Positions 1 to 64,000 of a stretch of 64,000 nucleotides of DNA are shown piece by piece. Under the pieces are notes generated by a model. The model did no database searches, was not told the origin of the DNA, and saw nothing but the letters and a program-made list of their open reading frames with translations. Where the stretch lies: assembly GCA_018003315.1 (NCBI GenBank), contig JAGNEJ010000005.1, positions 1 through 64,000 on the forward strand. Direction: 5' to 3'. The stretch is from Verrucomicrobiales bacterium (GTDB lineage: Bacteria > Verrucomicrobiota > Verrucomicrobiia > Verrucomicrobiales > V1-33). Numbering within the stretch: position 1 is the first letter of the stretch; the number at the start of each line of letters is the position of its first letter. The position numbers and the translations under genes are program-made.

Positions 1-1
1 G

Positions 2-2482
2 GTGGAATTTTTCGTGGATGGCACCCGGATCGGCGAATCGCTTGCCGCACCGTTTGCCGCCGCATGGAACAACCCGCCTGCGGGAAATCACAGTCTGCAC
101 GTTGTGGCCAGTTTCAGCGCCGGCGCGCCGCTCACCAGCGGAGCCGTCGATGTCTCCGTCGGTGCGCCGCCCGCCACCCTGATTCCCGTCGGCGGCATTT
201 GGAAATGGCGCGCCAGTTCCGCCGCCCCACCGGCAAACTGGACCGCGCCGGACTTCAATGACTCCGCCTGGAACAGCGGTCCGGCACCGCTCGGCTATGG
301 GGACGGTGACGAGGCCACCAATGTCAGCCCGGGCGGCAGCAAATACGGACGCCTGCAGTTTCGCCGCGCGTTCCATGTCGCGGATCCCCTCGCGGTGAGT
401 GGAATGCTGTGCCGTCTTGTCAGGGATGACGCCGCCATTGTTTATGTGAACGGCGCCGAGGCCTTCCGCCACAATTTTGACGGAACCACCGCCCAGGGCG
501 CGGGCGAAGACGAAAATGCCTGGCAGCAGGCCCCGGTGGACCCGGCGCTGCTGCGGCCTGGCGTGAACACGCTGGCGGTGGAAATCGTTCAGGAAAATCC
601 TAACAGCAGCGACGCGAGCTTCGACCTCGCCCTGGAAGCGACCCTGGGTGCGGCACGGGCGAGGGGCGTGTTCCTTTCCGCTGTCACGCCGGTGATCCTT
701 CCCGCCGTGCCGGTGCTGACGGCGGAGGTCCTGCCCGGCGCTTCCCTTGGCGTGACCCGAGTCGAATTTCTGGACGGCGGCGTGCCCATTGGCGTGGACA
801 CAACCTTTCCTTTCACCTTCACCTGGAATGCCGCCTCGCCGGGCACGCACAGCAGCGTCACCGCCGTCGCCACCGACAGCGCTGGCACCACCTTCACCGG
901 TCCGGCGATTGCCGTCCTGGTGCGGCAGCCTGCCCAGGGAACCACCCTGGTGCGGTGGGGCGATTCCTGGAAATACTGGGACAACGGAACCGATCCCGGC
1001 GCCAACTGGGTGGGACGCACCAGTTTCGACGACAGCGCCTGGCCGCAAGGCCCGGGGCGTTTTGGTTATGGAGGGGACGGTGAAGTTACGAGCCTGTTTG
1101 TCAGCGACTCCAGCGCGAAACCGCCCGCGGTGTTTTTCCGCAAAAAATTCACGGTGCCCAATCCCTCCGCCTACGATGCCCTGAGGCTGCGCGTCATCCG
1201 CGACGACGGCGTCTCCATTCAGCTCAACCGCGTGGAACTCCTGCGCGACAATCTGCCGGAGGGCACCCTGACATTCAGCAGTCTGGCCAGTGCTGGCGTT
1301 GCGGATGAACAGACGCCCGTGGAGGTCATCGTCCCCACTGCCGGGCTGCGCAGCGGTGAAAACCAGCTCACCGCCGAAGTCCACCAGAACACCATCGACA
1401 GCAGCGACCTGAGTTTCGATTTGGAACTCGTCGGCTTGAAGTCGCCCGTTCCTGCCGCGTCCGCCGTGTGGCTGGTTTCCCCCGCCGCCGGGCAGACCGT
1501 TCTTTCCAATGGCCCGCTGGCCTGTGCCATCGCCACCGCCAACCTGCCAGGGGCCATCCAGCGCGTGGACTATTTCGCCGGCAGCGCCAAAATGGGTGAG
1601 TCCACTGCGGCTCCATGGCAGTTCACCTGGCCCAGCGCCCTCAAGGGAACCTATGCGGTTTCCGCCCGCGCCGTTCTGGTGAACGGCAGCACCCTGACAA
1701 CCGCTGCGGTCACCGTCACCGTCAGTTCTCCGACCGTCACGGAGGATCTGGTCCGCAGCGGTTCCCAGTGGAAATATCTGGACACGGGAGTGACACCGGC
1801 AGCCGACTGGAACACCACCGCCTTCAGCGACAGCACCTGGAAATCCGGTCGCTCCCGCCTCGGTTTTGGCGGTGACGGGGAAATCACGGGAATCACTCCC
1901 GGACAGGTTGCGTATTGGTTTCGCAAATCGTTCTCCGTCCCCGCCGGAATGCCGCTCACGGGAGTGAACCTGCAGGTCGTCCGCGACGACGGCATCCAGC
2001 TTTTCCTCAATGGAAACCGCATCTGGCTGAACAATCTTCCCGATCCGCCAGCGCCAACCGACTGGGCGAACAACGCCATCAGCGGTGCCGACGAGCAAAC
2101 CTGGAACACCATCGCGATTTCCCCGTCCGCCCTGCAGCCTGGGAACAATCTGCTTGCCGCGGAGATTCACCAGCAAAGCGCCGCCAGCACCGATGTTGCG
2201 TTCGATCTGGCCTTGAGCGTCCAATGGCTCACCCCCGGCGGCCTGGTCAATACGCCTCCAGCGGTCGCCCCGCGTCCCCTGCTGCTGCCCGTCGGCGGAA
2301 ATGCTTTCAGCTTCACTTTTCCCGAAATTGCCGGACGCATCTACACCATCGAAAGTTCGCCCGATTTGCAGGCCTGGCTGCCGGAAACGACCCGCATCAC
2401 CGGCGACAGCGGACTGCAGGTGCCGTTCACCATCAGCACGCCGCGCAAATACTTCCGTGCCCGCTGGCAGCCGAATCCTTGA
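2..2482 (+). CDS. Modular secreted/surface protein, 5' truncated
   Basis: The reading frame is open from the window edge, so the true start and any signal peptide lie outside; 826 residues are visible. Three copies of a roughly 170-residue module are seen. Each opens with a WKW/WKY motif, continues through a D-S-A-W or D-S-T-W segment and a G-Y/F-G-x-G-D-G-E motif, and has a conserved V-R/I-R-D-D core; this looks like a galactose-binding-like beta-sandwich. Between the modules are Ig-like segments with the pattern V-E/D-F/Y-F/L-x-G, as found in bacterial Ig-like domains. The C-terminus (YTIESSPDLQAW, then KYFRARW) resembles a terminal domain often seen in verrucomicrobial exported proteins. 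No enzymatic motif was recognised. A role in adhesion or carbohydrate binding is inference from the architecture. Confidence 0.8.
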   Translation: MEFFVDGTRIGESLAAPFAAAWNNPPAGNHSLHVVASFSAGAPLTSGAVDVSVGAPPATLIPVGGIWKWRASSAAPPANWTAPDFNDSAWNSGPAPLGYGDGDEATNVSPGGSKYGRLQFRRAFHVADPLAVSGMLCRLVRDDAAIVYVNGAEAFRHNFDGTTAQGAGEDENAWQQAPVDPALLRPGVNTLAVEIVQENPNSSDASFDLALEATLGAARARGVFLSAVTPVILPAVPVLTAEVLPGASLGVTRVEFLDGGVPIGVDTTFPFTFTWNAASPGTHSSVTAVATDSAGTTFTGPAIAVLVRQPAQGTTLVRWGDSWKYWDNGTDPGANWVGRTSFDDSAWPQGPGRFGYGGDGEVTSLFVSDSSAKPPAVFFRKKFTVPNPSAYDALRLRVIRDDGVSIQLNRVELLRDNLPEGTLTFSSLASAGVADEQTPVEVIVPTAGLRSGENQLTAEVHQNTIDSSDLSFDLELVGLKSPVPAASAVWLVSPAAGQTVLSNGPLACAIATANLPGAIQRVDYFAGSAKMGESTAAPWQFTWPSALKGTYAVSARAVLVNGSTLTTAAVTVTVSSPTVTEDLVRSGSQWKYLDTGVTPAADWNTTAFSDSTWKSGRSRLGFGGDGEITGITPGQVAYWFRKSFSVPAGMPLTGVNLQVVRDDGIQLFLNGNRIWLNNLPDPPAPTDWANNAISGADEQTWNTIAISPSALQPGNNLLAAEIHQQSAASTDVAFDLALSVQWLTPGGLVNTPPAVAPRPLLLPVGGNAFSFTFPEIAGRIYTIESSPDLQAWLPETTRITGDSGLQVPFTISTPRKYFRARWQPNP

Positions 2483-2664
2483 ACGCCGGCGCAATCCCCG
2501 CGAGAGTGCATCTGCGCAAAGACCGAAGGATCCCATCGAATCCAGCAGCGTTTCGCGAGGAAAAAAGCAATCCCCGCTTGCACTGAACGGGCGTCCCTTC
2601 GTAAGTTCGCCGCCCCGGCTCTCGCCAGGGGTCAACTGTATCGAACCACCAAAACAAGCAAACC

Positions 2665-3105
2665 ATGAGCAAACTCATTCCGATGATCAGCTCCGGCATC
2701 GCCGGTCCGCTGGGTGTCCTGCACCTTCCCCGCCTTTGGCAGAAAGCCTCCCTGGGCGCGGTTGGCAAACTGAGCGATGATTACCCCGCCTGCGGCAAAG
2801 GGTATGACCAGATGGTCCTCGACGGCCTCGGCCTCGACCGCGAGGAATTCCTCGCCTTCATCAAGGACAACCGCCCCAGCTACCCGGAAACCGAAGCCTG
2901 GATTCTCCAGAAAAAAGGCGGCAGTCTGGATGCCGTTGCCGTGCAGAAACTCAATTCGGCCATCGCCGGTTACAACCATGATGACGCCACCCGCAAGGCG
3001 ATTCTGGCGGCCAACAACATCGAGGACACCGGCACCATCAAGGATGCCGTGAACCTCAACAATCTCGACGACTGGTCCGCCTTCCACAAGGAAGTGCTCG
3101 CCTGA
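2665..3105 (+). CDS. DUF5069 domain-containing protein
   Basis: 146 residues. The N-terminal pattern GPLGVLHLPRLWQKASLGAVG, followed by a D-Y-P-A-C-G-K-G-Y-D segment, fits my memory of DUF5069, a family of unknown function common in Verrucomicrobiota. The protein is soluble, with no signal peptide or membrane segment. It stands alone, 182 bases after the surface-protein gene, and a strong hairpin with a short T-run follows its stop, so it is probably monocistronic. No catalytic residues can be assigned. Confidence 0.8.
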   Translation: MSKLIPMISSGIAGPLGVLHLPRLWQKASLGAVGKLSDDYPACGKGYDQMVLDGLGLDREEFLAFIKDNRPSYPETEAWILQKKGGSLDAVAVQKLNSAIAGYNHDDATRKAILAANNIEDTGTIKDAVNLNNLDDWSAFHKEVLA

Positions 3106-3135
3106 TCCCGCAGGGAGTCCCAGGATCCCTGGCCC

Positions 3136-3172
3136 TGGCCGGATTCGGAACGTTTCCGAGTCCGGCCATTTT
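3136..3172 (+). terminator. Rho-independent terminator after the DUF5069 gene
   Basis: A near-perfect inverted repeat of about 15 base pairs (arms starting TGGCCGGA and ending TCCGGCCA, with one mismatch or wobble) is followed at once by TTTT. It lies 30 bases after the stop codon at 3105. Confidence 0.7.
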
Positions 3173-3257
3173 CATGTCTGGAGCCGTCCGCCGGATCACC
3201 ATTCATTTCGGTTGAAAGCCGGAACACCCGCGGGAATGACTGGGAACTTCCACCCGC

Positions 3258-4958
3258 ATGTCCCGGTCTCACGCCTATTCCGTCTTCATTTTCACCGCGG
3301 TCATCATGGCGGTGTTTTTCCTGCTGCCGATCGCAGTGACGGTGCGCGAAGCCTTCGTCGGACCGGATCACCGCTTCACGTTCGAATTTCTCGCCGGCGT
3401 GTGGGACAACCCCGTTTACCGCGAGGGGCTGTGGAATTCCCTGCGCATGGCGGTCTTCAGCACGCTGGCCTCGCTGCTGGTCGCGCTGCCGCTGGCGGTG
3501 CTTTCCAGCCGGTGCCACTTTCCCGGCAAGGCCATCCTGGCTTCCGCCATTCTGGTGCCGCTCATCCTGCCCCCGTTTGTCGGTGCCATTGGCATGCAGC
3601 AGATTCTCTCCCAGGAAGGCGCGCTCAACGCGTTTCTCGGCAAGTTCGGCCTGGTCAGCAGGGCCAACCCTCCGGACTGGCTGGGAGAGGGAAAATTTCC
3701 CGGCGTGGTGCTCATGAACGCCCTGCACCTCTATCCGATTTTTTTCCTCAACATCACCGCGGCCCTGGCAAATCTGGATCCAGCCATGGAGGAGAGCGCC
3801 GCCAATCTCGGGTGTCCGCCGTTGCGCCGGTTTTTCCGCATCACCCTGCCACTGGCCATGCCGGGCATTTTCGCCGGCGGGATCATCGTGTTCATCTGGT
3901 CGTTCACCGAACTGGGCGTGCCTCTCATGTTCCAATACAACCGCGTCACCAGCGTGCAGATCTGGGACGGCATCAAGGACATGGGCGGAAACCCGATGCC
4001 CTATGCGCTGGTGGTGGTTACGCTGATTTTCTCCGTCCTGCTCTTCCTGGTGAGCAAGCGCGTGCTGGGAAAACATGAATTCTCCACCAGCGGGCGGGCC
4101 GCCACCGCCTCACAGCTGCGCACGCTGGAAAAATGGCCGGGAATCGCCGCCACCGCCGCTTTTTCCGCGGTGACGTTCATTGCCCTGCTTCCGCATCTCG
4201 GAGTCCTGCTGACTTCCGTTGCGGGCGACTGGTATGGCACCGTGTTTCCAGTGGGCCTCACCACCAGGCACATCCAGGACGCCCTTGGCCACAGCATCAC
4301 CCTGCCCAGCATCCAGAACAGCCTGCTGTATGCAAGTTTTGCCACGCTGTTCGATCTCGTGCTCGGCGTGGCCGTGGCTTTCATCGTGACCCGGACCCGG
4401 ATTCCCGGCCGCCACCTGCTGGACTCCCTGGCCATGCTCCCGCTGGCCGTGCCCGGGTTGGTGCTGGCCTTCGGATACCTGGCGGTCACCCGTGAAGGCC
4501 AGCCGCTGAGTTTCCTCATGCTCGGCAAACACGACAGCCCCGTGCTCCTGCTGATCATTGCCTATTCCATGCGCCGGCTCCCTTACATTGTGAGGTCCGC
4601 CGCAGCCGGATTCCAGCAGACCAGCGTCAGCCTGGAGGAAGCCGCGCAGAACCTCGGAGCCACGCCGCTGCGCAGCCTCACAAAAATCACCCTGCCCCTC
4701 ATCGCCGCCAACCTCGTCGCCGGCGCCCTGCTCGCGTTCGCCTTTGCCATGCTGGAAGTTTCGGATTCCCTCATCCTCGCACAGCGTCCGGAGGATTATC
4801 CCATCATGAAAGCCATTTACATCCTCGCCGGAAATCTCGGAAACGGCGAGGCCCTCGCTTCCGCCCTCGGTTCGTGGGCGATGATTTTCCTCGGCATCAC
4901 CCTGGCTGGAGCCTCGCTGCTGCTGGGCAAAAAGCTGGGAGCGCTGTTCCGCGTCTGA
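3258..4958 (+). CDS. ABC transporter permease, fused two-domain (iron(III)/thiamine type)
   Basis: 566 residues, very hydrophobic, with two tandem binding-protein-dependent permease domains of about six membrane segments each. Each half carries an EAA loop that contacts the ATPase: EESAANLGCPPLRRFFRITL near residues 178-197, and EEAAQNLGATPLRSLTKITL near 460-480. Fused permeases of this length are typical of FbpB-, ThiP- and SfuB-like importers for ferric iron, thiamine or 2-aminoethylphosphonate. The substrate cannot be read from the permease. No binding protein or ATPase gene is adjacent, so its partners must be encoded elsewhere. The ATG at 3258 is followed directly by the first membrane segment. 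Confidence 0.88.
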   Translation: MSRSHAYSVFIFTAVIMAVFFLLPIAVTVREAFVGPDHRFTFEFLAGVWDNPVYREGLWNSLRMAVFSTLASLLVALPLAVLSSRCHFPGKAILASAILVPLILPPFVGAIGMQQILSQEGALNAFLGKFGLVSRANPPDWLGEGKFPGVVLMNALHLYPIFFLNITAALANLDPAMEESAANLGCPPLRRFFRITLPLAMPGIFAGGIIVFIWSFTELGVPLMFQYNRVTSVQIWDGIKDMGGNPMPYALVVVTLIFSVLLFLVSKRVLGKHEFSTSGRAATASQLRTLEKWPGIAATAAFSAVTFIALLPHLGVLLTSVAGDWYGTVFPVGLTTRHIQDALGHSITLPSIQNSLLYASFATLFDLVLGVAVAFIVTRTRIPGRHLLDSLAMLPLAVPGLVLAFGYLAVTREGQPLSFLMLGKHDSPVLLLIIAYSMRRLPYIVRSAAAGFQQTSVSLEEAAQNLGATPLRSLTKITLPLIAANLVAGALLAFAFAMLEVSDSLILAQRPEDYPIMKAIYILAGNLGNGEALASALGSWAMIFLGITLAGASLLLGKKLGALFRV

Positions 4959-5205
4959 GGTGACGCAGCTTGCCCGGGACGGCGTCGCCGGGGTCGAAGC
5001 ACCGGCGAATGGGCGCAGACGCTTGAGCTTCGGGGGAGCAAGCCGTTCCCGTCCTGGGGGGTGTGAAAATTAGCGCCAGAGTGAGATTTTCTGGTTTGTC
5101 TTTCCCCGTTTTTGCTGCCAAATAAAACAAGCCCCTGTGGTGCCTCCACAGCGGAGGCTGACGATTCATTTTTGGAAGTTTCAACCCCGCACCTGCCCAC
5201 CAAGT

Positions 5206-8200
5206 ATGCCGACCATCACTGAAAACTCTCCAGCCGCGAAACCTGCCGCGAAATCCGAAAGCGGGAAGCTGCCGAAATACCCGGGCATCCGGGTGACCTG
5301 CAACGGAAACCAGTTGGTTGCGCAGTATGTGGAAGCCCGCATCACGGAAGGCGGAGTGTTTTACCCGATCACTCCGTCCACCGAAGGCGGTGAACTCTAC
5401 CAGGCCGCCTACGCAGAAGGGAAACTCGACGTGTGGGGGAACCAGAAAATCGCCATTGAAACCGAGGGGGAGCACGCAGCCCAAGGCGGAGCCACCGCTC
5501 TGGCAGTCACCGGAAAACGCACCGTCAATTTCACCTCCGGCCAGGGCATCGTCTATGCCATGGAACAATACTACCATGCGCCGGGGAAAACCTCGACCAT
5601 GGTGCTGGAAATCGGCGCCCGCGCCCTGACCAAGCACGCCCTGAACGTCCACTGCGGCCATGATGACGTCTATGCCGCGCTGGATACCGGCTGGAGCATT
5701 CTGTTCGCCAAGGACGCACAGCAGGCCGCGGACCAGGCGGTGATCCTGCGCAAGGTGAACGAACTGACGCTCAACCCTGGCATGAATGTCCAGGACGGCA
5801 TGCTCACGACGCATTCGGAGCGCACCTATTTGGTTCCGGAGGCAGAACTGTTGCGGGAATTCCTCGGCGCCCCGGACGACATCATCGACACTCCCACGCC
5901 GGCCCAGGTCGAACTCTTCGGCCCCACCCGCCGCCGCGTGCCTTCGATGATCAACCTGCGGACTCCCGTTCTGCTAGGGCCGGTGCACAACCAGGAACAC
6001 CACATGAACGGCGTGGTCGCCCGGCGCAACAATTTCAACGAACCCATTCTGGGCTTTCTGGAGGCCGCCTATCGCGAGTTTGGCGAACTGACCGGACGCC
6101 ATTATGGATTGGTCTCGGAATACCGGACGGAGGATGCGGACACGGTGTTTGTGTCCCTTGGCTGCGCGGCGGAAAATATCGAGGAAGCATGTGACTGGCT
6201 GCGTGAACAGCGCAATGCTAAGGTCGGCTCGATTCACATCAACGTCCTTAGACCATTCCCGGAAGCTGCGGTCATTGAAGCCCTGCGCGGCAAGAAAAAC
6301 GTCATCATCCTGGAGCGCACCGACGAAGGCATGGCCGGAGACAACCCGCTGGCCCGCGAAATCCGCGCCACCTTGGGCAAAGCGGGCGAGGGGCTGAAAT
6401 ATGGCGGCAACCTGCCCACCCTCACGCCGGAGGAAACTCCCCGCCTCTTGCGCGGGGCCTACGGCATCGGTTCGCGCGATTTCCGCCCGGAACACATTCT
6501 CGGCGCCTACGAATTCGCCACCGGTATGACCCTGCGCACGGACGGCAAGGGCGTCAAGGATGGCGAAACCTTCTTCGTGCTCGGCGTCGATCACCCCTAC
6601 GCGGTCATTTCCAAGACCAATCCGTCGCTCCTGCCCGAGGGAGCGATCGCCGTGCGTTTTCACTCCATCGGCGGGTGGGGCATGATCACCACCGGCAAAA
6701 ACCTCGGCAGCATCATCGGCGACTTCGGCCAGATCATCTCGGAGGAGAATCCCATTTACGACACGGACGGAACCCTGGTGGACCGGCTCCACATCATGGC
6801 CAATCCGAAATACGGATCGGAAAAGAAGGGTGCTCCGACCAATTATTACCTCGTGGTCGCTCCGCAGCGCGTCCGGGTGAATTGCGAGCTGAACCACGTC
6901 GATGTCGTCCTCTGCTGTGACCCGAAGGCGTTCACCCACACCAATCCCCTGGCCGGTCTGAAAAAAGGCGGTTGTCTCGTGTGGGAATCCAGCGATGCGC
7001 CGGAAACCGCCTGGCAGCGCATTCCGAAAAAATACCGGGCATTCGTCAAGGAAAACAACATTCGGATTTTCCTGCTGCCCGGTTTCGCGATTGCCCGGGA
7101 GGCCACGAACCGCCCGGACCTGCAGTTGCGGATGCAGGGCAATTCGTTTCTCGGAGCATTTTTCCGCGTGTCCTCGTTCCTGAAGGACTATCGCATCAGC
7201 GAGGAGAAATTCCGCGCCATCGTCCGCAAGCAGTATGAAAAGAAGTTCGGTCGTTTTGGTGAGGCCGTGGTCGATTCCAACATGAAAGTCATGACCGGCG
7301 GGTTCGAGCGGGTGGTGGAAATCAAGGTCGGTGAGGACGACGCCCCGGACCGCTCCAGCATGCGGCTGGACCCCGTGGCCCCAGTGGGGGACCAGCAAAT
7401 TCTGCCCACCGCCGGCGTGCAGATTCCGAATGTCCACACGCTTCCCGCCAACCCGGAGCAGCCTGCCAAAGCCGCCGTATTTTCGATGCAGAAATTCGAC
7501 AGCGAATTCCGCGCCGGACTCGGCTACCACCAGCCGGCCGGGGCTTTCGCCTCCGTCGGAGTCATGGCCGCCGGAACGGGGGCGACATCGTCCAAATACG
7601 TCGCCCGCCGTGAAACGCCGCTCTACATTGCGGAAAATTGCACCCAGTGCATGGAGTGCATCACCGCCTGCCCGGACACCGCCCTGCCAAACATGGCGCA
7701 GGAGGTCAAAACGATCCTGCGCACGGCCATCACCCATTACGTCACCTCCACCGACGACCGCAAAAAGCTCATCGAAGCCATTCCGCAGATCGATTCCGCG
7801 GCGCGGCAAAAGATGGTGGCCGCCGTCGAGAAGAAGGAAAAACTGCCGTTCAAGGAGATCATTCGCGGGGAGATTCAGGCGCTCAACCACGGCATTTCCC
7901 AAAAGGCCAAGGACGAGCTGGGCACGATCCTTGATCTGCTGCCAATCGCCTACGGCAGCGTGCCCGCCATTTTCCGCAGCGTGGAAAAGAAATCGCCCGG
8001 CGAAGGCGGAGTCTTCATGATTTTCGTTTCCGATCTCTGCAAAGGCTGCGGCGAGTGCGTCGAACAGTGCGGCGACCACATGGCCCTGAAGATGGTGCCC
8101 GATACCGAGGAGCTGAATTACACCCTGACATCCGCACAGGTGTTCTCCCGCCTGCTGCCGGACACTCCGCAGAAGTATCTCGGACTATACGACGACGAGG

Positions 8201-9942
8201 CCCCGCAGGACTCCCGCCCCGCCGCCCTGCGCAACCACCTCATGGTCCGCCGCAACTACGAAGCGCTGGTCAGCGGCGACGGCGCCTGCGCCGGCTGCGG
8301 AGAAAAAAGCATCCTGCGCGCCATCGCTTCCGTCACGGAATCCTACATGCGGCCACTCTACACCAGCAAGGCCAACCGGCTTTATGAAAAGACCACCCAG
8401 CTTCAGAATCAGGGGGCGCAACTGCTGGCCGCGCTTCACAGCGAAAACCCGGAAGTCTGCGAACGGTTCAAGCGCGCCTTCGCTCATCTGGTGATGGGCC
8501 TTGGCGGTGAGGACGATGCCGATACCACGCGGAGGTTGGAGGCCCACGGTCCCATCAGCGATGAACTGATCATTGGCGGCCTGTGTGCCGTGATGAATCA
8601 GGATGCCTTCAACCACTTCAAGCTGCAGGCCACCGACGGGCGGCTGGGCAATGGCATGAGTGTCATGCTCATGGGTGCGAGCACCGGCTGCAACACCGTT
8701 TACGGCTCCACACCGCCGTCCAATCCCCACCCCTATCCGTGGATGAACTCCCTGTTCCAGGACGGGGCCACCATTTCCTGGCTCATGGCCGAAAGCGTCC
8801 TGTTGGACCATTCCCGCCGCAGCGTGGCTCCGGAGCGCCTCGCCGATCTGCTTTTGTCAGGAAAAGCCGCAACCTTTTCCGAACACGACTACTGGGATCT
8901 GACCCACCTGACTGAACCGATCATGACGGATCAGGAAATCCGCGAGCTTCCGAAAGTCTGGATCGTCGGCGGCGACGGAGCGCTGGGGGACATCGGCTTC
9001 CAGAACCTTTCCAAAGTCATGCTGCAGAACCGCCCCAACGTAAAGGCGGTCATGTTGGACACCCAGGTGTATTCCAACACCGGTGGGCAGAACTCGGACA
9101 GTTCCACCATGCTGGGCGGCTACGACATGAACCAGTTTGGCCGCGCCACCCAGGGCAAGCTCACCGAGAAGAAAAGCGTGGCCGAAGCCCTCACCGGCGG
9201 GCACGGCTCGCCTTACGTGGCGCAAATTTCCATCGCCAACGCCGCCAAGCTCTACAAGAGCATCCTCGACGGGCTGGAATACCGCGGCACCGCCTTCTTC
9301 CAGTGCTACACCACCTGCCAGCCTGAACACGGCGTGGGCGACGACATGTCCGCCGCACAGGCAAAACTCTCCCGCGACTCCCGCGGCATGCCGGAATTTG
9401 TCTTCGATCCCCGGCTCGGCGAGACCAGCAACGAATGCCTCAGCGTCCAGGGCAACCCCAGCATCAACCGCGACTGGTGGGAGACCGCCTATTCGACCGG
9501 TGAAAAATACAACTACACCGTGGCCCACTGGGCGCTCACGGAAGCCCGCTTCCGCCGTCATGTGAAGCAGATCACCGATGAAGAGGCTGCCGGGATGGTG
9601 CTGCTCGACGACGTGCTGGTCCGCATCACCCAGGACGATGTGGTCAACCGCCGCATCTTTGATGAAACCCACCGCAGCCATGCCCCCGACTTCGGCGTTT
9701 ACATCAAGGCCGAAAGCAATGGCAAACTGCGCTGCTATGCCGTGAGCCGCCAGATGGTTCTCTTCGCCGTCGAACGGCGCAAGGCCTGGCGGATGCTGCA
9801 AAGCAAGGCGGGCCAGCCGAACCGCGACTACGCCGCCCAGCGCGCCCTGCTCAAAAAAGTGGATGCCGGTGAAATTTCGGTCGCGGACCTGCACGGAAAA
9901 ACGGCGGACCTTTACGCCGTCGAACTCGCCCAGATCAAATAA
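5206..9942 (+). CDS. nifJ: Pyruvate:ferredoxin (flavodoxin) oxidoreductase, extra-long form
   Basis: 1578 residues from the ATG at 5206; an upstream in-frame ATG at 5137 would add an unconserved, basic leader. Predicted role: CoA-dependent oxidation of pyruvate to acetyl-CoA and CO2, with electrons passed to ferredoxin or flavodoxin. Domains in order: pyruvate-binding domain with YPITPSTEGGE near 45-55; a C-terminal transketolase-like domain near 270-400; a gamma-type domain with RFHSIGGWGMITTGKN near 485-500; a ferredoxin domain with two [4Fe-4S] motifs, CTQCMECITACP at 812 and CKGCGECVEQC at 945; then a TPP domain with CAGCGEK, GDGALGDIG near 1258 and YSNTGGQNSDSS. Usual NifJ proteins are about 1170-1200 residues. 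The extra length includes about 85 residues between the two cluster motifs. It stands alone in its locus. Confidence 0.93.
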   Translation: MPTITENSPAAKPAAKSESGKLPKYPGIRVTCNGNQLVAQYVEARITEGGVFYPITPSTEGGELYQAAYAEGKLDVWGNQKIAIETEGEHAAQGGATALAVTGKRTVNFTSGQGIVYAMEQYYHAPGKTSTMVLEIGARALTKHALNVHCGHDDVYAALDTGWSILFAKDAQQAADQAVILRKVNELTLNPGMNVQDGMLTTHSERTYLVPEAELLREFLGAPDDIIDTPTPAQVELFGPTRRRVPSMINLRTPVLLGPVHNQEHHMNGVVARRNNFNEPILGFLEAAYREFGELTGRHYGLVSEYRTEDADTVFVSLGCAAENIEEACDWLREQRNAKVGSIHINVLRPFPEAAVIEALRGKKNVIILERTDEGMAGDNPLAREIRATLGKAGEGLKYGGNLPTLTPEETPRLLRGAYGIGSRDFRPEHILGAYEFATGMTLRTDGKGVKDGETFFVLGVDHPYAVISKTNPSLLPEGAIAVRFHSIGGWGMITTGKNLGSIIGDFGQIISEENPIYDTDGTLVDRLHIMANPKYGSEKKGAPTNYYLVVAPQRVRVNCELNHVDVVLCCDPKAFTHTNPLAGLKKGGCLVWESSDAPETAWQRIPKKYRAFVKENNIRIFLLPGFAIAREATNRPDLQLRMQGNSFLGAFFRVSSFLKDYRISEEKFRAIVRKQYEKKFGRFGEAVVDSNMKVMTGGFERVVEIKVGEDDAPDRSSMRLDPVAPVGDQQILPTAGVQIPNVHTLPANPEQPAKAAVFSMQKFDSEFRAGLGYHQPAGAFASVGVMAAGTGATSSKYVARRETPLYIAENCTQCMECITACPDTALPNMAQEVKTILRTAITHYVTSTDDRKKLIEAIPQIDSAARQKMVAAVEKKEKLPFKEIIRGEIQALNHGISQKAKDELGTILDLLPIAYGSVPAIFRSVEKKSPGEGGVFMIFVSDLCKGCGECVEQCGDHMALKMVPDTEELNYTLTSAQVFSRLLPDTPQKYLGLYDDEAPQDSRPAALRNHLMVRRNYEALVSGDGACAGCGEKSILRAIASVTESYMRPLYTSKANRLYEKTTQLQNQGAQLLAALHSENPEVCERFKRAFAHLVMGLGGEDDADTTRRLEAHGPISDELIIGGLCAVMNQDAFNHFKLQATDGRLGNGMSVMLMGASTGCNTVYGSTPPSNPHPYPWMNSLFQDGATISWLMAESVLLDHSRRSVAPERLADLLLSGKAATFSEHDYWDLTHLTEPIMTDQEIRELPKVWIVGGDGALGDIGFQNLSKVMLQNRPNVKAVMLDTQVYSNTGGQNSDSSTMLGGYDMNQFGRATQGKLTEKKSVAEALTGGHGSPYVAQISIANAAKLYKSILDGLEYRGTAFFQCYTTCQPEHGVGDDMSAAQAKLSRDSRGMPEFVFDPRLGETSNECLSVQGNPSINRDWWETAYSTGEKYNYTVAHWALTEARFRRHVKQITDEEAAGMVLLDDVLVRITQDDVVNRRIFDETHRSHAPDFGVYIKAESNGKLRCYAVSRQMVLFAVERRKAWRMLQSKAGQPNRDYAAQRALLKKVDAGEISVADLHGKTADLYAVELAQIK

Positions 9943-9989
9943 CCTGCCGGAGCTGACGCGCCGGTGCGATGATTTCCTTTCCATCCTCC

Positions 9990-10009
9990 AGCGGCAGGCT
10001 GCTGCCGCT
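9990..10009. terminator. Hairpin between convergent nifJ and alkC-like genes
   Basis: Arms AGCGGCAG and CTGCCGCT (8 base pairs) enclose a 4-base loop in the 69-base gap between two convergent genes. There is no T-run on either strand, so its use as a bidirectional terminator is inferred from position only. Confidence 0.3.
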
Positions 10010-10011
10010 GT

Positions 10012-11124
10012 TCACCCACCGGTGCGCAGGATGAAGGAATGCTGCGCCAGCGGCTGACCGTTGATTTGCAATTCTACCAGGTGGCGTCCGTCATGGTGCC
10101 GCCGCGCCGACATGTCGCGGAAAACCTGCTGTTTTGTCAGGCTCAGCGCACCCCCGGCGGGCAGTTCCACCTCCCGCCATTTGAAGACTTTGCGAAAAAT
10201 CGCCCCGCCGGGCCTCACGTAATGCACGGCGTAATCGACCGCCAGCTTTTGGGTGCGTGCTGCGGTGGACTGCAGGGTGGCAGAAAGCACCAACGTTCCT
10301 CCCAGGATCAGAGCCTCTGGACGCACCGTCAGTGAAGCCTCCACCGCGGCACGGCGGAATCCAAACAAGCGCAGCGCATCGGGATGTCCCTGCTTGATCA
10401 GCGTGCGGGAGGCGTGCCGGGCAACCCATGCCGTCCCGGCTGCGGTCAAATCCCACGCATGCAGTCGTGCCAGCACCCAGTCCGGGTGGTCCTTGGCAAC
10501 GTCATTCAGACTGTTCGCCACGGAACGCCGGACGTAGAGGGACTCATCGCCCTTCAGCGCTTCCAGAATCGGCGCCAGCGGTGCCGGGTCCCTGGTCAGT
10601 TCCTGGAGGCGGACTCCCCAGGGCAGCCGCGGGCGGCTTCCTTCGCTGGCGAGTCGCCGCACTTTTTCGTCCTGGTCGTGCGTCCACCGGTTGAGAATGG
10701 CAAGCCCGCGTTCCAGATCCTGAACCAAAAACGGACGCACCGCGAATTCGGCTGAACCAAAGCACGTTAGCTGGCGCAGCGCCTCCATCGAATGGTCAAA
10801 ATCCGCCAGCCCAAACCGGACCACGAACTCGCAGGCAAACATGGCCACAAAGTCATGGCCAATTTGCGGAGCGAGCCGGTGCAGCACGGAAAGTTTTGCG
10901 CGGTAGCTGCCTGGCAGCGCCGCATCCACCGCCAGGGCCGCCTGGCGCAGCCGGTCCATCAGCGAACGTTCGGACAGTCCGTCGAGCGTCAGGGAAAGAA
11001 ACCGTTCACGGTCGAAGGTTGCTTCCAGCGCTCCCAGTTGCGCGGCCAGACGGCGGTAGCGCGGTTCGTTGAACCATTCCTTGAGCAGTTGCGGACGGGA
11101 CTCATTGGGGATTTTCGGCGGCAT
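10012..11124 (-). CDS. AlkC-like DNA alkylation repair protein (HEAT-like repeats)
   Basis: 370 residues, all-alpha. The motif ASEGSRPRLPWG near residue 160, followed by segments such as ESLYVRRSVANSLNDVAKDHP, matches the HEAT-repeat core of the AlkC family, related to the AlkD glycosylases that excise 3-methyladenine. The last 100 residues (from about ALILGGTLVLSATLQS to the end) look beta-rich, like the Ig-like extension of some AlkC proteins. The gene starts 15 bases after the SNF2-type helicase gene on the same strand, so the two probably form a transcript. DNA repair is inferred from the family. Confidence 0.82.
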   Translation of the reverse strand: MPPKIPNESRPQLLKEWFNEPRYRRLAAQLGALEATFDRERFLSLTLDGLSERSLMDRLRQAALAVDAALPGSYRAKLSVLHRLAPQIGHDFVAMFACEFVVRFGLADFDHSMEALRQLTCFGSAEFAVRPFLVQDLERGLAILNRWTHDQDEKVRRLASEGSRPRLPWGVRLQELTRDPAPLAPILEALKGDESLYVRRSVANSLNDVAKDHPDWVLARLHAWDLTAAGTAWVARHASRTLIKQGHPDALRLFGFRRAAVEASLTVRPEALILGGTLVLSATLQSTAARTQKLAVDYAVHYVRPGGAIFRKVFKWREVELPAGGALSLTKQQVFRDMSARRHHDGRHLVELQINGQPLAQHSFILRTGG

Positions 11125-11139
11125 CGGGCAGGTGGGGCG

Positions 11140-14100
11140 TCACTGTTTCAGCGGTGCCAGCAGTGCGGCAATGTCCGCCGCATCAATCTTCAGCGGACCA
11201 CCGGAACCTTCCAGCAGCCCCTGCACCAGTTCCGCCTTCCGACGCTGCAGTTGCAGGATTTTTTCCTCGATGGTGTCCTGACAGATGAATTTGTAAACGA
11301 AAACGGTCTTCTGCTGGCCAAAGCGGTGGGCGCGGTCGGTAGCCTGATTTTCCGCGGCGGGATTCCACCACGGATCGTAATGGATCACGGTGTCCGCGGC
11401 GGTGAGATTCAAGCCCACGCCGCCCGCTTTGAGGCTGATCAGAAACACCGGCGTCATCCCGTTTTGGAACTCTCTGACCAAGGCCCCGCGGTTTTCCGTC
11501 TGTCCGGTCAGCAGGAGATGGCGGATGCCTTCCGCGTTGAGCCGTTGTTCGATGAGTGCCAGCATTTCGGTGAACTGGCTGAAGAGCAGAATGCGACGGC
11601 CATCCTCGATGAGCGGCGGCAGCACCTCCATCAAGGCATCCAGCTTGGCCGACTCGCTGACGTCGCGGGCGGCATCGAGCTTGAGCAACCGGGGGTCGCA
11701 ACAGACCTGCCGCAGTTTGAGCAGCGCGTCGAGAATGGTGATCTGCGAGCGGTCCGCGCCCTTTTTGGAAATCTCCTCCTGCACCCGCTTGTCCATGGCG
11801 GCGCGCACCGTTTCGTAAAGGTCCTTCTGCGCCGCAGACAACTCGATCCGGTGAATGGTTTCGATTTTCGGCGGCAGTTCCTGGAGCACTGCCTCCTTCG
11901 TCCGCCGCAGCAGCACCGGCGCGATGCGCTGGCGGAGAAACTCCCGGCGTTCCTCGTTCCCCTCCTTTTCGATCGGATCGCGGAAGGCCGCGGCAAACCG
12001 CTCGCGGGTCCCCAGCAGTCCGGGCATCAGAAAATGGAAGATCGACCACAGCTCGCCCAGATGATTTTCCATGGGCGTACCGGTCAGGCAGAGTCGCTTG
12101 CGGGCATTGATCCGGAAGGCGGCGGCGGCGGTGCGGGTGGCGCTGTTTTTGATGTTCTGGGCCTCGTCGAGGATCGCATAGTGAAATTCACAGGCCGACA
12201 GCACCTCCTCGTCGCGGGCCAAAATTGGATAGGATGTCAGGATCAGATCGTGGCGCTTGAAATTGGCCAGCAGCCTGCCGCGGTCGCCGCCAGTGTAGAT
12301 CAGGCAGCGCAGCTTCGGGGTGAAGCGGGCAGCCTCCTCCGCCCAGTTGAAAACCACGCTTTTTGGCGCGACGATCAGGCTGGGCAAGTCCATTTCTCCG
12401 GACTCCTTTTCAGCCAGCAGATGAGCCAGCGTCTGCAGGGTTTTGCCCAGCCCCATGTCGTCCGCCAGAATGCCTCCGAGGCGTGCTTCTGACAGGAAGC
12501 GCAGCCAGCGACAGCCGTCCATTTGATAGGGCCGCAGATCCGCCCGCAGCGCGCTGGGTTTCGCGGCGTGACGCCAAGGTGCGTCGTCGCCAAGCTGATC
12601 GACCAGGCCGGCCAGGCTTTCCGCCGTCCGCCGGATCATCAGTTCTTCCCGTTGGCGGAGTCTGGCCGCCAGTTGGGCGGCGCGCAGCCGGTGCAGCTCC
12701 AGTTTGCCATCCTTCAGCTGATCCGGTGCGACGGAAAACAGTTCGGTGAGGGTGTCCAGGATGCGGCGCATCCGGTTCGCCGGAAACGGAAGAAACTTTT
12801 TCCCTACCGGAAGCATGATCGGCTGTTCGCCCATTCCAGCCAGCTCTTCGAGCACCATGGCGCTGCCTTCGCTGCGCAGGAAGGCAATGATGAGCGGCAG
12901 CAACTGCACCGGCTGGCCGTCGATTTCCACCCCGCAGTCGATGGTGAACCAGTCCGGGCGGTCGCTTTCCTCGATGACTTCATACCACTGCGTGGGGTGC
13001 AGCACGTCCAGGTCAAATGAGGGCGCAGTGTCGATGAGCCAGCCCTTTTCCTCCAGCCGCTTCAACTCGCCGGTGAGAAGCTGGAACCATTGCGTGGGCA
13101 GATCCGGCGCCAGGACCAGTGCCTCGCGCAGCGCGGGCTTGCAGCCAAATGCCAGCACCGTTCCGAGTGGGCGCAGTTTTGTCAGGGTCAGCGCATCCGC
13201 AAAGTCGCGTTCCACCGGAAGATTCCTGACAAGCCGAACCACCCGGTCCTCCGCCCGCACCTGCGCCTGGGGCGGTCCCTTGCCATATTCAAAACGGAGT
13301 TCTGAAGCAGCGGGATAGATGAATTCCACGGCCGCCATGCGCACCTGCTGATCGTAGGCAAAGGCGCTGGTCCAACCGTAGTAGTTCGCAAAAACGGTGT
13401 CGCAAAACAGCCGCAGAACCGGACGCGGAATGGTGTCCCGTTCCTCGACGAGATGGAGCCTTGCCGGAGCGGGCAGGGCAGGCGCACGCGCCGCTTTGGC
13501 TTCAAGCCGTCCGGCCAGGCAATCCGCATCCTGCGGTGAGAGTTCCGGCAGGTTCAGCCAGCCGATGAGGAAACGCTCCGATTTTTCGCCGCGCACCGGA
13601 TGCACCGTGGCGCTGGTCGTGTCGATGACGAGGAGCGGCTGCGTTGGAATGACCGCAAGCGACCGTCCTACCGCAGCCAGAACCGGCTTTTGCCGCCCGT
13701 TCTCCAAGGTTTGCCAGGCTGGCTGGACGGCGATGGGTTCGCGGCTCCACTGCAGGCCGGGACCGTTGATTTCCCGCCAGAAGGCCCGCCCTGACGCCGC
13801 AATGCGCGGCAGCACCACCGCCCACAGCGGACCGGCTGGTTCCAGTTTTCCGTCGGCAGTGCGCAGGTGGCGCAGCGACTCCACCAGAGGCAGTTCCGCA
13901 GGACTCAGAAAATCGGGCGCTGTCTTGAAACCGAGCTGAAAATCTGCGGTGCGGACATAGGCACCGTCCTTGGTCAGCCGGGCAGTGAGGAGGTCCAGCG
14001 CAATCCGTTGCGAGCCGGGGTCACGGGGGCGAAACACATAGAGCAACCGGTTGCTGGTTTCCTGTGGCGGAAAAAAATTGTCCTCCTCGTCATCGCCGTT

Positions 14101-14607
14101 TTCCAGTGCCTCCGCCTGGAGCAGCCATGACTCCAGAAAGGTGCTGGCAGGGACGGGCGGGGCCGCTGGCTTGGGTACCGCCGGTTCTGACCTCGGGACA
14201 GCGGTGGATTCCTGCGATGGCGGCGCCGCGGCTTCATCCAACTCCCGAAGATCCTCCCGCGGTGAATACCATTCATTGCGGGCCGCCTGCAGGATGCCGG
14301 CGACGTGCTTGCACATGCTCCCTTCTACGCAGGTGCAGGTGGAATGGATTTCACACTGTCCATACTTGATGCCCCGCGGCAGGACGGTGGCGCGCGCCTC
14401 CACGGGCTGCAGCGTCCGGGTGGCGATTTTCCCCCAAACCTTCACGGCATCGCCCGCAAATTCCGAGCGCAGCGCATAGACCATGCCTGCCGCATTGAAG
14501 GTGGCCGATGCCTGCACCGCATTCTGGTCAAATCCCGCATCCCGCAACTCATGCGGGAGCAGAAACTTGAGCCGAGCGCTGACTTTCGGCGGCGGGGGAG
14601 GTGGCAT
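11140..14607 (-). CDS. SNF2-family helicase with SWIM zinc finger
   Basis: 1155 residues from the ATG at 14607, which begins MPPPPPPK; a more upstream in-frame start at 14703 would add a leader with no family features. The N-terminus has a SWIM zinc-binding motif (Cys91, Cys93, Cys99, His101). The SNF2 ATPase is in the C-terminal half: Walker A ILADDMGLGKT near 712-721, DEAQ near 814, motif III LCLTGTPMENHLGELWS, and the helicase C domain with AGGVGLNLTAADTVI, DPWWNPAAE and DRAHRFGQ. This is the bacterial SNF2/RapA-like class of double-stranded DNA translocases, often with SWIM domains. The linked AlkC-like gene suggests a role in repair or chromatin access, which is inference. Confidence 0.93.
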   Translation of the reverse strand: MPPPPPPKVSARLKFLLPHELRDAGFDQNAVQASATFNAAGMVYALRSEFAGDAVKVWGKIATRTLQPVEARATVLPRGIKYGQCEIHSTCTCVEGSMCKHVAGILQAARNEWYSPREDLRELDEAAAPPSQESTAVPRSEPAVPKPAAPPVPASTFLESWLLQAEALENGDDEEDNFFPPQETSNRLLYVFRPRDPGSQRIALDLLTARLTKDGAYVRTADFQLGFKTAPDFLSPAELPLVESLRHLRTADGKLEPAGPLWAVVLPRIAASGRAFWREINGPGLQWSREPIAVQPAWQTLENGRQKPVLAAVGRSLAVIPTQPLLVIDTTSATVHPVRGEKSERFLIGWLNLPELSPQDADCLAGRLEAKAARAPALPAPARLHLVEERDTIPRPVLRLFCDTVFANYYGWTSAFAYDQQVRMAAVEFIYPAASELRFEYGKGPPQAQVRAEDRVVRLVRNLPVERDFADALTLTKLRPLGTVLAFGCKPALREALVLAPDLPTQWFQLLTGELKRLEEKGWLIDTAPSFDLDVLHPTQWYEVIEESDRPDWFTIDCGVEIDGQPVQLLPLIIAFLRSEGSAMVLEELAGMGEQPIMLPVGKKFLPFPANRMRRILDTLTELFSVAPDQLKDGKLELHRLRAAQLAARLRQREELMIRRTAESLAGLVDQLGDDAPWRHAAKPSALRADLRPYQMDGCRWLRFLSEARLGGILADDMGLGKTLQTLAHLLAEKESGEMDLPSLIVAPKSVVFNWAEEAARFTPKLRCLIYTGGDRGRLLANFKRHDLILTSYPILARDEEVLSACEFHYAILDEAQNIKNSATRTAAAAFRINARKRLCLTGTPMENHLGELWSIFHFLMPGLLGTRERFAAAFRDPIEKEGNEERREFLRQRIAPVLLRRTKEAVLQELPPKIETIHRIELSAAQKDLYETVRAAMDKRVQEEISKKGADRSQITILDALLKLRQVCCDPRLLKLDAARDVSESAKLDALMEVLPPLIEDGRRILLFSQFTEMLALIEQRLNAEGIRHLLLTGQTENRGALVREFQNGMTPVFLISLKAGGVGLNLTAADTVIHYDPWWNPAAENQATDRAHRFGQQKTVFVYKFICQDTIEEKILQLQRRKAELVQGLLEGSGGPLKIDAADIAALLAPLKQ

Positions 14608-14737
14608 GCGGATTCTGTCCCGAAAATCTCCCCGGTTGCAAGACTCCGGAGGATTCCAGCCCAAAATTTTTCGCGAGCCGAGTGAATAGGAAATCTGCCG
14701 CAACAGTCAAACCGACCACACCAACCTCTCGCCTCTC

Positions 14738-15001
14738 ATGAAAAATCCCATTCGAAAAATCCTTGTGATCCTCTCCGGTTCAGCAGCCCTGCTCCTGCTC
14801 CCAAGCTGCTACCACCATCTGCCCGACTTCGGTCACCACGGCGGAGGATACCATCATTCCTCGCACGGTTACGATCATGGTTACGGTCACGGTTACGATC
14901 ATGGTTACGGTCACGGCCACGGCCACGGTTACGGTCACGGCCATGGTTATGGCCACAGCTATGGCCACGGCCATGGTCACGGCCACGGACATGGTTACTG
15001 A
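14738..15001 (+). CDS. His/Gly-rich repeat lipoprotein
   Basis: 87 residues. A signal peptide with a lipobox (LLLLPSC, Cys at about 26) predicts a lipoprotein. The mature part is almost only His, Gly and Tyr with scattered Ser and Asp, in GYGHGYDH- or GHGHG-type repeats. About one third of the mature residues are His, so binding of nickel, copper or zinc is plausible; this is inferred from composition only. The coding DNA is a degenerate tandem repeat, so the protein length may vary between strains. It is divergent from the SNF2 gene, and its 3' end lies next to a fabZ-like gene on the same strand. A non-coding repeat is possible but unlikely given the well-formed signal peptide. Confidence 0.72.
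   Translation: MKNPIRKILVILSGSAALLLLPSCYHHLPDFGHHGGGYHHSSHGYDHGYGHGYDHGYGHGHGHGYGHGHGYGHSYGHGHGHGHGHGY
14867..14998 (+). repeat. Degenerate GGTTAC/GGTCAC tandem repeat inside the His-rich gene
   Basis: Units such as GGTTACGGTCAC, GGTTACGATCAT and GGCCACGGCCAC recur with 6- and 12-base periods. All unit changes stay in frame and keep Gly with His or Tyr, so the array is under coding constraint or young. Confidence 0.7.
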
Positions 15002-15059
15002 ACGCAGTGCCTGCCGCAATCCACTTGCCTCGCCGGCCCATTTGGATTTTGAATGGTGC

Positions 15060-15482
15060 ATGCTTGATGCGCTGCCTCATGGGCCGGAATTTCGTTTTCT
15101 TGATTCGCTCAGAAGTCTGGAGCCGGGTCAGAGCGGCTGCGGAAACTTTTTGCTGAAAGGCGACGAAGCATTTCTCCGGGGGCATTTTCCGGAGCAGCCG
15201 ATCTTTCCGGGAGTGCTCATGATCGAAGCTGTCGCGCAACTGGCTGGAGTGGTGGCGCAGAGTGATCCGCACCTGCCGCCGCTTCCGAATCTCCGCCTCA
15301 CTGCGGTCCGGCTGGCGAAGATTTTTGGTACTTTCGGCCCGGGAGAATCGGTGGAGATTCACGCGAAGATCACCGGACGGCTTGGAAATCTGATCCAGGC
15401 TGAAGGCAAGGTCTGTGCCGACGGGCGTGACCTCTGCCGCACCGAAATCACCTTGTCCGGAGATCATTCACCGCGCGGCTGA
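15060..15482 (+). CDS. FabZ-like 3-hydroxyacyl-ACP dehydratase
   Basis: 140 residues from the ATG at 15060. This start gives MLDALPHGPEFRFLD, which matches the usual FabZ opening (short Leu-Pro-His segment then F-x-x-x-D). The in-frame ATG at 14991 overlaps the His-repeat gene and would add an unconserved leader. The hot-dog-fold active site is clear: GHFPEQPIFPGVLMIEAVAQ contains the catalytic His of HFP and the acidic residue of MIEA. Predicted reaction: dehydration of 3-hydroxyacyl-ACP in fatty-acid elongation. The gene is not beside fabG (39 kb) or other fab genes, so it may serve a specialised lipid or be the general FabZ. Confidence 0.85.
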   Translation: MLDALPHGPEFRFLDSLRSLEPGQSGCGNFLLKGDEAFLRGHFPEQPIFPGVLMIEAVAQLAGVVAQSDPHLPPLPNLRLTAVRLAKIFGTFGPGESVEIHAKITGRLGNLIQAEGKVCADGRDLCRTEITLSGDHSPRG

Positions 15483-15502
15483 TCTGTTCGCCCCGCCGAG
15501 GC

Positions 15503-16252
15503 TCAACGCTCGCCTCGCATCAGTCCCAGGAGATATCGCACTTCCCCATCGACCTGTGAATCATCGGCGACAGTTTTGCGGATTTCGCCGCGCAGCACGC
15601 CGCCGAACTCGCGCCGAAGGTCGGTGGCAGCCTGCTTGACTGCACCTTCGGACATGCCTAACGCGGAGGCGATTTCCTGGTATTTGGCAACGGTCAACCC
15701 GGTGAGCAGGCCGTGCAATTGATCGAACTGGGGGCCTCTTCCGCGCGAGACCAGGCGCTCGCGGAGCACGGTGATCGCCTGGTCATAAACGGCGCGAGCC
15801 CACAGTCGGTCGTAGGCTTCCTCCGCGGTGCCCGCTGTAAAAGGGACATCGGCCAGATTGAGTTCTTCGAGAGGAATCGGAGCCTGACCGCCTCCGCGCT
15901 TCAGCGCCACGGCGGCGCGGTGCTGGTCTGCGCGCCAGTTCTGCAGGGCGGTGAGGAGGAAGGAGCGAAACAGGCCGTTGCCGGGTTCGATGCGGCGCAG
16001 AAAGGCCTTGCTCAGGATGTGGGCAAAAAATCCCTGAACATCGTCGCAGGCGACGTGATGGTCCGCACCGCGCCGGCGCAGGAAGGCATAAAGCGGCTGC
16101 CAGTATGCCTTGGCAAGGCGCTCCCAGCCCCGGCTGGATTCCTCGGCATCCACCCCCTGCATCTGGCAGATCATCGACCAGGCAGTCTGAGGAAAGGCAC
16201 CGGCATCAATGCACTCCGAGTTGGAATGAGGATCGTTGTCTGGGTGCTTCAT
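15503..16252 (-). CDS. ECF-type RNA polymerase sigma factor
   Basis: 249 residues. Region 2 is recognised in WQPLYAFLRRRGADHHVACDDVQGFF (split here: the D-D-V-Q-x-F core near residue 70) and region 4 in LTVAKYQEIASALGMSEGAV, a helix-turn-helix near residues 190-215. It fits the ECF groups common in Planctomycetes and Verrucomicrobiota that are encoded beside Ser/Thr kinases. It is divergent from the WD40 kinase gene, with 128 bases between the two start codons, so the pair probably forms a signalling unit in which the kinase controls the sigma factor. That link is inference from the arrangement. Confidence 0.85.
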   Translation of the reverse strand: MKHPDNDPHSNSECIDAGAFPQTAWSMICQMQGVDAEESSRGWERLAKAYWQPLYAFLRRRGADHHVACDDVQGFFAHILSKAFLRRIEPGNGLFRSFLLTALQNWRADQHRAAVALKRGGGQAPIPLEELNLADVPFTAGTAEEAYDRLWARAVYDQAITVLRERLVSRGRGPQFDQLHGLLTGLTVAKYQEIASALGMSEGAVKQAATDLRREFGGVLRGEIRKTVADDSQVDGEVRYLLGLMRGER

Positions 16253-16380
16253 GCCGTGAGGCCGTTTTTAACCACAATGCGCGGCCCGGGCAAGCGATCT
16301 CGAATTCGATTTTCCGCAATGGCAGGAACATTTGCGGCTTGCCTGTGACACGGGAATTCGTGAAGGACCGTATCAGCATC

Positions 16381-19300
16381 ATGGATCCCCAAATCGACCA
16401 GGCCTGTCCGGAATGCGGCGCACCGCTGGAAAGCGATGGTGTCTGCCTGGCCTGTGCGTTCGGCGCTGCTCTGGCAGCCGACGATGCCGAAGTTGGGGCA
16501 GTGGCGGACGAAGGCTTCACCAGCTTTGCGCCACGGGAGGCGGGGGCGTTTGGAAGTTACACGCTGCTTCGTCGGCTGGGTGCGGGTGGCATGGGCGTCA
16601 TCTGGGAAGCGGAGGAAACCCGACTCAAGCGCCGGGTGGCTTTGAAAATGATCCGTGGGTTCGCTTTTTCAACGGAGGCGGAGAAGAAGCGCTTCCACAC
16701 CGAGGCGCAGGCTGTGGCGCATCTGGACCACCCTCACATTGTGCCCATTTTCGAGGTGAATGAGGCTGAAGGGCAGCCGTATTTCACGATGAAGCTGCTG
16801 GGCGGCGGCAGTCTCGCGGAACGGCTGATGCAGGGTGCGCTGCCAGCCCGTGACGCGGCCATGCTCATGGAAAAGCTGGCCCGCGCTGTGCAGCATGCGC
16901 ACGAACGGGGCGTGCTGCACCGCGATTTGAAGCCGGGAAACGTGCTTTTTGATGTCACCGGTGAACCGTTTTTGACAGACTTCGGCCTGGCCAAGCTCGC
17001 GGATACGGAGGTCGGCCTGACCCAGACAAATGCCCAGCTTGGCACGCCGCAATACATGTCGCCGGAGCAGGCGGGCGGCTGCACCCGCAAGGTGACAACC
17101 GCCAGCGACGTTTGGGCGCTGGGAGCCATGTTTTTTCAAATGCTCACCGGGCGGGTGCCATTTCCAGGGGTGACGACTGCGGAAATCTTCAGCCGCATTG
17201 CACACGAGGATCCAGTTTCCATGCGGAGGCCTGGCATTCCGCCGGATCGAGATCTGGAAACGCTGTGCCACCGTTGTCTGGAAAAGGAACCGGTGCGGCG
17301 GTTGCGCAGCGCGGGATTCCTGGCCGGCGAGCTGGGCCGCTGGCTGCGCGGCGAGCCGATCCGGGCACGGCGGGTGACGGGATCGGAACGGGCCTTGCGC
17401 TGGACGCGGCAGCATCCCTGGCGGGTGGCGGCAGTGGCGGCTCTGGCGATTTCGCTGCTGGCGGGCACCATTGTCAGCCTGACCATGTGGCGCACATCGG
17501 AGGCGCACCGGAAGCAGGCGGTGGACCACGCGGAACAGGCGCGGGAAAATGCCAGGGCGGAGCGGTTTACGGCATACGTTGCCACGATGGGAGCGGCCCT
17601 TGCGGCGCGGGAGCGGCATGATTTTGCCAGGGCGCGGAAGTTGCTGGACGCGGTTCCGGAGGAGCACCGGGGGTTCGAATGGCGGCTGCTGCAACATCTG
17701 TGTGCGGGGGACCAGGCTGCCCTCTTTCGCCTGCCGGGTGGGGAAATTCCGGAAGCGATGTCCCCGGGACCGGATGGCGACTCGCTGGCGATCGTCTCGC
17801 ATGAAGGCGTGCTGCACGTGTGCAGCCCGGACGGCCAACCCCTGCGCGCACCGCGCCCACTACCCGCCCCGGCACCGGAAAAAGAACCGGGGAAGCTGAA
17901 TCCGCGGGACTATCACAGCCTGCACTATGCGCCGGGCGGACGGCATTTTGCGTGCTCGTTCCGCAACACGGTGCGCGTGTTCGATGCCGGGACGCTGGAG
18001 GTGCTGATGGAGAAAACCGGCGTCATTCAGCCGCAGAGCGCGTGGCTGGATGCGCAGCGGTTGCTGTTTGGCGATAACATTGGCGTGGCGGTTTCACGGG
18101 GACAGGCGGCGTGCATTTTCGATGTCGAGCACCGCACCACCATCCCGCTGCCGGGGCAATGGCTGGGACCGCTGGCGGTCTCGGGCGACCGCTCGCTGGT
18201 GGTCGTGACGGATGCCGCAACTTACGAGGTGGCGCTTTTTCGTGCCGCCGATCTCCCTGGCGCTGAACCACTGCGAACTGTCTCACCGCTCCACCGCTGG
18301 CATCCGCAGGCAGCGGGAAGGGTCAGCATGCTGGCGCTCTCCACCGATGGTGCCTATCTCGCCGCGGTGCACGGCACGCACGACGCGCCGGCCCGCACCC
18401 TGGAGGTCGCAGAGACGGCTACCGGCCATGTGCTGCTCGGGCAGAGGCTGCGCGATGCCCTGACCGATCTGGCTTTTCATCCCGGGGAGCCGCAGGTGGC
18501 GGTGACCAATGCCGATGGCACCGTCCGGCTCTTCCATTTTCTGCAGCCCGAGCCGACGGGCTTGTCCACCTATGATGACGACTGCGTGATGGGCATCCGC
18601 GAGCCGCTCAACGGCAACGATGCGCAAAGCCCGCCGCGGCGGCTGCTCACCCGCAGTGCCCAGGATGGACGCGCCGTGTTTCTGCTCGGCCATGAGGGAA
18701 GGGGCCTCGACGTTTGTTATGCGCCGGACGGCTCCCGTCTTTTCACCGCCGCCGCCGACGGCACGGTGCGCGGTTGGGCACCGCGTGTTCCGCAGCCAGC
18801 GGTGCGCCTTCCCGACGTGCGCGTGCTGCAGATGCAGTGGCATCCCGCCGCTTCGCCCGATGGCTCCCGGCTGCTCTATTCCGATTGGAAGGGCGCAGCG
18901 CACTACTGGCGGGAAGGCCGCGGAAGCATCCCCGTGTCGCCCAACCACATGCCGCTCGCTGTCCTGCCGCAGGGTCGGCTGGCCACCATGTCGCGCAACT
19001 CCAGTGACGTTCTGTTCTGGGAGGAAGCCGGCGACGGACTGCGCCAGACGGGACGGATCAAAGGGCCGGGCTTTGTCGAAGGTTTCACCGAACTGCTGTG
19101 CGGTCGCGTTTCGAGTGACGGTCGGCGCATTGCCGGCATGACTCCGGGGCGCATCTTCGTCGTGGACCTGGAAACGCAAACAACCTCCGCGCCGGGAGAT
19201 CAGGGCTGGCAGGCCGGTCCCTCCCGGGCGTGGAACCTCGCCTTTTCGCCCGACGGACGCCACCTGGTCGCCACGGGCCTCGGTCACCAGGCGCGGCTCT

Positions 19301-19725
19301 ACGATCCCGCCGACATTCTCCGGCCCGCAATCTCCCTCGGTACTTTCCGCAACTACGACACCGCCCTCGCCTTCCATCCTGACGGACGCCGCCTTTTCTG
19401 CGGCAATGAGGACGGACGCGTGCGTGTCTTCGACACCGCGACCTGGACGGAACGCCCTGAGGAAAGCTGGCAGGCGCACAGCGGTGCGGTTGCCGCCATC
19501 GCCATCAGCAACGACACCCGCCTCCTCGCCACCTCCGGCGACACCACGCTCAAGCTTTGGCTCATGGAAAATCCCGTCTCCGCCGCCCGCGTCGAGGTGC
19601 TGAGTTTTCCCACGTATTTTCCCGCCGCCTGGCTGCATTTCGGCCGGGATGAACACGGAGCCGACCGTTCACTTCTGCACTGCGAGCCCTTCAGCGCATT
19701 GGAAATCTGGCCTGGATCCCGTTGA
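16381..19725 (+). CDS. Membrane Ser/Thr protein kinase with WD40-type sensor
   Basis: 1114 residues from the ATG at 16381; upstream in-frame extensions to 16105 run antisense into the sigma-factor gene and lack family features. Order: an N-terminal zinc ribbon (Cys9, Cys12, Cys22, Cys25); a Hanks-type kinase domain with glycine loop LGAGGMGV (66-73), VALK Lys89, HRDLKPGN with Asp182, DFG Asp200 and the GTPQYMSPEQ activation segment; one membrane segment near 347-370 (WRVAAVAALAISLLAGTIVS); then a region of about 730 residues with WD40-like repeats (motifs such as LAFSPDGRHLVATG and LAFHPDGRRLF). This is the PknB-like class of eukaryotic-type kinases with a beta-propeller. It is divergent from the ECF sigma factor. 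All catalytic residues are present. Confidence 0.93.
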   Translation: MDPQIDQACPECGAPLESDGVCLACAFGAALAADDAEVGAVADEGFTSFAPREAGAFGSYTLLRRLGAGGMGVIWEAEETRLKRRVALKMIRGFAFSTEAEKKRFHTEAQAVAHLDHPHIVPIFEVNEAEGQPYFTMKLLGGGSLAERLMQGALPARDAAMLMEKLARAVQHAHERGVLHRDLKPGNVLFDVTGEPFLTDFGLAKLADTEVGLTQTNAQLGTPQYMSPEQAGGCTRKVTTASDVWALGAMFFQMLTGRVPFPGVTTAEIFSRIAHEDPVSMRRPGIPPDRDLETLCHRCLEKEPVRRLRSAGFLAGELGRWLRGEPIRARRVTGSERALRWTRQHPWRVAAVAALAISLLAGTIVSLTMWRTSEAHRKQAVDHAEQARENARAERFTAYVATMGAALAARERHDFARARKLLDAVPEEHRGFEWRLLQHLCAGDQAALFRLPGGEIPEAMSPGPDGDSLAIVSHEGVLHVCSPDGQPLRAPRPLPAPAPEKEPGKLNPRDYHSLHYAPGGRHFACSFRNTVRVFDAGTLEVLMEKTGVIQPQSAWLDAQRLLFGDNIGVAVSRGQAACIFDVEHRTTIPLPGQWLGPLAVSGDRSLVVVTDAATYEVALFRAADLPGAEPLRTVSPLHRWHPQAAGRVSMLALSTDGAYLAAVHGTHDAPARTLEVAETATGHVLLGQRLRDALTDLAFHPGEPQVAVTNADGTVRLFHFLQPEPTGLSTYDDDCVMGIREPLNGNDAQSPPRRLLTRSAQDGRAVFLLGHEGRGLDVCYAPDGSRLFTAAADGTVRGWAPRVPQPAVRLPDVRVLQMQWHPAASPDGSRLLYSDWKGAAHYWREGRGSIPVSPNHMPLAVLPQGRLATMSRNSSDVLFWEEAGDGLRQTGRIKGPGFVEGFTELLCGRVSSDGRRIAGMTPGRIFVVDLETQTTSAPGDQGWQAGPSRAWNLAFSPDGRHLVATGLGHQARLYDPADILRPAISLGTFRNYDTALAFHPDGRRLFCGNEDGRVRVFDTATWTERPEESWQAHSGAVAAIAISNDTRLLATSGDTTLKLWLMENPVSAARVEVLSFPTYFPAAWLHFGRDEHGADRSLLHCEPFSALEIWPGSR

Positions 19726-19866
19726 CGGGTGCTTCCGCACAAAATTCCCAAAAAAAAGCTCAACCTGCGGCTGACCTTCGCCGCGCGATTCCGTGGAAAC
19801 GCTTGAGCCCGCAATTCCGCCTTTCCGGCGGGCATGGCTTCACTGCAACACCCAACACGAAACACC

Positions 19867-21759
19867 ATGAAATACACCCTGCATTCCCTCGCCGGATGCC
19901 TGCTGCTCGGCCTCGTCCAGCAGGCGGCGGCCCAAACCAAGATCAAGACCACCCCGTGGCAAATTCACGAAGGAAACGAGGGCCTCATCAAATTCGCCAC
20001 GCCGACCGACAAGGAAAAGCAGGCTGCGCTGGATAAGGCCACCCTCCCCTCACAAACCGATCGAGGGTGGACCGTCGCGCCGGCCAAAGATGGTGTGGTT
20101 GACTTTGATCGCCCCTCCCGGATTCCGCAATTTCAGGGCTTCAAGCAATTGGACTTTCTCTACTTCCAGACGGTGGTCACCATTCCGCCCGGCACGGAGG
20201 TGAAAACCTTCCAGGTCGAGTTCGACTCCGTGGACGACGGTGCCCGGGTTTACATCTTCAATTCAAAAAACCCTGACGGATTTTCCAACAAAGCTCACGA
20301 CATCATCAAAGCCTCTCAAAAGGCCAAAGTGGACTTCAGCGGTCATGCCGTGGCTGGCGAGAACCGGATCGTCGTGGCGCAGTATGACCTCTGCGACCCC
20401 GGCAACACCATCCGCGGCATTCGCATCATCGTGGATGGCAGCGAGGTGACTCCGCCTGTTTCGGCCACTCGGACAACTCAGGAGTCTAAGCCCTTCGAGT
20501 CCGTCAGCCATGGCGATGTGCATGTTCGCACACCTGATGGCCTGGTCTATGATTTCCAAGGCACAGGCGAGTTCCTCTGTTCCATTTCCGACGACAAGAA
20601 GGCGATCGTGCAGACGCGGCAGGAGATGTGGCACAAAAACCCCAAAGTCTCCATCAATACCGCCGCGGCCATCTTGGCGGACGGTCAAAAATTCGAGTTC
20701 TACCTGAAACCCAGGTTCCGCTGGTTCATGAATGACAAGGAGCAGGATGCGCCTGGAGAAAACGGCGGAGGCGCCAGGGGACTTCCCGGAGGCGCCCGTC
20801 TTGATTACAGAGTCCTCAGCCCCGGGAATATCGAATATATCATCTACTGGAGCGACAAGAGCTTCGCCGCGCGGGTATTCGTCGTCACCGGCTCGCACCT
20901 GGATGTCGGCATCCGCCGCGACAGCGATGCCCATGCTTACCAGGGTTTCTTCGGCAATCTCGACAAGAACGCCATGAACGACATGACGCTTCGCGACGGT
21001 TCGATGGTGACGCCGCCGGCGGACATCGCCGGCATCAACAAGTTCACCGACAGTTGGCGGCTGCAGCCGGGGGAATCCCTCTTCAGCGATGTGAAGAACG
21101 CCCAGGACGCCGCGCTGGCGAAAAACCCCCACACCGACGTCCAAATTCCGAAAGACAAATGGGACTCAGCGGAGAAGGAAGTCAAAGCCGCGGGCATCAC
21201 CTCGCCGCTGGCCGCCCGGAACACGACCTATGACGTAGCGCTGACCGGCGAAAAATCCTTCATCGAAACGGGCAAGATTCAGGATGCCGCGAGAAAGGCA
21301 CTGCCGCCCGGGGAGCGCGCCGTCGTGGCCGGTGACAAGGCCAATCAGGTGGCAGTCGAGGCGGAGAACAAAGCGGCCGCCGCTGCCGGGTCGGCTCTGA
21401 AGGATCAGGTCACCGCCAGTGCTGCCGCCGGAAAGGCGACCTGGGCGGGCAGTTGGTCCTGGGCCGCTGACGACACCCAGCGGGAGGATCATTCCAAGCT
21501 GATCATGAAAAGCGAAACCGACTTCGTTTACACCTACGCCGGTCAATCGTATAACCTGAAGGGCAAGATCGGCCATTCGGGCGGGGTGCCCACGGCGCCG
21601 CTGTGTGTGAATCTGGACCTGCCGAATGGTGACCATCTCCGCTTCGAGTGGAAATCCCCCGATGAGGTGGAAGGCCACTTCTGGAAGAAAGGAAAGAAGG
21701 CCGGCATCACGAAAAACAACCCACCGGAAACCACCGCCGAACTGATGCGCGTCAAATAA
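19867..21759 (+). CDS. Secreted protein with von Willebrand type D domain
   Basis: 630 residues from the ATG at 19867, which gives a clean signal peptide ending A-A-A-Q near residue 23; the in-frame ATG at 19834 only lengthens the leader. A VWD-like domain starts near residue 213 with SHGDVHVRTPDGLVYDFQGT and runs to about 375. Before it is a beta-rich region with D-D-G-A-R-V-Y-I motifs. Residues 420-530 are Ala/Lys/Glu-rich and probably helical, and the C-terminus (WAGSWSWAADDTQRE onward) may be a small beta-domain. VWD domains are mainly eukaryotic extracellular modules, found sporadically in bacteria. Extracellular or envelope location is inferred. It is followed by a strong terminator. 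Confidence 0.8.
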   Translation: MKYTLHSLAGCLLLGLVQQAAAQTKIKTTPWQIHEGNEGLIKFATPTDKEKQAALDKATLPSQTDRGWTVAPAKDGVVDFDRPSRIPQFQGFKQLDFLYFQTVVTIPPGTEVKTFQVEFDSVDDGARVYIFNSKNPDGFSNKAHDIIKASQKAKVDFSGHAVAGENRIVVAQYDLCDPGNTIRGIRIIVDGSEVTPPVSATRTTQESKPFESVSHGDVHVRTPDGLVYDFQGTGEFLCSISDDKKAIVQTRQEMWHKNPKVSINTAAAILADGQKFEFYLKPRFRWFMNDKEQDAPGENGGGARGLPGGARLDYRVLSPGNIEYIIYWSDKSFAARVFVVTGSHLDVGIRRDSDAHAYQGFFGNLDKNAMNDMTLRDGSMVTPPADIAGINKFTDSWRLQPGESLFSDVKNAQDAALAKNPHTDVQIPKDKWDSAEKEVKAAGITSPLAARNTTYDVALTGEKSFIETGKIQDAARKALPPGERAVVAGDKANQVAVEAENKAAAAAGSALKDQVTASAAAGKATWAGSWSWAADDTQREDHSKLIMKSETDFVYTYAGQSYNLKGKIGHSGGVPTAPLCVNLDLPNGDHLRFEWKSPDEVEGHFWKKGKKAGITKNNPPETTAELMRVK

Positions 21760-21790
21760 CAGCGTCATCGGACCCGGAAATCTTCCTCTC

Positions 21791-21827
21791 AGGGAGTGGC
21801 CGCACGGCCACTCCCTATTGATTTTTT
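21791..21827 (+). terminator. Rho-independent terminator after the VWD gene
   Basis: A perfect 12-base-pair stem (AGGGAGTGGCCG with CGGCCACTCCCT, 2-base loop) is followed within 5 bases by TTTTTT. It lies 32 bases after the stop codon at 21759. Confidence 0.88.
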
Positions 21828-22020
21828 GGTTGGCGCACCTCTGCGATGCTGTCTGTCCTGCGGCACCAATCCTCGATTCATTTTGTGAGGACTCCCGTGG
21901 GGAAATGATTCTGGCTGCCGCATCGGGATCGCACGGAGTTTCGCACTTTTACTCAAATTCCCCCGTGCCAAAGCCCTCCAATGCCGCTACTGTGATCGTC
22001 ACTGACACGAGTTCCACCCC

Positions 22021-22467
22021 ATGAAAATCATCCCACTCTGCATCCTGCTTTCCGTATCCGTTGTCACCGCCGCTGAAACGCAGCCTGCAAAAACTGAAGC
22101 ACCTGCCAAAGCCATGGAAATTGTCCACGTAGATGCCGCACAGGCGAAGAAACTGCTTGATGCCAGTTCCACCAAACCTGCGGCGAAAGAAGCCCAGATT
22201 ACGGTGATCGACGTGCGCACGCCAGAGGAATACGCCGCCGCCCGGTTAGGCGGTGCCAAGCTCATCGACATCGGAAGCGACACCTTTGCCGCGGATGTGG
22301 CCAAGCTCGACCGGAAACAAACCTATCTGGTGCACTGTGCCGCCGGTGGGCGCAGCACCAAGGCGCTGGAAACGTTCAAAAAGCTTGGATTCAAGAAAGT
22401 CATTCACCTGGACGGCGGCATCAATGCCTGGAAAAAGGCGGGATTTCCCGTCGAATCCGGCAAATGA
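22021..22467 (+). CDS. Exported rhodanese-domain protein
   Basis: 148 residues with a signal peptide (MKIIPLCILLSVSVVTAAE). A single rhodanese domain covers about residues 35-145: VIDVRTPEEYAAARLGGA, then the active-site loop HCAAGGRST with Cys106, then HLDGGINAWKKAGFPV. The catalytic Cys is present, so sulfurtransfer to thiol acceptors or persulfide carriage in the periplasm is expected. The gene is short and stands alone. Its stop is 9 bases from the convergent anti-sigma-like gene. Confidence 0.9.
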   Translation: MKIIPLCILLSVSVVTAAETQPAKTEAPAKAMEIVHVDAAQAKKLLDASSTKPAAKEAQITVIDVRTPEEYAAARLGGAKLIDIGSDTFAADVAKLDRKQTYLVHCAAGGRSTKALETFKKLGFKKVIHLDGGINAWKKAGFPVESGK

Positions 22468-22476
22468 CTTCCGCCG

Positions 22477-23235
22477 TTACTCTTTGGGAGCGGCAAACGA
22501 TTTCTCCCCCGGCAGCGGACCGGGGCGGGGCACGCGGGAGGAGGACGGGGCAGGATCCGGTTGCGGGTTCACCTTCGGCACTTCGATTCTGACTGTAGCG
22601 GGAGGGGGCGTCGTTTGAGGCGTCCCGGCCAGTGTTTCCGCGGAGCCAGGCACCGGCACCAGACCGTGCGGCAGGGACGGCTGCACGGCCAAATCCTGCA
22701 TGGACTGCGGCAATCCGGCGGCCAGCTTTTGCGGGTTCTTTGCGGTGGTATCCGTTTCCTTTCGTGGCGGCTTGATCTTGAATCTCGGCGCGCCGGGATC
22801 CCAGAACGCCTCCTCATCTACGGCAACGGCGTCCCGCTGTGGCACTGCGGATTGGTCTGTGCGCAACTGAGCGAGCAGCACCATGATGGCCGCCGCCGCA
22901 CCTGCGGTAACCAGGGTGGCCTTCCACGCAGGGCCGCGCTCGTAGCGCCGGCGTTCGCGGTGCTGACGATGTTCGAATGCGCCATCCATGTTGCCGGATG
23001 CGGTTGCGGCGGTGCGGGACAAAACCTGCATCCGCTGGGCAGTGCTGAGTTGTGGAGGGTTTTCCCGAAGGGCTGTTCGCAGGACCGCGGCCAGGCCAAG
23101 AATTTCCGCGCACTCCTCCTCCAGTGCAGCGGCTTCCGCGGGAGATGAAAAAGTCATGCGCAGCAGGTGCTGCTGCGGCACATCCAATTCGCCCAGCGCA
23201 TGGGCGGTGACCGTGGAATTGTCGAGCGATTTCAT
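22477..23235 (-). CDS. Putative anti-sigma factor, single membrane segment
   Basis: 252 residues. The N-terminus has T-A-H-A-L-G-E-L-D, like the short motif seen in verrucomicrobial and planctomycete anti-sigma-type proteins. One membrane segment lies near residues 105-121 (ATLVTAGAAAAIMVLLAQL), and the C-terminal half is Pro-rich and low-complexity, presumably outside the membrane. Its start overlaps the stop of the upstream sigma-factor gene by 4 bases, so the two are translationally coupled. I infer that the cytoplasmic N-terminus sequesters that sigma factor; no zinc-binding HxxxCxxC motif is visible, so it would be an atypical anti-sigma protein. Confidence 0.65.
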   Translation of the reverse strand: MKSLDNSTVTAHALGELDVPQQHLLRMTFSSPAEAAALEEECAEILGLAAVLRTALRENPPQLSTAQRMQVLSRTAATASGNMDGAFEHRQHRERRRYERGPAWKATLVTAGAAAAIMVLLAQLRTDQSAVPQRDAVAVDEEAFWDPGAPRFKIKPPRKETDTTAKNPQKLAAGLPQSMQDLAVQPSLPHGLVPVPGSAETLAGTPQTTPPPATVRIEVPKVNPQPDPAPSSSRVPRPGPLPGEKSFAAPKE

Positions 23236-23786
23236 ACGGCAAAATTGGGTTCAGGCCGGGTCTGGATTTCATGGGACATCATCTGGCGCAGTCGTTTCAG
23301 TCCAGTGTGGATGAGGAATCCGACGTTCGAGATGGAAAGACCAGTGGCCTCGCTGATTTCCCGGTAGCTGAGATCCGCCTGGAATTTGAGCTGGATCACT
23401 TCCTGCTGGTTTGGGGGCAGGCGTTTGAGGAGTTGGATGACCTGGCCTGCTTCTTCGCCGGTTTCCAGGATTTCCGCCGGGCTGCGTTCACTGCTGACCG
23501 GTTCGCCCACCGACTCCTCCTCCATGCTGACCAGTCGCTTCCGGCGGCGCAACAGGTCGAGGCACCGGTTGCGGCACACGGTAAAAAGCCATGACTTCAA
23601 ACCCGCGGCTTTCACTTTGCCGGGTTCCTGTTCGTAAAGTTTGAGAAAGGTATCCTGCACGGCATCGCGGGCCAGTTCCAGATCACTGAGGAGCGAAACG
23701 GCATAGCCCACCAACGGCCCTTCGTATTCACGCAATGCCCGGCGGACGAGGTCTGATGGAGTCTCTGGCGGCAGGCCGTGGTCCAT
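23232..23786 (-). CDS. ECF-type RNA polymerase sigma factor
   Basis: 184 residues. Region 2 includes ELARDAVQDTFLKLYEQEPG and SWLFTVCRNRCLDLLRRRKR; region 4 includes LPPNQQEVIQLKFQADLSYR and a helix-turn-helix ending SISNVGFLIHTGLKRLRQ. This is the typical two-domain ECF layout with a spacer of about 35 residues. It overlaps the start of the anti-sigma-like gene by 4 bases. Control of an envelope or stress regulon is inferred from the membrane partner. Confidence 0.9.
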   Translation of the reverse strand: MDHGLPPETPSDLVRRALREYEGPLVGYAVSLLSDLELARDAVQDTFLKLYEQEPGKVKAAGLKSWLFTVCRNRCLDLLRRRKRLVSMEEESVGEPVSSERSPAEILETGEEAGQVIQLLKRLPPNQQEVIQLKFQADLSYREISEATGLSISNVGFLIHTGLKRLRQMMSHEIQTRPEPNFAV

Positions 23787-23887
23787 GAAGTCATCTGGTT
23801 GAACAGGGAAACGATGGCCGCTTGCCGCTTCTTAGGCAAATCGTGATTTTATCGCGAATTCGGCCCATCCCCGCATCGCTGCCGCCC

Positions 23888-24493
23888 TCAGGCGGTTTTC
23901 CATCCGCGCAACTCTAGCATTTGCGAAAGATACTTGGCCAGCATGTCGAATTCCACATTCATGCGGCGGCCGGGGCCGGCCTGCAGCAGATTCGTCACCC
24001 TGTGGGTGTGGGGCGTAATCCAGACGGTGATGCGGTCCGTTGCCAGTTCTGCCACCGTCAGGCTCATGCCATCCAGACACACGGAGCCCTTGGAGATGAC
24101 CAGACTCTGGAATTCCCGCGGCAGGCTGACTTCCAACCGGTGATCCTGTCCGACGGGGTCGTAGGCGAGGATTTCCACGGTGGCGTCCACATGGCCCTGC
24201 ACAAAATGGCCGCTGAAACGGGAATCCGCCCGCATGGCCCGTTCCAGATTGACGAGGTTGTCAGGGCGGAGGGAACCCAGATTGGTGAGGCTGAGCGTCT
24301 GTGCCAAGAGGTCGAACGCGCAGCAGTCCCCGCCGCATTCCACCACGGTGAGGCAGACGCCGTTGACCGCCACGCTTTCACCCACCTGAAGTTCGCCTGC
24401 GAAGGGGACATGCTTCAGGGCCAGCCTGCCGCCGGCACTGTGCAGGAGCAGAGACTCAACCCGGGCGGTGGTTTCGACAATGCCAGTAAACAC
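23888..24493 (-). CDS. ribE: Riboflavin synthase, alpha chain
   Basis: 201 residues, the normal length. The start MFTGIVE is diagnostic. Two lumazine-binding repeats follow: the first with GESVAVNGVCLTVVE, the second with GHFVQGHVDATVEI and KGSVCLDGMSLTVAE. It dismutates two 6,7-dimethyl-8-ribityllumazine molecules to riboflavin and a pyrimidine. No other rib gene is adjacent, and no FMN riboswitch is seen upstream, where the gap to the next gene is only 15 bases; it may share the transcript of the SUMF1-type gene. Confidence 0.95.
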   Translation of the reverse strand: MFTGIVETTARVESLLLHSAGGRLALKHVPFAGELQVGESVAVNGVCLTVVECGGDCCAFDLLAQTLSLTNLGSLRPDNLVNLERAMRADSRFSGHFVQGHVDATVEILAYDPVGQDHRLEVSLPREFQSLVISKGSVCLDGMSLTVAELATDRITVWITPHTHRVTNLLQAGPGRRMNVEFDMLAKYLSQMLELRGWKTA

Positions 24494-24508
24494 GCGAATT
24501 CTGCCGGG

Positions 24509-25957
24509 CTACTTTGACTGGTTCACCGTGCCGCAGTTCCACATAAAATACATGTCCTCCGCGCTGGGAACCTGCAGCGGACGCACGACACGGAATCCCA
24601 GAAACTGCGCGTCCGTGTGGTACCAGATGCTTTTTGGCAACTGGGGGTCCTGCTGTTTCCAAGCCTCTCTGGATCCGCGGCGCGAGGCGCTGCGGCAGGC
24701 TTCAGCGGGGCTCTTGTAGCCGCCGCCGCGCACCACCCGCGGGTAGAGCGAGACGGGTTTGTTGAACGGATTGTGGATGTCTTTCCCCGTGGCCAGGTAG
24801 GCATAGCCTCTGCCTTCATCCAATTGATCCAGCGTCCACTCGGCGACGTTGCCATAAACGTCGAACAACCCCCACGGATTGGGCTTTTTCTGCCCCACGG
24901 GCTGCGTTTTGCCCTGGCCGGTACCTTCGCTGTCGCTGTTGTCCCGAAACCAGGCGTAGTCGGCAAGCTGGGCGGCATCGTCCCCGAAGAAATAGGCGGT
25001 CGCCGTTCCTGCGCGGGCGGCATATTCCCATTCCGCTTCCGTTGGCAGGCGGTAATACTGTCCGGTCTGTGCGCTTAGCCACTGGCAAAACTTGCTGGCT
25101 GCGTGCTCGGTCATGGAGATGGCCGGGTAGTTGTCCTGCCCCATGCCAAAGGTCATGTCGGTGTAGGGAGTGGTGGGACTGGAGACGATGTCCACGTCGG
25201 AGTCGCCGGCCTTCAGCTGCTTTTTCGATCCGTCCTTCCATCGCGCTTCGGACGTGATCATGAACGGCATGTATTGGTCCCAGGTGACTTCACAGGCTCC
25301 GATCCAGAAGGGATCGATCTTGACGCTGACCTGCGGTCCTTCATCCTCTTTTCGTCCGGCCTCGGTGTCGGGGCTGCCGAGGAGAAAGGACCCGCCCTTG
25401 ATGGCCACCATTTTGAATTCCTTTTTCGTGTTGGGAATGACTCCGGTGTAAGGATGCATGTCCGCCTCCGCCTTTTCCTTCTGGGTGGCCAGGATTTTCT
25501 CCCGGATGCGGCGCACCAGGTCCAGATTATCCGGTGAGGGCGGTTTGACTTCCTCTTTGGGCCGCTGCCGCAGCACCACGCCCTGCGGCCAAACCGCTCC
25601 CTGTTCGATCCAAAGCCGGATCTTTTCGATTTCCTCCTTCAGCAGCGGACCACCGGTTTTCTTCGGGGGCATGAGTTTTTTGTCATCGATGTTCCGGATC
25701 AGATCTTTGTAGAGGCGGCTTTCATCCGGCTTGCCCGGTTCCAGGCTCGATCCGTGCTCTCCCCCCTCGATGATTTTTTCGAGCGTGGTCATGTCCAGTT
25801 CGCCATCCGCACCTCCGTCCACTTTTTCGGCGGTGTGGCAGCCCACGCAGTTCATTTCGAACAGTGGCTGGATTTCTTTGACAAAATCAACGTGCTCAGC
25901 CGCAAGGGCGGCACTGGCAAAAAGGAGAAGGAAGGGAGAGGTGGAAAGGAATTTCAT
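24509..25957 (-). CDS. Planctomycete-type cytochrome c fused to FGE-sulfatase (SUMF1) domain
   Basis: 482 residues from the ATG at 25957, which gives a signal peptide (MKFLSTSPFLLLFASAALAA); further upstream starts run into the oxidoreductase gene. The N-terminal domain has one c-type haem site, Cys37-x-x-Cys40-His41 (MNCVGCHT), followed by DKKLMPPKKTGGPL, as in the PSCyt1 family. From about residue 190 there is a formylglycine-generating-enzyme-like domain (GGSFLLGSPDTEAGRKEDEG, EVTWDQYMPF, RLPTEAEWEYAARAGT, NPWGLFDVYGNVAEW, RVVRGGGYKSPA). Whether it makes formylglycine is unclear, since many bacterial SUMF1 proteins serve other roles. It is 38 bases downstream of the Gfo/Idh/MocA gene on the same strand, so co-transcription is likely. 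Confidence 0.88.
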   Translation of the reverse strand: MKFLSTSPFLLLFASAALAAEHVDFVKEIQPLFEMNCVGCHTAEKVDGGADGELDMTTLEKIIEGGEHGSSLEPGKPDESRLYKDLIRNIDDKKLMPPKKTGGPLLKEEIEKIRLWIEQGAVWPQGVVLRQRPKEEVKPPSPDNLDLVRRIREKILATQKEKAEADMHPYTGVIPNTKKEFKMVAIKGGSFLLGSPDTEAGRKEDEGPQVSVKIDPFWIGACEVTWDQYMPFMITSEARWKDGSKKQLKAGDSDVDIVSSPTTPYTDMTFGMGQDNYPAISMTEHAASKFCQWLSAQTGQYYRLPTEAEWEYAARAGTATAYFFGDDAAQLADYAWFRDNSDSEGTGQGKTQPVGQKKPNPWGLFDVYGNVAEWTLDQLDEGRGYAYLATGKDIHNPFNKPVSLYPRVVRGGGYKSPAEACRSASRRGSREAWKQQDPQLPKSIWYHTDAQFLGFRVVRPLQVPSAEDMYFMWNCGTVNQSK

Positions 25958-25995
25958 GCAGGGAATGGTGAGCGAATGGCGGGGTGGAGAGGGGA

Positions 25996-27294
25996 TCAGA
26001 CCAACTGGTATTTGCCAGGAAGCGGCATGGGATGCGGCGTAAAGCTGGAATCCCAGTGGAGCGATTCTGCCGGTGCCAAGTCTTCCTTGGATGCCAGCAA
26101 TTGCTCCCAGGTGATGCGCTTTCCGCTGTAGGCGGCCATGCGGCCCATGATCGCCAAGGATGAACTGTGCGCCATCCACTCGCCGTCATTTTTCGCCTGG
26201 TGATTGCGGATGGATTCAAAAAGCTCGACGTGTTCCTGGTCGTACATGTCACGATCCCGCTCGGCGTCTTCCTCGGGGTAGCTCCATTTGGTCTCTCCCA
26301 TGATCTGCACGCGTCCGCCATTGATGATGAGCGACCCTTTGGTGCCGGCGATGTGGTCGGCATTTTCGTTGGCACAGTTGCGAATTTGCCGATTGGCCAC
26401 ATGCACCAGCGCGCCTCCGTGGTATTCATACACGCAGTTGAAATGGTCGAAGATGTTGCCTCCTTCGGCGGGAATCTGGCGTCCACCGTTGGCAATGCAC
26501 GATACGGGATTCGCATCCCGCATGGCCCAGGCGGTCTTGTCCACGCTGTGAACGGCCTGTTCGACAAGACTGTCCCCGGAAAGCCAGGAAAAGTTGTACC
26601 AGTTGCGGACCTGCCATTCGAGGTCGCTCATGGATTCCTTTCGGTCCCCCGCGGGCGGCATGGGTTTTACCGGGCCGGTATAATAGGTTGCATAGACCGA
26701 GGTGATGTCGCCGATTGCTCCCTGGTTGAGAATTCGATCGAAGGCCGCACGGCGGGACTTGTTGTAGCGCCAGCAGAATCCGCACACCAGGGACAGCCCC
26801 TTTTGCTTTGCCATTTTGGCGGATTCCAGGACGGAGCGAATTCCGGTCATGTCCACGGCCACTGGTTTTTCGCAGAAGACATGCTTTCCGGCTTCCACCG
26901 CGGCTCGCAGGTGTTCGGGCCGAAACCCGGGAGGGGTGGTCAAAATCACGACATCCGGGTTGGTTTCCAGGACCTTCTGGTAGGAATCAAGGCCGATGAA
27001 CTGGCGGCTTGGGTCCGCGTTCACCCTCTCGTGGAAGGAGCCCCTGAGGCCCTCGATGGTCGCCTCGATCGGCCCGCCGAAGGCATCGCCCATCGCCCAC
27101 AATTCGGTGTTGGTATCCATGGCAAGCGCGTTGCGCGCCGCGCCGCCTCCGCGTCCTCCGCATCCGATGAGGCCGATTTTCAGCCGTTTGGAGTCTGGCT
27201 CACCGAATACAATGTTTGGGGCTGACAGCGCGGCGGCGGTGGCGGTGGAAAGTTTGAGAAAAGCCCGGCGGTTTGGAGACGGCAGTGGATGCAT
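25996..27294 (-). CDS. Gfo/Idh/MocA-family oxidoreductase, Tat-exported
   Basis: 432 residues from the ATG at 27294. This start exposes a twin-arginine leader (PNRRAFLKLSTATAAALSAP); the in-frame start at 27450 would bury it. The Rossmann motif is IGLIGCGGRGGGAAR near residue 40, and CEKPVAVD follows with the conserved E-K-P Lys of the family. The C-terminal domain has WYNFSWLSGDSLVEQAVHSV and the HFNCVYEYHGG segment of the family. NAD(P)-dependent oxidation of a sugar or inositol is predicted, with no evidence for a specific substrate. It is followed in the same orientation by the cytochrome-SUMF1 gene. Confidence 0.92.
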   Translation of the reverse strand: MHPLPSPNRRAFLKLSTATAAALSAPNIVFGEPDSKRLKIGLIGCGGRGGGAARNALAMDTNTELWAMGDAFGGPIEATIEGLRGSFHERVNADPSRQFIGLDSYQKVLETNPDVVILTTPPGFRPEHLRAAVEAGKHVFCEKPVAVDMTGIRSVLESAKMAKQKGLSLVCGFCWRYNKSRRAAFDRILNQGAIGDITSVYATYYTGPVKPMPPAGDRKESMSDLEWQVRNWYNFSWLSGDSLVEQAVHSVDKTAWAMRDANPVSCIANGGRQIPAEGGNIFDHFNCVYEYHGGALVHVANRQIRNCANENADHIAGTKGSLIINGGRVQIMGETKWSYPEEDAERDRDMYDQEHVELFESIRNHQAKNDGEWMAHSSSLAIMGRMAAYSGKRITWEQLLASKEDLAPAESLHWDSSFTPHPMPLPGKYQLV

Positions 27295-27408
27295 GGTTGG
27301 GAAGGGTGGAAAGGACCGGCAGAAGGGGGTGAATTTTGACACACACCGGTCGTGTTCAAGCGGTTTCACCGCGTTCCGCTTCTGTGTTTGCGTGATTTGA
27401 CCTGTGCA

Positions 27409-27443
27409 AAAACAAACGCGGCCTGAACTCTCGTCCAGGCCGC
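27409..27443 (-). terminator. Rho-independent terminator on the minus strand
   Basis: Arms GCGGCCTG and CAGGCCGC (8 base pairs, 10-base loop) at 27418-27443 are followed on the minus strand by a T-rich run (TTTGTTTTT). It lies 32 bases beyond the stop of the secreted protein gene at 27475, and upstream of the oxidoreductase start. Confidence 0.75.
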
Positions 27444-27474
27444 GCTGCAAATTGCTGATCAGGGCACCAACCGC

Positions 27475-28143
27475 TTATGGCTTTGGAGCCGCGGCACCGA
27501 AGGTGGTGTAGGCGATGGGGCTCAGGCGTCCGCCCGAAACGCGGATTTTAATCCGCTGGGTGGGGATGGGGCCGGATTCGGTAATGGTTTCCGTCTTGGT
27601 GGTGACAATGGCCGTTCCGTCAGGCAGTTCGATGGGCGGTGGCGTGGTGTCGATGGTGGTCGTGATCTGATGCTCGTAGGTCGCATCAATGATGTAGGCA
27701 AAACCTTTGGCCTTGAAGCGAACGGAAGGAGCGGTGCTGGTGATTTTTCCATTCCAGACCGTGTTGCACACGTAATTGGCCTGGCCGTTGCTGATGAAGT
27801 TCGGAGTGCCGTTGGTGGTGGTTGCTCCGGGAGGAGCGGTCATGCCGTTGGTCATGCCGGAGATTTTCTTGGAAACAAAATCCAGCATGCCGAAACAGTC
27901 TCCGTAGTAGATGAAGCCCTGGTGGAATACGACCGATTGGGCAAACGGGGAGATGATCGGCTCCAGTCCGGCTGAAAATCGAAACATGCCCGAGCCGTTT
28001 TTCATGGTCATCATCCCCTGAAAAACACCGCCCTGAAAGCCATCATGGGTGTTGTTGCTGTAGGGGCCGCCAACATGGGCCATGACCGGTGCGGCCTGGA
28101 ATCCCATGGCGAGGAAAGCGATTGTCGCGACGAATTTCTTCAT
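27475..28143 (-). CDS. Hypothetical secreted protein
   Basis: 222 residues from the ATG at 28143. The signal peptide MKKFVATIAFLAMGFQAAPVMA ends with a normal V-M-A site. The mature protein is Thr/Gly-rich with likely beta structure (GSGMFRFSAGLEP, YHQGF-like YYGDCFGMLDF, and a C-terminal RIKVSGG-like strand). I recognise no family. It follows the kexin-like protease gene by 53 bases on the same strand, so the two may be co-transcribed; the protein might be a substrate or partner, which is speculative. Confidence 0.65.
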   Translation of the reverse strand: MKKFVATIAFLAMGFQAAPVMAHVGGPYSNNTHDGFQGGVFQGMMTMKNGSGMFRFSAGLEPIISPFAQSVVFHQGFIYYGDCFGMLDFVSKKISGMTNGMTAPPGATTTNGTPNFISNGQANYVCNTVWNGKITSTAPSVRFKAKGFAYIIDATYEHQITTTIDTTPPPIELPDGTAIVTTKTETITESGPIPTQRIKIRVSGGRLSPIAYTTFGAAAPKP

Positions 28144-28196
28144 AGGTGTTTGGATTCTGGAGATGGGTGGCAGATGGGTCAAGATTTATTTTGATT

Positions 28197-31100
28197 CTAG
28201 CGAGGAATTCGATCCATGAGCAGGCGGAAGTGGCGGTGGCTGCCCGCCCCATCCGGTTCAGTGACTTTCATGAGGCGGACGGTTCCTTCTTCGGAAACCA
28301 TGGCTGGGGTCAGGTTTTCCCAGGTGCGATTATCCCTGGACCCTTGGGGAGTCACGATCAAATCGCGCTGGGTGCGGTCAACGGAATAGGTGAAGACGAT
28401 TTCTCCATCGACGACCCGGAGCTGCCGCTTCGCTGAGTTGCCGCTGGTTTGTCCAACCTCCAGCGCTTCGGTAACCATGCTTTTCGGCATTGAAGGCCGC
28501 TGCGATGTCGGAACGGGGACGGAGGCGGACTTCCGAATGCCGGATCGCTTTTCGAACCCGCGGGACGGGAGGCGGCGCGGCAGCGGGGCGGGGTCTGACG
28601 GAGCCGTGACTTCGTTCGAAGTTCCGGTCCGGACCATGGAGGGGGCTGGCGAGGTAAAGGAAATCTGGTCCACCCAGCCTCGATCCTGTCCGGCAGGGAC
28701 CGGAGCCGCATCCTTCTCATACATCCAGCGAACGACGTGGCTGCCAGCAGGGATGGGAACCGATACATTGACAAAATTCGGATCCGGATCCGGTGCCACC
28801 GGAGCGCCGGAAATGGATTGTTTGACGGCACCGTCGATGAGGAAGCGGAGAAAATCCGAATCCTGCGCCGAGGAGACGGCCCAGCGGAAATTCAGGGTGC
28901 CAGGGCCGGTCACCGTCGTTTCAAACGAGGCGGAAGCAGAATCCGCAAGCCCGGCGGGGGAGGCGGCGGCGGTTCCTCCGGTCGCTCCGAGCGTGGGCTC
29001 TTCGGACCATTGTCCAGCGCCGTAAACATTGAAGGACATCGCCGGTGCATCCGTCGCCGTGGAAAGCGCCGGGACGGTGATGGTCAAATTGTCAATCACC
29101 GAATGGTCATCGGCCGCCCACTGGCTGGAACCGTTTTCATAGACCCAGCGAAGGGTGAACGTGCCGGGGGGAATGTCGAAACTCTCGTGCGTCCAGGGAA
29201 CGATGCCCGAAATGTTGTTCAGCTCGCCTCCTGGCTCCATGAAGAAGCGCACGAAATCCAGTCCGAGAACACCGGAGGTTCTCCAGTCGAACTGCACAGT
29301 TGCCGGGCCGGTGACCGTGGTGGCAATGGATGCCACCTGGGAGCCGCCCAGCCGCGGACTGTAAAGCGCGTCTCCCCCGCTGACGGAGTCTTCCGTGGTG
29401 TAATACCATACGTCCTCGCCATTGGTTGGCGGAGCTGCCGGGTAGTCCGTGGTGAACAATTGCCCCGGCACGTCGAGGGCGCCTGCAATGCTGCGTCCTT
29501 CCCGCCAGATGCGGATGTAGGTTGTGGGCACCCAGGCATTGATGACCGGGTCCCACAGGCGGGTGATGTCGTTGCCGCAATAATTCGATGCCTGTACGGT
29601 GACGTAGAACAGCCCTTCGGTGGTTGGAATTCCGGTGATTTCTCCGGTGGCGGCATCCAAAGTCAACCCGGGAGGAAGTCCGGTGGCGGCCCAGGTCGCT
29701 TCCGGCAGGGGTTCGCAGCCGGGCGGAGTGGGTGGCAGCGCCCGATTGTTGATTTTCATGCGGAATGGCTGGTTGACCGCTCCGATGCCCACCCGGTATG
29801 CCTGGATGATGGGAACGGGCACATCCGGGCGCACCACCATGGGAACGACGCGGCTGGTTTCGCCCTTCTCATTGCGGGCAAACAGGGTCACGGAGAACGT
29901 GCCGCATTCCACGATCTTTCCGTAAATGCGACCGGTGAGCGGGTCACAGACCAGGCCTTTGGGCAATCCCGAGGCGCGATAGGAAGTTGGACAGGTGGAC
30001 GCACCGATGGTGTAAAGGTCGTAGTATTGGCACAGTTCGATGCCCGTGGGGATGTGCAGCGGATCCAATGGCGTCGGGTAGGGAACGAGACCTTCATCGG
30101 TGATGACCGGGGGTGCGGACGGACTGCGGCCCGGTCCTCCCCAGAATTCCGCTTTGACATAGACGATGCGCCCATTGCTGCCGTTGACGGCGGCGTCGCG
30201 AACCAGCAGTTTCCAGTCACCGCCGGCACACTGGCCCCAGTTCAGCACGCTGCTGTAGGTCCAGATGGTGGGTCGGGTGTAGAATTCGCTTCCGCCTTCA
30301 CTGAGGACGGCGGGGGAGGGACCGCGCTGTTGCAGGACGCTGACCGTTCCGCCCGGAGAGACCAGCCACACGTCCAATTCACGGGCATCCGGGTGGTCCA
30401 CCTGGAGGGTGATCAGCGTGTGTTCCGTGCGCACCCGGGGGATGTTTGCCAGCCGCAGCGGCTTGGCGACAAACCGCACGCCTTCCGTGATGAGCAGTTC
30501 TTCCTGGTCCTCTACTTCCCGTTTGTATGGGGGTTTCAGGTTTTTGAATGTGACCGGCAGCACAGAATCAATCGCACGGCCAATGTCCAGTTGCCCAGCA
30601 CCCTGATCGGGACTGAAATGGTAGATGGTTCCGTCTTCGGAAATGAAGTTTTGCCAGTAGAACCACGGATAGCCTCTGCCGACGGTGTCGGTTGCACCGC
30701 CAATGGGGCCGACCCATTTCAAGTCCTCCGCATAAGGCAGGGGCGGGGGAGGCGGGGGAACGACCACCGGAAAGTCTCCGTAGGCCCGCGCCGTGCGGAT
30801 CAGCACGTCCTGCACATCCCGCCAACCCAGAGTCGGCTTGGCCTGCATCAGCAGGGCGATGGCGCCGGAAGCGACCGCAGTGGTTCCCGAGGAGAGCCTG
30901 CGCGGAGCACCCGGAGAGCGTTCCAGGCCGAGTGGAAGGCCGGGATAGCGCACGGGCGGGGTGTTGACCGTGTTATTGTCACCCTCAGCGAGGTTCCCAT
31001 AAGAGGCGGTGTAGTTGGTGCGGGGAAGGTCCTGGCCACCCCAGACATCGGTGCCATCAATGTTCATCCCCTGGTCTCCAGTCCGGTCCGTAGTGGCGCC

Positions 31101-32435
31101 GTTGGCCGGTGCGGAAATGACGTTGCAGGCACCTGGGTTGTTGACCGGGAGCGGTGAGGCCACGGAAATGGTATAGGGCGAATTGGTTAGGTAGTCGTAA
31201 TTGGCATCGCGCCCGCGGTGTCCGGAGTTGCCCGCGGCAAAACAGTAGATGGAACCGCGTCCGCCGCGGCCTTTGGTCGTGCCATCGAAAATGGCGTCCA
31301 GAACCGTTTGATAAACTGGCGTCCACGCGCGCCGGTGGCCCCAGCTGTTGTTGGAAATGTGCAGGGAACGATTCCACAGCAGGGCGGTGGCCAAGTCGTC
31401 CAGTGTGACCGAAGGACCCACGATGTTCAATCCGATCAGCTTGCCCTGCAGAGCAACTCCGGCGACTCCCTTTGCGTTGTTTCCGCGAGCCGCAATCAGT
31501 CCGCCCACACAGGTGCCATGCATCCCGTCGGTGGGATTGAAGATGTCCCGCTCAAAATTCCACCCGCCGGCGGCAAGGACATTGCCCACAAAATCTTCAT
31601 GGCTGGTCTCCAACCCATCGTCCACCACGCCTACTTTGATGTTCAAGCCCTTGTAGATGTCCCACACGCCCTTCTTGGTCTTGGGTGGCGAGGGCAGCGT
31701 GGACAAGAGCGGATTGATGACATTGATGTCGTCAGTGGGCGGGACAAATCCAGTCGGCGGCGGCAGGGGAAAAAGCGGATCGGTAGCGGGGACGAAGCTG
31801 TCCCAGGTCACGTCATTCACGCGGATGGGAAAGTCCACGGGAATCCCGGAACTCAGGTGCGACTGGTAAATGAAATAGGGGTCATTCGGCACAAAATAGG
31901 TCTGGACGGCGCGAGGCTGTCCGCGTTGGGGCACCGCCATGGTGACACCCGGTTCCAGGAGCAGGGCTTCGGTCCCCTGCAGGGCATCCCCGCCATTGGC
32001 AAAGGTGATCTGCACGTAGTTGGGGTTGTAAATCGGCCGCGACATCGCAATGGCCTTGATCTTTGCCGCGAGGGCCGGAAGATCCGTCGTCTGGGGGACA
32101 AGCGCCGTCACTTTGCGGCGGATGGTAATTTCATCCTGGCCCACCGTGCCCACCAGTTCCACCTGCCGCTGCGAGGAGGCTTCCAGGCTCTTGGCATGGG
32201 CGATGACTTCGCTCAAGCTGTTCTTGGCCGGAATCGTCACCACCTGCGAATCCAGCGTGGCGGTGGCGCGCACCAGCAGCCGGTCGAAAGCGACCCGCAC
32301 CGGCACACTGCTGTTGCCGTCGTTAAATTGGTATTTTCCATCCTCGCGAAGCCTCGGACGGAGATCAGCCGCAGGGGCGGTCAGGCCGGAAATGACGACC
32401 CATGCCGCTGTTAGGAGAGGCGTGGAAGAACGCAT
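28197..32435 (-). CDS. Furin/kexin-like subtilase (S8B) with P domain
   Basis: 1412 residues from the ATG at 32435, which gives a signal peptide ending near A-P-A-A-D. The protease domain resembles furin more than subtilisin. Asp272 is in GVVDDGLETSHEDF, His306 in DGMHGTCVGG, the oxyanion Asn in CFAAGNSGHRGRD, and TNSPYTISVASP and LGWRDVQDVLIRTA match furin segments. The serine motif is unusual: in place of G-T-S it reads L-S-S-G-T-T-A-V-A-S-G, with Ser516 aligning with the catalytic Ser. A P (proprotein convertase) domain follows near 660-780 (HPDARELDVWLVSPGG, WGQCAGGDWKLLV), then Ig-like putative domains and two MAM- or galactose-binding-like beta-sandwich repeats near 980-1240. Divergent from alr. 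Confidence 0.9.
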   Translation of the reverse strand: MRSSTPLLTAAWVVISGLTAPAADLRPRLREDGKYQFNDGNSSVPVRVAFDRLLVRATATLDSQVVTIPAKNSLSEVIAHAKSLEASSQRQVELVGTVGQDEITIRRKVTALVPQTTDLPALAAKIKAIAMSRPIYNPNYVQITFANGGDALQGTEALLLEPGVTMAVPQRGQPRAVQTYFVPNDPYFIYQSHLSSGIPVDFPIRVNDVTWDSFVPATDPLFPLPPPTGFVPPTDDINVINPLLSTLPSPPKTKKGVWDIYKGLNIKVGVVDDGLETSHEDFVGNVLAAGGWNFERDIFNPTDGMHGTCVGGLIAARGNNAKGVAGVALQGKLIGLNIVGPSVTLDDLATALLWNRSLHISNNSWGHRRAWTPVYQTVLDAIFDGTTKGRGGRGSIYCFAAGNSGHRGRDANYDYLTNSPYTISVASPLPVNNPGACNVISAPANGATTDRTGDQGMNIDGTDVWGGQDLPRTNYTASYGNLAEGDNNTVNTPPVRYPGLPLGLERSPGAPRRLSSGTTAVASGAIALLMQAKPTLGWRDVQDVLIRTARAYGDFPVVVPPPPPPLPYAEDLKWVGPIGGATDTVGRGYPWFYWQNFISEDGTIYHFSPDQGAGQLDIGRAIDSVLPVTFKNLKPPYKREVEDQEELLITEGVRFVAKPLRLANIPRVRTEHTLITLQVDHPDARELDVWLVSPGGTVSVLQQRGPSPAVLSEGGSEFYTRPTIWTYSSVLNWGQCAGGDWKLLVRDAAVNGSNGRIVYVKAEFWGGPGRSPSAPPVITDEGLVPYPTPLDPLHIPTGIELCQYYDLYTIGASTCPTSYRASGLPKGLVCDPLTGRIYGKIVECGTFSVTLFARNEKGETSRVVPMVVRPDVPVPIIQAYRVGIGAVNQPFRMKINNRALPPTPPGCEPLPEATWAATGLPPGLTLDAATGEITGIPTTEGLFYVTVQASNYCGNDITRLWDPVINAWVPTTYIRIWREGRSIAGALDVPGQLFTTDYPAAPPTNGEDVWYYTTEDSVSGGDALYSPRLGGSQVASIATTVTGPATVQFDWRTSGVLGLDFVRFFMEPGGELNNISGIVPWTHESFDIPPGTFTLRWVYENGSSQWAADDHSVIDNLTITVPALSTATDAPAMSFNVYGAGQWSEEPTLGATGGTAAASPAGLADSASASFETTVTGPGTLNFRWAVSSAQDSDFLRFLIDGAVKQSISGAPVAPDPDPNFVNVSVPIPAGSHVVRWMYEKDAAPVPAGQDRGWVDQISFTSPAPSMVRTGTSNEVTAPSDPAPLPRRLPSRGFEKRSGIRKSASVPVPTSQRPSMPKSMVTEALEVGQTSGNSAKRQLRVVDGEIVFTYSVDRTQRDLIVTPQGSRDNRTWENLTPAMVSEEGTVRLMKVTEPDGAGSHRHFRLLMDRIPR

Positions 32436-32554
32436 GGTATTGGGGAGTGGGGATTGAAATTTCAACGAATCGCTCCGATACTGCCATCAGGCCGCCTCTT
32501 GGGAAAGAAAAATTTTCATCCGTTTTATCATCCACCATGCACCCACAGGTGATC

Positions 32555-32580
32555 TGCATTGTAAATTTTTTGTAAATGCA
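32555..32580. promoter_or_regulatory. Candidate operator at the alr start
   Basis: Two direct TTGTAAA copies lie exactly 11 bases apart (32559-32565 and 32570-32576), and an inverted TGCATT/AATGCA pair encloses them. The second copy ends on the A of the alr ATG at 32576. One-turn spacing suggests protein binding on one face of the helix. The region is AT-rich in a GC-rich genome. The function is inferred. Confidence 0.35.
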
Positions 32581-33733
32581 TCATTCAGCTTCTAACTCTT
32601 CGGATTGGATCGCACCTGGGACGTGGCGGACCTGGGTGAATCTTTCTGAATCCGCCCTGCTCGCCAACTTCGCCACCGCCCAGTCCCTGGCCTGCGGAGA
32701 CCCAATCATGGCGGTGGTCAAAGCGGATGCCTACGGTCACGGTGCCGCGTGGGCCGCCGGGGTCCTTCAGGGCCATGCGCATTGCTTCGGCGTCGCCTGC
32801 GTGGAGGAAGCCTTGACCCTGCGCCGGGCCGGCATTTCCACCCCCATTTTTCTGCTGAGCCCGGCTTTGCCAGCGGAGCGCGCCGCGGTGGTGGCCCAGG
32901 GGTTTCGTCCAGTGGTGTCCACGGTGGGGGAAGCTGCGGATTTTGACCTCCTGGCGGCCAAAGCCGGGACGCGGCTGCCGGTCCAGTTGGTGCTGGACAC
33001 CGGGATGGGGCGCATCGGGTTTACGCCGACGGCGGCCCTCGCGGCGCTGCCGGAGCTGCTGGCCTTCCACCATTTGCAGGTGGAAAGCATCGCCAGCCAT
33101 TTTCCCTGTTCGGACGAGGACGCTTCGTTCACGCTTCAGCAGATTTCCCAATTTCGTCAAACCGTGGCGGAGCTGGCAGCGGGCGGGCTGCGTCCGAGTT
33201 TCGTTCATGTCGCAAACAGTGGAGGCATTCTGAACTTTCCGCACGCTCCCGGTGAACTGGTGCGGGCCGGGTTGATGCTCTATGGCGCCACTCCCCAGAC
33301 CGAACACACTGCAAAACTTTCCCCCGTGCTCACCTGGAAGGCCCGCATCTCCCTGGTGCGGGAAGTCCCGGCAGGGCACGGCATCAGCTACGGCAGAACG
33401 TTCATCACCAGTCGGCCGACCCGCGTCGCCACCGTCAGCGCCGGCTATGCGGACGGCTACCCCCGCCCGCTTTCCGGGAAAGGGGCCGCGGTTCTCGTGC
33501 AGGGCTGCCGCTGTCCATTGTTAGGCCGGGTGACGATGGACCAGATCATGGTGGATGTCACCAACCTGACAAAATCCCCCGTTCCGGGCGAGGAATGCGT
33601 GCTGCTGGGCAGACAGGGAACCGCCGAAGTCAGCGCATCCGAACTGGCAACCCTGGCCGGAACCAACGAGTGGGAAATTTTCACCCGCATTGGACGCCGC
33701 GTCCGCCGCAGCACCGAAGCCGCGCCCGTGTAG
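32576..33733 (+). CDS. alr: Alanine racemase
   Basis: 385 residues. The pyridoxal-phosphate lysine is Lys49 in MAVVKADAYGHG. The second catalytic residue, a Tyr, is in GHGISYGRTF near residue 270, and the C-terminal domain has TVSAGYADGYPRPLSGKG and RVTMDQIMVDVT. It makes D-alanine for peptidoglycan. Length is normal, and the start at 32576 leaves a short leader before the TWVNL strand. It is divergent from the kexin-like protease and stands alone. Confidence 0.95.
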   Translation: MHHSASNSSDWIAPGTWRTWVNLSESALLANFATAQSLACGDPIMAVVKADAYGHGAAWAAGVLQGHAHCFGVACVEEALTLRRAGISTPIFLLSPALPAERAAVVAQGFRPVVSTVGEAADFDLLAAKAGTRLPVQLVLDTGMGRIGFTPTAALAALPELLAFHHLQVESIASHFPCSDEDASFTLQQISQFRQTVAELAAGGLRPSFVHVANSGGILNFPHAPGELVRAGLMLYGATPQTEHTAKLSPVLTWKARISLVREVPAGHGISYGRTFITSRPTRVATVSAGYADGYPRPLSGKGAAVLVQGCRCPLLGRVTMDQIMVDVTNLTKSPVPGEECVLLGRQGTAEVSASELATLAGTNEWEIFTRIGRRVRRSTEAAPV

Positions 33734-33855
33734 CGGTCTGCCCGCGGAACAACGCTGTTATTCCGCAGGAAAGGCGGCGGATTGCCAGGAAAGTGCGATG
33801 CGAACGGGGACAACCAGCCAGCAGGACAACCGGCCGGCGGCGGCGAGAGATTTGG

Positions 33856-34959
33856 TTAGGGCACGGAGACCGGCAAAATGCCTTCGGCGGTTTCCTGCTG
33901 CAGGCGGAGCTGGCCGCAGGCGGCGGCGATGTCATGGCCTTTTTCCGAGCGGATGGTGGCGGGAATGCCGGCGGCATTGAGTGCCTCGCAAAAGGCGGTC
34001 TGTCGTGCCAGGGGCGGGCGGGTCCAGGGGAGTCCCTCCACGGTGTTATACGGGATGAGATTGATTTTGGCGGAGAGGTCTTTCGCCCGGCGGGCGAGTT
34101 CACGGGCCTGTTCCGGGTCGTCGTTGACTCCGTCGATGAGGATGTATTCGAAGGTGATCTTCTGTTTGCGCCGGTCGCGGAAATGGCGCAAAGCGGCAAA
34201 GAGGACATCGAGCGGGTATTTGTGATTGACCGGCATGATCCGGGAGCGCACGGCGTCGGTGGCTCCGTGCAGGGAGATGGCCAGCCGGACGGGCAGGGGC
34301 GCTTCCGCCAGCTTTTTGATTTGTGGGGCCAGTCCGCTGGTGGAGACGGTGATGTGCCGCGAGCCAATGCCCAGTCCCCACGGCGCCTGCAGGATGGTCA
34401 AGGTACGGAGCAGATTGGTCAGGTTGGCCAGAGGCTCGCCCATGCCCATGAAGACCACGTTGTCGATGCGGTGTCCGGCGTGTTGCTCCGCCTGAAGCAC
34501 CTGTTCCACCATTTCGTCCGCCCGGAGGTTCCGGGTGAAGCCGGCCAGTCCGCTGGCGCAGAATTTGCAGTCGTAGGCGCAGCCCACCTGGCTGGAAACG
34601 CACAGGGTGCGCCGGTCGGCGCGTCCGCCATCCTCCGCCAGGTTGGCGGGAATGAGCACGCTTTCCACATACCGGCCATCCCCCAGGCGGAAGAGCAGCT
34701 TTTGCGTGGTGTCCGCCGCGCCCTGCACCCGGGCAAGCCGCAGGGTGCGCAGTGGACGCCACGCCGCAAGTTTCTCTCTCAGACTGCGGCTGAGATTGGA
34801 CATGGCATCATGCTGCGTAACCCGGCGCTGGAAAACCCATTCCAGCACCTGCCGAACGCGGTAGGCGGGTTCCTCCCACTGTGCGAAGGCGGCGGCCAGA
34901 TCCTCGGGCACCAGCCCGGTGAGTGCCGTTTCCGGCTTGATGTCAGCATCGTATCCCAT
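33856..34959 (-). CDS. rlmN: 23S rRNA (adenine-2503-C2)-methyltransferase
   Basis: 367 residues from the ATG at 34959; an in-frame ATG at 35004 is also possible. A radical-SAM enzyme: the cluster motif is CAYDCKFCASG (C-x3-C-x2-C) after CVSSQVG. Family segments include VFMGMGEPLANLTNLLRTL, STSGLAPQIKKLAE, LAISLHGATDAVRSRIMP and, at the end, RSEKGHDIAAACGQL with the conserved C-terminal Cys that forms the methyl intermediate. It methylates A2503 of 23S rRNA (and A37 of some tRNAs in this family). It is convergent with alr. Confidence 0.95.
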   Translation of the reverse strand: MGYDADIKPETALTGLVPEDLAAAFAQWEEPAYRVRQVLEWVFQRRVTQHDAMSNLSRSLREKLAAWRPLRTLRLARVQGAADTTQKLLFRLGDGRYVESVLIPANLAEDGGRADRRTLCVSSQVGCAYDCKFCASGLAGFTRNLRADEMVEQVLQAEQHAGHRIDNVVFMGMGEPLANLTNLLRTLTILQAPWGLGIGSRHITVSTSGLAPQIKKLAEAPLPVRLAISLHGATDAVRSRIMPVNHKYPLDVLFAALRHFRDRRKQKITFEYILIDGVNDDPEQARELARRAKDLSAKINLIPYNTVEGLPWTRPPLARQTAFCEALNAAGIPATIRSEKGHDIAAACGQLRLQQETAEGILPVSVP

Positions 34960-35063
34960 GTCGTGCGGCAATTTGCAGCAGATATTCCCCGTGAAAAGGG
35001 GCAACCGGGTTCCGAAACCGCATTGGTTGGCATTGCCGCCGCACCGCGACCGGTGCTCCCAAT

Positions 35064-35693
35064 TCAGTCTCCAAGGGCGACCCTAACCGCTAGGGCCAAC
35101 AGCAGAATGCCGAACACAGCGTTGAGACCCCATTCCGCACGGCGGTAGAGGCGCTGGATGCCGGGGTGTTTCAACAGCCGCACGAACAGGCTCCAGAAAA
35201 CCAGCGCCTGAATGACAACGATGCCCGCCAGCATCCATTTGCGCTCGGTTCCGCCGCCTTCCATGCCCGCGGCCATGAACGCACTGAGAAACAGGAAGGC
35301 CTTGGCATTGGTGATGTTGGTGAGGAATCCCTGGAGAAACGCACCGGCTGCAGTCAGCGGAGCGTCAAAGCCCGTTTCCCCCTCCGCCGCAGGTGACGCG
35401 GCGCGGCTTCGCAGACTCCAGAGCAGGCGCAGGGCGATCCAGGCCAGATACGCGGCTCCGCCCCATGTCAGGATGCGGAATGCCGCCGGATGCGCCTTGA
35501 AGACGGCGGCCAGTCCCAGGAGGGCCACGGCGCAATGCACGCAAAGCCCCGCAGAGATGCCGGCCACCGTCATCAGTCCGGCGTGCAGCGGGTGGTTCAC
35601 CGCGTTTTTCAGCAGCAGGAGCATGTCCGGTCCGGGCGAAAACTGCGCCGCCAGCATGGTCACGCTGCAGGTCCAGAAAAAACCCCAGTCCAT
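35064..35693 (-). CDS. LysE-family amino-acid exporter
   Basis: 209 residues with six likely membrane segments. The motif FSPGPDMLLLLKNAVNH near residue 18 and LTNITNAKAFLFLSAF near 120 are typical of LysE/RhtB translocators. Substrate unknown. The start codon follows directly after the stop of the zinc-ribbon membrane protein gene, with no gap, so it belongs to that operon. Confidence 0.9.
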   Translation of the reverse strand: MDWGFFWTCSVTMLAAQFSPGPDMLLLLKNAVNHPLHAGLMTVAGISAGLCVHCAVALLGLAAVFKAHPAAFRILTWGGAAYLAWIALRLLWSLRSRAASPAAEGETGFDAPLTAAGAFLQGFLTNITNAKAFLFLSAFMAAGMEGGGTERKWMLAGIVVIQALVFWSLFVRLLKHPGIQRLYRRAEWGLNAVFGILLLALAVRVALGD

Positions 35694-35933
35694 CTACAGA
35701 TCGACCACCCGTTCGCGTTCGTTGAGCCTGCCGCACTGGGGACATTTGACCAGCGGTTCGCTGCTGAATTCATCGAAGCCGGTGCCGCAGATGACGCAGC
35801 AGATGCGGTATTTCAGGGCGCGTCGTTCCGCACGGCGCTGCTGCCAGACTTTGATCGTCCAGATGAGTCCCATGAACCCGAGCAGGATGCAGAGGTTCCA
35901 GATGATGAGCACGGGCAGGGTGGTTTGAAACAT
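35694..35933 (-). CDS. Small membrane protein with zinc ribbon
   Basis: 79 residues. One membrane helix (LPVLIIWNLCILLGFMGLIW) is followed by a basic stretch and a C-terminal zinc ribbon made of CCVICGTG and KCPQCGR. No family was recognised. It is 15 bases after the TonB-like gene and abuts the LysE-type gene. A role in assembly or regulation of its neighbours cannot be shown. Confidence 0.7.
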   Translation of the reverse strand: MFQTTLPVLIIWNLCILLGFMGLIWTIKVWQQRRAERRALKYRICCVICGTGFDEFSSEPLVKCPQCGRLNERERVVDL

Positions 35934-35948
35934 GGTCGAAACCGGGTG

Positions 35949-36719
35949 TCACCAGTGGATTTCCACCTCCGCCCACTGCAGACCGGGATGCGTGGACGGC
36001 TGGAAGCGCAGCCGGGACAGCGTCCCACGCAGGTCCGGTGGGGAAGCCGCCCCTTCCGCAAAACAGTGGCGGACGATGCCCGCCTGATCCACCCCGAGAT
36101 GGAAGGTGAAGACGGCATCCGGTTCTTCCGGCGGAGTCAGGTTTTGCGGCCACTGGGGCGGACTCTGCAAAGCCCGGCTGGAGAGTGGAAACTTGACCAG
36201 GAGCTGGGGAACCGGCGGTGCCGCCGGCGCGGCCGGAGCAGGCTTGATTGGTCGCAGGCCTTCCACCACGGGCAGCAGCGGAATGCTGGCGGCGGCCAGT
36301 TCCGGAAGTGCCATCTCTCCCTGCGACGGCGGTTCCTGCACCTCTGGCTGATAACCGGCATAGGTGGGTTGGTAGGGCGGAATGAACTGGCTGATTTCTC
36401 CGGTGCCTGAATCGGTTTGGTCCAATGGAATCAGCGCCGCCGTTGAATGGTCTTCCAGGCTTGTCAGGATTTCGGCCACCCCCGGCTGGCTGGATTCCAG
36501 AAAGAGCACGGATTCCTCCGGCGGCAGGCGACGGGTGGAACCCGGCGTCACCACTTTGAAAAGGTAAAAACACACCGCATGCCCGAGCAGGGACACCAGC
36601 AGAAATCCGAACAACCGGACCCGGCGGATCTCCCGCCGCTTCCAGTTGAAGGTCAGCATGGGCACCCCGGATGGCGGCGGCAGCGCCGGGGCCGTGGTGG
36701 TGGAAACAGCGTCAGGCAT
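35949..36719 (-). CDS. TonB-like energy-transducer protein
   Basis: 256 residues. A single N-terminal membrane helix (VRLFGFLLVSLLGHAVCFYL) follows a basic cytoplasmic tail (NWKRREIRRVRL), and a Pro-rich linker leads to a small C-terminal domain (FTFHLGVDQAGIVRHCF, then LSRLRFQPS). This is the TonB topology. The gene follows the ExbD-like gene by 6 bases, which supports a TonB or TolA-type role in energising outer-membrane transport. The C-terminal motif is weak, so the assignment rests on topology and context. Confidence 0.65.
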   Translation of the reverse strand: MPDAVSTTTAPALPPPSGVPMLTFNWKRREIRRVRLFGFLLVSLLGHAVCFYLFKVVTPGSTRRLPPEESVLFLESSQPGVAEILTSLEDHSTAALIPLDQTDSGTGEISQFIPPYQPTYAGYQPEVQEPPSQGEMALPELAAASIPLLPVVEGLRPIKPAPAAPAAPPVPQLLVKFPLSSRALQSPPQWPQNLTPPEEPDAVFTFHLGVDQAGIVRHCFAEGAASPPDLRGTLSRLRFQPSTHPGLQWAEVEIHW

Positions 36720-36725
36720 GGTCCG

Positions 36726-37139
36726 TCAGCGGGCGGGTTCCTCCTTGAACCGTGAAGCGATGGCTGGCTGGCACCCCGCCGCCCAGATGATGTCCTGGAC
36801 TTTCACCACCAGCCCGTGCGGAGCCAGGGCATCCGCACTGATGATCACCTGGCGGGACGCCTGCTTGGCGGCTTGAAGCTTTGCCGGCAAATCCGCCAGC
36901 ATCACCTTTTCCCGCCCCAGATAGATTTCCGGATTTTCTCCCGCAGTGAGCGTCAGCACCTGGGCGCGTTCCAACGGCCGCAGGCTGGAGGCGGACATGG
37001 GCAACTCCACCCGCACCCCGGCGGGAACCACCAGCGAGGAGTTCAGCAGGAAAAAGATCAAGAGCAGCAAAATCACATTCAGCAGCGGAGCCAGATAAAG
37101 GAAATCCGTGCGGTGTGAGAGAGTGGAGGTGAGTTTCAT
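36726..37139 (-). CDS. ExbD/TolR-family transport protein
   Basis: 137 residues. One membrane helix near the N-terminus (DFLYLAPLLNVILLLLIFFL) carries the D/P-L-x-x-V-I-L-L-L-L pattern of ExbD/TolR, followed by a periplasmic domain (VRVELPMSASS, VMLADLPAKLQAAKQ). The conserved membrane Asp is probably the one in T-D-F-L-Y. ExbD works with ExbB/TolQ to use the proton-motive force. No ExbB/TolQ gene is in this window. Confidence 0.85.
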   Translation of the reverse strand: MKLTSTLSHRTDFLYLAPLLNVILLLLIFFLLNSSLVVPAGVRVELPMSASSLRPLERAQVLTLTAGENPEIYLGREKVMLADLPAKLQAAKQASRQVIISADALAPHGLVVKVQDIIWAAGCQPAIASRFKEEPAR

Positions 37140-37238
37140 GAAGCGCTCAGGGCGGATTCGGAATGCCGCGCACCAAGGCGGCGCAGCCCGGCCAGACTAC
37201 CGCGCTTTTCCTCAAAAGCCAGAGGGAAACCACGGTGC

Positions 37239-38936
37239 CTACGTGCGCTTTGCCTGCAGGAGCACCCGTGAGATGAAGGGGAAGAACTGTTTCTTGCGGC
37301 TGACCACCCCGGCCATTTCAAACACCCCGTCGCCACGCTTTGGATAGTCGATTTCATTGACGATGGCCGGATTGCCCGCGGTCAGCAGCAGGCTGTCGTG
37401 CCGCAGAATGTCGGTGACCATGAGGCAGGCAAAGTCCAGTTCCTTTGCCTGGCACAGAGCGTGCAGCGCCTGCTGCAGGTCCGCGAGGCGCGGCGGGAGC
37501 GTCTGGAGGTCGAGTTCCTCGATCTGGCTGATGGAAATATGCCAGCCGTGTTCGGAAAATTCCTTGCGGTCCGTGTTCAGGATGACCTCCGGAGCAGCCC
37601 CGCGCAGCAGCGACCCCGCGGCGAAAAAGTCCGCGGCAAACCGGTCCACGTCGATGCCCGCCACTCCGGCCAGCCACCACAGCATCTCCCGGTCCATGCC
37701 GGTGGTGGTGGGACCGGAAAGTTTCAAGGTGTCAGAGATGATGCCTGCAGCCAGGCAGGTGGCGGCGGCCTTCGAAGGGGTCTGGCTGTGCATGGCAAAC
37801 GTCCGCGCCACAATGGTGGACGTGCTGCCCACCGGTTCGTTGATGAATCGAATCGGTTCGCGCGAGACCAGATTTCCGCTCAGTCGGTGGTGGTCCACCA
37901 CTTCCAGAATGGCTCCTTCCGCAGCGCCGGGCACCGCCTGGGAAAATTCGTTGTGGTCCACCAGCACCAGGCGCTGCCGCGGCGGATCCAGCAGGTCGGA
38001 CTTGGAAAAAACCCCGATCAGCTTCCCGCCGTCCTCGCTCACCACGGGGAAGAGCGCCTGCGGCGAATGCTGGATTTGCGGCAGGATGTTGGCGATGAGC
38101 GTTTTGGCAGTGAAGGAAAGAATGTCCTTTTCCACTGCATCGGCAATGCGCCTGCTGCACCGGATCAACTGCACCGCACTGGCGGTGTCATGTCGGCAGG
38201 AAATGACCGCCGTGCCCTGCGTCCGGGCTTTTTGCTGCAGGTCTTCGGACAGATGCGCCCCGCCAGTCAGCACCATGGCCCTCACTTTTTCCCGGATCGC
38301 AAATTCCTGCACCTCCGGACGGTCGGCGACGATCAGGATCATGCGGCTCACCGGATACTGGCGAATCCGCGAGGTCATCGTTTCCACACTCGAGGCGCTC
38401 ACCGTCAGGATGAATTCCTCCTCGGTGCCAAGGTCCTTTCCAGAGTCGATCTCTCCCTCCAGCGTGCGGGCCATGTTTGCCAGGCTGGTGCGCACCCGCC
38501 GGGCGTGGGCTTTGGATTCCAGGCTGTGCATCAGCAGGTGCAGCAGCCCCTGCACCGAGGCCAGCCCCGTGATGCGGTTCTGTTCATCCACGATGGGCAG
38601 GACCCGGATGCCGGCCTTTTCCATCCGCAGATACACGTCCAGAAACGACTCGTCCTCACGCGCCTTCACCACATCGGCACGGCAGATGGTTTCCGCCGTG
38701 GGCCGGATGTCCATCACCAGGCGCGGCGGTTCCAGCCCCGCCTGTTCCAGCACCCAGCGCGTCCGCGGATTCAGTCCACCGCAGCACGCCGCCACCGCAT
38801 CGGGATACCGCAGTCTGCGCAGCAGTTCGGCATAGCCGATGGCCGAACAGATCGCATCCGTGTCCGGGTTTTTGTGCCCGATGACAAAGATCGGCTGCCG
38901 TCCGGCGCCGGTTTCACTGAAGTTGGCGTGTTCCAT
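37239..38936 (-). CDS. ppaC: Mn-dependent inorganic pyrophosphatase with CBS and DRTGG domains
   Basis: 565 residues from the ATG at 38936. The family II (DHH) pyrophosphatase begins GHKNPDTDAICSAIGYAELL, with the metal-binding H-x-x-P-D-x-D, and continues with VLVDHNEFSQAVPGA and EVVDHHRLSG, then the DHHA2 part near 410-560. Between the first DHH segment and VDHN lies a regulatory insert with CBS-like domains (FLDVYLRMEKAGIRVLPIVD) and a DRTGG-like domain. This matches the nucleotide-regulated CBS-PPases, where AMP/ADP inhibit. It hydrolyses pyrophosphate. Two ATPs' worth of control is not visible in sequence. Symbol given by family. Confidence 0.88.
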   Translation of the reverse strand: MEHANFSETGAGRQPIFVIGHKNPDTDAICSAIGYAELLRRLRYPDAVAACCGGLNPRTRWVLEQAGLEPPRLVMDIRPTAETICRADVVKAREDESFLDVYLRMEKAGIRVLPIVDEQNRITGLASVQGLLHLLMHSLESKAHARRVRTSLANMARTLEGEIDSGKDLGTEEEFILTVSASSVETMTSRIRQYPVSRMILIVADRPEVQEFAIREKVRAMVLTGGAHLSEDLQQKARTQGTAVISCRHDTASAVQLIRCSRRIADAVEKDILSFTAKTLIANILPQIQHSPQALFPVVSEDGGKLIGVFSKSDLLDPPRQRLVLVDHNEFSQAVPGAAEGAILEVVDHHRLSGNLVSREPIRFINEPVGSTSTIVARTFAMHSQTPSKAAATCLAAGIISDTLKLSGPTTTGMDREMLWWLAGVAGIDVDRFAADFFAAGSLLRGAAPEVILNTDRKEFSEHGWHISISQIEELDLQTLPPRLADLQQALHALCQAKELDFACLMVTDILRHDSLLLTAGNPAIVNEIDYPKRGDGVFEMAGVVSRKKQFFPFISRVLLQAKRT

Positions 38937-39001
38937 GGGGAAATGATTTCCAACGGCGCGGGGGTCTCGCCGCCGGGTGGACAACCGTGCTGGGCCTTGC
39001 G

Positions 39002-39748
39002 TTACATCACCATTCCGCCATCCACCGTCAGCACCTGTCCGGTGATGTAGCGGGCTTCCTCACTGGCCAGAAACAGCGCGGCATGGGCAATGTCCTCGAC
39101 CATGCCAAAGGCCCCCAGGGGAATCTGCGCCAGAATCCCTTTTTTCTGTTCCTCGCTGAGCACGCTGGTCATGTCCGTCATGATGAACCCCGGCGCGATG
39201 GCATTGACCGTCACGCCCCGCCCCGCAAACTCCCGCGCCAGGCTCTTCGTCAGGCCGATCAATCCCGCCTTGCTCGCCGCATAGTTCGCCTGCCCCGCCT
39301 GGCCGATGAGTCCGATCACCGAACTGATGTTGATGATCCGGGCGTTTTTCTGCTTCAAAATCGAACGCTGGAACGCCTTCACCGCATTGAAAGCCCCCTT
39401 CAGGTTGGTGTCCAGCACCGCATCCCAGTCTGCCTCGCTCATCCGCAGTGCCAGACCGTCCCGCGTCACCCCGGCATTGTTCACCAGAATGTCCACTTTT
39501 CCAAAATCCTCCAGAATCCGCTTGCCGGTCTCGGCCATCGCCGCCGTGTCGGCCACATCCACGGCATAGGCCCGCACCGCTCCCGGACGCACCGCGTTGA
39601 TTTCCTCTGCCGCTTTCTGCGCATTGGCCTCGGTGCGGCTCACCACCGCCACGCTGGCTCCAGCCCGCACAAAGGCCTGCGCCATCGCCAGTCCGATGCC
39701 GCGTCCCGCTCCGGTCACCACCGCCACTTTGTCTGTCAGTTGAAACAT
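39002..39748 (-). CDS. fabG: 3-oxoacyl-ACP reductase
   Basis: 248 residues, full length. A short-chain dehydrogenase with NADP-binding VVTGAGRGIGLAMAQ, ILVNNAGVTRDGL and the catalytic set Ser in NISSVIGLIG, Tyr-x-x-x-Lys in NYAASKAG. The C-terminus has GFIMTDMTSVLS and GQVLTVDGGMVM, typical of FabG. It reduces 3-oxoacyl-ACP with NADPH in fatty-acid synthesis. The tail of an upstream mobile-element ORF overlaps its start codon, so its native upstream context seems to have been replaced. Confidence 0.93.
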   Translation of the reverse strand: MFQLTDKVAVVTGAGRGIGLAMAQAFVRAGASVAVVSRTEANAQKAAEEINAVRPGAVRAYAVDVADTAAMAETGKRILEDFGKVDILVNNAGVTRDGLALRMSEADWDAVLDTNLKGAFNAVKAFQRSILKQKNARIINISSVIGLIGQAGQANYAASKAGLIGLTKSLAREFAGRGVTVNAIAPGFIMTDMTSVLSEEQKKGILAQIPLGAFGMVEDIAHAALFLASEEARYITGQVLTVDGGMVM

Positions 39749-39758
39749 GCCGCAAAAT

Positions 39759-39986
39759 TCACCGCACCGTCACCAAAACGCAACCGCGGAAATCCGCCGC
39801 CCATTCGCCCCGCCAACCTCCCGCGGCCACCACTTCCGCAATCACCCGCTGCGCAGCAACTCCCCGCGGCGCAACGCGCCCCCCCAGCGCCGCACTCACC
39901 GGCACGTTCAGCAGGGCATTCCCATGGTGGAAAAACCAAACAGCCGGGCAAAAAAACATCGTATCGCCCCAGCCACGTACCAGCAT
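39759..39986 (-). other. Possible C-terminal gene remnant upstream of fabG
   Basis: A 75-residue frame ends 11 bases before fabG and reads MFFCPAVWFFHHGNALLNVP, then SAALGGRVAPRGVAAQRV. It is in a different frame from the overlapping tail of the polyvalent-protein ORF and has more protein-like composition. It may be the end of a gene broken when the repeat-flanked segment arrived. I could not match it to a family. Confidence 0.25.
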
Positions 39987-40024
39987 TCCCCTGAAACGAC
40001 TTGTCGCTTGCCTGGCAGGAAATT

Positions 40025-40087
40025 GCTTTTGGGGAGGGGCGAGTCGGGTTGAGCCTGGACGTGGAGCGGAGACGGGGTGTGAGGGGG
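40025..40087. repeat. Direct repeat, copy 1, at one edge of the polyvalent fragment
   Basis: About 63 bases, beginning GCTTTTGGGG and ending GGGTGTGAGGGGG. It is roughly 85-87 percent identical to copy 2 at 41666-41727, in the same orientation, with weaker similarity (TTGCC and neighbouring bases) extending about 20 bases further. Protein similarity to polyvalent proteins stops at this edge. Confidence 0.75.
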
Positions 40088-41665
40088 ATCGGCCCGCGGC
40101 TCATCATCTTGCCGATGTCGTTGATGATGGCAAACGCCACCGGTTGGTAGGCCACGGTGATGTCCTCCGGCGTCAGGCTCAGCGCCCGCACCAGGTTCGG
40201 GTCCATCGCCGCCATGCGCCGCTCGAATCCCTCCGCATGCCGCCGCCGCGCCTCCGCTTCCAGGTCCTTCACCAGCGGCAAGCGCGCACTGGCCGCCTGC
40301 CACTGCCGCGCAAATTGAAACACCCGGTCCTGCATCAGGTTCCCGATCTCCCGCCGCGCCTTCGGATCCCCGTGGAACGGAGAAAACATTTCCGTCAGCG
40401 CTCCCGGAATGTCGGCAGCGGGGATGGTGGAGAAGGATTTCCCTCCACCCAAGCCCGTGCGCTCCCGGACGGCTGCGAGTTCCGCCGCGGTGGCCTTGCC
40501 GATTTGCAGGTCCACCACAGCAACCGAACCATCTTCCGCTGCAATCGCATTGCCCGGCGTCTGCACGTCCCAAACGGCAAGTCCCCGCACCGGATGAACC
40601 CACCGTCCGGACGAGGCTTCGACAAAACCCCGCTCCGCCAAGGCACCGCCGGTCTCCTCAACGGTCGCGTCCCTGCCCGCCACAAAAGGCTGGCTGATGA
40701 CCAGACGAAAATCGGCTTCCCCCGGAAGCTGCACCACACCTTCAATCCGCACATCATCACCGAACGTGCGGTTGTGCCAGTCCCAGCGCTCCAAATAAGC
40801 CCCGGCATCATCCCCTTGCGCTCCGGCCATGCCAGGCTTGGTCAGCTTGGCGACCCGGCCGGTTTTCGGATTGAAGAAAACGATGTGCTCACCGCCAGAG
40901 CTTAATTGCTCTTGGCTGGTAAAAATTTCAGGATCAGTGGTTTTGCCTCGCGCTTCTGCCCACGCCACGACTCCGGATACGCTGGCGATTGGTCGCCCAG
41001 GTTTCCGGCGCTGGCTTGCATCTGCGCCTTCGCTTGCTCGAAGGTCACGAAGGATTTTTGCCGGACTGCTGTCGGCTTCGTAGTCATGCGCAAACCTGCC
41101 ACGCGCTGGCTCTTTGGCAATCGAAAACGACTTCACCATCCCTGCCGCTTCCGCGGCCACGGCGCGGTCATAGCGTGTCTGGGCATCCAGGCCCAGAGCC
41201 TGGTCGATCAGGTCGGGCAGCGCCAACCCGTCGAGCTTGCCGCTGGTGCGGGCTTCCTCTATCGCCATCGCCCGGCGGAACACCGCACGCAGAAACGCAC
41301 CCAGCGCCTTGACCATGCCGGCCAGTTTGCCCTTCATGGCACCGCGCCAACTGGGCAGCGGTCCGTCCTTGGCCTGGCTCTTGCCGTAGAGCGTGGCCAC
41401 GGCCACGCGGGAAAAGGCCTCGATCACATGCCGGTCGCTGGTTTGCGCTGCGTCACCCGGCAGCAGTTTCTCTCCCGTGGCCTGCTCGAATTCGCGCAGC
41501 GCGGTTTCCAGGAATTGGCGCTGCCCGCCTTCCAACATCTGTTTGGCAAAGTCTTCGGTGGTTTCCTCCGTGACCGTGAGCGGGCTGTGCCCCTCATACA
41601 GCCGCACCACCACCCGGCGCACGCCTTCCCGGAATTCCGTTTCGCTGTCTGTTTGCCAAGAAACA

Positions 41666-41727
41666 GCTTTTGAGGGGGGCGGGTCGGATTGAGCGTGGAC
41701 GTGGGGCGGAGACGGGGTGTGAGGGGG
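41666..41727. repeat. Direct repeat, copy 2, at the other edge of the polyvalent fragment
   Basis: About 62 bases starting GCTTTTGAGG, with GAGCGTGGACGTGGGGCGGA in the middle. The two copies are read in different frames by the overlapping ORFs, so the similarity is at DNA level. They bracket 1.6 kb and could be attachment-like sites, dispersed repeats used for recombination, or edges of an insertion. Confidence 0.75.
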
Positions 41728-41846
41728 GCTCGCGCCTGAGCGTCACGCCGGAATCCCGCCGGAGAAATGTCAGCTTCCGCCAGCCATTTGCAGAACGGTG
41801 AGTGGAGGCGCATTCGGGCTGCAGGTCTCCAGGGACAGCCGCCGCA

Positions 41847-43529
41847 TCAGTCCGCTGGCTTCCCGGTTTGATAGGAGCGAAGGGCCTTCTCCAGCAAGGG
41901 AAGGAGTCCGGTTTCACCGGCCCTGGCCGCTTCGATGGCGCGGGCTTCCGTGGCGGCGGCGGATTTGAAATCACCGGCGGCGGCGTGAGCAGCGGCGAGG
42001 GTGTCGAGCATGGCGGCGGACTTGCCGGCGGTCAGGGTGACGGCCCTCTGCGCAAGGGCCAGTGCGCGGACAGGATTGCGCACTGCGGGATCCCGCGTTG
42101 TGACGAGCAGGCCCGCCAGATTGTTGAGCACCGCTGCCGAGTCCGGGGCTTTTTCAAGCGCCGCCTCGTAGGCAGCGACGGCGGCGGCCGGCAGGGCGGG
42201 CGCAAGTTTGCCGCCGAGTGCCCCTGCCATGGTGACGAAATCCTTGTGAGGGCGCAGCGTCGCACGGTGCTGCCGGAAAAAGGCGGCGGCTTCATCCCAC
42301 GACTGCTGCAGCACGAGTTCGTTGAGCCAGAAGGTCGGGTCGGGTGTGTCAGGATCCTGCATCCAGCGGCCCGACCAGGGCAGGGCTGCGGCACTGCGGA
42401 CGGCAGCATCGTCGGCGACGGCGGCGGCGGTGTCGGAAAGGACACGCTCAAGGCTGACGGGTCCGCGGTAAACAGCGGCGAGCCGGCCTTTGCCGTCGAG
42501 CAGAAAGCTGCACGGCACCGGCAGGGAAACGATGGCGCCAAAGAGCCGACGGTGGGCCGTGTTGAGGCGGCGGAAGGCTTCGTCCGTGAGCACTCCGGCG
42601 GGGAATGGGATGCGTTTCTCCTTCAACCATGCGAAGGCGTCGGCGGGCGTGGTGTCGTACTGCGTTTCACGGCCGTCCGCGCTCAGCAGCGCGATGTTCA
42701 GTCCGGCGGCTTTGATTTTGTCCGCGGAGTCGCGCCAGGCGGTGAGTTCCGCAGCGCAGTCCGGGCACCAGGAGGCGAAGACATTCACCAGCAGCGGGCC
42801 TGACGAATCCGTGACGGTCCAGGGCCTGCCACCGGTGCCCCCGGCCGGAAGCGGCGGAAACAGCACGGGATGGAACAGCGTGACCGCACCGGCGAGGTCG
42901 GTTTTCCTGGTTTTCAGTGGGGCGGGTGCCGTCGCGGGTGCGGCATCCTTCAGACTGACGGTTTGAGGAAACGAAGCGCCTTCGACGAATGAAATGGCAG
43001 TGCCGGGGCGGCAGTCCTTGATTTCCTCTGTGGTGCCGCCGGGCCATGTGATGCGCACCGATGCGATGTCCGGCTGCGTGCCGAGCCCGAAATGCAGCCA
43101 CCGGCTGCTCTGACCGAGAAAGCCTTCGCCGAACTTGACGGTGCGGATGATTGGTTTGTCAGGCAGCGCCTTCAGGCGGACCTCCGCGCGGGCGCCCGCG
43201 GCGTCGCGGGCGGCTTTGGTTCCCTCCAGCCGGAGCAGCAGTGAAGGTCCGGCGCGGGGTGTGTCGTTGCGCAGGAAACGCAGCATGGGTGCGGTGCGGC
43301 AGGTCATCCAGACATCCTGATCCCCGTCACCGTCCCAGTCGGTCAGGGCGAGGGCGCGGGCGTCGTCGGGAAAATCAAATCCGCTGACGGCGCTGGCCGT
43401 TGCGAAGGTTCCGTCGCCGAGGTTGAGAAAGGCGCAGTTGGGTTCGTTGCCGCTGAACGAATTGCCGGCATCGATCAGGTAATCCACGCGGCGGATGGCG
43501 CTGCGGTAATCGCTCTTCAGATCGAGCAC
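41847..43529 (-). CDS. C-terminal part of the CRTAC1/ASPIC-thioredoxin-TPR protein (after in-frame TGA)
   Basis: 560 residues from a GTG at 43529, in the same frame as the upstream ORF that stops at 43584-43586. The 18 codons between them read SVFWRQVVSTSPLTPDEK, a continuous protein-like sequence, so this is the second half of one gene of 1180 codons. It holds the end of the FG-GAP propeller (DWDGDGDQDVWM), an ASPIC/UnbV domain (HFGLGTQPDIASVRITWPGG), a thioredoxin-like domain with NVFASWCPDCAAEL, and TPR-like helices at the C-terminus. Independent translation from the GTG is doubtful, since no clear ribosome site precedes it. Either the whole is recoded at TGA or the gene is inactivated. 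Confidence 0.75.
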   Translation of the reverse strand: MLDLKSDYRSAIRRVDYLIDAGNSFSGNEPNCAFLNLGDGTFATASAVSGFDFPDDARALALTDWDGDGDQDVWMTCRTAPMLRFLRNDTPRAGPSLLLRLEGTKAARDAAGARAEVRLKALPDKPIIRTVKFGEGFLGQSSRWLHFGLGTQPDIASVRITWPGGTTEEIKDCRPGTAISFVEGASFPQTVSLKDAAPATAPAPLKTRKTDLAGAVTLFHPVLFPPLPAGGTGGRPWTVTDSSGPLLVNVFASWCPDCAAELTAWRDSADKIKAAGLNIALLSADGRETQYDTTPADAFAWLKEKRIPFPAGVLTDEAFRRLNTAHRRLFGAIVSLPVPCSFLLDGKGRLAAVYRGPVSLERVLSDTAAAVADDAAVRSAAALPWSGRWMQDPDTPDPTFWLNELVLQQSWDEAAAFFRQHRATLRPHKDFVTMAGALGGKLAPALPAAAVAAYEAALEKAPDSAAVLNNLAGLLVTTRDPAVRNPVRALALAQRAVTLTAGKSAAMLDTLAAAHAAAGDFKSAAATEARAIEAARAGETGLLPLLEKALRSYQTGKPAD

Positions 43530-43555
43530 CTTCTCATCCGGGGTCAGGGGCGAAG

Positions 43556-43586
43556 TGGAGACAACCTGCCTCCAGAAGACACTTCA
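43556..43586 (-). other. In-frame TGA with SECIS-like hairpin
   Basis: On the minus strand the TGA (43586-43584) is followed 9 bases later by a 7-base-pair stem, TGGAGGC with GTCTCCA (one G-U), closing a 5-base AGGTT loop. The loop begins 16 bases after the TGA, with G in its second position. Bacterial selenocysteine insertion elements show this spacing and a G early in the loop; the E. coli fdhF loop is AGGUCU, 17 bases after its UGA. An alternative fold pairs GAAGTG with CACTTC outside a 5-base-pair upper stem. Hairpins of this size also occur by chance in GC-rich DNA. Confidence 0.35.
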
Positions 43587-45389
43587 CAAATCGTCCGGGA
43601 TTTCATTCGAGATGAATCCATTGGCGACGAGGAGATCCGGCCAGGCATCCTGGTCCACGTCGGAAAAGAGCGAGGCCCAGCTCCAGCGTCCGAGCGTGAT
43701 GCCGGCGCGGACGCTGACATCGTCAAAGCGGCACTCCGGCGCGGCGAGATTGGCGAAGAGCGTGTTGCCGCGGGCCATGTGGCGGAAGTTGCCGCGCAAT
43801 TCCTCGGGCAGGTCGGGACGGAATCGGTCCTGCGCGGTGATGCGGCTGCCAGCGGAGGAAAACATGGCGCCGAGATGGATGTCCTGCCAGCCGTCGCGAT
43901 TGAAGTCACCGCTGCTGGCGCTCATGCCAAAGGCTCCACCGCGCAGGCCCGCGCTGTCGGCGGCGTCGCGGAAACGCGGCTTTCCGTCAGGGCCGCGTTC
44001 CTGGAGATGGAGATTGTTGCGCCCGAAATCGTTGGCCACGTAGAGGTCGGCGAGACCGTCGTTGTTGAAGTCATCCCAGACGGCGGCGAAACTGAAGCGG
44101 CGGTTGTTGGCATCGAGCCCGGTCTCTGCGGTGGCATCCGAGAAGGTGCGCCAGCCCCGGGCGGGGGCGGGGCCGTCGTTGCGGATTAAAAAGTTAGGCC
44201 CGCCGTTGTTGGCATCGAAGTAAGGCATCGGAACCGCGAGTTCACCGCCCTCGCCGGCGCTGGGATAGTAGCGCACGGCATAGAGGTCGGTGTCGCCGTC
44301 ATTGTCGTAGTCGGCGGCCGCGAGACCGTAGGCATTGAGTACGGGAGGCAGGCGCAGGCGCAGCGCGAACGAGTCCCCGGTGTTTTCGAGAAAGACGAGT
44401 GCGCCCGTGGTTGCCAGGGCGAGGTCGGGATCACCGTCGTTGTCGAAATCGGCGAAAAGCGCGCACTGCGTGCTGTCGAGCACGTCCACCTCCCACTTTG
44501 CGGAGGCATCGGTGACGGTGTGGTCCGGCTGGTGAAGGAACAGGCGATTGGGCAGGCCGCCGGGCTGGCAAACGTAGAGGTCGTCGAGGCCGTCGCCGTT
44601 CACGTCGGCCACGGAGATCCCGTGGTGCCCGAATTTGAAGAACGGCAGGGATGCCTGGAGGCGCAGACGGTAGTGGGAGTTACCGGCGGAAAATTGTTCC
44701 GCCGCCGCAGGCGTGCTGCGGAGCACGGATGCCGTTTGATCCGAAAACCAGGGGCGGGCGGACGGCGTCTCCACTTCCTCCCATGCTTCGCAGGAAAGGG
44801 CGCGGAGTTGCGGTGGACTGCCGGGCCGCCAGGTGGCGCGCCAGGTGGCGTTAACTTCGCAGCGGCCAGCGGGCGACGCGCCGTCGAGGTGGACGAGATA
44901 AACGGTTTGAGCGTCGCCTTTGGCCTGGTCGGCAGGAAGCGAAACGTCCACCGTCTTCACCTTGAGATGCAGCGCCGCGCCGGGCGTGAAGATCGCGCAC
45001 ACCGGAGCGAGGGCGGCGCGCAGCGTCACCGGTTTTGTCGCCTTTGCCGCGCCGCCGCGCCGGACGGTGGCAGTGGAAAGGCGGGCGGCGGGTTTCAAAT
45101 CGGGACGAAAGGCAAAGAGTCCGCGGAGTGTGGCGCTGTTGTTCCGGCCGGCGGCGACGGGTGCGAGCAGCCGCTTTAGTTCCAACTGTGCAAGTTCGGC
45201 GAAGGCTTCGGAGTGCCAGCCTTCCGCCGCCGGCTCGGGCAGCCGGTTGTCATCGGAATCCCGTGGCGCAACAACCGCCGGTTCCGCTGCCGGAGTGGAA
45301 CTGGCAAGACACAGCACCAGGCCCAAAACAACACAACCGGCTGCAGGTGCAGCCGGTTGTGCGAAGCCGTTCAGTTTGCGTGAAAACAC
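43584..45389 (-). CDS. N-terminal part of CRTAC1-like FG-GAP/VCBS repeat protein
   Basis: 601 residues up to TGA. The start at 45389 gives a basic n-region and hydrophobic core (GCVVLGLVLCLASS), a plausible signal peptide; part of that coding overlaps a terminator-like hairpin, so a TTG start farther in is an alternative. From about residue 250 there are FG-GAP/VCBS repeats with calcium-type D-x-D-x-D-G motifs: DVNGDGLDDLYV, DFDNDGDPDLAL, DYDNDGDTDLYAV, DFNNDGLADLYVAN, DFNRDGWQDIHLG, DVDQDAWPDLLVANG. The protein stops at P-D-D-L, inside the propeller, while the same frame continues for 560 more residues downstream. Extracellular location is expected. A beta-propeller without its ASPIC end would probably not fold normally. 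Confidence 0.85.
   Translation of the reverse strand: MFSRKLNGFAQPAAPAAGCVVLGLVLCLASSTPAAEPAVVAPRDSDDNRLPEPAAEGWHSEAFAELAQLELKRLLAPVAAGRNNSATLRGLFAFRPDLKPAARLSTATVRRGGAAKATKPVTLRAALAPVCAIFTPGAALHLKVKTVDVSLPADQAKGDAQTVYLVHLDGASPAGRCEVNATWRATWRPGSPPQLRALSCEAWEEVETPSARPWFSDQTASVLRSTPAAAEQFSAGNSHYRLRLQASLPFFKFGHHGISVADVNGDGLDDLYVCQPGGLPNRLFLHQPDHTVTDASAKWEVDVLDSTQCALFADFDNDGDPDLALATTGALVFLENTGDSFALRLRLPPVLNAYGLAAADYDNDGDTDLYAVRYYPSAGEGGELAVPMPYFDANNGGPNFLIRNDGPAPARGWRTFSDATAETGLDANNRRFSFAAVWDDFNNDGLADLYVANDFGRNNLHLQERGPDGKPRFRDAADSAGLRGGAFGMSASSGDFNRDGWQDIHLGAMFSSAGSRITAQDRFRPDLPEELRGNFRHMARGNTLFANLAAPECRFDDVSVRAGITLGRWSWASLFSDVDQDAWPDLLVANGFISNEIPDDL
45324..45361 (-). terminator. Terminator-like hairpin inside the CRTAC1-like gene start
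   Basis: A perfect 14-base-pair stem (CACAACCGGCTGCA with TGCAGCCGGTTGTG, 2-base loop) is followed on the minus strand by TTGTTTT. It lies 37 bases past the stop of the PEP-CTERM gene at 45399, so it probably ends that transcript, yet it falls within the first codons of the CRTAC1-like ORF. It could act as an attenuator for the downstream gene. Confidence 0.75.
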
Positions 45390-45398
45390 GTTGCAGCG

Positions 45399-46076
45399 TT
45401 ATGCGCGCCGCCGACGAAAGGCAAGGCCGACTGCCATTGCCAGAATGACGGCTGCGGAGGGTTCCGGAATGGCTGTGGCATCCAGTCGAAAATTATCCAC
45501 ATGGAGGCGGATACCGCTGATTTCCTGGACACCGATCCGGATGTTGCCCGTAGGTGCCACGGCACCGGTGGTATAAGTGAAAGTAACATCCCCGAAGGCG
45601 GTGGGAGCCGGAACTGTCAGGGATGTGTCGTAGTCCGTGTACCAGCCGGAGCCAGGTGTGTAGAGACTGTAGGGACCGTCGAAGGGTCCGGGGGAAGGGA
45701 GTGGTTCCAGCGAGGATGCCAAAAAGAAGCGCCCGGTGCCCGCGCCGGCACCGCTGCGGTTTCCGACACCGACGGTGAAGGTATAAGTGGTGTTCGGTGC
45801 CCAGGCGGCACTGAGATTCTGGTAGATCATTCCATACTCGTTGCCGTCAAAACCAAGGTGATTGGAGCCGTCGGAGGCGAATCCGGGGATATGCTCCAGG
45901 AAGTTGGTGTTGTCGCCGCCCTGGGGGTCGGACCACCCAGTGGGAACAGCGTTACTCCAACTGCCGGCACCGAGGATGTCGGTTTCAAAACCGGAATTGG
46001 TGATCGTCACTCCAGCCGCTCCGGAAAAAGAGAGGGTGGACAGCAAAAACATCAGAGACAGAAATAGGGGTTTCAT
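45399..46076 (-). CDS. PEP-CTERM sorting-domain protein
   Basis: 225 residues with a signal peptide (MKPLFLSLMFLLSTLSFSGAA), a beta-sandwich domain with TNSGFETDI and NFLEHIPGFASDGSNHLGF, and a C-terminal PEP-CTERM signal: IPEPSAAVILAMAVGLAFRR followed by basic residues. This signal is processed by an exosortase, with the protein released to the surface or matrix. No exosortase gene is in the window. The beta domain resembles those found in other verrucomicrobial and beta-proteobacterial PEP-CTERM proteins. A terminator-like hairpin follows. Confidence 0.9.
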   Translation of the reverse strand: MKPLFLSLMFLLSTLSFSGAAGVTITNSGFETDILGAGSWSNAVPTGWSDPQGGDNTNFLEHIPGFASDGSNHLGFDGNEYGMIYQNLSAAWAPNTTYTFTVGVGNRSGAGAGTGRFFLASSLEPLPSPGPFDGPYSLYTPGSGWYTDYDTSLTVPAPTAFGDVTFTYTTGAVAPTGNIRIGVQEISGIRLHVDNFRLDATAIPEPSAAVILAMAVGLAFRRRRA

Positions 46077-46241
46077 GTGAAATGAAAGAACGGTTAAAAG
46101 TTAGTAACTGCTATAACAAGGCGTGCCGAGGTTGTCAATTTTTTTTGGCAAAATGTCGCCCCGTCGAATTGCCTCCGCCGGTCTGCCGCCTGCGACTCCT
46201 ATTGGGTGAGGCGGCGCACGATGCGAAAGCGCAAAGTCGGG

Positions 46242-49200
46242 CTAAACCAAACCCCGGCGCACCGCCGCCCGCCGCCCGCGCCAGGTGATGGCACCCAGCA
46301 GCAATCCCGCCGCTGCCACCGCTCCGGGTTCCGGGACGGGGACGAGTTCCACGATGCCGCCGTTCGTGAGAAATTTCGCTCCGCTCCCGATGGCCGTGGT
46401 GCCGCTGTCGCTGTAAAACTGAACATCGGCGAAATCCGTCCCTGCGGTTCCGCTGGTGAAAAGCAGCCTGTCCGTTCCGTTGATGTTCCAGAGTGTCCCC
46501 GTCCAGTTCCACACGGCCAGTTTTTTTCCGGCTGTGACGGACAATGAAGCAAAGGTGATGTCGGCATCACCGCCGCCCATGTCGATGACCGAGTCCGACA
46601 AGAGGGAAAGCGCTCCGGTTGTTTCCGTCACCGTTCCCGAAAATCCGAGCGCTGCAGAACTCAATGAATCGCGGTTCAATTTGACGCCTGCGGCGTTGTT
46701 CAAACGATCGCCCGCGGTGCTCCCGACAAGCAGAGTACCGCCGGTAATGTTGATTTCGGAAGTTTGAGTCAGTGCGCCGGTTCCGGACAACTCCAGCGTG
46801 CCGCCCGAGACCGTCGTCGTGCCGGAGTAGGTGTTGCTGCCGGTGAGGGTTTGCGTGCCAGTGCCGATTTTTGTAAGGGCGAGCGGGCTGCCGCCATTTT
46901 GGATCACGGCTCCTGAGAATGTGCCGCTGCCGCCCGCCGAGCCGACCGTCAGCCCCGTCCCGAGCCCGATCAGCGGGTAGTTCTGGACCGTGCCGCTGCC
47001 CTTGAGCGCATTGATCCTCTCGCTGACGCCGCTGCTTGCGGCGAGCTGGAAAACCGCACCAGCATCGACGGTGACGCTGCTCCCGTCAGGAATCGCCTCC
47101 CCCGCCGTGCCAGCCGTCGGTTGAAGGACCGTGCCTGTGCCGGTGACGAGAATGTCGCCGACGAAATCATTGGCCGGATTCGTGAGCGTGGTGCGCTGGC
47201 CGCCGGTGACCGTGAGTAGGCCGACGTTGCCGGTCACTTTGCCATCGAAGGTCAGCCGGTCGCCCGCGATTTCGCTGCTGAACGTTGTCGCGCGGTTCAG
47301 CGTCACCGTGCCAGTGAAACTCGCCGCATCTGCACCGCTGCCGGTGTTGGTGGCGCCGAGCGTCACCGTGCCGCTGCCTGCGGCACTGACCGTCACCGCA
47401 TTGCCGATGTCCGCACGATTGTTGAGGTAGAGCGCGGTGGTTGCCGCACCGTCGCCGATGGTGATCGAGCTGGTGCCAAAGCCCGTATTCGAGCTGGTCT
47501 CCACGCGGCCCGCGCTGATGACGGTCGGACCGGCATAGGTATTCGCACCGCTCAGGATGAGCTTGCCCGCGCCAGTCTTCGCGAGTGTCGAATCGCCCGC
47601 ACCGTCCCGGATCAAGCCACTGATCGTCAGGTCCGCGTCCGCCGTGCCGTCGGCGACGTTGAGCGTGATAATCTGGGTGGGATGGACTTTGATCAGCTCA
47701 ACAACGGACGCGATCGTATTGCCGTCGTTGCCGCTGAAGGTGTGCGTGACGCCCGCGGGGAGATTTCCCGAGCGAAAACCCGCGGAGGTGGCGCTCGTCA
47801 CCGTGCCATTGGTGAGGTTGAGGGCGTTGATGTAGTTGAGCGCGAGGGCTCCCGTGTTTTTGGAGAAGCGGAGGGTGCCGCCGTTGATGGTGTAGGTGCT
47901 GGTGCTCTTTGTGAGCCAGTCGCCATCGATTTCCAGCGTCGCGGTGGGGTTTACCGTGTAGGTCTGCGCCGTATTGAACGTGCCGTCATCGAAGCCTGCC
48001 GTGCCGGTGAATTTCAGGGTGCCGCCATTGACGGTGATGCCGCCGCTGGCGGAGTTGCCAACCGAGGTGATCGTCTGCGTGCCGCCTCCTTCCTTGCGGA
48101 TCGCGAGGGAGTTGGGGTCCGGTCCATTGAGCAGCAGACCGCTGAAGCTGCCGCTCCCGCCCGCGGAGCCGAGCACCAGCGTTTGCACGCCGCCCACGCC
48201 TTCATGCCGCCGTATCGTGCCGCTGCCGGAAAGGGCGTTGATCGTTTCCACCGATCCGACCGCACCGGCGAGCTTCACCAACGCACCCGGGCCGATGTCG
48301 ATGCTGCTGCCATCGGGGATGTGCTCGCTGCCGGTGGCCACGCCGGTCTGCAGGGTCGTGTTCGTGCCGGTGACGACGATGTTGCCGACGAAATCGTTGG
48401 TGGTGTTGTCGAGAACCGTGCGCTGTCCGCCCGCGATGGTGAGCGTGCCGACGCTGCCGGTGATCTTGCCGGTGTAGGTCGTCCGGTCGGTGCTCGCGGC
48501 GGTGAGCGTCGTCGGTCGGTTCAGCGTGAGCAGGCCGGAGAAAACGAGGTTGCCGCTCGCGCCCGTGGTCGAGCCGATGGTCGCCGTGCCGGTGCCGAGC
48601 GCGGAGACGGTGATCGGCCGCGCGACGTCCGCCGTGGTGGTGAGCAGCGCCACGTTGCCCGCGCCGGTGGCCGCGTCGCCGAGCACCACGCTGGCCGTGC
48701 CCAGCGCGTTCGCGTTGGCGCCGACGTTCACCGTGCCGTTGCTGATCGTGAGCGTGCCGCTGAGCGTGTTTGCCCCGGTGAGCGAGAGCACGCCCGCGCC
48801 GGCTTTCACGTAGCTGCCCGCGCCGGCGAGCACGTTGGCGATGGTGATGTCGTCGCTGCGGTTGTAGGTCAGCGTTGCGCCGCTGGCGACGGTGACCGTG
48901 CCGGTGCCATGCGCGCCGGTGGTGCCGCCGCCGCCGATGGTGAGCGAACCGGCCAGCACATTGGTCGTGCCGGTGTAGGTGTTCGCGCCCAGGAAGACGG
49001 CGTTGCTCGCCTGTTCCACGTTGAAATGCGTCCCGCTGCCCGAGATGACCGTGCCCGCGCCGAAGGTCACCGTCTTGCCGTTCACGCCATAGACGTGGAG
49101 CGTGTTGCCGTTGCCGAAGACGTTCGCGCTGTTGATGACCAGATCGCCGTTGATCGGGTTGAACTCGCCCGTGCCCGGCTGCCCGGTGTTGATCGCCAAG

Positions 49201-49547
49201 TCCATGGCGAGCGTCTGCGTGGCGGTGCTGTAGTTTTCGATTTTGCCGAAAAGATCGATCGCGTTGCCGCTGAGCGAAAACGCTCCTGCGGTGGCGTCGA
49301 AGAAGATCGAGCGGAAATCATCGAAGGCCGTGTAGTTGTTCACCGGGGTGAGCCGCGTGGTGCCCGCGAAGGTGAGGTCCACCGTATTGCCAGGGGAGGG
49401 AGCACCGTCGGGATTCCAGTTCGCACCGGTGCCCCAGTTGTCATCGCTGCCGCCACCATCCCAGGTGGTACCGGAGTTTGCCGCGTGTGCCATGAGCAGG
49501 TAGCCGAAGGAATGGATGAGAATGCGTGAGGGACGTCGGGGAATCAT
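46242..49547 (-). CDS. PEP-CTERM protein with autotransporter-associated beta-strand repeats
   Basis: 1101 residues, Gly/Thr/Ser-rich, with a signal peptide (LIHSFGYLLMAHAANSGTTW) and many beta-helix units of the autotransporter-strand type (for example GAGVLSLTGANTLSGTLTIS, GAGKLILSGANTYAGPTVIS and GTQTLTGSNTYSGTTTVSGG). A module of about 130 residues is present twice, once near 48030-48480 and once near 46830-47250 on the DNA. The C-terminus is VPEPGAVAAAGLLLGAITWR with basic residues, a PEP-CTERM signal. No beta-barrel translocator domain is present, so it is not a classic autotransporter; exosortase would handle sorting. Function on the surface is unknown. Confidence 0.9.
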   Translation of the reverse strand: MIPRRPSRILIHSFGYLLMAHAANSGTTWDGGGSDDNWGTGANWNPDGAPSPGNTVDLTFAGTTRLTPVNNYTAFDDFRSIFFDATAGAFSLSGNAIDLFGKIENYSTATQTLAMDLAINTGQPGTGEFNPINGDLVINSANVFGNGNTLHVYGVNGKTVTFGAGTVISGSGTHFNVEQASNAVFLGANTYTGTTNVLAGSLTIGGGGTTGAHGTGTVTVASGATLTYNRSDDITIANVLAGAGSYVKAGAGVLSLTGANTLSGTLTISNGTVNVGANANALGTASVVLGDAATGAGNVALLTTTADVARPITVSALGTGTATIGSTTGASGNLVFSGLLTLNRPTTLTAASTDRTTYTGKITGSVGTLTIAGGQRTVLDNTTNDFVGNIVVTGTNTTLQTGVATGSEHIPDGSSIDIGPGALVKLAGAVGSVETINALSGSGTIRRHEGVGGVQTLVLGSAGGSGSFSGLLLNGPDPNSLAIRKEGGGTQTITSVGNSASGGITVNGGTLKFTGTAGFDDGTFNTAQTYTVNPTATLEIDGDWLTKSTSTYTINGGTLRFSKNTGALALNYINALNLTNGTVTSATSAGFRSGNLPAGVTHTFSGNDGNTIASVVELIKVHPTQIITLNVADGTADADLTISGLIRDGAGDSTLAKTGAGKLILSGANTYAGPTVISAGRVETSSNTGFGTSSITIGDGAATTALYLNNRADIGNAVTVSAAGSGTVTLGATNTGSGADAASFTGTVTLNRATTFSSEIAGDRLTFDGKVTGNVGLLTVTGGQRTTLTNPANDFVGDILVTGTGTVLQPTAGTAGEAIPDGSSVTVDAGAVFQLAASSGVSERINALKGSGTVQNYPLIGLGTGLTVGSAGGSGTFSGAVIQNGGSPLALTKIGTGTQTLTGSNTYSGTTTVSGGTLELSGTGALTQTSEINITGGTLLVGSTAGDRLNNAAGVKLNRDSLSSAALGFSGTVTETTGALSLLSDSVIDMGGGDADITFASLSVTAGKKLAVWNWTGTLWNINGTDRLLFTSGTAGTDFADVQFYSDSGTTAIGSGAKFLTNGGIVELVPVPEPGAVAAAGLLLGAITWRGRRAAVRRGLV

Positions 49548-49738
49548 GGTTTGTGAATTTGCCTGTCTGATTTTCCTTGAACGGTGCCGGTGGGAAACCC
49601 CGACTGCAGGCAGAAATGCTGCCTAGCATTGCGCTTTACTGCAACGTGGACTTTTTTTTCAAGGGTATTTTTTGAAAAACTGCCCGCCAATGTCTCTGTA
49701 GCAAGAAATTGGCCCTTCTCGGAATGGTGTGGAAATTT

Positions 49739-50090
49739 TCACAGCAGCGAGCGGTCGCGTTTTCCGAGGAGGAAGAGAATGCGGATGCGGTGGTGTGGGA
49801 AGTTGCGGAACCCTCGGGCGGCGGATTTGAGGGCTTGGATGACGCGGTTGAAGCCTACGACCAGGGCGTTGCGGATGAGGTGTGCGAACCAGGTGAGCCA
49901 TCGCGGCAGGCTGGCTTTGAAACGGCACCTAGGCTTCTTCATTGGCTCCAGTCGGCAGCGCTGGCTGCGGCGATGCCACTTCCCAGAATCCGCCGAAACG
50001 CTCCTTGAGCTCCCAGGTCCGCGATTTCTTCAGCGTGAGCCGCGCCAGGGCTTTGAAGCGGGTGGGTTTCTCGGAACTCAAATTCAGGGT
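49739..50090 (-). pseudogene. Decayed ISL3-family transposase (C-terminal part)
   Basis: Two frames on the minus strand read like the end of an ISL3 (IS204/IS1001/IS1096/IS1165) transposase. The upstream frame has FKALARLTLKKSRTWELKER then FGGFWEVA. After a frameshift and an apparent short deletion the downstream frame has CRLEPMKKPRCRFKASLPRW, then WFAHLIRNALVVGFNRVIQ and ARGFRNFPHHRIRILFLLGK. In this family the conserved acidic residue lies in a V-E-G-F-N type motif; here it reads V-V-G-F-N, so even the surviving part lacks the catalytic Glu. The N-terminal two-thirds are absent. It occupies the gap of about 640 bases between the beta-strand repeat gene and the M23 peptidase gene. No terminal inverted repeats were found by eye. 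Confidence 0.7.
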
Positions 50091-50190
50091 GGTGTCTCCC
50101 TGCGCTGCGGTGTTTTCCCTAACGAATCTGTAATGATGCGGGCGGATGTCCGCTGGCCGCTGCGAGGTTTCCATGCCCTGCCCACCGTGT

Positions 50191-51381
50191 TCACTCCCCG
50201 GTGATGAGTTTGAGATAGGCGGTTCCGTGGGCGGTGAGCTGGGCACTGGAGCCGGTGCCGGAGAGCATTTCCCGGGTGTTCCAGAGATGGTTGCCGGCAA
50301 AGGGCTTTACCCAGGTGAGGCGCGGGGTTTCCGTGCGTTCGGACTCCGGGGCGACAGAGAGCGGCACGCCGGAACCCGCGAAGGTAACTTCCCAGGAAGC
50401 GGCGGCCTCACCGGGCAGACGCAGCCACGGATAGCGCAGCACCATCTCCAGCTCGCTGCCTCGGTTGGGGAGACGCACGCGATATCCGGGCTCGCTTTCC
50501 CGGATGAAATCCGAAAGGCGCAGGGTGGGCTGGCGACCGACGGCGAGCAGCCATCCGGCTACATCCAGTCCGACCAGATTCAGCCCGTTCATCGTGGGAT
50601 TTGGCGCGGTGGACGGCGTGACGGTCGCCTCATTCCATTGGGCATGCCTGGCGGAAATCAGCAGGTTCAACTCCACATGGACGTGGGAGCGGCGGCGGTT
50701 GATGCCCGTGCCGGTGTGTCCCATGATGCCGAGCGCCCCGCCGCAGGCGACCTGCTGGCCCGGCACCGCATCCACCCGGGCGAGGTGGGCGTAGAGGCTG
50801 AAAAACGGTCCGCTTTCCGTGGCATGACGCACAATGACGTAGTTGCCATAGTTGCTTTTGCCGGCACTGACATTGGTCATGACCACGAGGCCGTCAGCCA
50901 TCGCGTGGACGGTGTCCAGCGGCTCGCCCTTGCTGTCACGGCGCACTGGCGCCACGTCCATCCCTTCGTGGAAGCGGCTGAAAACCACGGTGCCGTCCGG
51001 GGCTGTTTTTGGGTCCCTGACAAATCCATACATTCCGCCCTGCCAGACTTCCACGGACTGGCCGTTCACCGTCCGGTCCACGAACATGTAGTAGCGGTTT
51101 TCCCTCCCGGCCAGGATGCCGTCGTTGGCCGTTGGAAGCTGAAAGCGCAGTCCACCTGGGGCCGCCGCCGGTGGTCGCTGCCGGACAGGCGGCGGGGCAG
51201 ACAACGGCGGGGGACGCAGCGCCGGGGTTGGGTTTGCTGGCGCGGACGACGGCGGTGCCGTTTGCGCAGCAGCAGCCTGGGGTGTCGTGGCTGCCGGCTG
51301 TCGGAGGCAGCCGCGCGAAAAAACGAGGAAGGCGAGCGAAAATGCCAGCATCGCCACGATGGCCACATGGGAACCCCGCAT
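50191..51381 (-). CDS. M23-family peptidase (LytM-type), membrane-anchored or exported
   Basis: 396 residues. An N-terminal membrane or signal segment (VAIVAMLAFSLAFLVFSRGC) precedes a Pro/Ala-rich linker. The catalytic domain has the M23 metal set: His138 and Asp142 in FHEGMD, and His233-x-His235 in SHVHVELN, plus His199 in LYAHL. It should cut peptidoglycan cross-bridges. The C-terminal region (from WLLAVGRQPTLRLSDF) is a beta-type domain without recognised family. Cys25 could be lipidated. It starts 17 bases after the gene at 51399. Confidence 0.88.
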   Translation of the reverse strand: MRGSHVAIVAMLAFSLAFLVFSRGCLRQPAATTPQAAAAQTAPPSSAPANPTPALRPPPLSAPPPVRQRPPAAAPGGLRFQLPTANDGILAGRENRYYMFVDRTVNGQSVEVWQGGMYGFVRDPKTAPDGTVVFSRFHEGMDVAPVRRDSKGEPLDTVHAMADGLVVMTNVSAGKSNYGNYVIVRHATESGPFFSLYAHLARVDAVPGQQVACGGALGIMGHTGTGINRRRSHVHVELNLLISARHAQWNEATVTPSTAPNPTMNGLNLVGLDVAGWLLAVGRQPTLRLSDFIRESEPGYRVRLPNRGSELEMVLRYPWLRLPGEAAASWEVTFAGSGVPLSVAPESERTETPRLTWVKPFAGNHLWNTREMLSGTGSSAQLTAHGTAYLKLITGE

Positions 51382-51398
51382 GCCGTTGGCTGGTTGCC

Positions 51399-51914
51399 TT
51401 ACTCACCTTCGTCCGGGCGCCGCCGCGAACTTGCCTCGTCCGGCGGCGGTGCGCCCAGTTCCTTGTACTTTGCCCGCAGGGCCTTGACGTCCTCCTCGCT
51501 CAAGCCTTTCCAGACGACGATGGTGTGGTCGTTGCGCCGCGGTTTGTCGATGCGCAGGAAATCCACCGGACGGCCGTTGACGATGACTCGCATCAGTTTT
51601 CCGGAATCGATGGCCGCAGTCTGCAGCAACGACTCCCAGCCGCTGTTGTCCAGTTTGAACGCTGCTCCAAAACTTCCGTCGTCCGCGGGAAACACCGCGA
51701 ATCCCTTGAAATTCTTGTTCGTCACCACCGGTGAAATCCGGAAAAAATGTTTCTTGCCATCCGGCCCTTTTTCCGGGTCCGCACGCACCATGCGCTGGCC
51801 TTCGAATTCGTCTCCCTCCGCATGAAAGGAAACGGACAGACCGGGAGACTTCCCGCCGCCCGGTGCCAGCGCCGGAAGTGCAAACAACCACAACAGGGGG
51901 AGCAATCGCTTCAT
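51399..51914 (-). CDS. Hypothetical exported protein
   Basis: 171 residues from the ATG at 51914, which gives the signal peptide MKRLLPLLWLFALPALA; upstream in-frame starts lack it. The mature part reads VSFHAEGDEFEGQRMVRADP, then GFAVFPADDGSFGAAFKLDN and VIVNGRPVDFLRIDKP, an alternating pattern that may resemble a periplasmic protein-export domain, but I cannot assign a family. The gene precedes the M23 peptidase gene by 17 bases, so it may act in the same envelope process. Confidence 0.7.
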   Translation of the reverse strand: MKRLLPLLWLFALPALAPGGGKSPGLSVSFHAEGDEFEGQRMVRADPEKGPDGKKHFFRISPVVTNKNFKGFAVFPADDGSFGAAFKLDNSGWESLLQTAAIDSGKLMRVIVNGRPVDFLRIDKPRRNDHTIVVWKGLSEEDVKALRAKYKELGAPPPDEASSRRRPDEGE

Positions 51915-52068
51915 CGGCGCACATAGTTCCATTTTCGCGGAACCGGTCAACGGAAATCCCGCCGACGTCACCAGCATCCGCGTGGATCCAGGCGGGATGC
52001 CTGGTAGCGCGGCTTTGGGGGCCGGTTCAGGCAGGGATCGACGGAAGACAACGCCTTGGAACGACTGC

Positions 52069-54024
52069 TCAGTCTGTCCCCTTTTCGCCACAGGAGACGA
52101 TCACCAAGCGCTCCATGGCGCGGGTGCACGCCATGTAGAGGCGGCTGGCGTTGAGCCGGCGATGCCTCCGACGTTCCTCCTCCGGCAGACTGGGATTCTG
52201 CTCGAGATTTCTGAAATCGCGCAGGCCGCAAAGAATGACAACGGGCCGCTCCAACCCGGTCGCGGCATCCAGGGTGCCGAGCAGAATCCGGCTGGACCGC
52301 TCGTTCGGAGGGGCATCCAGATTCGCCGGCTCAAGCCCGGCCCGCATCAGATGGTGGCGCACATCCTCCACCTGACACCGCCGTGCGCAAAGCATGAGGA
52401 TGTCTCCCGGGGGTGCGCCTCCGGCGACCAGTTGCTGGACCTGGCGCACGACGGTGGCGATTTCCTCCTGTCGAGACTCAACCCGGATCTCCACAGGCTG
52501 GGGGCCATTCCGCATGGTGGAATTTTCGATGATTTGCAGGACCGGAGCCTCGGCGTCGTCGCGGACGCACGCTTCGTATCTGGCAGCAGCAAAACTCAGA
52601 ATCTGGAGTGTGTTTCGATAGGGTCGGCTCAGGACGATGGATCGCCCCTTGACCTCAAATCCGGCTTCCCGCCAGGATTGGCCCCGTCCCAGGAATCCCT
52701 GGGCGGGGTCGGCACAGAGAAACAAATGCCCGCCGGGCAGCAGTGCGCTGCGGATGAGCTTGAACCAGGTGGGTGCAAAAAACTGGGCCTCGTCCACCAG
52801 GATGAAATCATAAGGCAGGCCGCGATGGCCCTGGTGCAGCATGCTGAAGGCGCGGCGCGACCAGTCGGTGACGCCCGCGGTGTCGAGCCTGCGGGAGTAT
52901 TCCTCAAGCAGTTGAAAGATGGCCGAACGCTGGGTCTCGCGGAGGGCCTTGGTGCGGCCGGTGCGGGGCGTGCGGAGGTATTCTTCGACACGTTGCAGCC
53001 CCTGGTCGTGAATCCAGTCGAACTCGTCCTTGAGAAAGCGAGGATCGTAACGGCTCTCCGGAAGAAAGGAATCGCGCTCGTAATCCTTGAGCACGCGCCC
53101 CGCCCCTGGCCAGCGCCTGCCCAGCCACGAGTAGAATGTCAGGAACTCCACTCCGCCGCTGCCGCAGATGCGCTGAAAGCGACCTTCCAGATCGGAGCAC
53201 AGGGCGCGGTTGTGCGTCAGCACGGCAATGCGGGCGCTGGGGTGAAATTGTCTGAGCATCGCCGCACGGTGGACAAGCACCACGGACTTCCCGGTGCCGG
53301 CGGCCCCGGTGATGAGCCGCAGGGAAAAATTGCCTGCGGCCTCCCGCCCTTCATCAGGCAGCCACAGGTCCAGTTTGACGCAGCGGTCCTGGTCGTAATC
53401 CAGAAGCTGGGGCAGCAGGGACAATTGTTCTTCCCCGCGGTGCCGACGACGCTCGGTGGCGCTCGGAGGTGCCGGCTGGATCACCGTTTCCGGCGCCAAA
53501 AACGCACGCAGCAGGGTCAGGTGCTCTTCGGTGACCGCAGTATGAACCGGAATGCGCTGCCACGCGCTCAGGAGGCGGGCCGGTTGAGCGGATTCCTTTC
53601 CGGCCAGCAGCACGTCATCCATGTCCAGGGCCGGCCACTGGCGGCGCAGTTCAGCCTCCGGCCAGAATGGGCATGCGATCATCAATGCCGGAGCCGCCGA
53701 GATCGCACCACTGGCCTCTTTCCATGCCTGTTGAATCTCCCGCAGGCGGGCCGCCAGAGAGGAAAGGCTGCAGGGCAACGCTGCCGGGTCGAAGAGCTGG
53801 CCTGCGGCATCCGGCGGCCCTGCTTCCGCGCTCACCGCCAGGCAGGCGATGCGCCCGCTCTTGTCCGAGACAAGAAAGTCCGGCCAGCCACCGGCAGAAA
53901 CACGGGCCTCCCGCAGTTTGGTCATGACCAGCCCGTGCGACTTCAAACTCAACAAGGCCTTGCCGACCACCTTGACGGCATCCAGCCTGCGGCGCAGCCG
54001 CGCTTTGTTTTCATTAAAAGACAT
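52069..54024 (-). CDS. SF1 (UvrD/Rep-like) DNA helicase, second of a coupled pair
   Basis: 651 residues from the ATG at 54024, which overlaps the stop of the upstream helicase gene (11-base overlap), so translation is coupled. Walker A LITGAAGTGKSVVLVHRA near 240-250; Walker B ILVDEAQFFAPTWF near 410; motif III LCADPAQGFLG; motif IV RPYRNTLQIL; and motif VI LYMACTRAMERLVIVS near the end. Residues 1-200 are an unassigned, basic N-terminal domain with a possible nuclease-like fold (GGWPDFLVSDKSGRIACLAV), but no catalytic set can be confirmed. It pairs with a UPF1/DNA2-like helicase, an arrangement seen in some DNA-repair and anti-phage loci. Confidence 0.85.
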   Translation of the reverse strand: MSFNENKARLRRRLDAVKVVGKALLSLKSHGLVMTKLREARVSAGGWPDFLVSDKSGRIACLAVSAEAGPPDAAGQLFDPAALPCSLSSLAARLREIQQAWKEASGAISAAPALMIACPFWPEAELRRQWPALDMDDVLLAGKESAQPARLLSAWQRIPVHTAVTEEHLTLLRAFLAPETVIQPAPPSATERRRHRGEEQLSLLPQLLDYDQDRCVKLDLWLPDEGREAAGNFSLRLITGAAGTGKSVVLVHRAAMLRQFHPSARIAVLTHNRALCSDLEGRFQRICGSGGVEFLTFYSWLGRRWPGAGRVLKDYERDSFLPESRYDPRFLKDEFDWIHDQGLQRVEEYLRTPRTGRTKALRETQRSAIFQLLEEYSRRLDTAGVTDWSRRAFSMLHQGHRGLPYDFILVDEAQFFAPTWFKLIRSALLPGGHLFLCADPAQGFLGRGQSWREAGFEVKGRSIVLSRPYRNTLQILSFAAARYEACVRDDAEAPVLQIIENSTMRNGPQPVEIRVESRQEEIATVVRQVQQLVAGGAPPGDILMLCARRCQVEDVRHHLMRAGLEPANLDAPPNERSSRILLGTLDAATGLERPVVILCGLRDFRNLEQNPSLPEEERRRHRRLNASRLYMACTRAMERLVIVSCGEKGTD

Positions 54025-55792
54025 GTTCAAACCGGGCAGCGCTTTCCAGCAGCGAACGGAACAGCAGGGCATCCTCCGCCGCTTCAGGCTCCTGCGGATG
54101 ATACCTGGCCAAGGCGGTGGATGCCAGCACGATGGTTTTGGTTCGGGCCCGGGTCACCGCCACGTTCAGGCGGTTGGGCTGAAAGATAAAACCGGCATGG
54201 CGCAGGAGAAACAGGGGTTCGGAAGTGGCCAGCGACACGATGACCACTTCACGCTCCTGGCCTTGCAGCCGTTCCACCGTGTCCACCACGCAGCGCCGCG
54301 AGGCCTCCTCCGGCAGCCTCCCGCGCAAATGATGCCGGATGCGGCGGGCCTGTTTCCGCCAAGGAACTACGATGGCGATTTCCTCCGGCGGCAAGCCGCC
54401 ATCCTGCACCAGGGCGGCCACCAGTTTCGCGGCGGCCAGCGCCTCCTCATCCTGCATGACCTGCCCGTCGGCATGCTCAAAGGCCACCCATGCCAGCGGG
54501 TGTGCCGCATCCAGCACCGGCGCCAGCGGTCCGCGCACCGTCCGTGGCAGTGAAAGCCTGCGCTCTTTCACCCCCGGTGCCGGCTCCAGTTGTCCCTGAT
54601 AGAACATGTCTGACGGCCAAGCGGTCAGTTTCCCATTCATGCGGTAGCCGGTATTCAGCATCGTGGTCTCCGCCAGTTGCGACAGCATTCGGAAGCACGA
54701 CCATTCCCGGGCCTCCCGCTGGTCCACGCTGGTTAGGACGGGACCGAGCTGCTCGCCGTCACCGAAGAACAACCACTTCCTTCCAGTTAGCATGGCCATC
54801 ACCGCCAGCGGCATGGTCATTTGCCCGGCCTCATCCACAATCACCCGGTCAAATTCCACGTTCCGCAACCGCGACGCCAGCACAAACGGAGTGGCTCCCA
54901 CCGCCCACCCCGCGTCATCCAGCGCCAGCGGACATTCGCAAAAACGTTCGTAATTCCTCCAGGCCGAATGGCGGGTATAGACCGGCCTGCCGACCTTCAC
55001 AACGCGGTCCGCTTCCCCCAAACGAGCCACCACGGCATCCAGCGCATGGTGGATGGCCCGGTGGGTAAAGGAAGTGATGAGCACCCGTTCGCCGGCCCGC
55101 ACGCAGCGGGTTGCCAGTTCCGCCAAGGCGCGGGTCTTTCCCGTGCCGGGCGGCCCCTGCACCAGATGACAGCACCGGGCGCAGAGGCATTCGGCCACCG
55201 CATCCCGCTGCCGCTCATTCATTTGGGAATCCGCCAACGCCTCATACTGCTGCAAAAAATCCGCGGCATCCCCCAGCTCGTCACCCTCCAAAAACGGGAG
55301 AATGCACTCGCGCCCGATGGCTGTCTGCGTCACCGCTTCCAAGGCACGCAGGTAGATCACTTCCAAGTCCAGGTCATCCGCGTCCACCACACACTCGCAC
55401 CCCGCTGCGGTGATCCAGGAATCGTCCCATGTTCCGCCCGTGCACAGTTTCAGCCAGATGGCATGTTCCTCCTCGCGGAACAGCGTGGCCCGCCTGCATC
55501 CCAACGACTCCGCAGCGCTGCTGACTCGCACATAGTCCCCCTCCCGCAGCCGGGATTCGTTCCCGTCGCTGAGCGAAAATTCGGCAACGCCCGGATCTCG
55601 TTTGTCACACCCGCGCCAGCGCAAGCCTGCCAGACACCAGCCATCCTCCACTCGTTCGCGAAGCGGTTTCGCCATGCGACGCTCATACTCCGCTCGTCGC
55701 GCGGCCGATTCCTCCCGCACCAACTGGCGCATGCGGTCGATCTGCTCAAGACCGCTCAGGATTCGGAAATTTTTTGGAATGATTGATCGCAT
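54014..55792 (-). CDS. SF1B (DNA2/NAM7/UPF1-like) helicase, first of a coupled pair
   Basis: 592 residues. Walker A VQGPPGTGKTRALAELA near 210-220; THRAIHHALD motif Ia; Walker B VIVDEAGQMTMPLA near 321; motif III FFGDGEQLGPVLTS; motif IV TGYRMNGKLTAWPS; motif V VVDTVERLQGQEREVVIVSL; and motif VI NRLNVAVTRARTKTIVL. This matches the AAA_11/AAA_12 helicases that move 5' to 3' on DNA or RNA. The N-terminal 190 residues hold a beta-barrel-like region (EGDYVRVSSAAESLGCRRAT). Its stop overlaps the start of the second helicase. No nuclease or methylase gene is adjacent. Confidence 0.9.
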   Translation of the reverse strand: MRSIIPKNFRILSGLEQIDRMRQLVREESAARRAEYERRMAKPLRERVEDGWCLAGLRWRGCDKRDPGVAEFSLSDGNESRLREGDYVRVSSAAESLGCRRATLFREEEHAIWLKLCTGGTWDDSWITAAGCECVVDADDLDLEVIYLRALEAVTQTAIGRECILPFLEGDELGDAADFLQQYEALADSQMNERQRDAVAECLCARCCHLVQGPPGTGKTRALAELATRCVRAGERVLITSFTHRAIHHALDAVVARLGEADRVVKVGRPVYTRHSAWRNYERFCECPLALDDAGWAVGATPFVLASRLRNVEFDRVIVDEAGQMTMPLAVMAMLTGRKWLFFGDGEQLGPVLTSVDQREAREWSCFRMLSQLAETTMLNTGYRMNGKLTAWPSDMFYQGQLEPAPGVKERRLSLPRTVRGPLAPVLDAAHPLAWVAFEHADGQVMQDEEALAAAKLVAALVQDGGLPPEEIAIVVPWRKQARRIRHHLRGRLPEEASRRCVVDTVERLQGQEREVVIVSLATSEPLFLLRHAGFIFQPNRLNVAVTRARTKTIVLASTALARYHPQEPEAAEDALLFRSLLESAARFEHVF

Positions 55793-55986
55793 TGATCATT
55801 TCCATACGATCGCATTTTTGTGTTGCCTGCGTGGTGGACGCTGCAGCCAGCCGCCTCCCCCGGCATCCAGCGGATCGACTTCACCCTGTCGCAACGGAAA
55901 TGGGCACACTGCTCCCCGGGCAGGAAATTTCTCCCGAGCCGGGCATGGGGCGGGCCTGCTCGATCAGCGCAAACCGAGTTGAACGA

Positions 55987-56193
55987 TCAACTCTCCGCGG
56001 CGGGAGCGGATTCCACAGGCGGTGCTGCCTCTGGCTTTTTGGCTGCCGGTTTGCGAGGCGCGGTTTTTTTCTTGGCGGGGCGTTTTTCCTTGGCGGCACC
56101 GCCTGCCTTGCCAGCCTTGAGGTTTTCCTTGCGGCGTTTGGCGCGTTCCTTGCGGCGTTTGGCTTTGATGGTTTTGTTGTATTGTTGTCCCAT
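55987..56193 (-). CDS. Small Lys/Ala-rich basic protein (MGQQYNK-type)
   Basis: 68 residues. It opens MGQQYNKTIKAKRRKERAKR, a start that I recall for short conserved proteins in Verrucomicrobiota, and continues in Lys/Ala/Pro-rich sequence (KKKTAPRKPAAKKPEAAPP) like H1-type histone tails. Such composition suggests binding to DNA or RNA. It is not co-directional with the PNPOx-like gene; the downstream pair of helicases is on its strand but about 194 bases away. No fold is predicted, and its role is unknown. Confidence 0.65.
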   Translation of the reverse strand: MGQQYNKTIKAKRRKERAKRRKENLKAGKAGGAAKEKRPAKKKTAPRKPAAKKPEAAPPVESAPAAES

Positions 56194-56366
56194 GAGATGA
56201 ATGGTGAGAAAATTCGGTTTGGGCGTCGCTTTTACCTGCTGCCATCCGCGGGTTCAAGTGGAAACAACCATCCGGACCACGCCTGGCCGGTAAATTTTCC
56301 TGCTTTGCGCCGTGCTTTCAGGCGTTTGGCGAGTGACAACCACTCTCCTTTTGGATAAGGGGCGGC

Positions 56367-56810
56367 ATGCCGAAACTTCCTCCTCCCATTCCCGATGCCG
56401 AGCTGGTGGAAACCGCGCGCAACGTCATGCGTGCCGCCAAATTTCCTTTTTTGGCCACGGAGGAGGCGGGCCAGCCCAGGGTGCGCCCGATTTCGCCGGT
56501 CCGGGTGGATGGCTTCACGGTGTATTTCGCCAATTTGCGCAGCTATGGCAAAACCCGCGAACTGGCTGCCAATCCACGGGTGGAATTGTGCTATCTTGCC
56601 GACAACCACGATCAGGTGCGCCTCACCGGGCGGGTGGAAATCGTGACCGACCGGCAGGTGCTGGAGGAAATCTGGCAGGACAACGCCCTGCTGCGCCGAT
56701 ATCTGGGCAGCATCGACAACCCGGAACTCATCGTCTATCGGATGCTGCCGACTCGAGTCCGCTTCATGCGGGAATGGGCGCTGCAGTACCAGGAGCTGCC
56801 GACGGACTGA
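56367..56810 (+). CDS. Pyridoxamine 5'-phosphate oxidase-family (FMN-binding) protein
   Basis: 147 residues with the split-barrel pattern: KFPFLATEEAGQPRVRPISP, then YFANLRSYGKTRELAANPRV, VELCYLADNHDQVRLTGRVE and a C-terminal YRMLPTRVRFM. It is single-domain and close in length to F420/FMN-dependent split-barrel oxidoreductases; the exact substrate is unknown. It stands alone and is convergent with the thioredoxin-like ferredoxin gene. Confidence 0.88.
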   Translation: MPKLPPPIPDAELVETARNVMRAAKFPFLATEEAGQPRVRPISPVRVDGFTVYFANLRSYGKTRELAANPRVELCYLADNHDQVRLTGRVEIVTDRQVLEEIWQDNALLRRYLGSIDNPELIVYRMLPTRVRFMREWALQYQELPTD

Positions 56811-56821
56811 GGTTGTCCCGA

Positions 56822-57223
56822 TCACTCCATGTCTGTGGACGCCTCGGATTTTGCAGGAAAATGCGGGTTCCGCGCAAAGGCGAATTCTTCGACAATTCGG
56901 CCGCCGATCAGGTGGGCTTGGATGATGCGTTCGAGCACGTCCGGGGTGCAGTGGCGATACCAGACGCCTTCCGGGTACACCACCGCCACCGGACCATCAC
57001 AGCAGACCCGCAGGCAGTTGGCTTTCGTTCGGAAAACCACGGGTTGCGGCCCGGCCAAACCAAGTTCCTTGAGCCGCCGCTTGAGAAATTCCCATGCTTC
57101 CAGACCCGCTTCCCGGGTGCAGCATTTGGGTTCAGACTGGTCGGCACACAGAAAGATGTGCCTCCGGTAGTGTTCCAACCCTAGCGTTTCGACGGTGCTG
57201 GAAAGTTTTGCCGATGGGGTCAT
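56822..57223 (-). CDS. Thioredoxin-like [2Fe-2S] ferredoxin
   Basis: 133 residues from the ATG at 57223 (an ATG at 57244 is also in frame). Four Cys of the thioredoxin-like ferredoxin fold are visible: the first in [12 protein letters not shown], then CLRVCCDGP near residue 80. The rest has [20 protein letters not shown]. Such proteins bind a [2Fe-2S] cluster and pass electrons or assemble clusters. It lies just downstream of an ECF sigma gene on the same strand (34 bases), so the two may share a transcript. Confidence 0.85.
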
Positions 57224-57257
57224 GCAGTGCCGATGACCACACATTCCCGTGCGGGCC

Positions 57258-57860
57258 TCAATTCAAAAAATCCATCAAACCGCGTAGCCTGCCCAACCCG
57301 CGCCGGATTCGGGCCTTCACGGTTCCCAAGGGGGTGCCGATCTTCTGGGAAATTTCAAGCTGTGAAAGTCCCTCGAAAAAAGCGAGTTGAATCACCAGGC
57401 GCTGTTCATCGGAGAGCTGCATCACCGCGCTCCGGGCTTGGTGGGCCAACTCATTGACCGTGGTTTCGTGGGCCGGGGAAGGCGCTTTCCAGCCTTTCAG
57501 AACCTCCGATTCCTGCTGGTAGCCAGAATTCAGCCGCTGACGGCGATCCCGACTGCGAATCCGGTCGATCGCCCGATTGCGCGCCAGCGTGGTGATCCAA
57601 GTGGACGGCTTGCCCCGCTCCGAACAATACAGGCCTGCCTTGGCCCAGATGCAGGCAAAAACTTCCTGGGAGACATCTTCAGCATCTTCCTGGCTGTGCA
57701 GAATTTGCAGTGCGGCTGCATAAACCAATCCGGAAAACTGCTGATGCATGGCAGCGAAGGCTTGGCGGTCCCCATTGGCGATGTTTCTCAGGAGCTGCCG
57801 AAGTTCCTCTTGCTCCACGTCCGGGTCGGAAGACTCAACCAACGTCAAGTTTTGCTTCAT
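57258..57860 (-). CDS. ECF-type RNA polymerase sigma factor
   Basis: 200 residues from the ATG at 57860. Region 2 reads [20 protein letters not shown], followed by [20 protein letters not shown], and region 4 has [20 protein letters not shown] with the helix-turn-helix [20 protein letters not shown]. No anti-sigma gene follows; the next gene downstream is the [2Fe-2S] ferredoxin. A palindromic pair lies upstream of its start and may be an operator. Confidence 0.92.
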
Positions 57861-57891
57861 AATGCAGCAAATTAGTAACACTTATGCATGA

Positions 57892-57915
57892 CTTGCAAAT
57901 CAATTTTTTTGCAAG
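57892..57915. promoter_or_regulatory. Inverted repeat upstream of the ECF sigma gene
   Basis: Perfect 8-base arms CTTGCAAA and TTTGCAAG with an 8-base AT-rich spacer. It lies 32 bases upstream of the sigma start codon in the divergent region between the sigma gene and the enoyl-reductase gene. Operator function is inferred from symmetry and position. Confidence 0.4.
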
Positions 57916-58026
57916 GTGTTAAGAATTCGAAATATCAGTTCGAAAAATCCTTTCCAGGCAATTGAGGATGAAACCATGCGGCTGCCTGGGGACGGGACGG
58001 CCCGGCACGACCGCGCATGGCAACGC

Positions 58027-58057
58027 CAGGCGTGTAATCGCGTTGACGCGACGCCTG
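58027..58057 (+). promoter_or_regulatory. Two-step hairpin before the enoyl-reductase start
   Basis: Outer arms CAGGCG and CGCCTG and inner arms TCGCG and CGCGA with a TTGA loop and a 5-base bulge. It lies 22 bases upstream of the ATG at 58080, so it might affect translation of that gene. No other evidence. Confidence 0.3.
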
Positions 58058-58079
58058 ATTGCGCGACCAATCTGGCTTC

Positions 58080-59075
58080 ATGGCCGAGTCCCGCAGCGTG
58101 CAGTTCAACCATTTTGGTGTCCCTGACCGGGTCGCCGAAGTCGTGCAGACCGAAGTTTCGCCACCGGTGGGGAATGAGGTTTTGGTGCGCATGGCTTATG
58201 CGCCGGTCAACCCCGCAGACCTGAATTACCTGGAGGGAACCTACGGGAAAGTTCCGCTGCTTCCGGCCTTTGCCGGCAACGAGGGGGCGGGGTTCGTGGA
58301 GGCGGTGGGACCGACAGTGGCGGGGCTGAAGCCCGGGGATTTGGTGCTGCCACTGTGTCCGCCGGGGCTTTGGCGGCAGCGCCTGCTCCTGCCGGCCAGT
58401 CAATTGATTCCCCTCCCCAAGGGGGTCGATCCGGTACAGGCGGCCATGCTCCGGGTCAATCCGGTCACCGCATGGCTGTTGCTGACCCATTTTGTCAGGC
58501 TGCAGCCCGGCGAATGGGTGGTGCAAAATGCCGCCAATTCCGCCGTGGGGCTGGCGGTCATCCAGTTGGCGCGAAAAGAGGGATGGCGCACCTTGAATCT
58601 GGTGCGCCGCGCAGAGGCAGCGGAGGCGTGTCTGGCGTGCGGAGCGGATGCGGTGCTGGTGGAGTCCGATCCGGATTTCACCATCCGGGCTGCCGAAGTG
58701 CTAGCCGGTGCAGCGCCCCGTCTGGCGCTCAATGCGGTGAGCGGGGAAAGCGCCCTGCGCCTGGCCGGACTGCTCGCTCCCAGGGGAACCCATGTGACGT
58801 TTGGGGCCATGAGCCGGCAAAAACTTTCCCTGCCGAACCGGTTCCTCATTTTTCAGGAGCTGACTTTCACGGGATTCTGGGTGAGCCGGCATGTCGAAAC
58901 CCAACCATTCTCGGAAACCGCCGCATTGCTTGCCGGGCTTGCCGCCCTGAGTGCGGCGGGGACCCTGCGCCTGCCTGTGGAAAAAATTTATCCACTCGAG
59001 CAGGTGCAGGATGCACTGCGCCACGCGGCACAAGGCGGGCGCAGTGGAAAAATTGTGCTCGATTTGACCGGTTAG
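58080..59075 (+). CDS. MDR-family reductase, mitochondrial 2-enoyl-reductase (MECR/ETR1)-like
   Basis: 331 residues from the ATG at 58080 (in-frame ATG at 58059 is possible). Segments AYAPVNPADLNYLEGTYGK, GNEGAGFVEAVG, RVNPVTAWLLLTHFVRLQPG, VQNAANSAVGLAVIQLARKE and LTFTGFWVSR match the medium-chain dehydrogenase family, and the N-A-A-N-S-x-V-G nucleotide-binding motif is typical of the MECR/ETR1 trans-2-enoyl reductases. No structural zinc ligands are visible, as expected for that group. It would reduce enoyl-ACP or enoyl-CoA with NADPH, a bacterial counterpart in fatty-acid synthesis. Not linked to other fab genes. Confidence 0.85.
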   Translation: MAESRSVQFNHFGVPDRVAEVVQTEVSPPVGNEVLVRMAYAPVNPADLNYLEGTYGKVPLLPAFAGNEGAGFVEAVGPTVAGLKPGDLVLPLCPPGLWRQRLLLPASQLIPLPKGVDPVQAAMLRVNPVTAWLLLTHFVRLQPGEWVVQNAANSAVGLAVIQLARKEGWRTLNLVRRAEAAEACLACGADAVLVESDPDFTIRAAEVLAGAAPRLALNAVSGESALRLAGLLAPRGTHVTFGAMSRQKLSLPNRFLIFQELTFTGFWVSRHVETQPFSETAALLAGLAALSAAGTLRLPVEKIYPLEQVQDALRHAAQGGRSGKIVLDLTG

Positions 59076-59176
59076 GCTGCCCCCGGTCGAAAGGGGCTCG
59101 CGGTAAGGGAAATTCCCGGGAAGTTCCGTTCGGCCACCATCGCCGCTGCCGCTGCAGGCATGCCGGTGCATTCCAG

Positions 59177-59204
59177 TTGACACTCTGGGTCGGGCGCGTA
59201 GATG
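59177..59204 (+). promoter_or_regulatory. Possible sigma-70 promoter before guaB
   Basis: A perfect TTGACA (-35) at 59177-59182, then a weak -10-like TAGATG after 16 bases. The guaB start is 41 bases further. The -10 matches poorly and the call rests on the -35 box. Confidence 0.35.
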
Positions 59205-59244
59205 GGACATTGGTATATGGTTTAACCGCCACTTTCTTCTCCCC

Positions 59245-60702
59245 ATGAACGAACCTATACCACTGGGCCTGAGCTTCGATGATGTTCTCCTCGTTCCGCA
59301 ACTGAGCGAGATCATTCCCTCCGAAACCGATGTGCGGACACGGCTCTCCGCCGAGTTGCCGCTGAACATCCCCGTCCTTTCCTCAGCCATGGACACCGTG
59401 ACCGAGGCGGAACTGGCCATTGCCCTGGCCCGGGAGGGTGGCTTCGGGATCATCCATCGCAACGTGCCGGTGGAGAAACAGGCCGAAATGGTGGCGAAGG
59501 TCAAGCGCTCCGAAAACACCGTCATTGAGAATCCGTTCACGGTCAGTCCCGAGCTTTCCCTCGCAGACCTGCTGCGCATCATGGAGGAGCGGGGCGTTGC
59601 CGGATTTCCCGTCGTCAATGCCGACGGACGCCTCGTCGGCATGGTGACGACCCGGGATGTGTGGCATGTCGACAACCCCAAGGCCCGCGTCGCTGATGTC
59701 ATGACGCCGCGGGACAAACTGGTCGTTGGCCAACCCGATACCAACTGGGAGCAGGCCCGGGCGATTCTCTACCGGCATCGCATCGAAAAACTTCCGTTAG
59801 TGCGTTCCGATGACACGCTGGCGGGAATGATCACCAGCCAGGACATCAAAAAGCGGGCAATGTTTACGGAAGCAGCGAAGGATGCCCGCGGACGACTGCG
59901 GGTTGGTGCCGCCATTGGGGTGGGAGGCGATGGCCTGGCCCGCGCCGATGCGGTGATCGAAGCCGGAGCGGATGCCATTGGCATCGATGCCGCCACCGGA
60001 CACACCAGCCGCGTCGTGAGCATGGTGGGCCAGCTTAAATCCCGCCATCCGGAAGTGACGATCATAGCGGGCAACGTGGTCACCGCCCAGGGGGCGCGCG
60101 ACTTGATCGCCGCCGGAGCATCCGCCGTAAAAGTGGGGGTGGGGCCGGGCTCCATTTGCACCACGCGGGTCATTGCCGGCGTGGGAGTGCCGCAGTTTTC
60201 CGCCATTCAAAATGTGGCTTCCGTCTGCCGGGAGCACGGGGTGGCGGTCATCGCAGATGGCGGCATCCGCTACTCCGGGGACATCGTCAAGGCCCTGGCT
60301 GCCGGTGCGGATGTGGTCATGCTAGGATCGCTGCTGGCTGGGACCATGGAGAGCCCGGGAAACCTCGTCAACCACCAGGGCCGCACGTTCAAGGAATACC
60401 GCGGCATGGGCAGCCTCAAAGCGATGCGCCAAGGTTCCGGGGACCGCTACGGACAGAATTCCTCTGGGAAACTGGTCGCGGAAGGCGTGGAGGGGCGGGT
60501 GCCGTATCGTGGAGCGCTGCGCGAGGTGCTCTTCCAACTGGTTGGCGGTCTGCGGTCTGGCATGGGCTACCTCGGCGCGAAGACTCTGGAGGAACTGCGC
60601 ACCAAGGCCACCTTCGTCCGGATTACTCCTGGAGGATTAAAAGAAAGTCACGCCCACGACATTGTCATCACCGAGGAGCCGGTGAACTACCAGAGCCTGT
60701 AA
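59245..60702 (+). CDS. guaB: IMP dehydrogenase
   Basis: 485 residues. The N-terminus [20 protein letters not shown] is diagnostic. Two CBS domains lie near 90-205 ([21 protein letters not shown] and [18 protein letters not shown]). The catalytic Cys305 is in [18 protein letters not shown], and the flap region has [13 protein letters not shown]. It converts IMP to XMP with NAD+, the first step to GMP. Length is normal. A short gene follows 21 bases downstream on the same strand. Confidence 0.97.
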
Positions 60703-60723
60703 CCGGCCAGCCAGGAGCTGCTG

Positions 60724-61371
60724 ATGCCACGCCGCTGCATCGAGAGTTGTCGTCGCCACAGCCTGTGGCTGGCAGTCCTCCTTGCGGTCGCAACTGGGCG
60801 GATTGCCGCAGCCGGTGATGTGAAAGCAGCGGCGGCATCTGCACCGGATGTGCTGGCGACGGCCAGGAAGGTGGCTGCGGAACGATTCAAGGGCTTCACT
60901 TACGGTCCCGCACAGGCGCAGCGGCAGGTGGACTGTGTGTAGTTCACGGGTGCGGTGGTGGAGGCGCTGCTGCGGCGACCGTTGCACAAAGCGGAGACGG
61001 ATGCGCTTTACATCCGCTATCCGTTCGCCGATCTCCAGGCGGCGGTGGCGGGCGGCGATGCGCGGACGAAGGGCATTCAGCATGCGTTGGCGGAAATCAT
61101 GCGGCAGGGCACCGTGGTGGAACCCGCGCAGGTGCGGCCTGGCGACTTCGTCCAATACTGGATTCAACGAAAGGGTGGCGCATGGGCCGGACACTCCGCC
61201 ATCGTGACGAAGGTGTTCACCGATGCACACGGGGCCGCCGCGATTGCCATTTACAGTTCCAACAAGTCCACCAACGGCATCGCCGAAATGAATTTCGGCG
61301 GAAAAGGCCTGGGGATCCGGGGCGAGGACCGGCGATTTTACTTCGTGCGGTTCACTGGGGCGGCGAAGTAA
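60724..61371 (+). pseudogene. NlpC/P60-like exported protein, broken by in-frame TAG
   Basis: A Shine-Dalgarno-like AGGAG stands 6 bases before the ATG. The signal peptide (LWLAVLLAVATGRIAAAGD) and first domain read through QAQRQVDCV, then TAG at 60940-60942, then in the same frame FTGAVVEALLRRPL and the rest to 61371. A D-C-V-Q-F motif would carry the nucleophilic Cys of NlpC/P60-type peptidases; the later VRPGDFVQYWIQ and GHSAIV (catalytic His) support that fold. One C-to-T change (CAG to TAG) explains the interruption, which falls two codons after the Cys. The intact frame would be about 215 residues. It is probably inactive. Confidence 0.75.
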
Positions 61372-61479
61372 AGGCCTGGAAAATTCCCCCCGCGGTGCAT
61401 TGCATCCTCTGACGGTTGTATTGTAGCATCCCGCGCTCCCACCTACTGGCTGCTGCCAATCCCGCATCCCACCCGCACC

Positions 61480-64000
61480 ATGAAACGCCATCGTATTTTG
61501 GCCGTCACTGCCGTTCTGGCGGTCGGCGGTTTCCATTTCCTAACATCGGAAATGGCATCGCCGCCGCACGCACCAGAGGCCCTCCCCGCGAGCCCTGGAA
61601 GGCAAACCGAGCCGGTGCCGTCGCCGGGAACCACTGCCGCCACTCAGCCGGTGTTGGTCGCGGCCGCCCCGCTTCACGAGTTCCGGGACTGGCTCACCCG
61701 CTGGCAGGCTGCTTCGCTGGAGCAAAAGCCGGTGCTGGCCGCGGAAGGCGCGGCCCTGGCCAAAGTGCGGCGGCCAGCAATGCAGCGGCTGATTGTAACC
61801 AGGCCGGCGCTGGCATTGGAGATGGCGGTGCGGCCGGTGGTGCGGCAGACTTTGCCAGCGGAGGTGGTGGAGCACCTCGAAAAGCCGGTGAGTGCGCGCG
61901 GGGACTACAAGGCCTACTTTGGACGCCCGCAGGAGGGTGCCGTGTTGCCGCCGGATGCAGAACTGGTGCTGCGCTATTTCGAAACGCCCGCGGGCGAGAG
62001 CTACAAGGCGCATGTTTTTGGCGAAATGGAGTCGGCGACATCGCGGAAGGATGTGGCGCTGCGCGGCTATGCCATCGGCCGCGAGATGGCGGTGGCGGAG
62101 AATCCGGTGCGGCAGTTGGACCGCGGCGAGCGCATCGCGGCGGGGACCGTTGTGGACGAGACCTGCCCGGTTTCCGCCACGGTGACGCCAATTTCCACGG
62201 TCGAGGAAATGACCGTGGAGGACGAGACGCCGGTGGTGGAGCTGGGCGGACGGCTCATCCGGCTGTGCAATGGTTCGCATGTGCGGGTATTTGAGGAGTC
62301 GCAGCGGTGGGCCAGCGGCGGGCCGGGCGTGTCGGGTTATTTCCAGGACGCCTATCCGGGCACGTCGTCGGAGGCGATTGGCAATTTCCGCTGTCTCTAC
62401 ATCCGCGTGACCTATCCGGATCAGATGCGCGCGCCGAATTCGGAAGGCCGCGCGTGGGAAGACATGCGCAATGTGAGCCGTTTTTTCCTGGAATCATCGT
62501 TCGGAAGGCTCACCACCACCACGACGGTGACGCCGCTCGTCGTCATGCCGCACACCAAGGCATGGTATCTCGCCAAGGACGACGAAGTGGACGGTCTCGG
62601 TCTGGTCCACAGCGATGCCCGGACGCAGGCGCGGCTGCTTGGTTATGATTCGCGCCAGTACAACTGTACCATCGTGCGCGTCAATGAAGGGCCGCGGCTC
62701 AGTGGTGTTTCCTGGGGCGGTGGCGACAGCGTGTGGGTGACCTGGAATGGCATGGATGTGCTCAATCACGAATGCGGGCACTCGCTGGGGCGGAACCACG
62801 CCAACTTTTGGAAAACCAGCGACGGCTCGGCCATCGGCGTGGGCTCCAACCAGGAATACGGCAACAGCTTCGACGTGATGGGCGGCGGTGGCGGCTTCGG
62901 TGCGCATTATACTTCCAAATCCAAACGCGATCTCGGCTGGCTGTCGGACCCGTATGTGCACCGCCCGGCGGCCACGCCGGCGGCAAACGGCGTGTATCGG
63001 ATTTACGCCTATGATCAGCCGCAACTGGAGGAGGGGAAACGCTATGCCTTCCGCACGGAGAAGGATTCGAAGCGGCGTTTTTTCCTGGAGTATCACCCGG
63101 CCATTGGCGGCGAGTGGACGGACAGCGTGCTCATGCTGCTGGACGGGCTCGGCACAAACTGCGGGCATCTGGTGGACACCACGCAGCTCAGCCCAGGCGG
63201 CAAAGGCGACGGCGGCATCCGCGTGGGGCGCACCTTCAGTGATTTTGAAAGCGATCTGCACTTCACCGTGCTGGGCAAAAACAACACCACGCCGCCGAGC
63301 ATGGACGTGGTCATGAATCGCGGGCCGTTCCCTGGGAATGTGGCCCCGGTGATTTCCGGCTTCACCGCTACTGCGACGAACATCGCGGTGAATGGCAGCG
63401 CGACGTTCACGGTGACGGCCAGCGATGCCAACGGCGATGCGCTTGCCTATCATTGGGACTTTTGCGACCGCTACGTGACCACGAACACGCCGACCATCAC
63501 GCGGCAGTTCACTTCCACAGACCAAATGACGGTGCATGTCACCGTGAGCGACATGAAAGGCGGCACGGCCCGGCGCAGCACGGTGGTGACGATCGGAAAT
63601 CCGGGACGTGCCGTGGTGCGCGGCAGCATCACGGCGGGCGGGCAGCCGCTCGCGGGCGTGTTGGTGACGAGCGACACGGACAAATACTGCTACAGCGACA
63701 CCGACGGCACCTACGCCCTCGCCGACCTGAGTTCTGGCTCCCGCACGCTCACCGCTTCGCTGGCGGGTTACACGTTCACCGCTGGTTTCACCAACCCGGT
63801 AGCAGCGGCTTCCAATGGCACGGTGAACGGCGCGAACTGGACCGCAGAAAGCGCGGCGCAGGTTTCCATCACGGCGGCGGATGCCGCGGAAGGCGGCACC
63901 GCGGGCCGCTTTGTCATTTCCCGCACGGGCGACACCAGTGCCGACCTCGCTGTCAATGTCGCTCCGGCCTCAGGCCGTGCGGTGAAGGGCACGGATTACA
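61480..64000 (+). CDS. Secreted metzincin-type metalloprotease with PKD and regulatory-like domains, 3' truncated
   Basis: 840 residues are visible from the ATG at 61480; the frame runs off the window. An N-terminal signal peptide (MKRHRILAVTAVLAVGGF) precedes a propeptide-like region. The zinc site is HECGHSLGRNH (His430, Glu431, His434, His440), the H-E-x-x-H-x-x-G-x-x-H form of metzincins, with the Met-turn NSFDVMGG some 30 residues on; the pattern fits gametolysin-like (M11) proteases best. Downstream are a PKD-like domain (ASDANGDALAYHWDF), a carboxypeptidase-regulatory-like domain (GSITAGGQPLAGVLVTSDTD) and the start of a Calx-beta-like domain. It should be an active extracellular protease. 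The C-terminal sorting signal, if any, is outside. Confidence 0.85.
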   Translation, partial: MKRHRILAVTAVLAVGGFHFLTSEMASPPHAPEALPASPGRQTEPVPSPGTTAATQPVLVAAAPLHEFRDWLTRWQAASLEQKPVLAAEGAALAKVRRPAMQRLIVTRPALALEMAVRPVVRQTLPAEVVEHLEKPVSARGDYKAYFGRPQEGAVLPPDAELVLRYFETPAGESYKAHVFGEMESATSRKDVALRGYAIGREMAVAENPVRQLDRGERIAAGTVVDETCPVSATVTPISTVEEMTVEDETPVVELGGRLIRLCNGSHVRVFEESQRWASGGPGVSGYFQDAYPGTSSEAIGNFRCLYIRVTYPDQMRAPNSEGRAWEDMRNVSRFFLESSFGRLTTTTTVTPLVVMPHTKAWYLAKDDEVDGLGLVHSDARTQARLLGYDSRQYNCTIVRVNEGPRLSGVSWGGGDSVWVTWNGMDVLNHECGHSLGRNHANFWKTSDGSAIGVGSNQEYGNSFDVMGGGGGFGAHYTSKSKRDLGWLSDPYVHRPAATPAANGVYRIYAYDQPQLEEGKRYAFRTEKDSKRRFFLEYHPAIGGEWTDSVLMLLDGLGTNCGHLVDTTQLSPGGKGDGGIRVGRTFSDFESDLHFTVLGKNNTTPPSMDVVMNRGPFPGNVAPVISGFTATATNIAVNGSATFTVTASDANGDALAYHWDFCDRYVTTNTPTITRQFTSTDQMTVHVTVSDMKGGTARRSTVVTIGNPGRAVVRGSITAGGQPLAGVLVTSDTDKYCYSDTDGTYALADLSSGSRTLTASLAGYTFTAGFTNPVAAASNGTVNGANWTAESAAQVSITAADAAEGGTAGRFVISRTGDTSADLAVNVAPASGRAVKGTDY

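What the first reader, a model, noticed from the sequence alone, without database searches (positions are those of the whole stretch)
41847..45389. A CRTAC1-like gene interrupted only by an in-frame TGA with a SECIS-like hairpin: possible selenoprotein
The two ORFs at 43584-45389 and 41847-43529 are in the same frame. The 18 codons between the TGA and the next ORF's GTG read as smooth protein sequence, so this is one gene of 1180 codons with one TGA at codon 602. On the mRNA, a stem-loop with a 5-base AGGUU loop begins 9 bases after the TGA and its loop 16 bases after, like bacterial selenocysteine insertion elements. The residue lies between the FG-GAP propeller and the ASPIC domain, and a thioredoxin-like C-P-D-C domain follows, a redox context. 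Against it: single-base nonsense (for example CGA to TGA) is also possible, and the SECIS signal is loose.
Basis: partly seen in the sequence, partly recalled or inferred. Interest (0 to 1): 0.75.

Follow-up and report, generated by a model that had tools for sequence, protein, structure and literature searches.

The report
Unlisted CRTAC1-like bacterial selenoprotein family
A gene that looks cut in two by a stop codon is almost certainly one gene whose UGA codes for the selenium amino acid selenocysteine; it belongs to a large, apparently uncatalogued family of probably exported beta-propeller proteins shared by three bacterial phyla, with up to 15 copies in one genome.

Summary
One frame (41847-45389, minus) is broken only by TGA at codon 602. 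The genome has selA, selB, selD and tRNA-Sec(UCA). About 20 same-family homologues carry TGA at exactly this column. A codon-blind search of the D-L-x-S-x-x-W motif found TGA at 149 of 149 sites in 18 genomes; Cys stands there only in four divergent homologues. An 8-bp hairpin with a GGU loop follows the TGA and meets the published bacterial SECIS criteria. In relatives an Arg wobble base pairs with a base 10 nt downstream (96/100; 76 expected), so the RNA structure is under selection. Over 100 TGA-containing relatives occur in Verrucomicrobiota, Planctomycetota and Acidobacteriota and form one clade. Genomes with two or more copies nearly always have selA (50/54, against 68/333 of the rest). 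Structure prediction gives a CRTAC1 fold followed by a ResA/TlpA-like thioredoxin domain, present in 76 of 83 Sec proteins and none of 19 non-Sec paralogue loci. Most likely Sec is a redox centre served by the attached CxxC domain; this function is inferred. The family is absent from a 2026 inventory of 119 prokaryotic selenoprotein families, and no NCBIfam model names it.

The parts
41847..45389 (-). whole selenoprotein gene read through UGA, 1180 aa; GTG start at 45389 (start codon not proven), stop at 41847-41849
43584..43586 (-). UGA codon 602, read as selenocysteine
   Evidence: TGA at the same column in about 20 same-family homologues; 149 of 149 codon-blind motif sites in 18 genomes
43556..43574 (-). 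SECIS-like hairpin: 8-bp stem, GGU loop beginning 17 nt after the UGA
45279..45389 (-). likely signal peptide (residues 1-37), hydrophobic stretch GCVVLGLVLCLASS; by eye, no predictor was run
   Evidence: sequence; low model confidence over residues 1-39
42945..44627 (-). CRTAC1-like FG-GAP propeller plus ASPIC region (residues about 255-815)
   Evidence: Pfam; Foldseek best match murine CRTAC1 9etn
43470..43589 (-). helical insert of the propeller, residues 601-640, with Sec602 near the N-terminus of its first helix
   Evidence: AlphaFold2 model
43002..43202 (-). ASPIC/UnbV domain (PF07593)
42474..42836 (-). ResA/TlpA-like thioredoxin domain; CPDC motif at 42756-42767 (residues 875-878)
41868..42338 (-). 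C-terminal helical repeat region (residues 1018-1174), TPR-like
   Evidence: model secondary structure; weak match to the TPR protein family TIGR02917, below its cut-off

Best explanation
This is one selenoprotein gene. UGA602 is decoded as selenocysteine by the organism's own SelA, SelB, SelD and tRNA-Sec, with the hairpin just downstream acting as the SECIS element that SelB binds. The protein belongs to one clade of probably exported CRTAC1-like proteins (FG-GAP propeller plus ASPIC) in which Sec sits at the start of a helix inserted in the propeller and a ResA/TlpA-like CxxC domain is usually attached. Shown by computation: UGA conservation, RNA-level conservation of the hairpin, the sel genes, the domain layout. 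Inferred: that Sec is really inserted (very likely); that Sec is a redox centre acting outside the cytoplasm on an unknown oxidised substrate; and that the tethered thioredoxin domain reduces it again (about 0.6).
For: Same-column TGA in about 20 family homologues; 149 of 149 codon-blind motif sites are TGA; more than 100 read-through frames in three phyla forming one clade; selA, selB, selD and tRNA-Sec(UCA) in the genome; motif and selA occur together, 50/54 against 68/333, and 11 of 13 genomes behind loci from other groups have selA; hairpin meets the SECIS criteria in 120/134 against 26/877 arbitrary TGAs; wobble base pairing 96/100 against 75.8 shuffled; hairpins more stable than synonymous recodings, mean z -2.04 against -0.14 in control windows; Cys at the position in divergent homologues; thioredoxin domain in 76/83 Sec proteins and in none of 19 non-Sec loci; fold CRTAC1 plus ResA/TlpA.
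Against: No experiment shows selenium in the protein. The wide sample was collected with a TGA pattern, so it cannot by itself show how rare Cys forms are. Cys forms are few and divergent. Seven of 83 Sec members lack a detectable thioredoxin domain, so it is not obligatory. Four genomes with several motif copies show no selA, three of them 53-77% complete and one (G199) about 90% complete. Many of the assemblies are metagenome-assembled.
Confidence: 0.93

Rival explanations
1. The TGA is a recent nonsense mutation or an assembly error in an otherwise ordinary CRTAC1-like gene.
For: A single-base change could make it; the genome is a draft in 155 contigs.
Against: TGA at the same column in about 20 homologues of several genera and in more than 100 contigs of independent assemblies; the frame downstream is conserved as protein.
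Confidence: 0.01
2. UGA is used here for planned termination or regulated read-through (a short 601-residue form and a long form) with an ordinary amino acid such as Trp inserted, not Sec.
For: Any UGA can be misread; some truncation at UGA is expected when selenium is short (general knowledge).
Against: The hairpin fits the SECIS model and its pairing is kept; sel genes go with the motif; Cys, not Trp, stands in the sense-codon homologues.
Confidence: 0.03
3. It is a selenoprotein, but Sec serves structure or metal binding in the propeller rather than redox chemistry, and the thioredoxin domain acts on other targets.
For: FG-GAP propellers bind metal (general knowledge); seven of 83 Sec members lack a detectable thioredoxin domain.
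Against: The thioredoxin domain is strongly tied to the Sec forms, 76/83 against 0/19; Sec near the start of a helix is a usual place for a reactive selenolate (general knowledge).
Confidence: 0.25

Closest known systems
CRTAC1 / UnbV-ASPIC family (murine CRTAC1, PDB 9etn; Pfam PF07593, PF13517)
   Same: FG-GAP propeller followed by an ASPIC domain; best Foldseek match, E 5.6e-26, target TM-score 0.73
   Different: Sec at a conserved D-L-U-S-x-x-W motif in a helical insert; extra N-terminal region, tethered thioredoxin domain and C-terminal helical repeats
ResA/TlpA thiol-disulfide oxidoreductases
   Same: C-terminal domain fold and CxxC motif
   Different: Here it is one domain of a large Sec-bearing propeller protein; the Sec is not in this domain
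Bacterial selenoproteins with Sec in a thioredoxin fold (UxxC or CxxU), e.g. the Redoxin family and UGC-containing TlpA families of PMC13188914 Table 1
   Same: UGA plus bacterial SECIS decoded by SelA/B/C/D; link to a thioredoxin domain
   Different: Sec lies outside the thioredoxin domain, in a propeller, with no UxxC or CxxU motif in most members
E. coli formate dehydrogenase SECIS elements
   Same: small G-U-bearing apical loop on a stem shortly after the UGA (from memory, sequences not compared here)
   Different: different protein context and stem sequence

Membership tests
Bacterial selenoprotein gene | in-frame UGA conserved among homologues | tested here: met
[quoted passage not shown]
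   loop GGU, 8 bp, spacing 17 nt, -10.3 kcal/mol
Bacterial selenoprotein gene | selA, selB, selC and selD in the genome | tested here: met
Bacterial selenoprotein gene | homologues with Cys at the position | tested here: met
   L012-L015, divergent, D-Y-C-T-K-F-W-C
Bacterial selenoprotein gene | selenium actually present in the protein | not testable with these tools
   needs mass spectrometry or 75Se labelling
CRTAC1 / UnbV-ASPIC | FG-GAP propeller plus ASPIC domain | tested here: met
Any of the 119 listed prokaryotic selenoprotein families (PMC13188914) | same domain and Sec motif as a listed family | tested here: not met
   no FG-GAP, CRTAC1 or ASPIC entry in the table; no NCBIfam model of this protein over its cut-off. 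Not every family without an NCBIfam id was aligned
ResA/TlpA thioredoxin-like domain | thioredoxin fold with CxxC | tested here: met

The most novel reading that the evidence does not exclude
An uncatalogued, old and diversified selenoprotein family: Sec-bearing CRTAC1-like propellers with a tethered thioredoxin domain, one clade across Verrucomicrobiota, Planctomycetota and Acidobacteriota, duplicated to 10-15 copies in some genomes. Some Verrucomicrobiota would thus be selenoprotein-rich mainly through one family, and Sec would hardly ever be replaced by Cys within the clade.
Probability: 0.85. Interest if true: 0.8.

Novelty: new variant of a known kind. Interest (0 to 1): 0.76.

Why it matters
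Selenoproteins are hard to annotate because UGA reads as stop. A family this large, with up to 15 strict-motif copies per genome against a published record of 46 selenoprotein genes in a whole bacterium (PMC12013277), is missing from a 2026 inventory and from the NCBI family models tested here. It changes the picture of selenium use in Verrucomicrobiota and Planctomycetota, gives the little-understood CRTAC1/UnbV-ASPIC fold a testable redox function, and offers a case where Sec appears to be kept without replacement by Cys. Many public gene models may be wrongly split at this site (inferred).

Tried and rejected
An Rfam scan of the site gave only a sub-threshold S15 leader match on the other strand. 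Literature searches for selenoprotein with CRTAC1, UnbV or FG-GAP, and for Verrucomicrobiota selenoproteomes, found nothing relevant. The paper on Porphyra-associated Planctomycetes lists its selenoproteins in a supplement I could not open. Haft and Tolstoy 2025 is not held, but its families are in the table I read. A first copy estimate of 16 or more per genome was dropped: that search scored at most 16 candidates per genome and these can include non-Sec matches; the pattern counts are used instead. L039 next to selD looked like a second tRNA-Sec but is tRNA-Ser(UGA). Chance pattern hits L137, L140, L153 and L159 were removed. Covariation over all genes together was misleading, because the B-type stem is shifted by one base.

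Full report
What is there. On the minus strand one frame runs from GTG at 45389 to the stop at 41847, broken only by TGA at 43584-43586. Read through it is 1180 aa with the TGA at codon 602. Pfam finds FG-GAP repeats before the TGA, and ASPIC plus AhpC-TSA after it.

The TGA is conserved. A read-through search of 13 genomes of the same family, aligned codon by codon, shows TGA at exactly this column in about 20 homologues, three of them in this genome (contigs C84, C6 and C16), in the motif D-L-U-S-x-x-W-R-Q-V-V or a near variant. Four divergent homologues carry TGC there (D-Y-C-T-K-F-W-C). A pattern with TGA fixed hits 18 of 20 chosen genomes, with no hit for the reversed pattern. A pattern that leaves the codon free finds the same counts in all 18, 149 sites in total, so every one is TGA. 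In the listed part of the 387-genome run only three sites are not TGA, and they look like chance matches.

Range. All but four loci are real read-through CRTAC1-like frames. The record titles shown name Verrucomicrobiales, Akkermansiaceae and Roseibacillus; Planctomycetota (Pirellulaceae, Planctomycetaceae, Mariniblastus); and Acidobacteriota (Holophagales, Bryobacterales, Thermoanaerobaculia, Terriglobia). One MAG is labelled Proteobacteria. In a tree of the shared region 127 Sec members form one clade (support 0.90), split into types A (0.91) and B (1.0), with the four Cys forms outside. The wide sample was drawn with a TGA pattern, so the tree cannot count Cys replacements fairly; the codon-blind search is the fairer test, within its motif.

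Machinery. The genome has selB (287 bits), selA (497 bits), selD (374 bits, itself with an in-frame TGA) and a tRNA-Sec with anticodon UCA. Over 387 genomes of the order, 50 of 54 with two or more motif copies have selA, against 68 of 333 others, Fisher p about 3e-25. Related genomes are not independent, so this p-value overstates the case. Eleven of 13 genomes behind loci labelled Planctomycetota, Acidobacteriota or Proteobacteria have selA.

SECIS. [quoted passage not shown] Of 134 sites, 120 meet all criteria, against 26 of 877 window TGAs. In A-type genes the third base of the Arg codon, free at protein level, pairs with the first base of a codon 10 nt downstream in 96 of 100 cases, against 75.8 shuffled: G or A before UCG Ser, G before CCG Pro, mostly C before GCG Ala. 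These sequences are related, so the shuffle is a guide and not a probability. The hairpins are also more stable than synonymous recodings, mean z -2.04 against -0.14 in control windows. B-type genes have the stem shifted by one base with a GGUC loop. The window's own hairpin uses a slightly different register from most A-type genes.

Protein. An AlphaFold2 model from 41 members (pLDDT 87, pTM 0.88) puts Sec602 at the start of a helix, residues 601-612, inserted between propeller strands. The best solved match is murine CRTAC1 (9etn, E 5.6e-26), then ResA and TlpA for the C-terminal domain. D600, L601, U602, S603, W606, R607 and V609 are invariant in 41 members. Of 83 Sec proteins with complete C-termini, 76 have the thioredoxin domain; none of the four Cys homologues and 15 other CRTAC1 loci does. 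This is the main ground for proposing that the CxxC domain serves Sec. A small B subgroup lacks it and has a Cys two residues after Sec (D-L-U-S-C).

Novelty. The 2026 inventory of 119 prokaryotic selenoprotein families holds no FG-GAP, CRTAC1 or ASPIC family (PMC13188914), and no NCBIfam release 20 model of a selenoprotein family matches. Subscription papers and supplements could not be read, so an earlier mention cannot be excluded.

Shown and inferred. Shown by computation: UGA conservation, RNA-level selection on the hairpin, sel genes, domain layout, wide range. Inferred: Sec insertion itself (very likely), a redox role outside the cytoplasm, and reduction by the tethered thioredoxin domain (about 0.6). 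The substrate is unknown.

Noticed in passing
L047:1501-2421 (G000:C124:17903-18823): selD of this genome matches the selD model with one in-frame TGA, so it is probably itself a Sec-containing SelD.
   Followed up: no
L214:7307-12601, L217:5566-10813, L166: In several genomes two B-type Sec genes lie convergent about 1.7 kb apart (TGA to TGA); in L214 they sit near DUF1501 and PSCyt1/DUF1549/DUF1553 genes and an AraC-type regulator.
   Followed up: partly
L135, L166, L186, L191: A B subgroup with D-L-U-S-C-[FY]-W has a Cys two residues after Sec and no thioredoxin domain after it; the Cys may be its own resolving partner.
   Followed up: no
window 45399-46076 and 46242-49547 (minus): The genes just upstream are a HpiC1-like protein and a protein with passenger-type (PATR) repeats; both end in weak PEP-CTERM matches.
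   Followed up: no
window 14864-14988: Short tandem repeats of 6, 12, 24 and 30 bases in one place.
   Followed up: no
window 39736-41622 (minus) and 49584-54189 (plus): Long open frames of 628, 206, 559 and 735 aa without any Pfam match.
   Followed up: no
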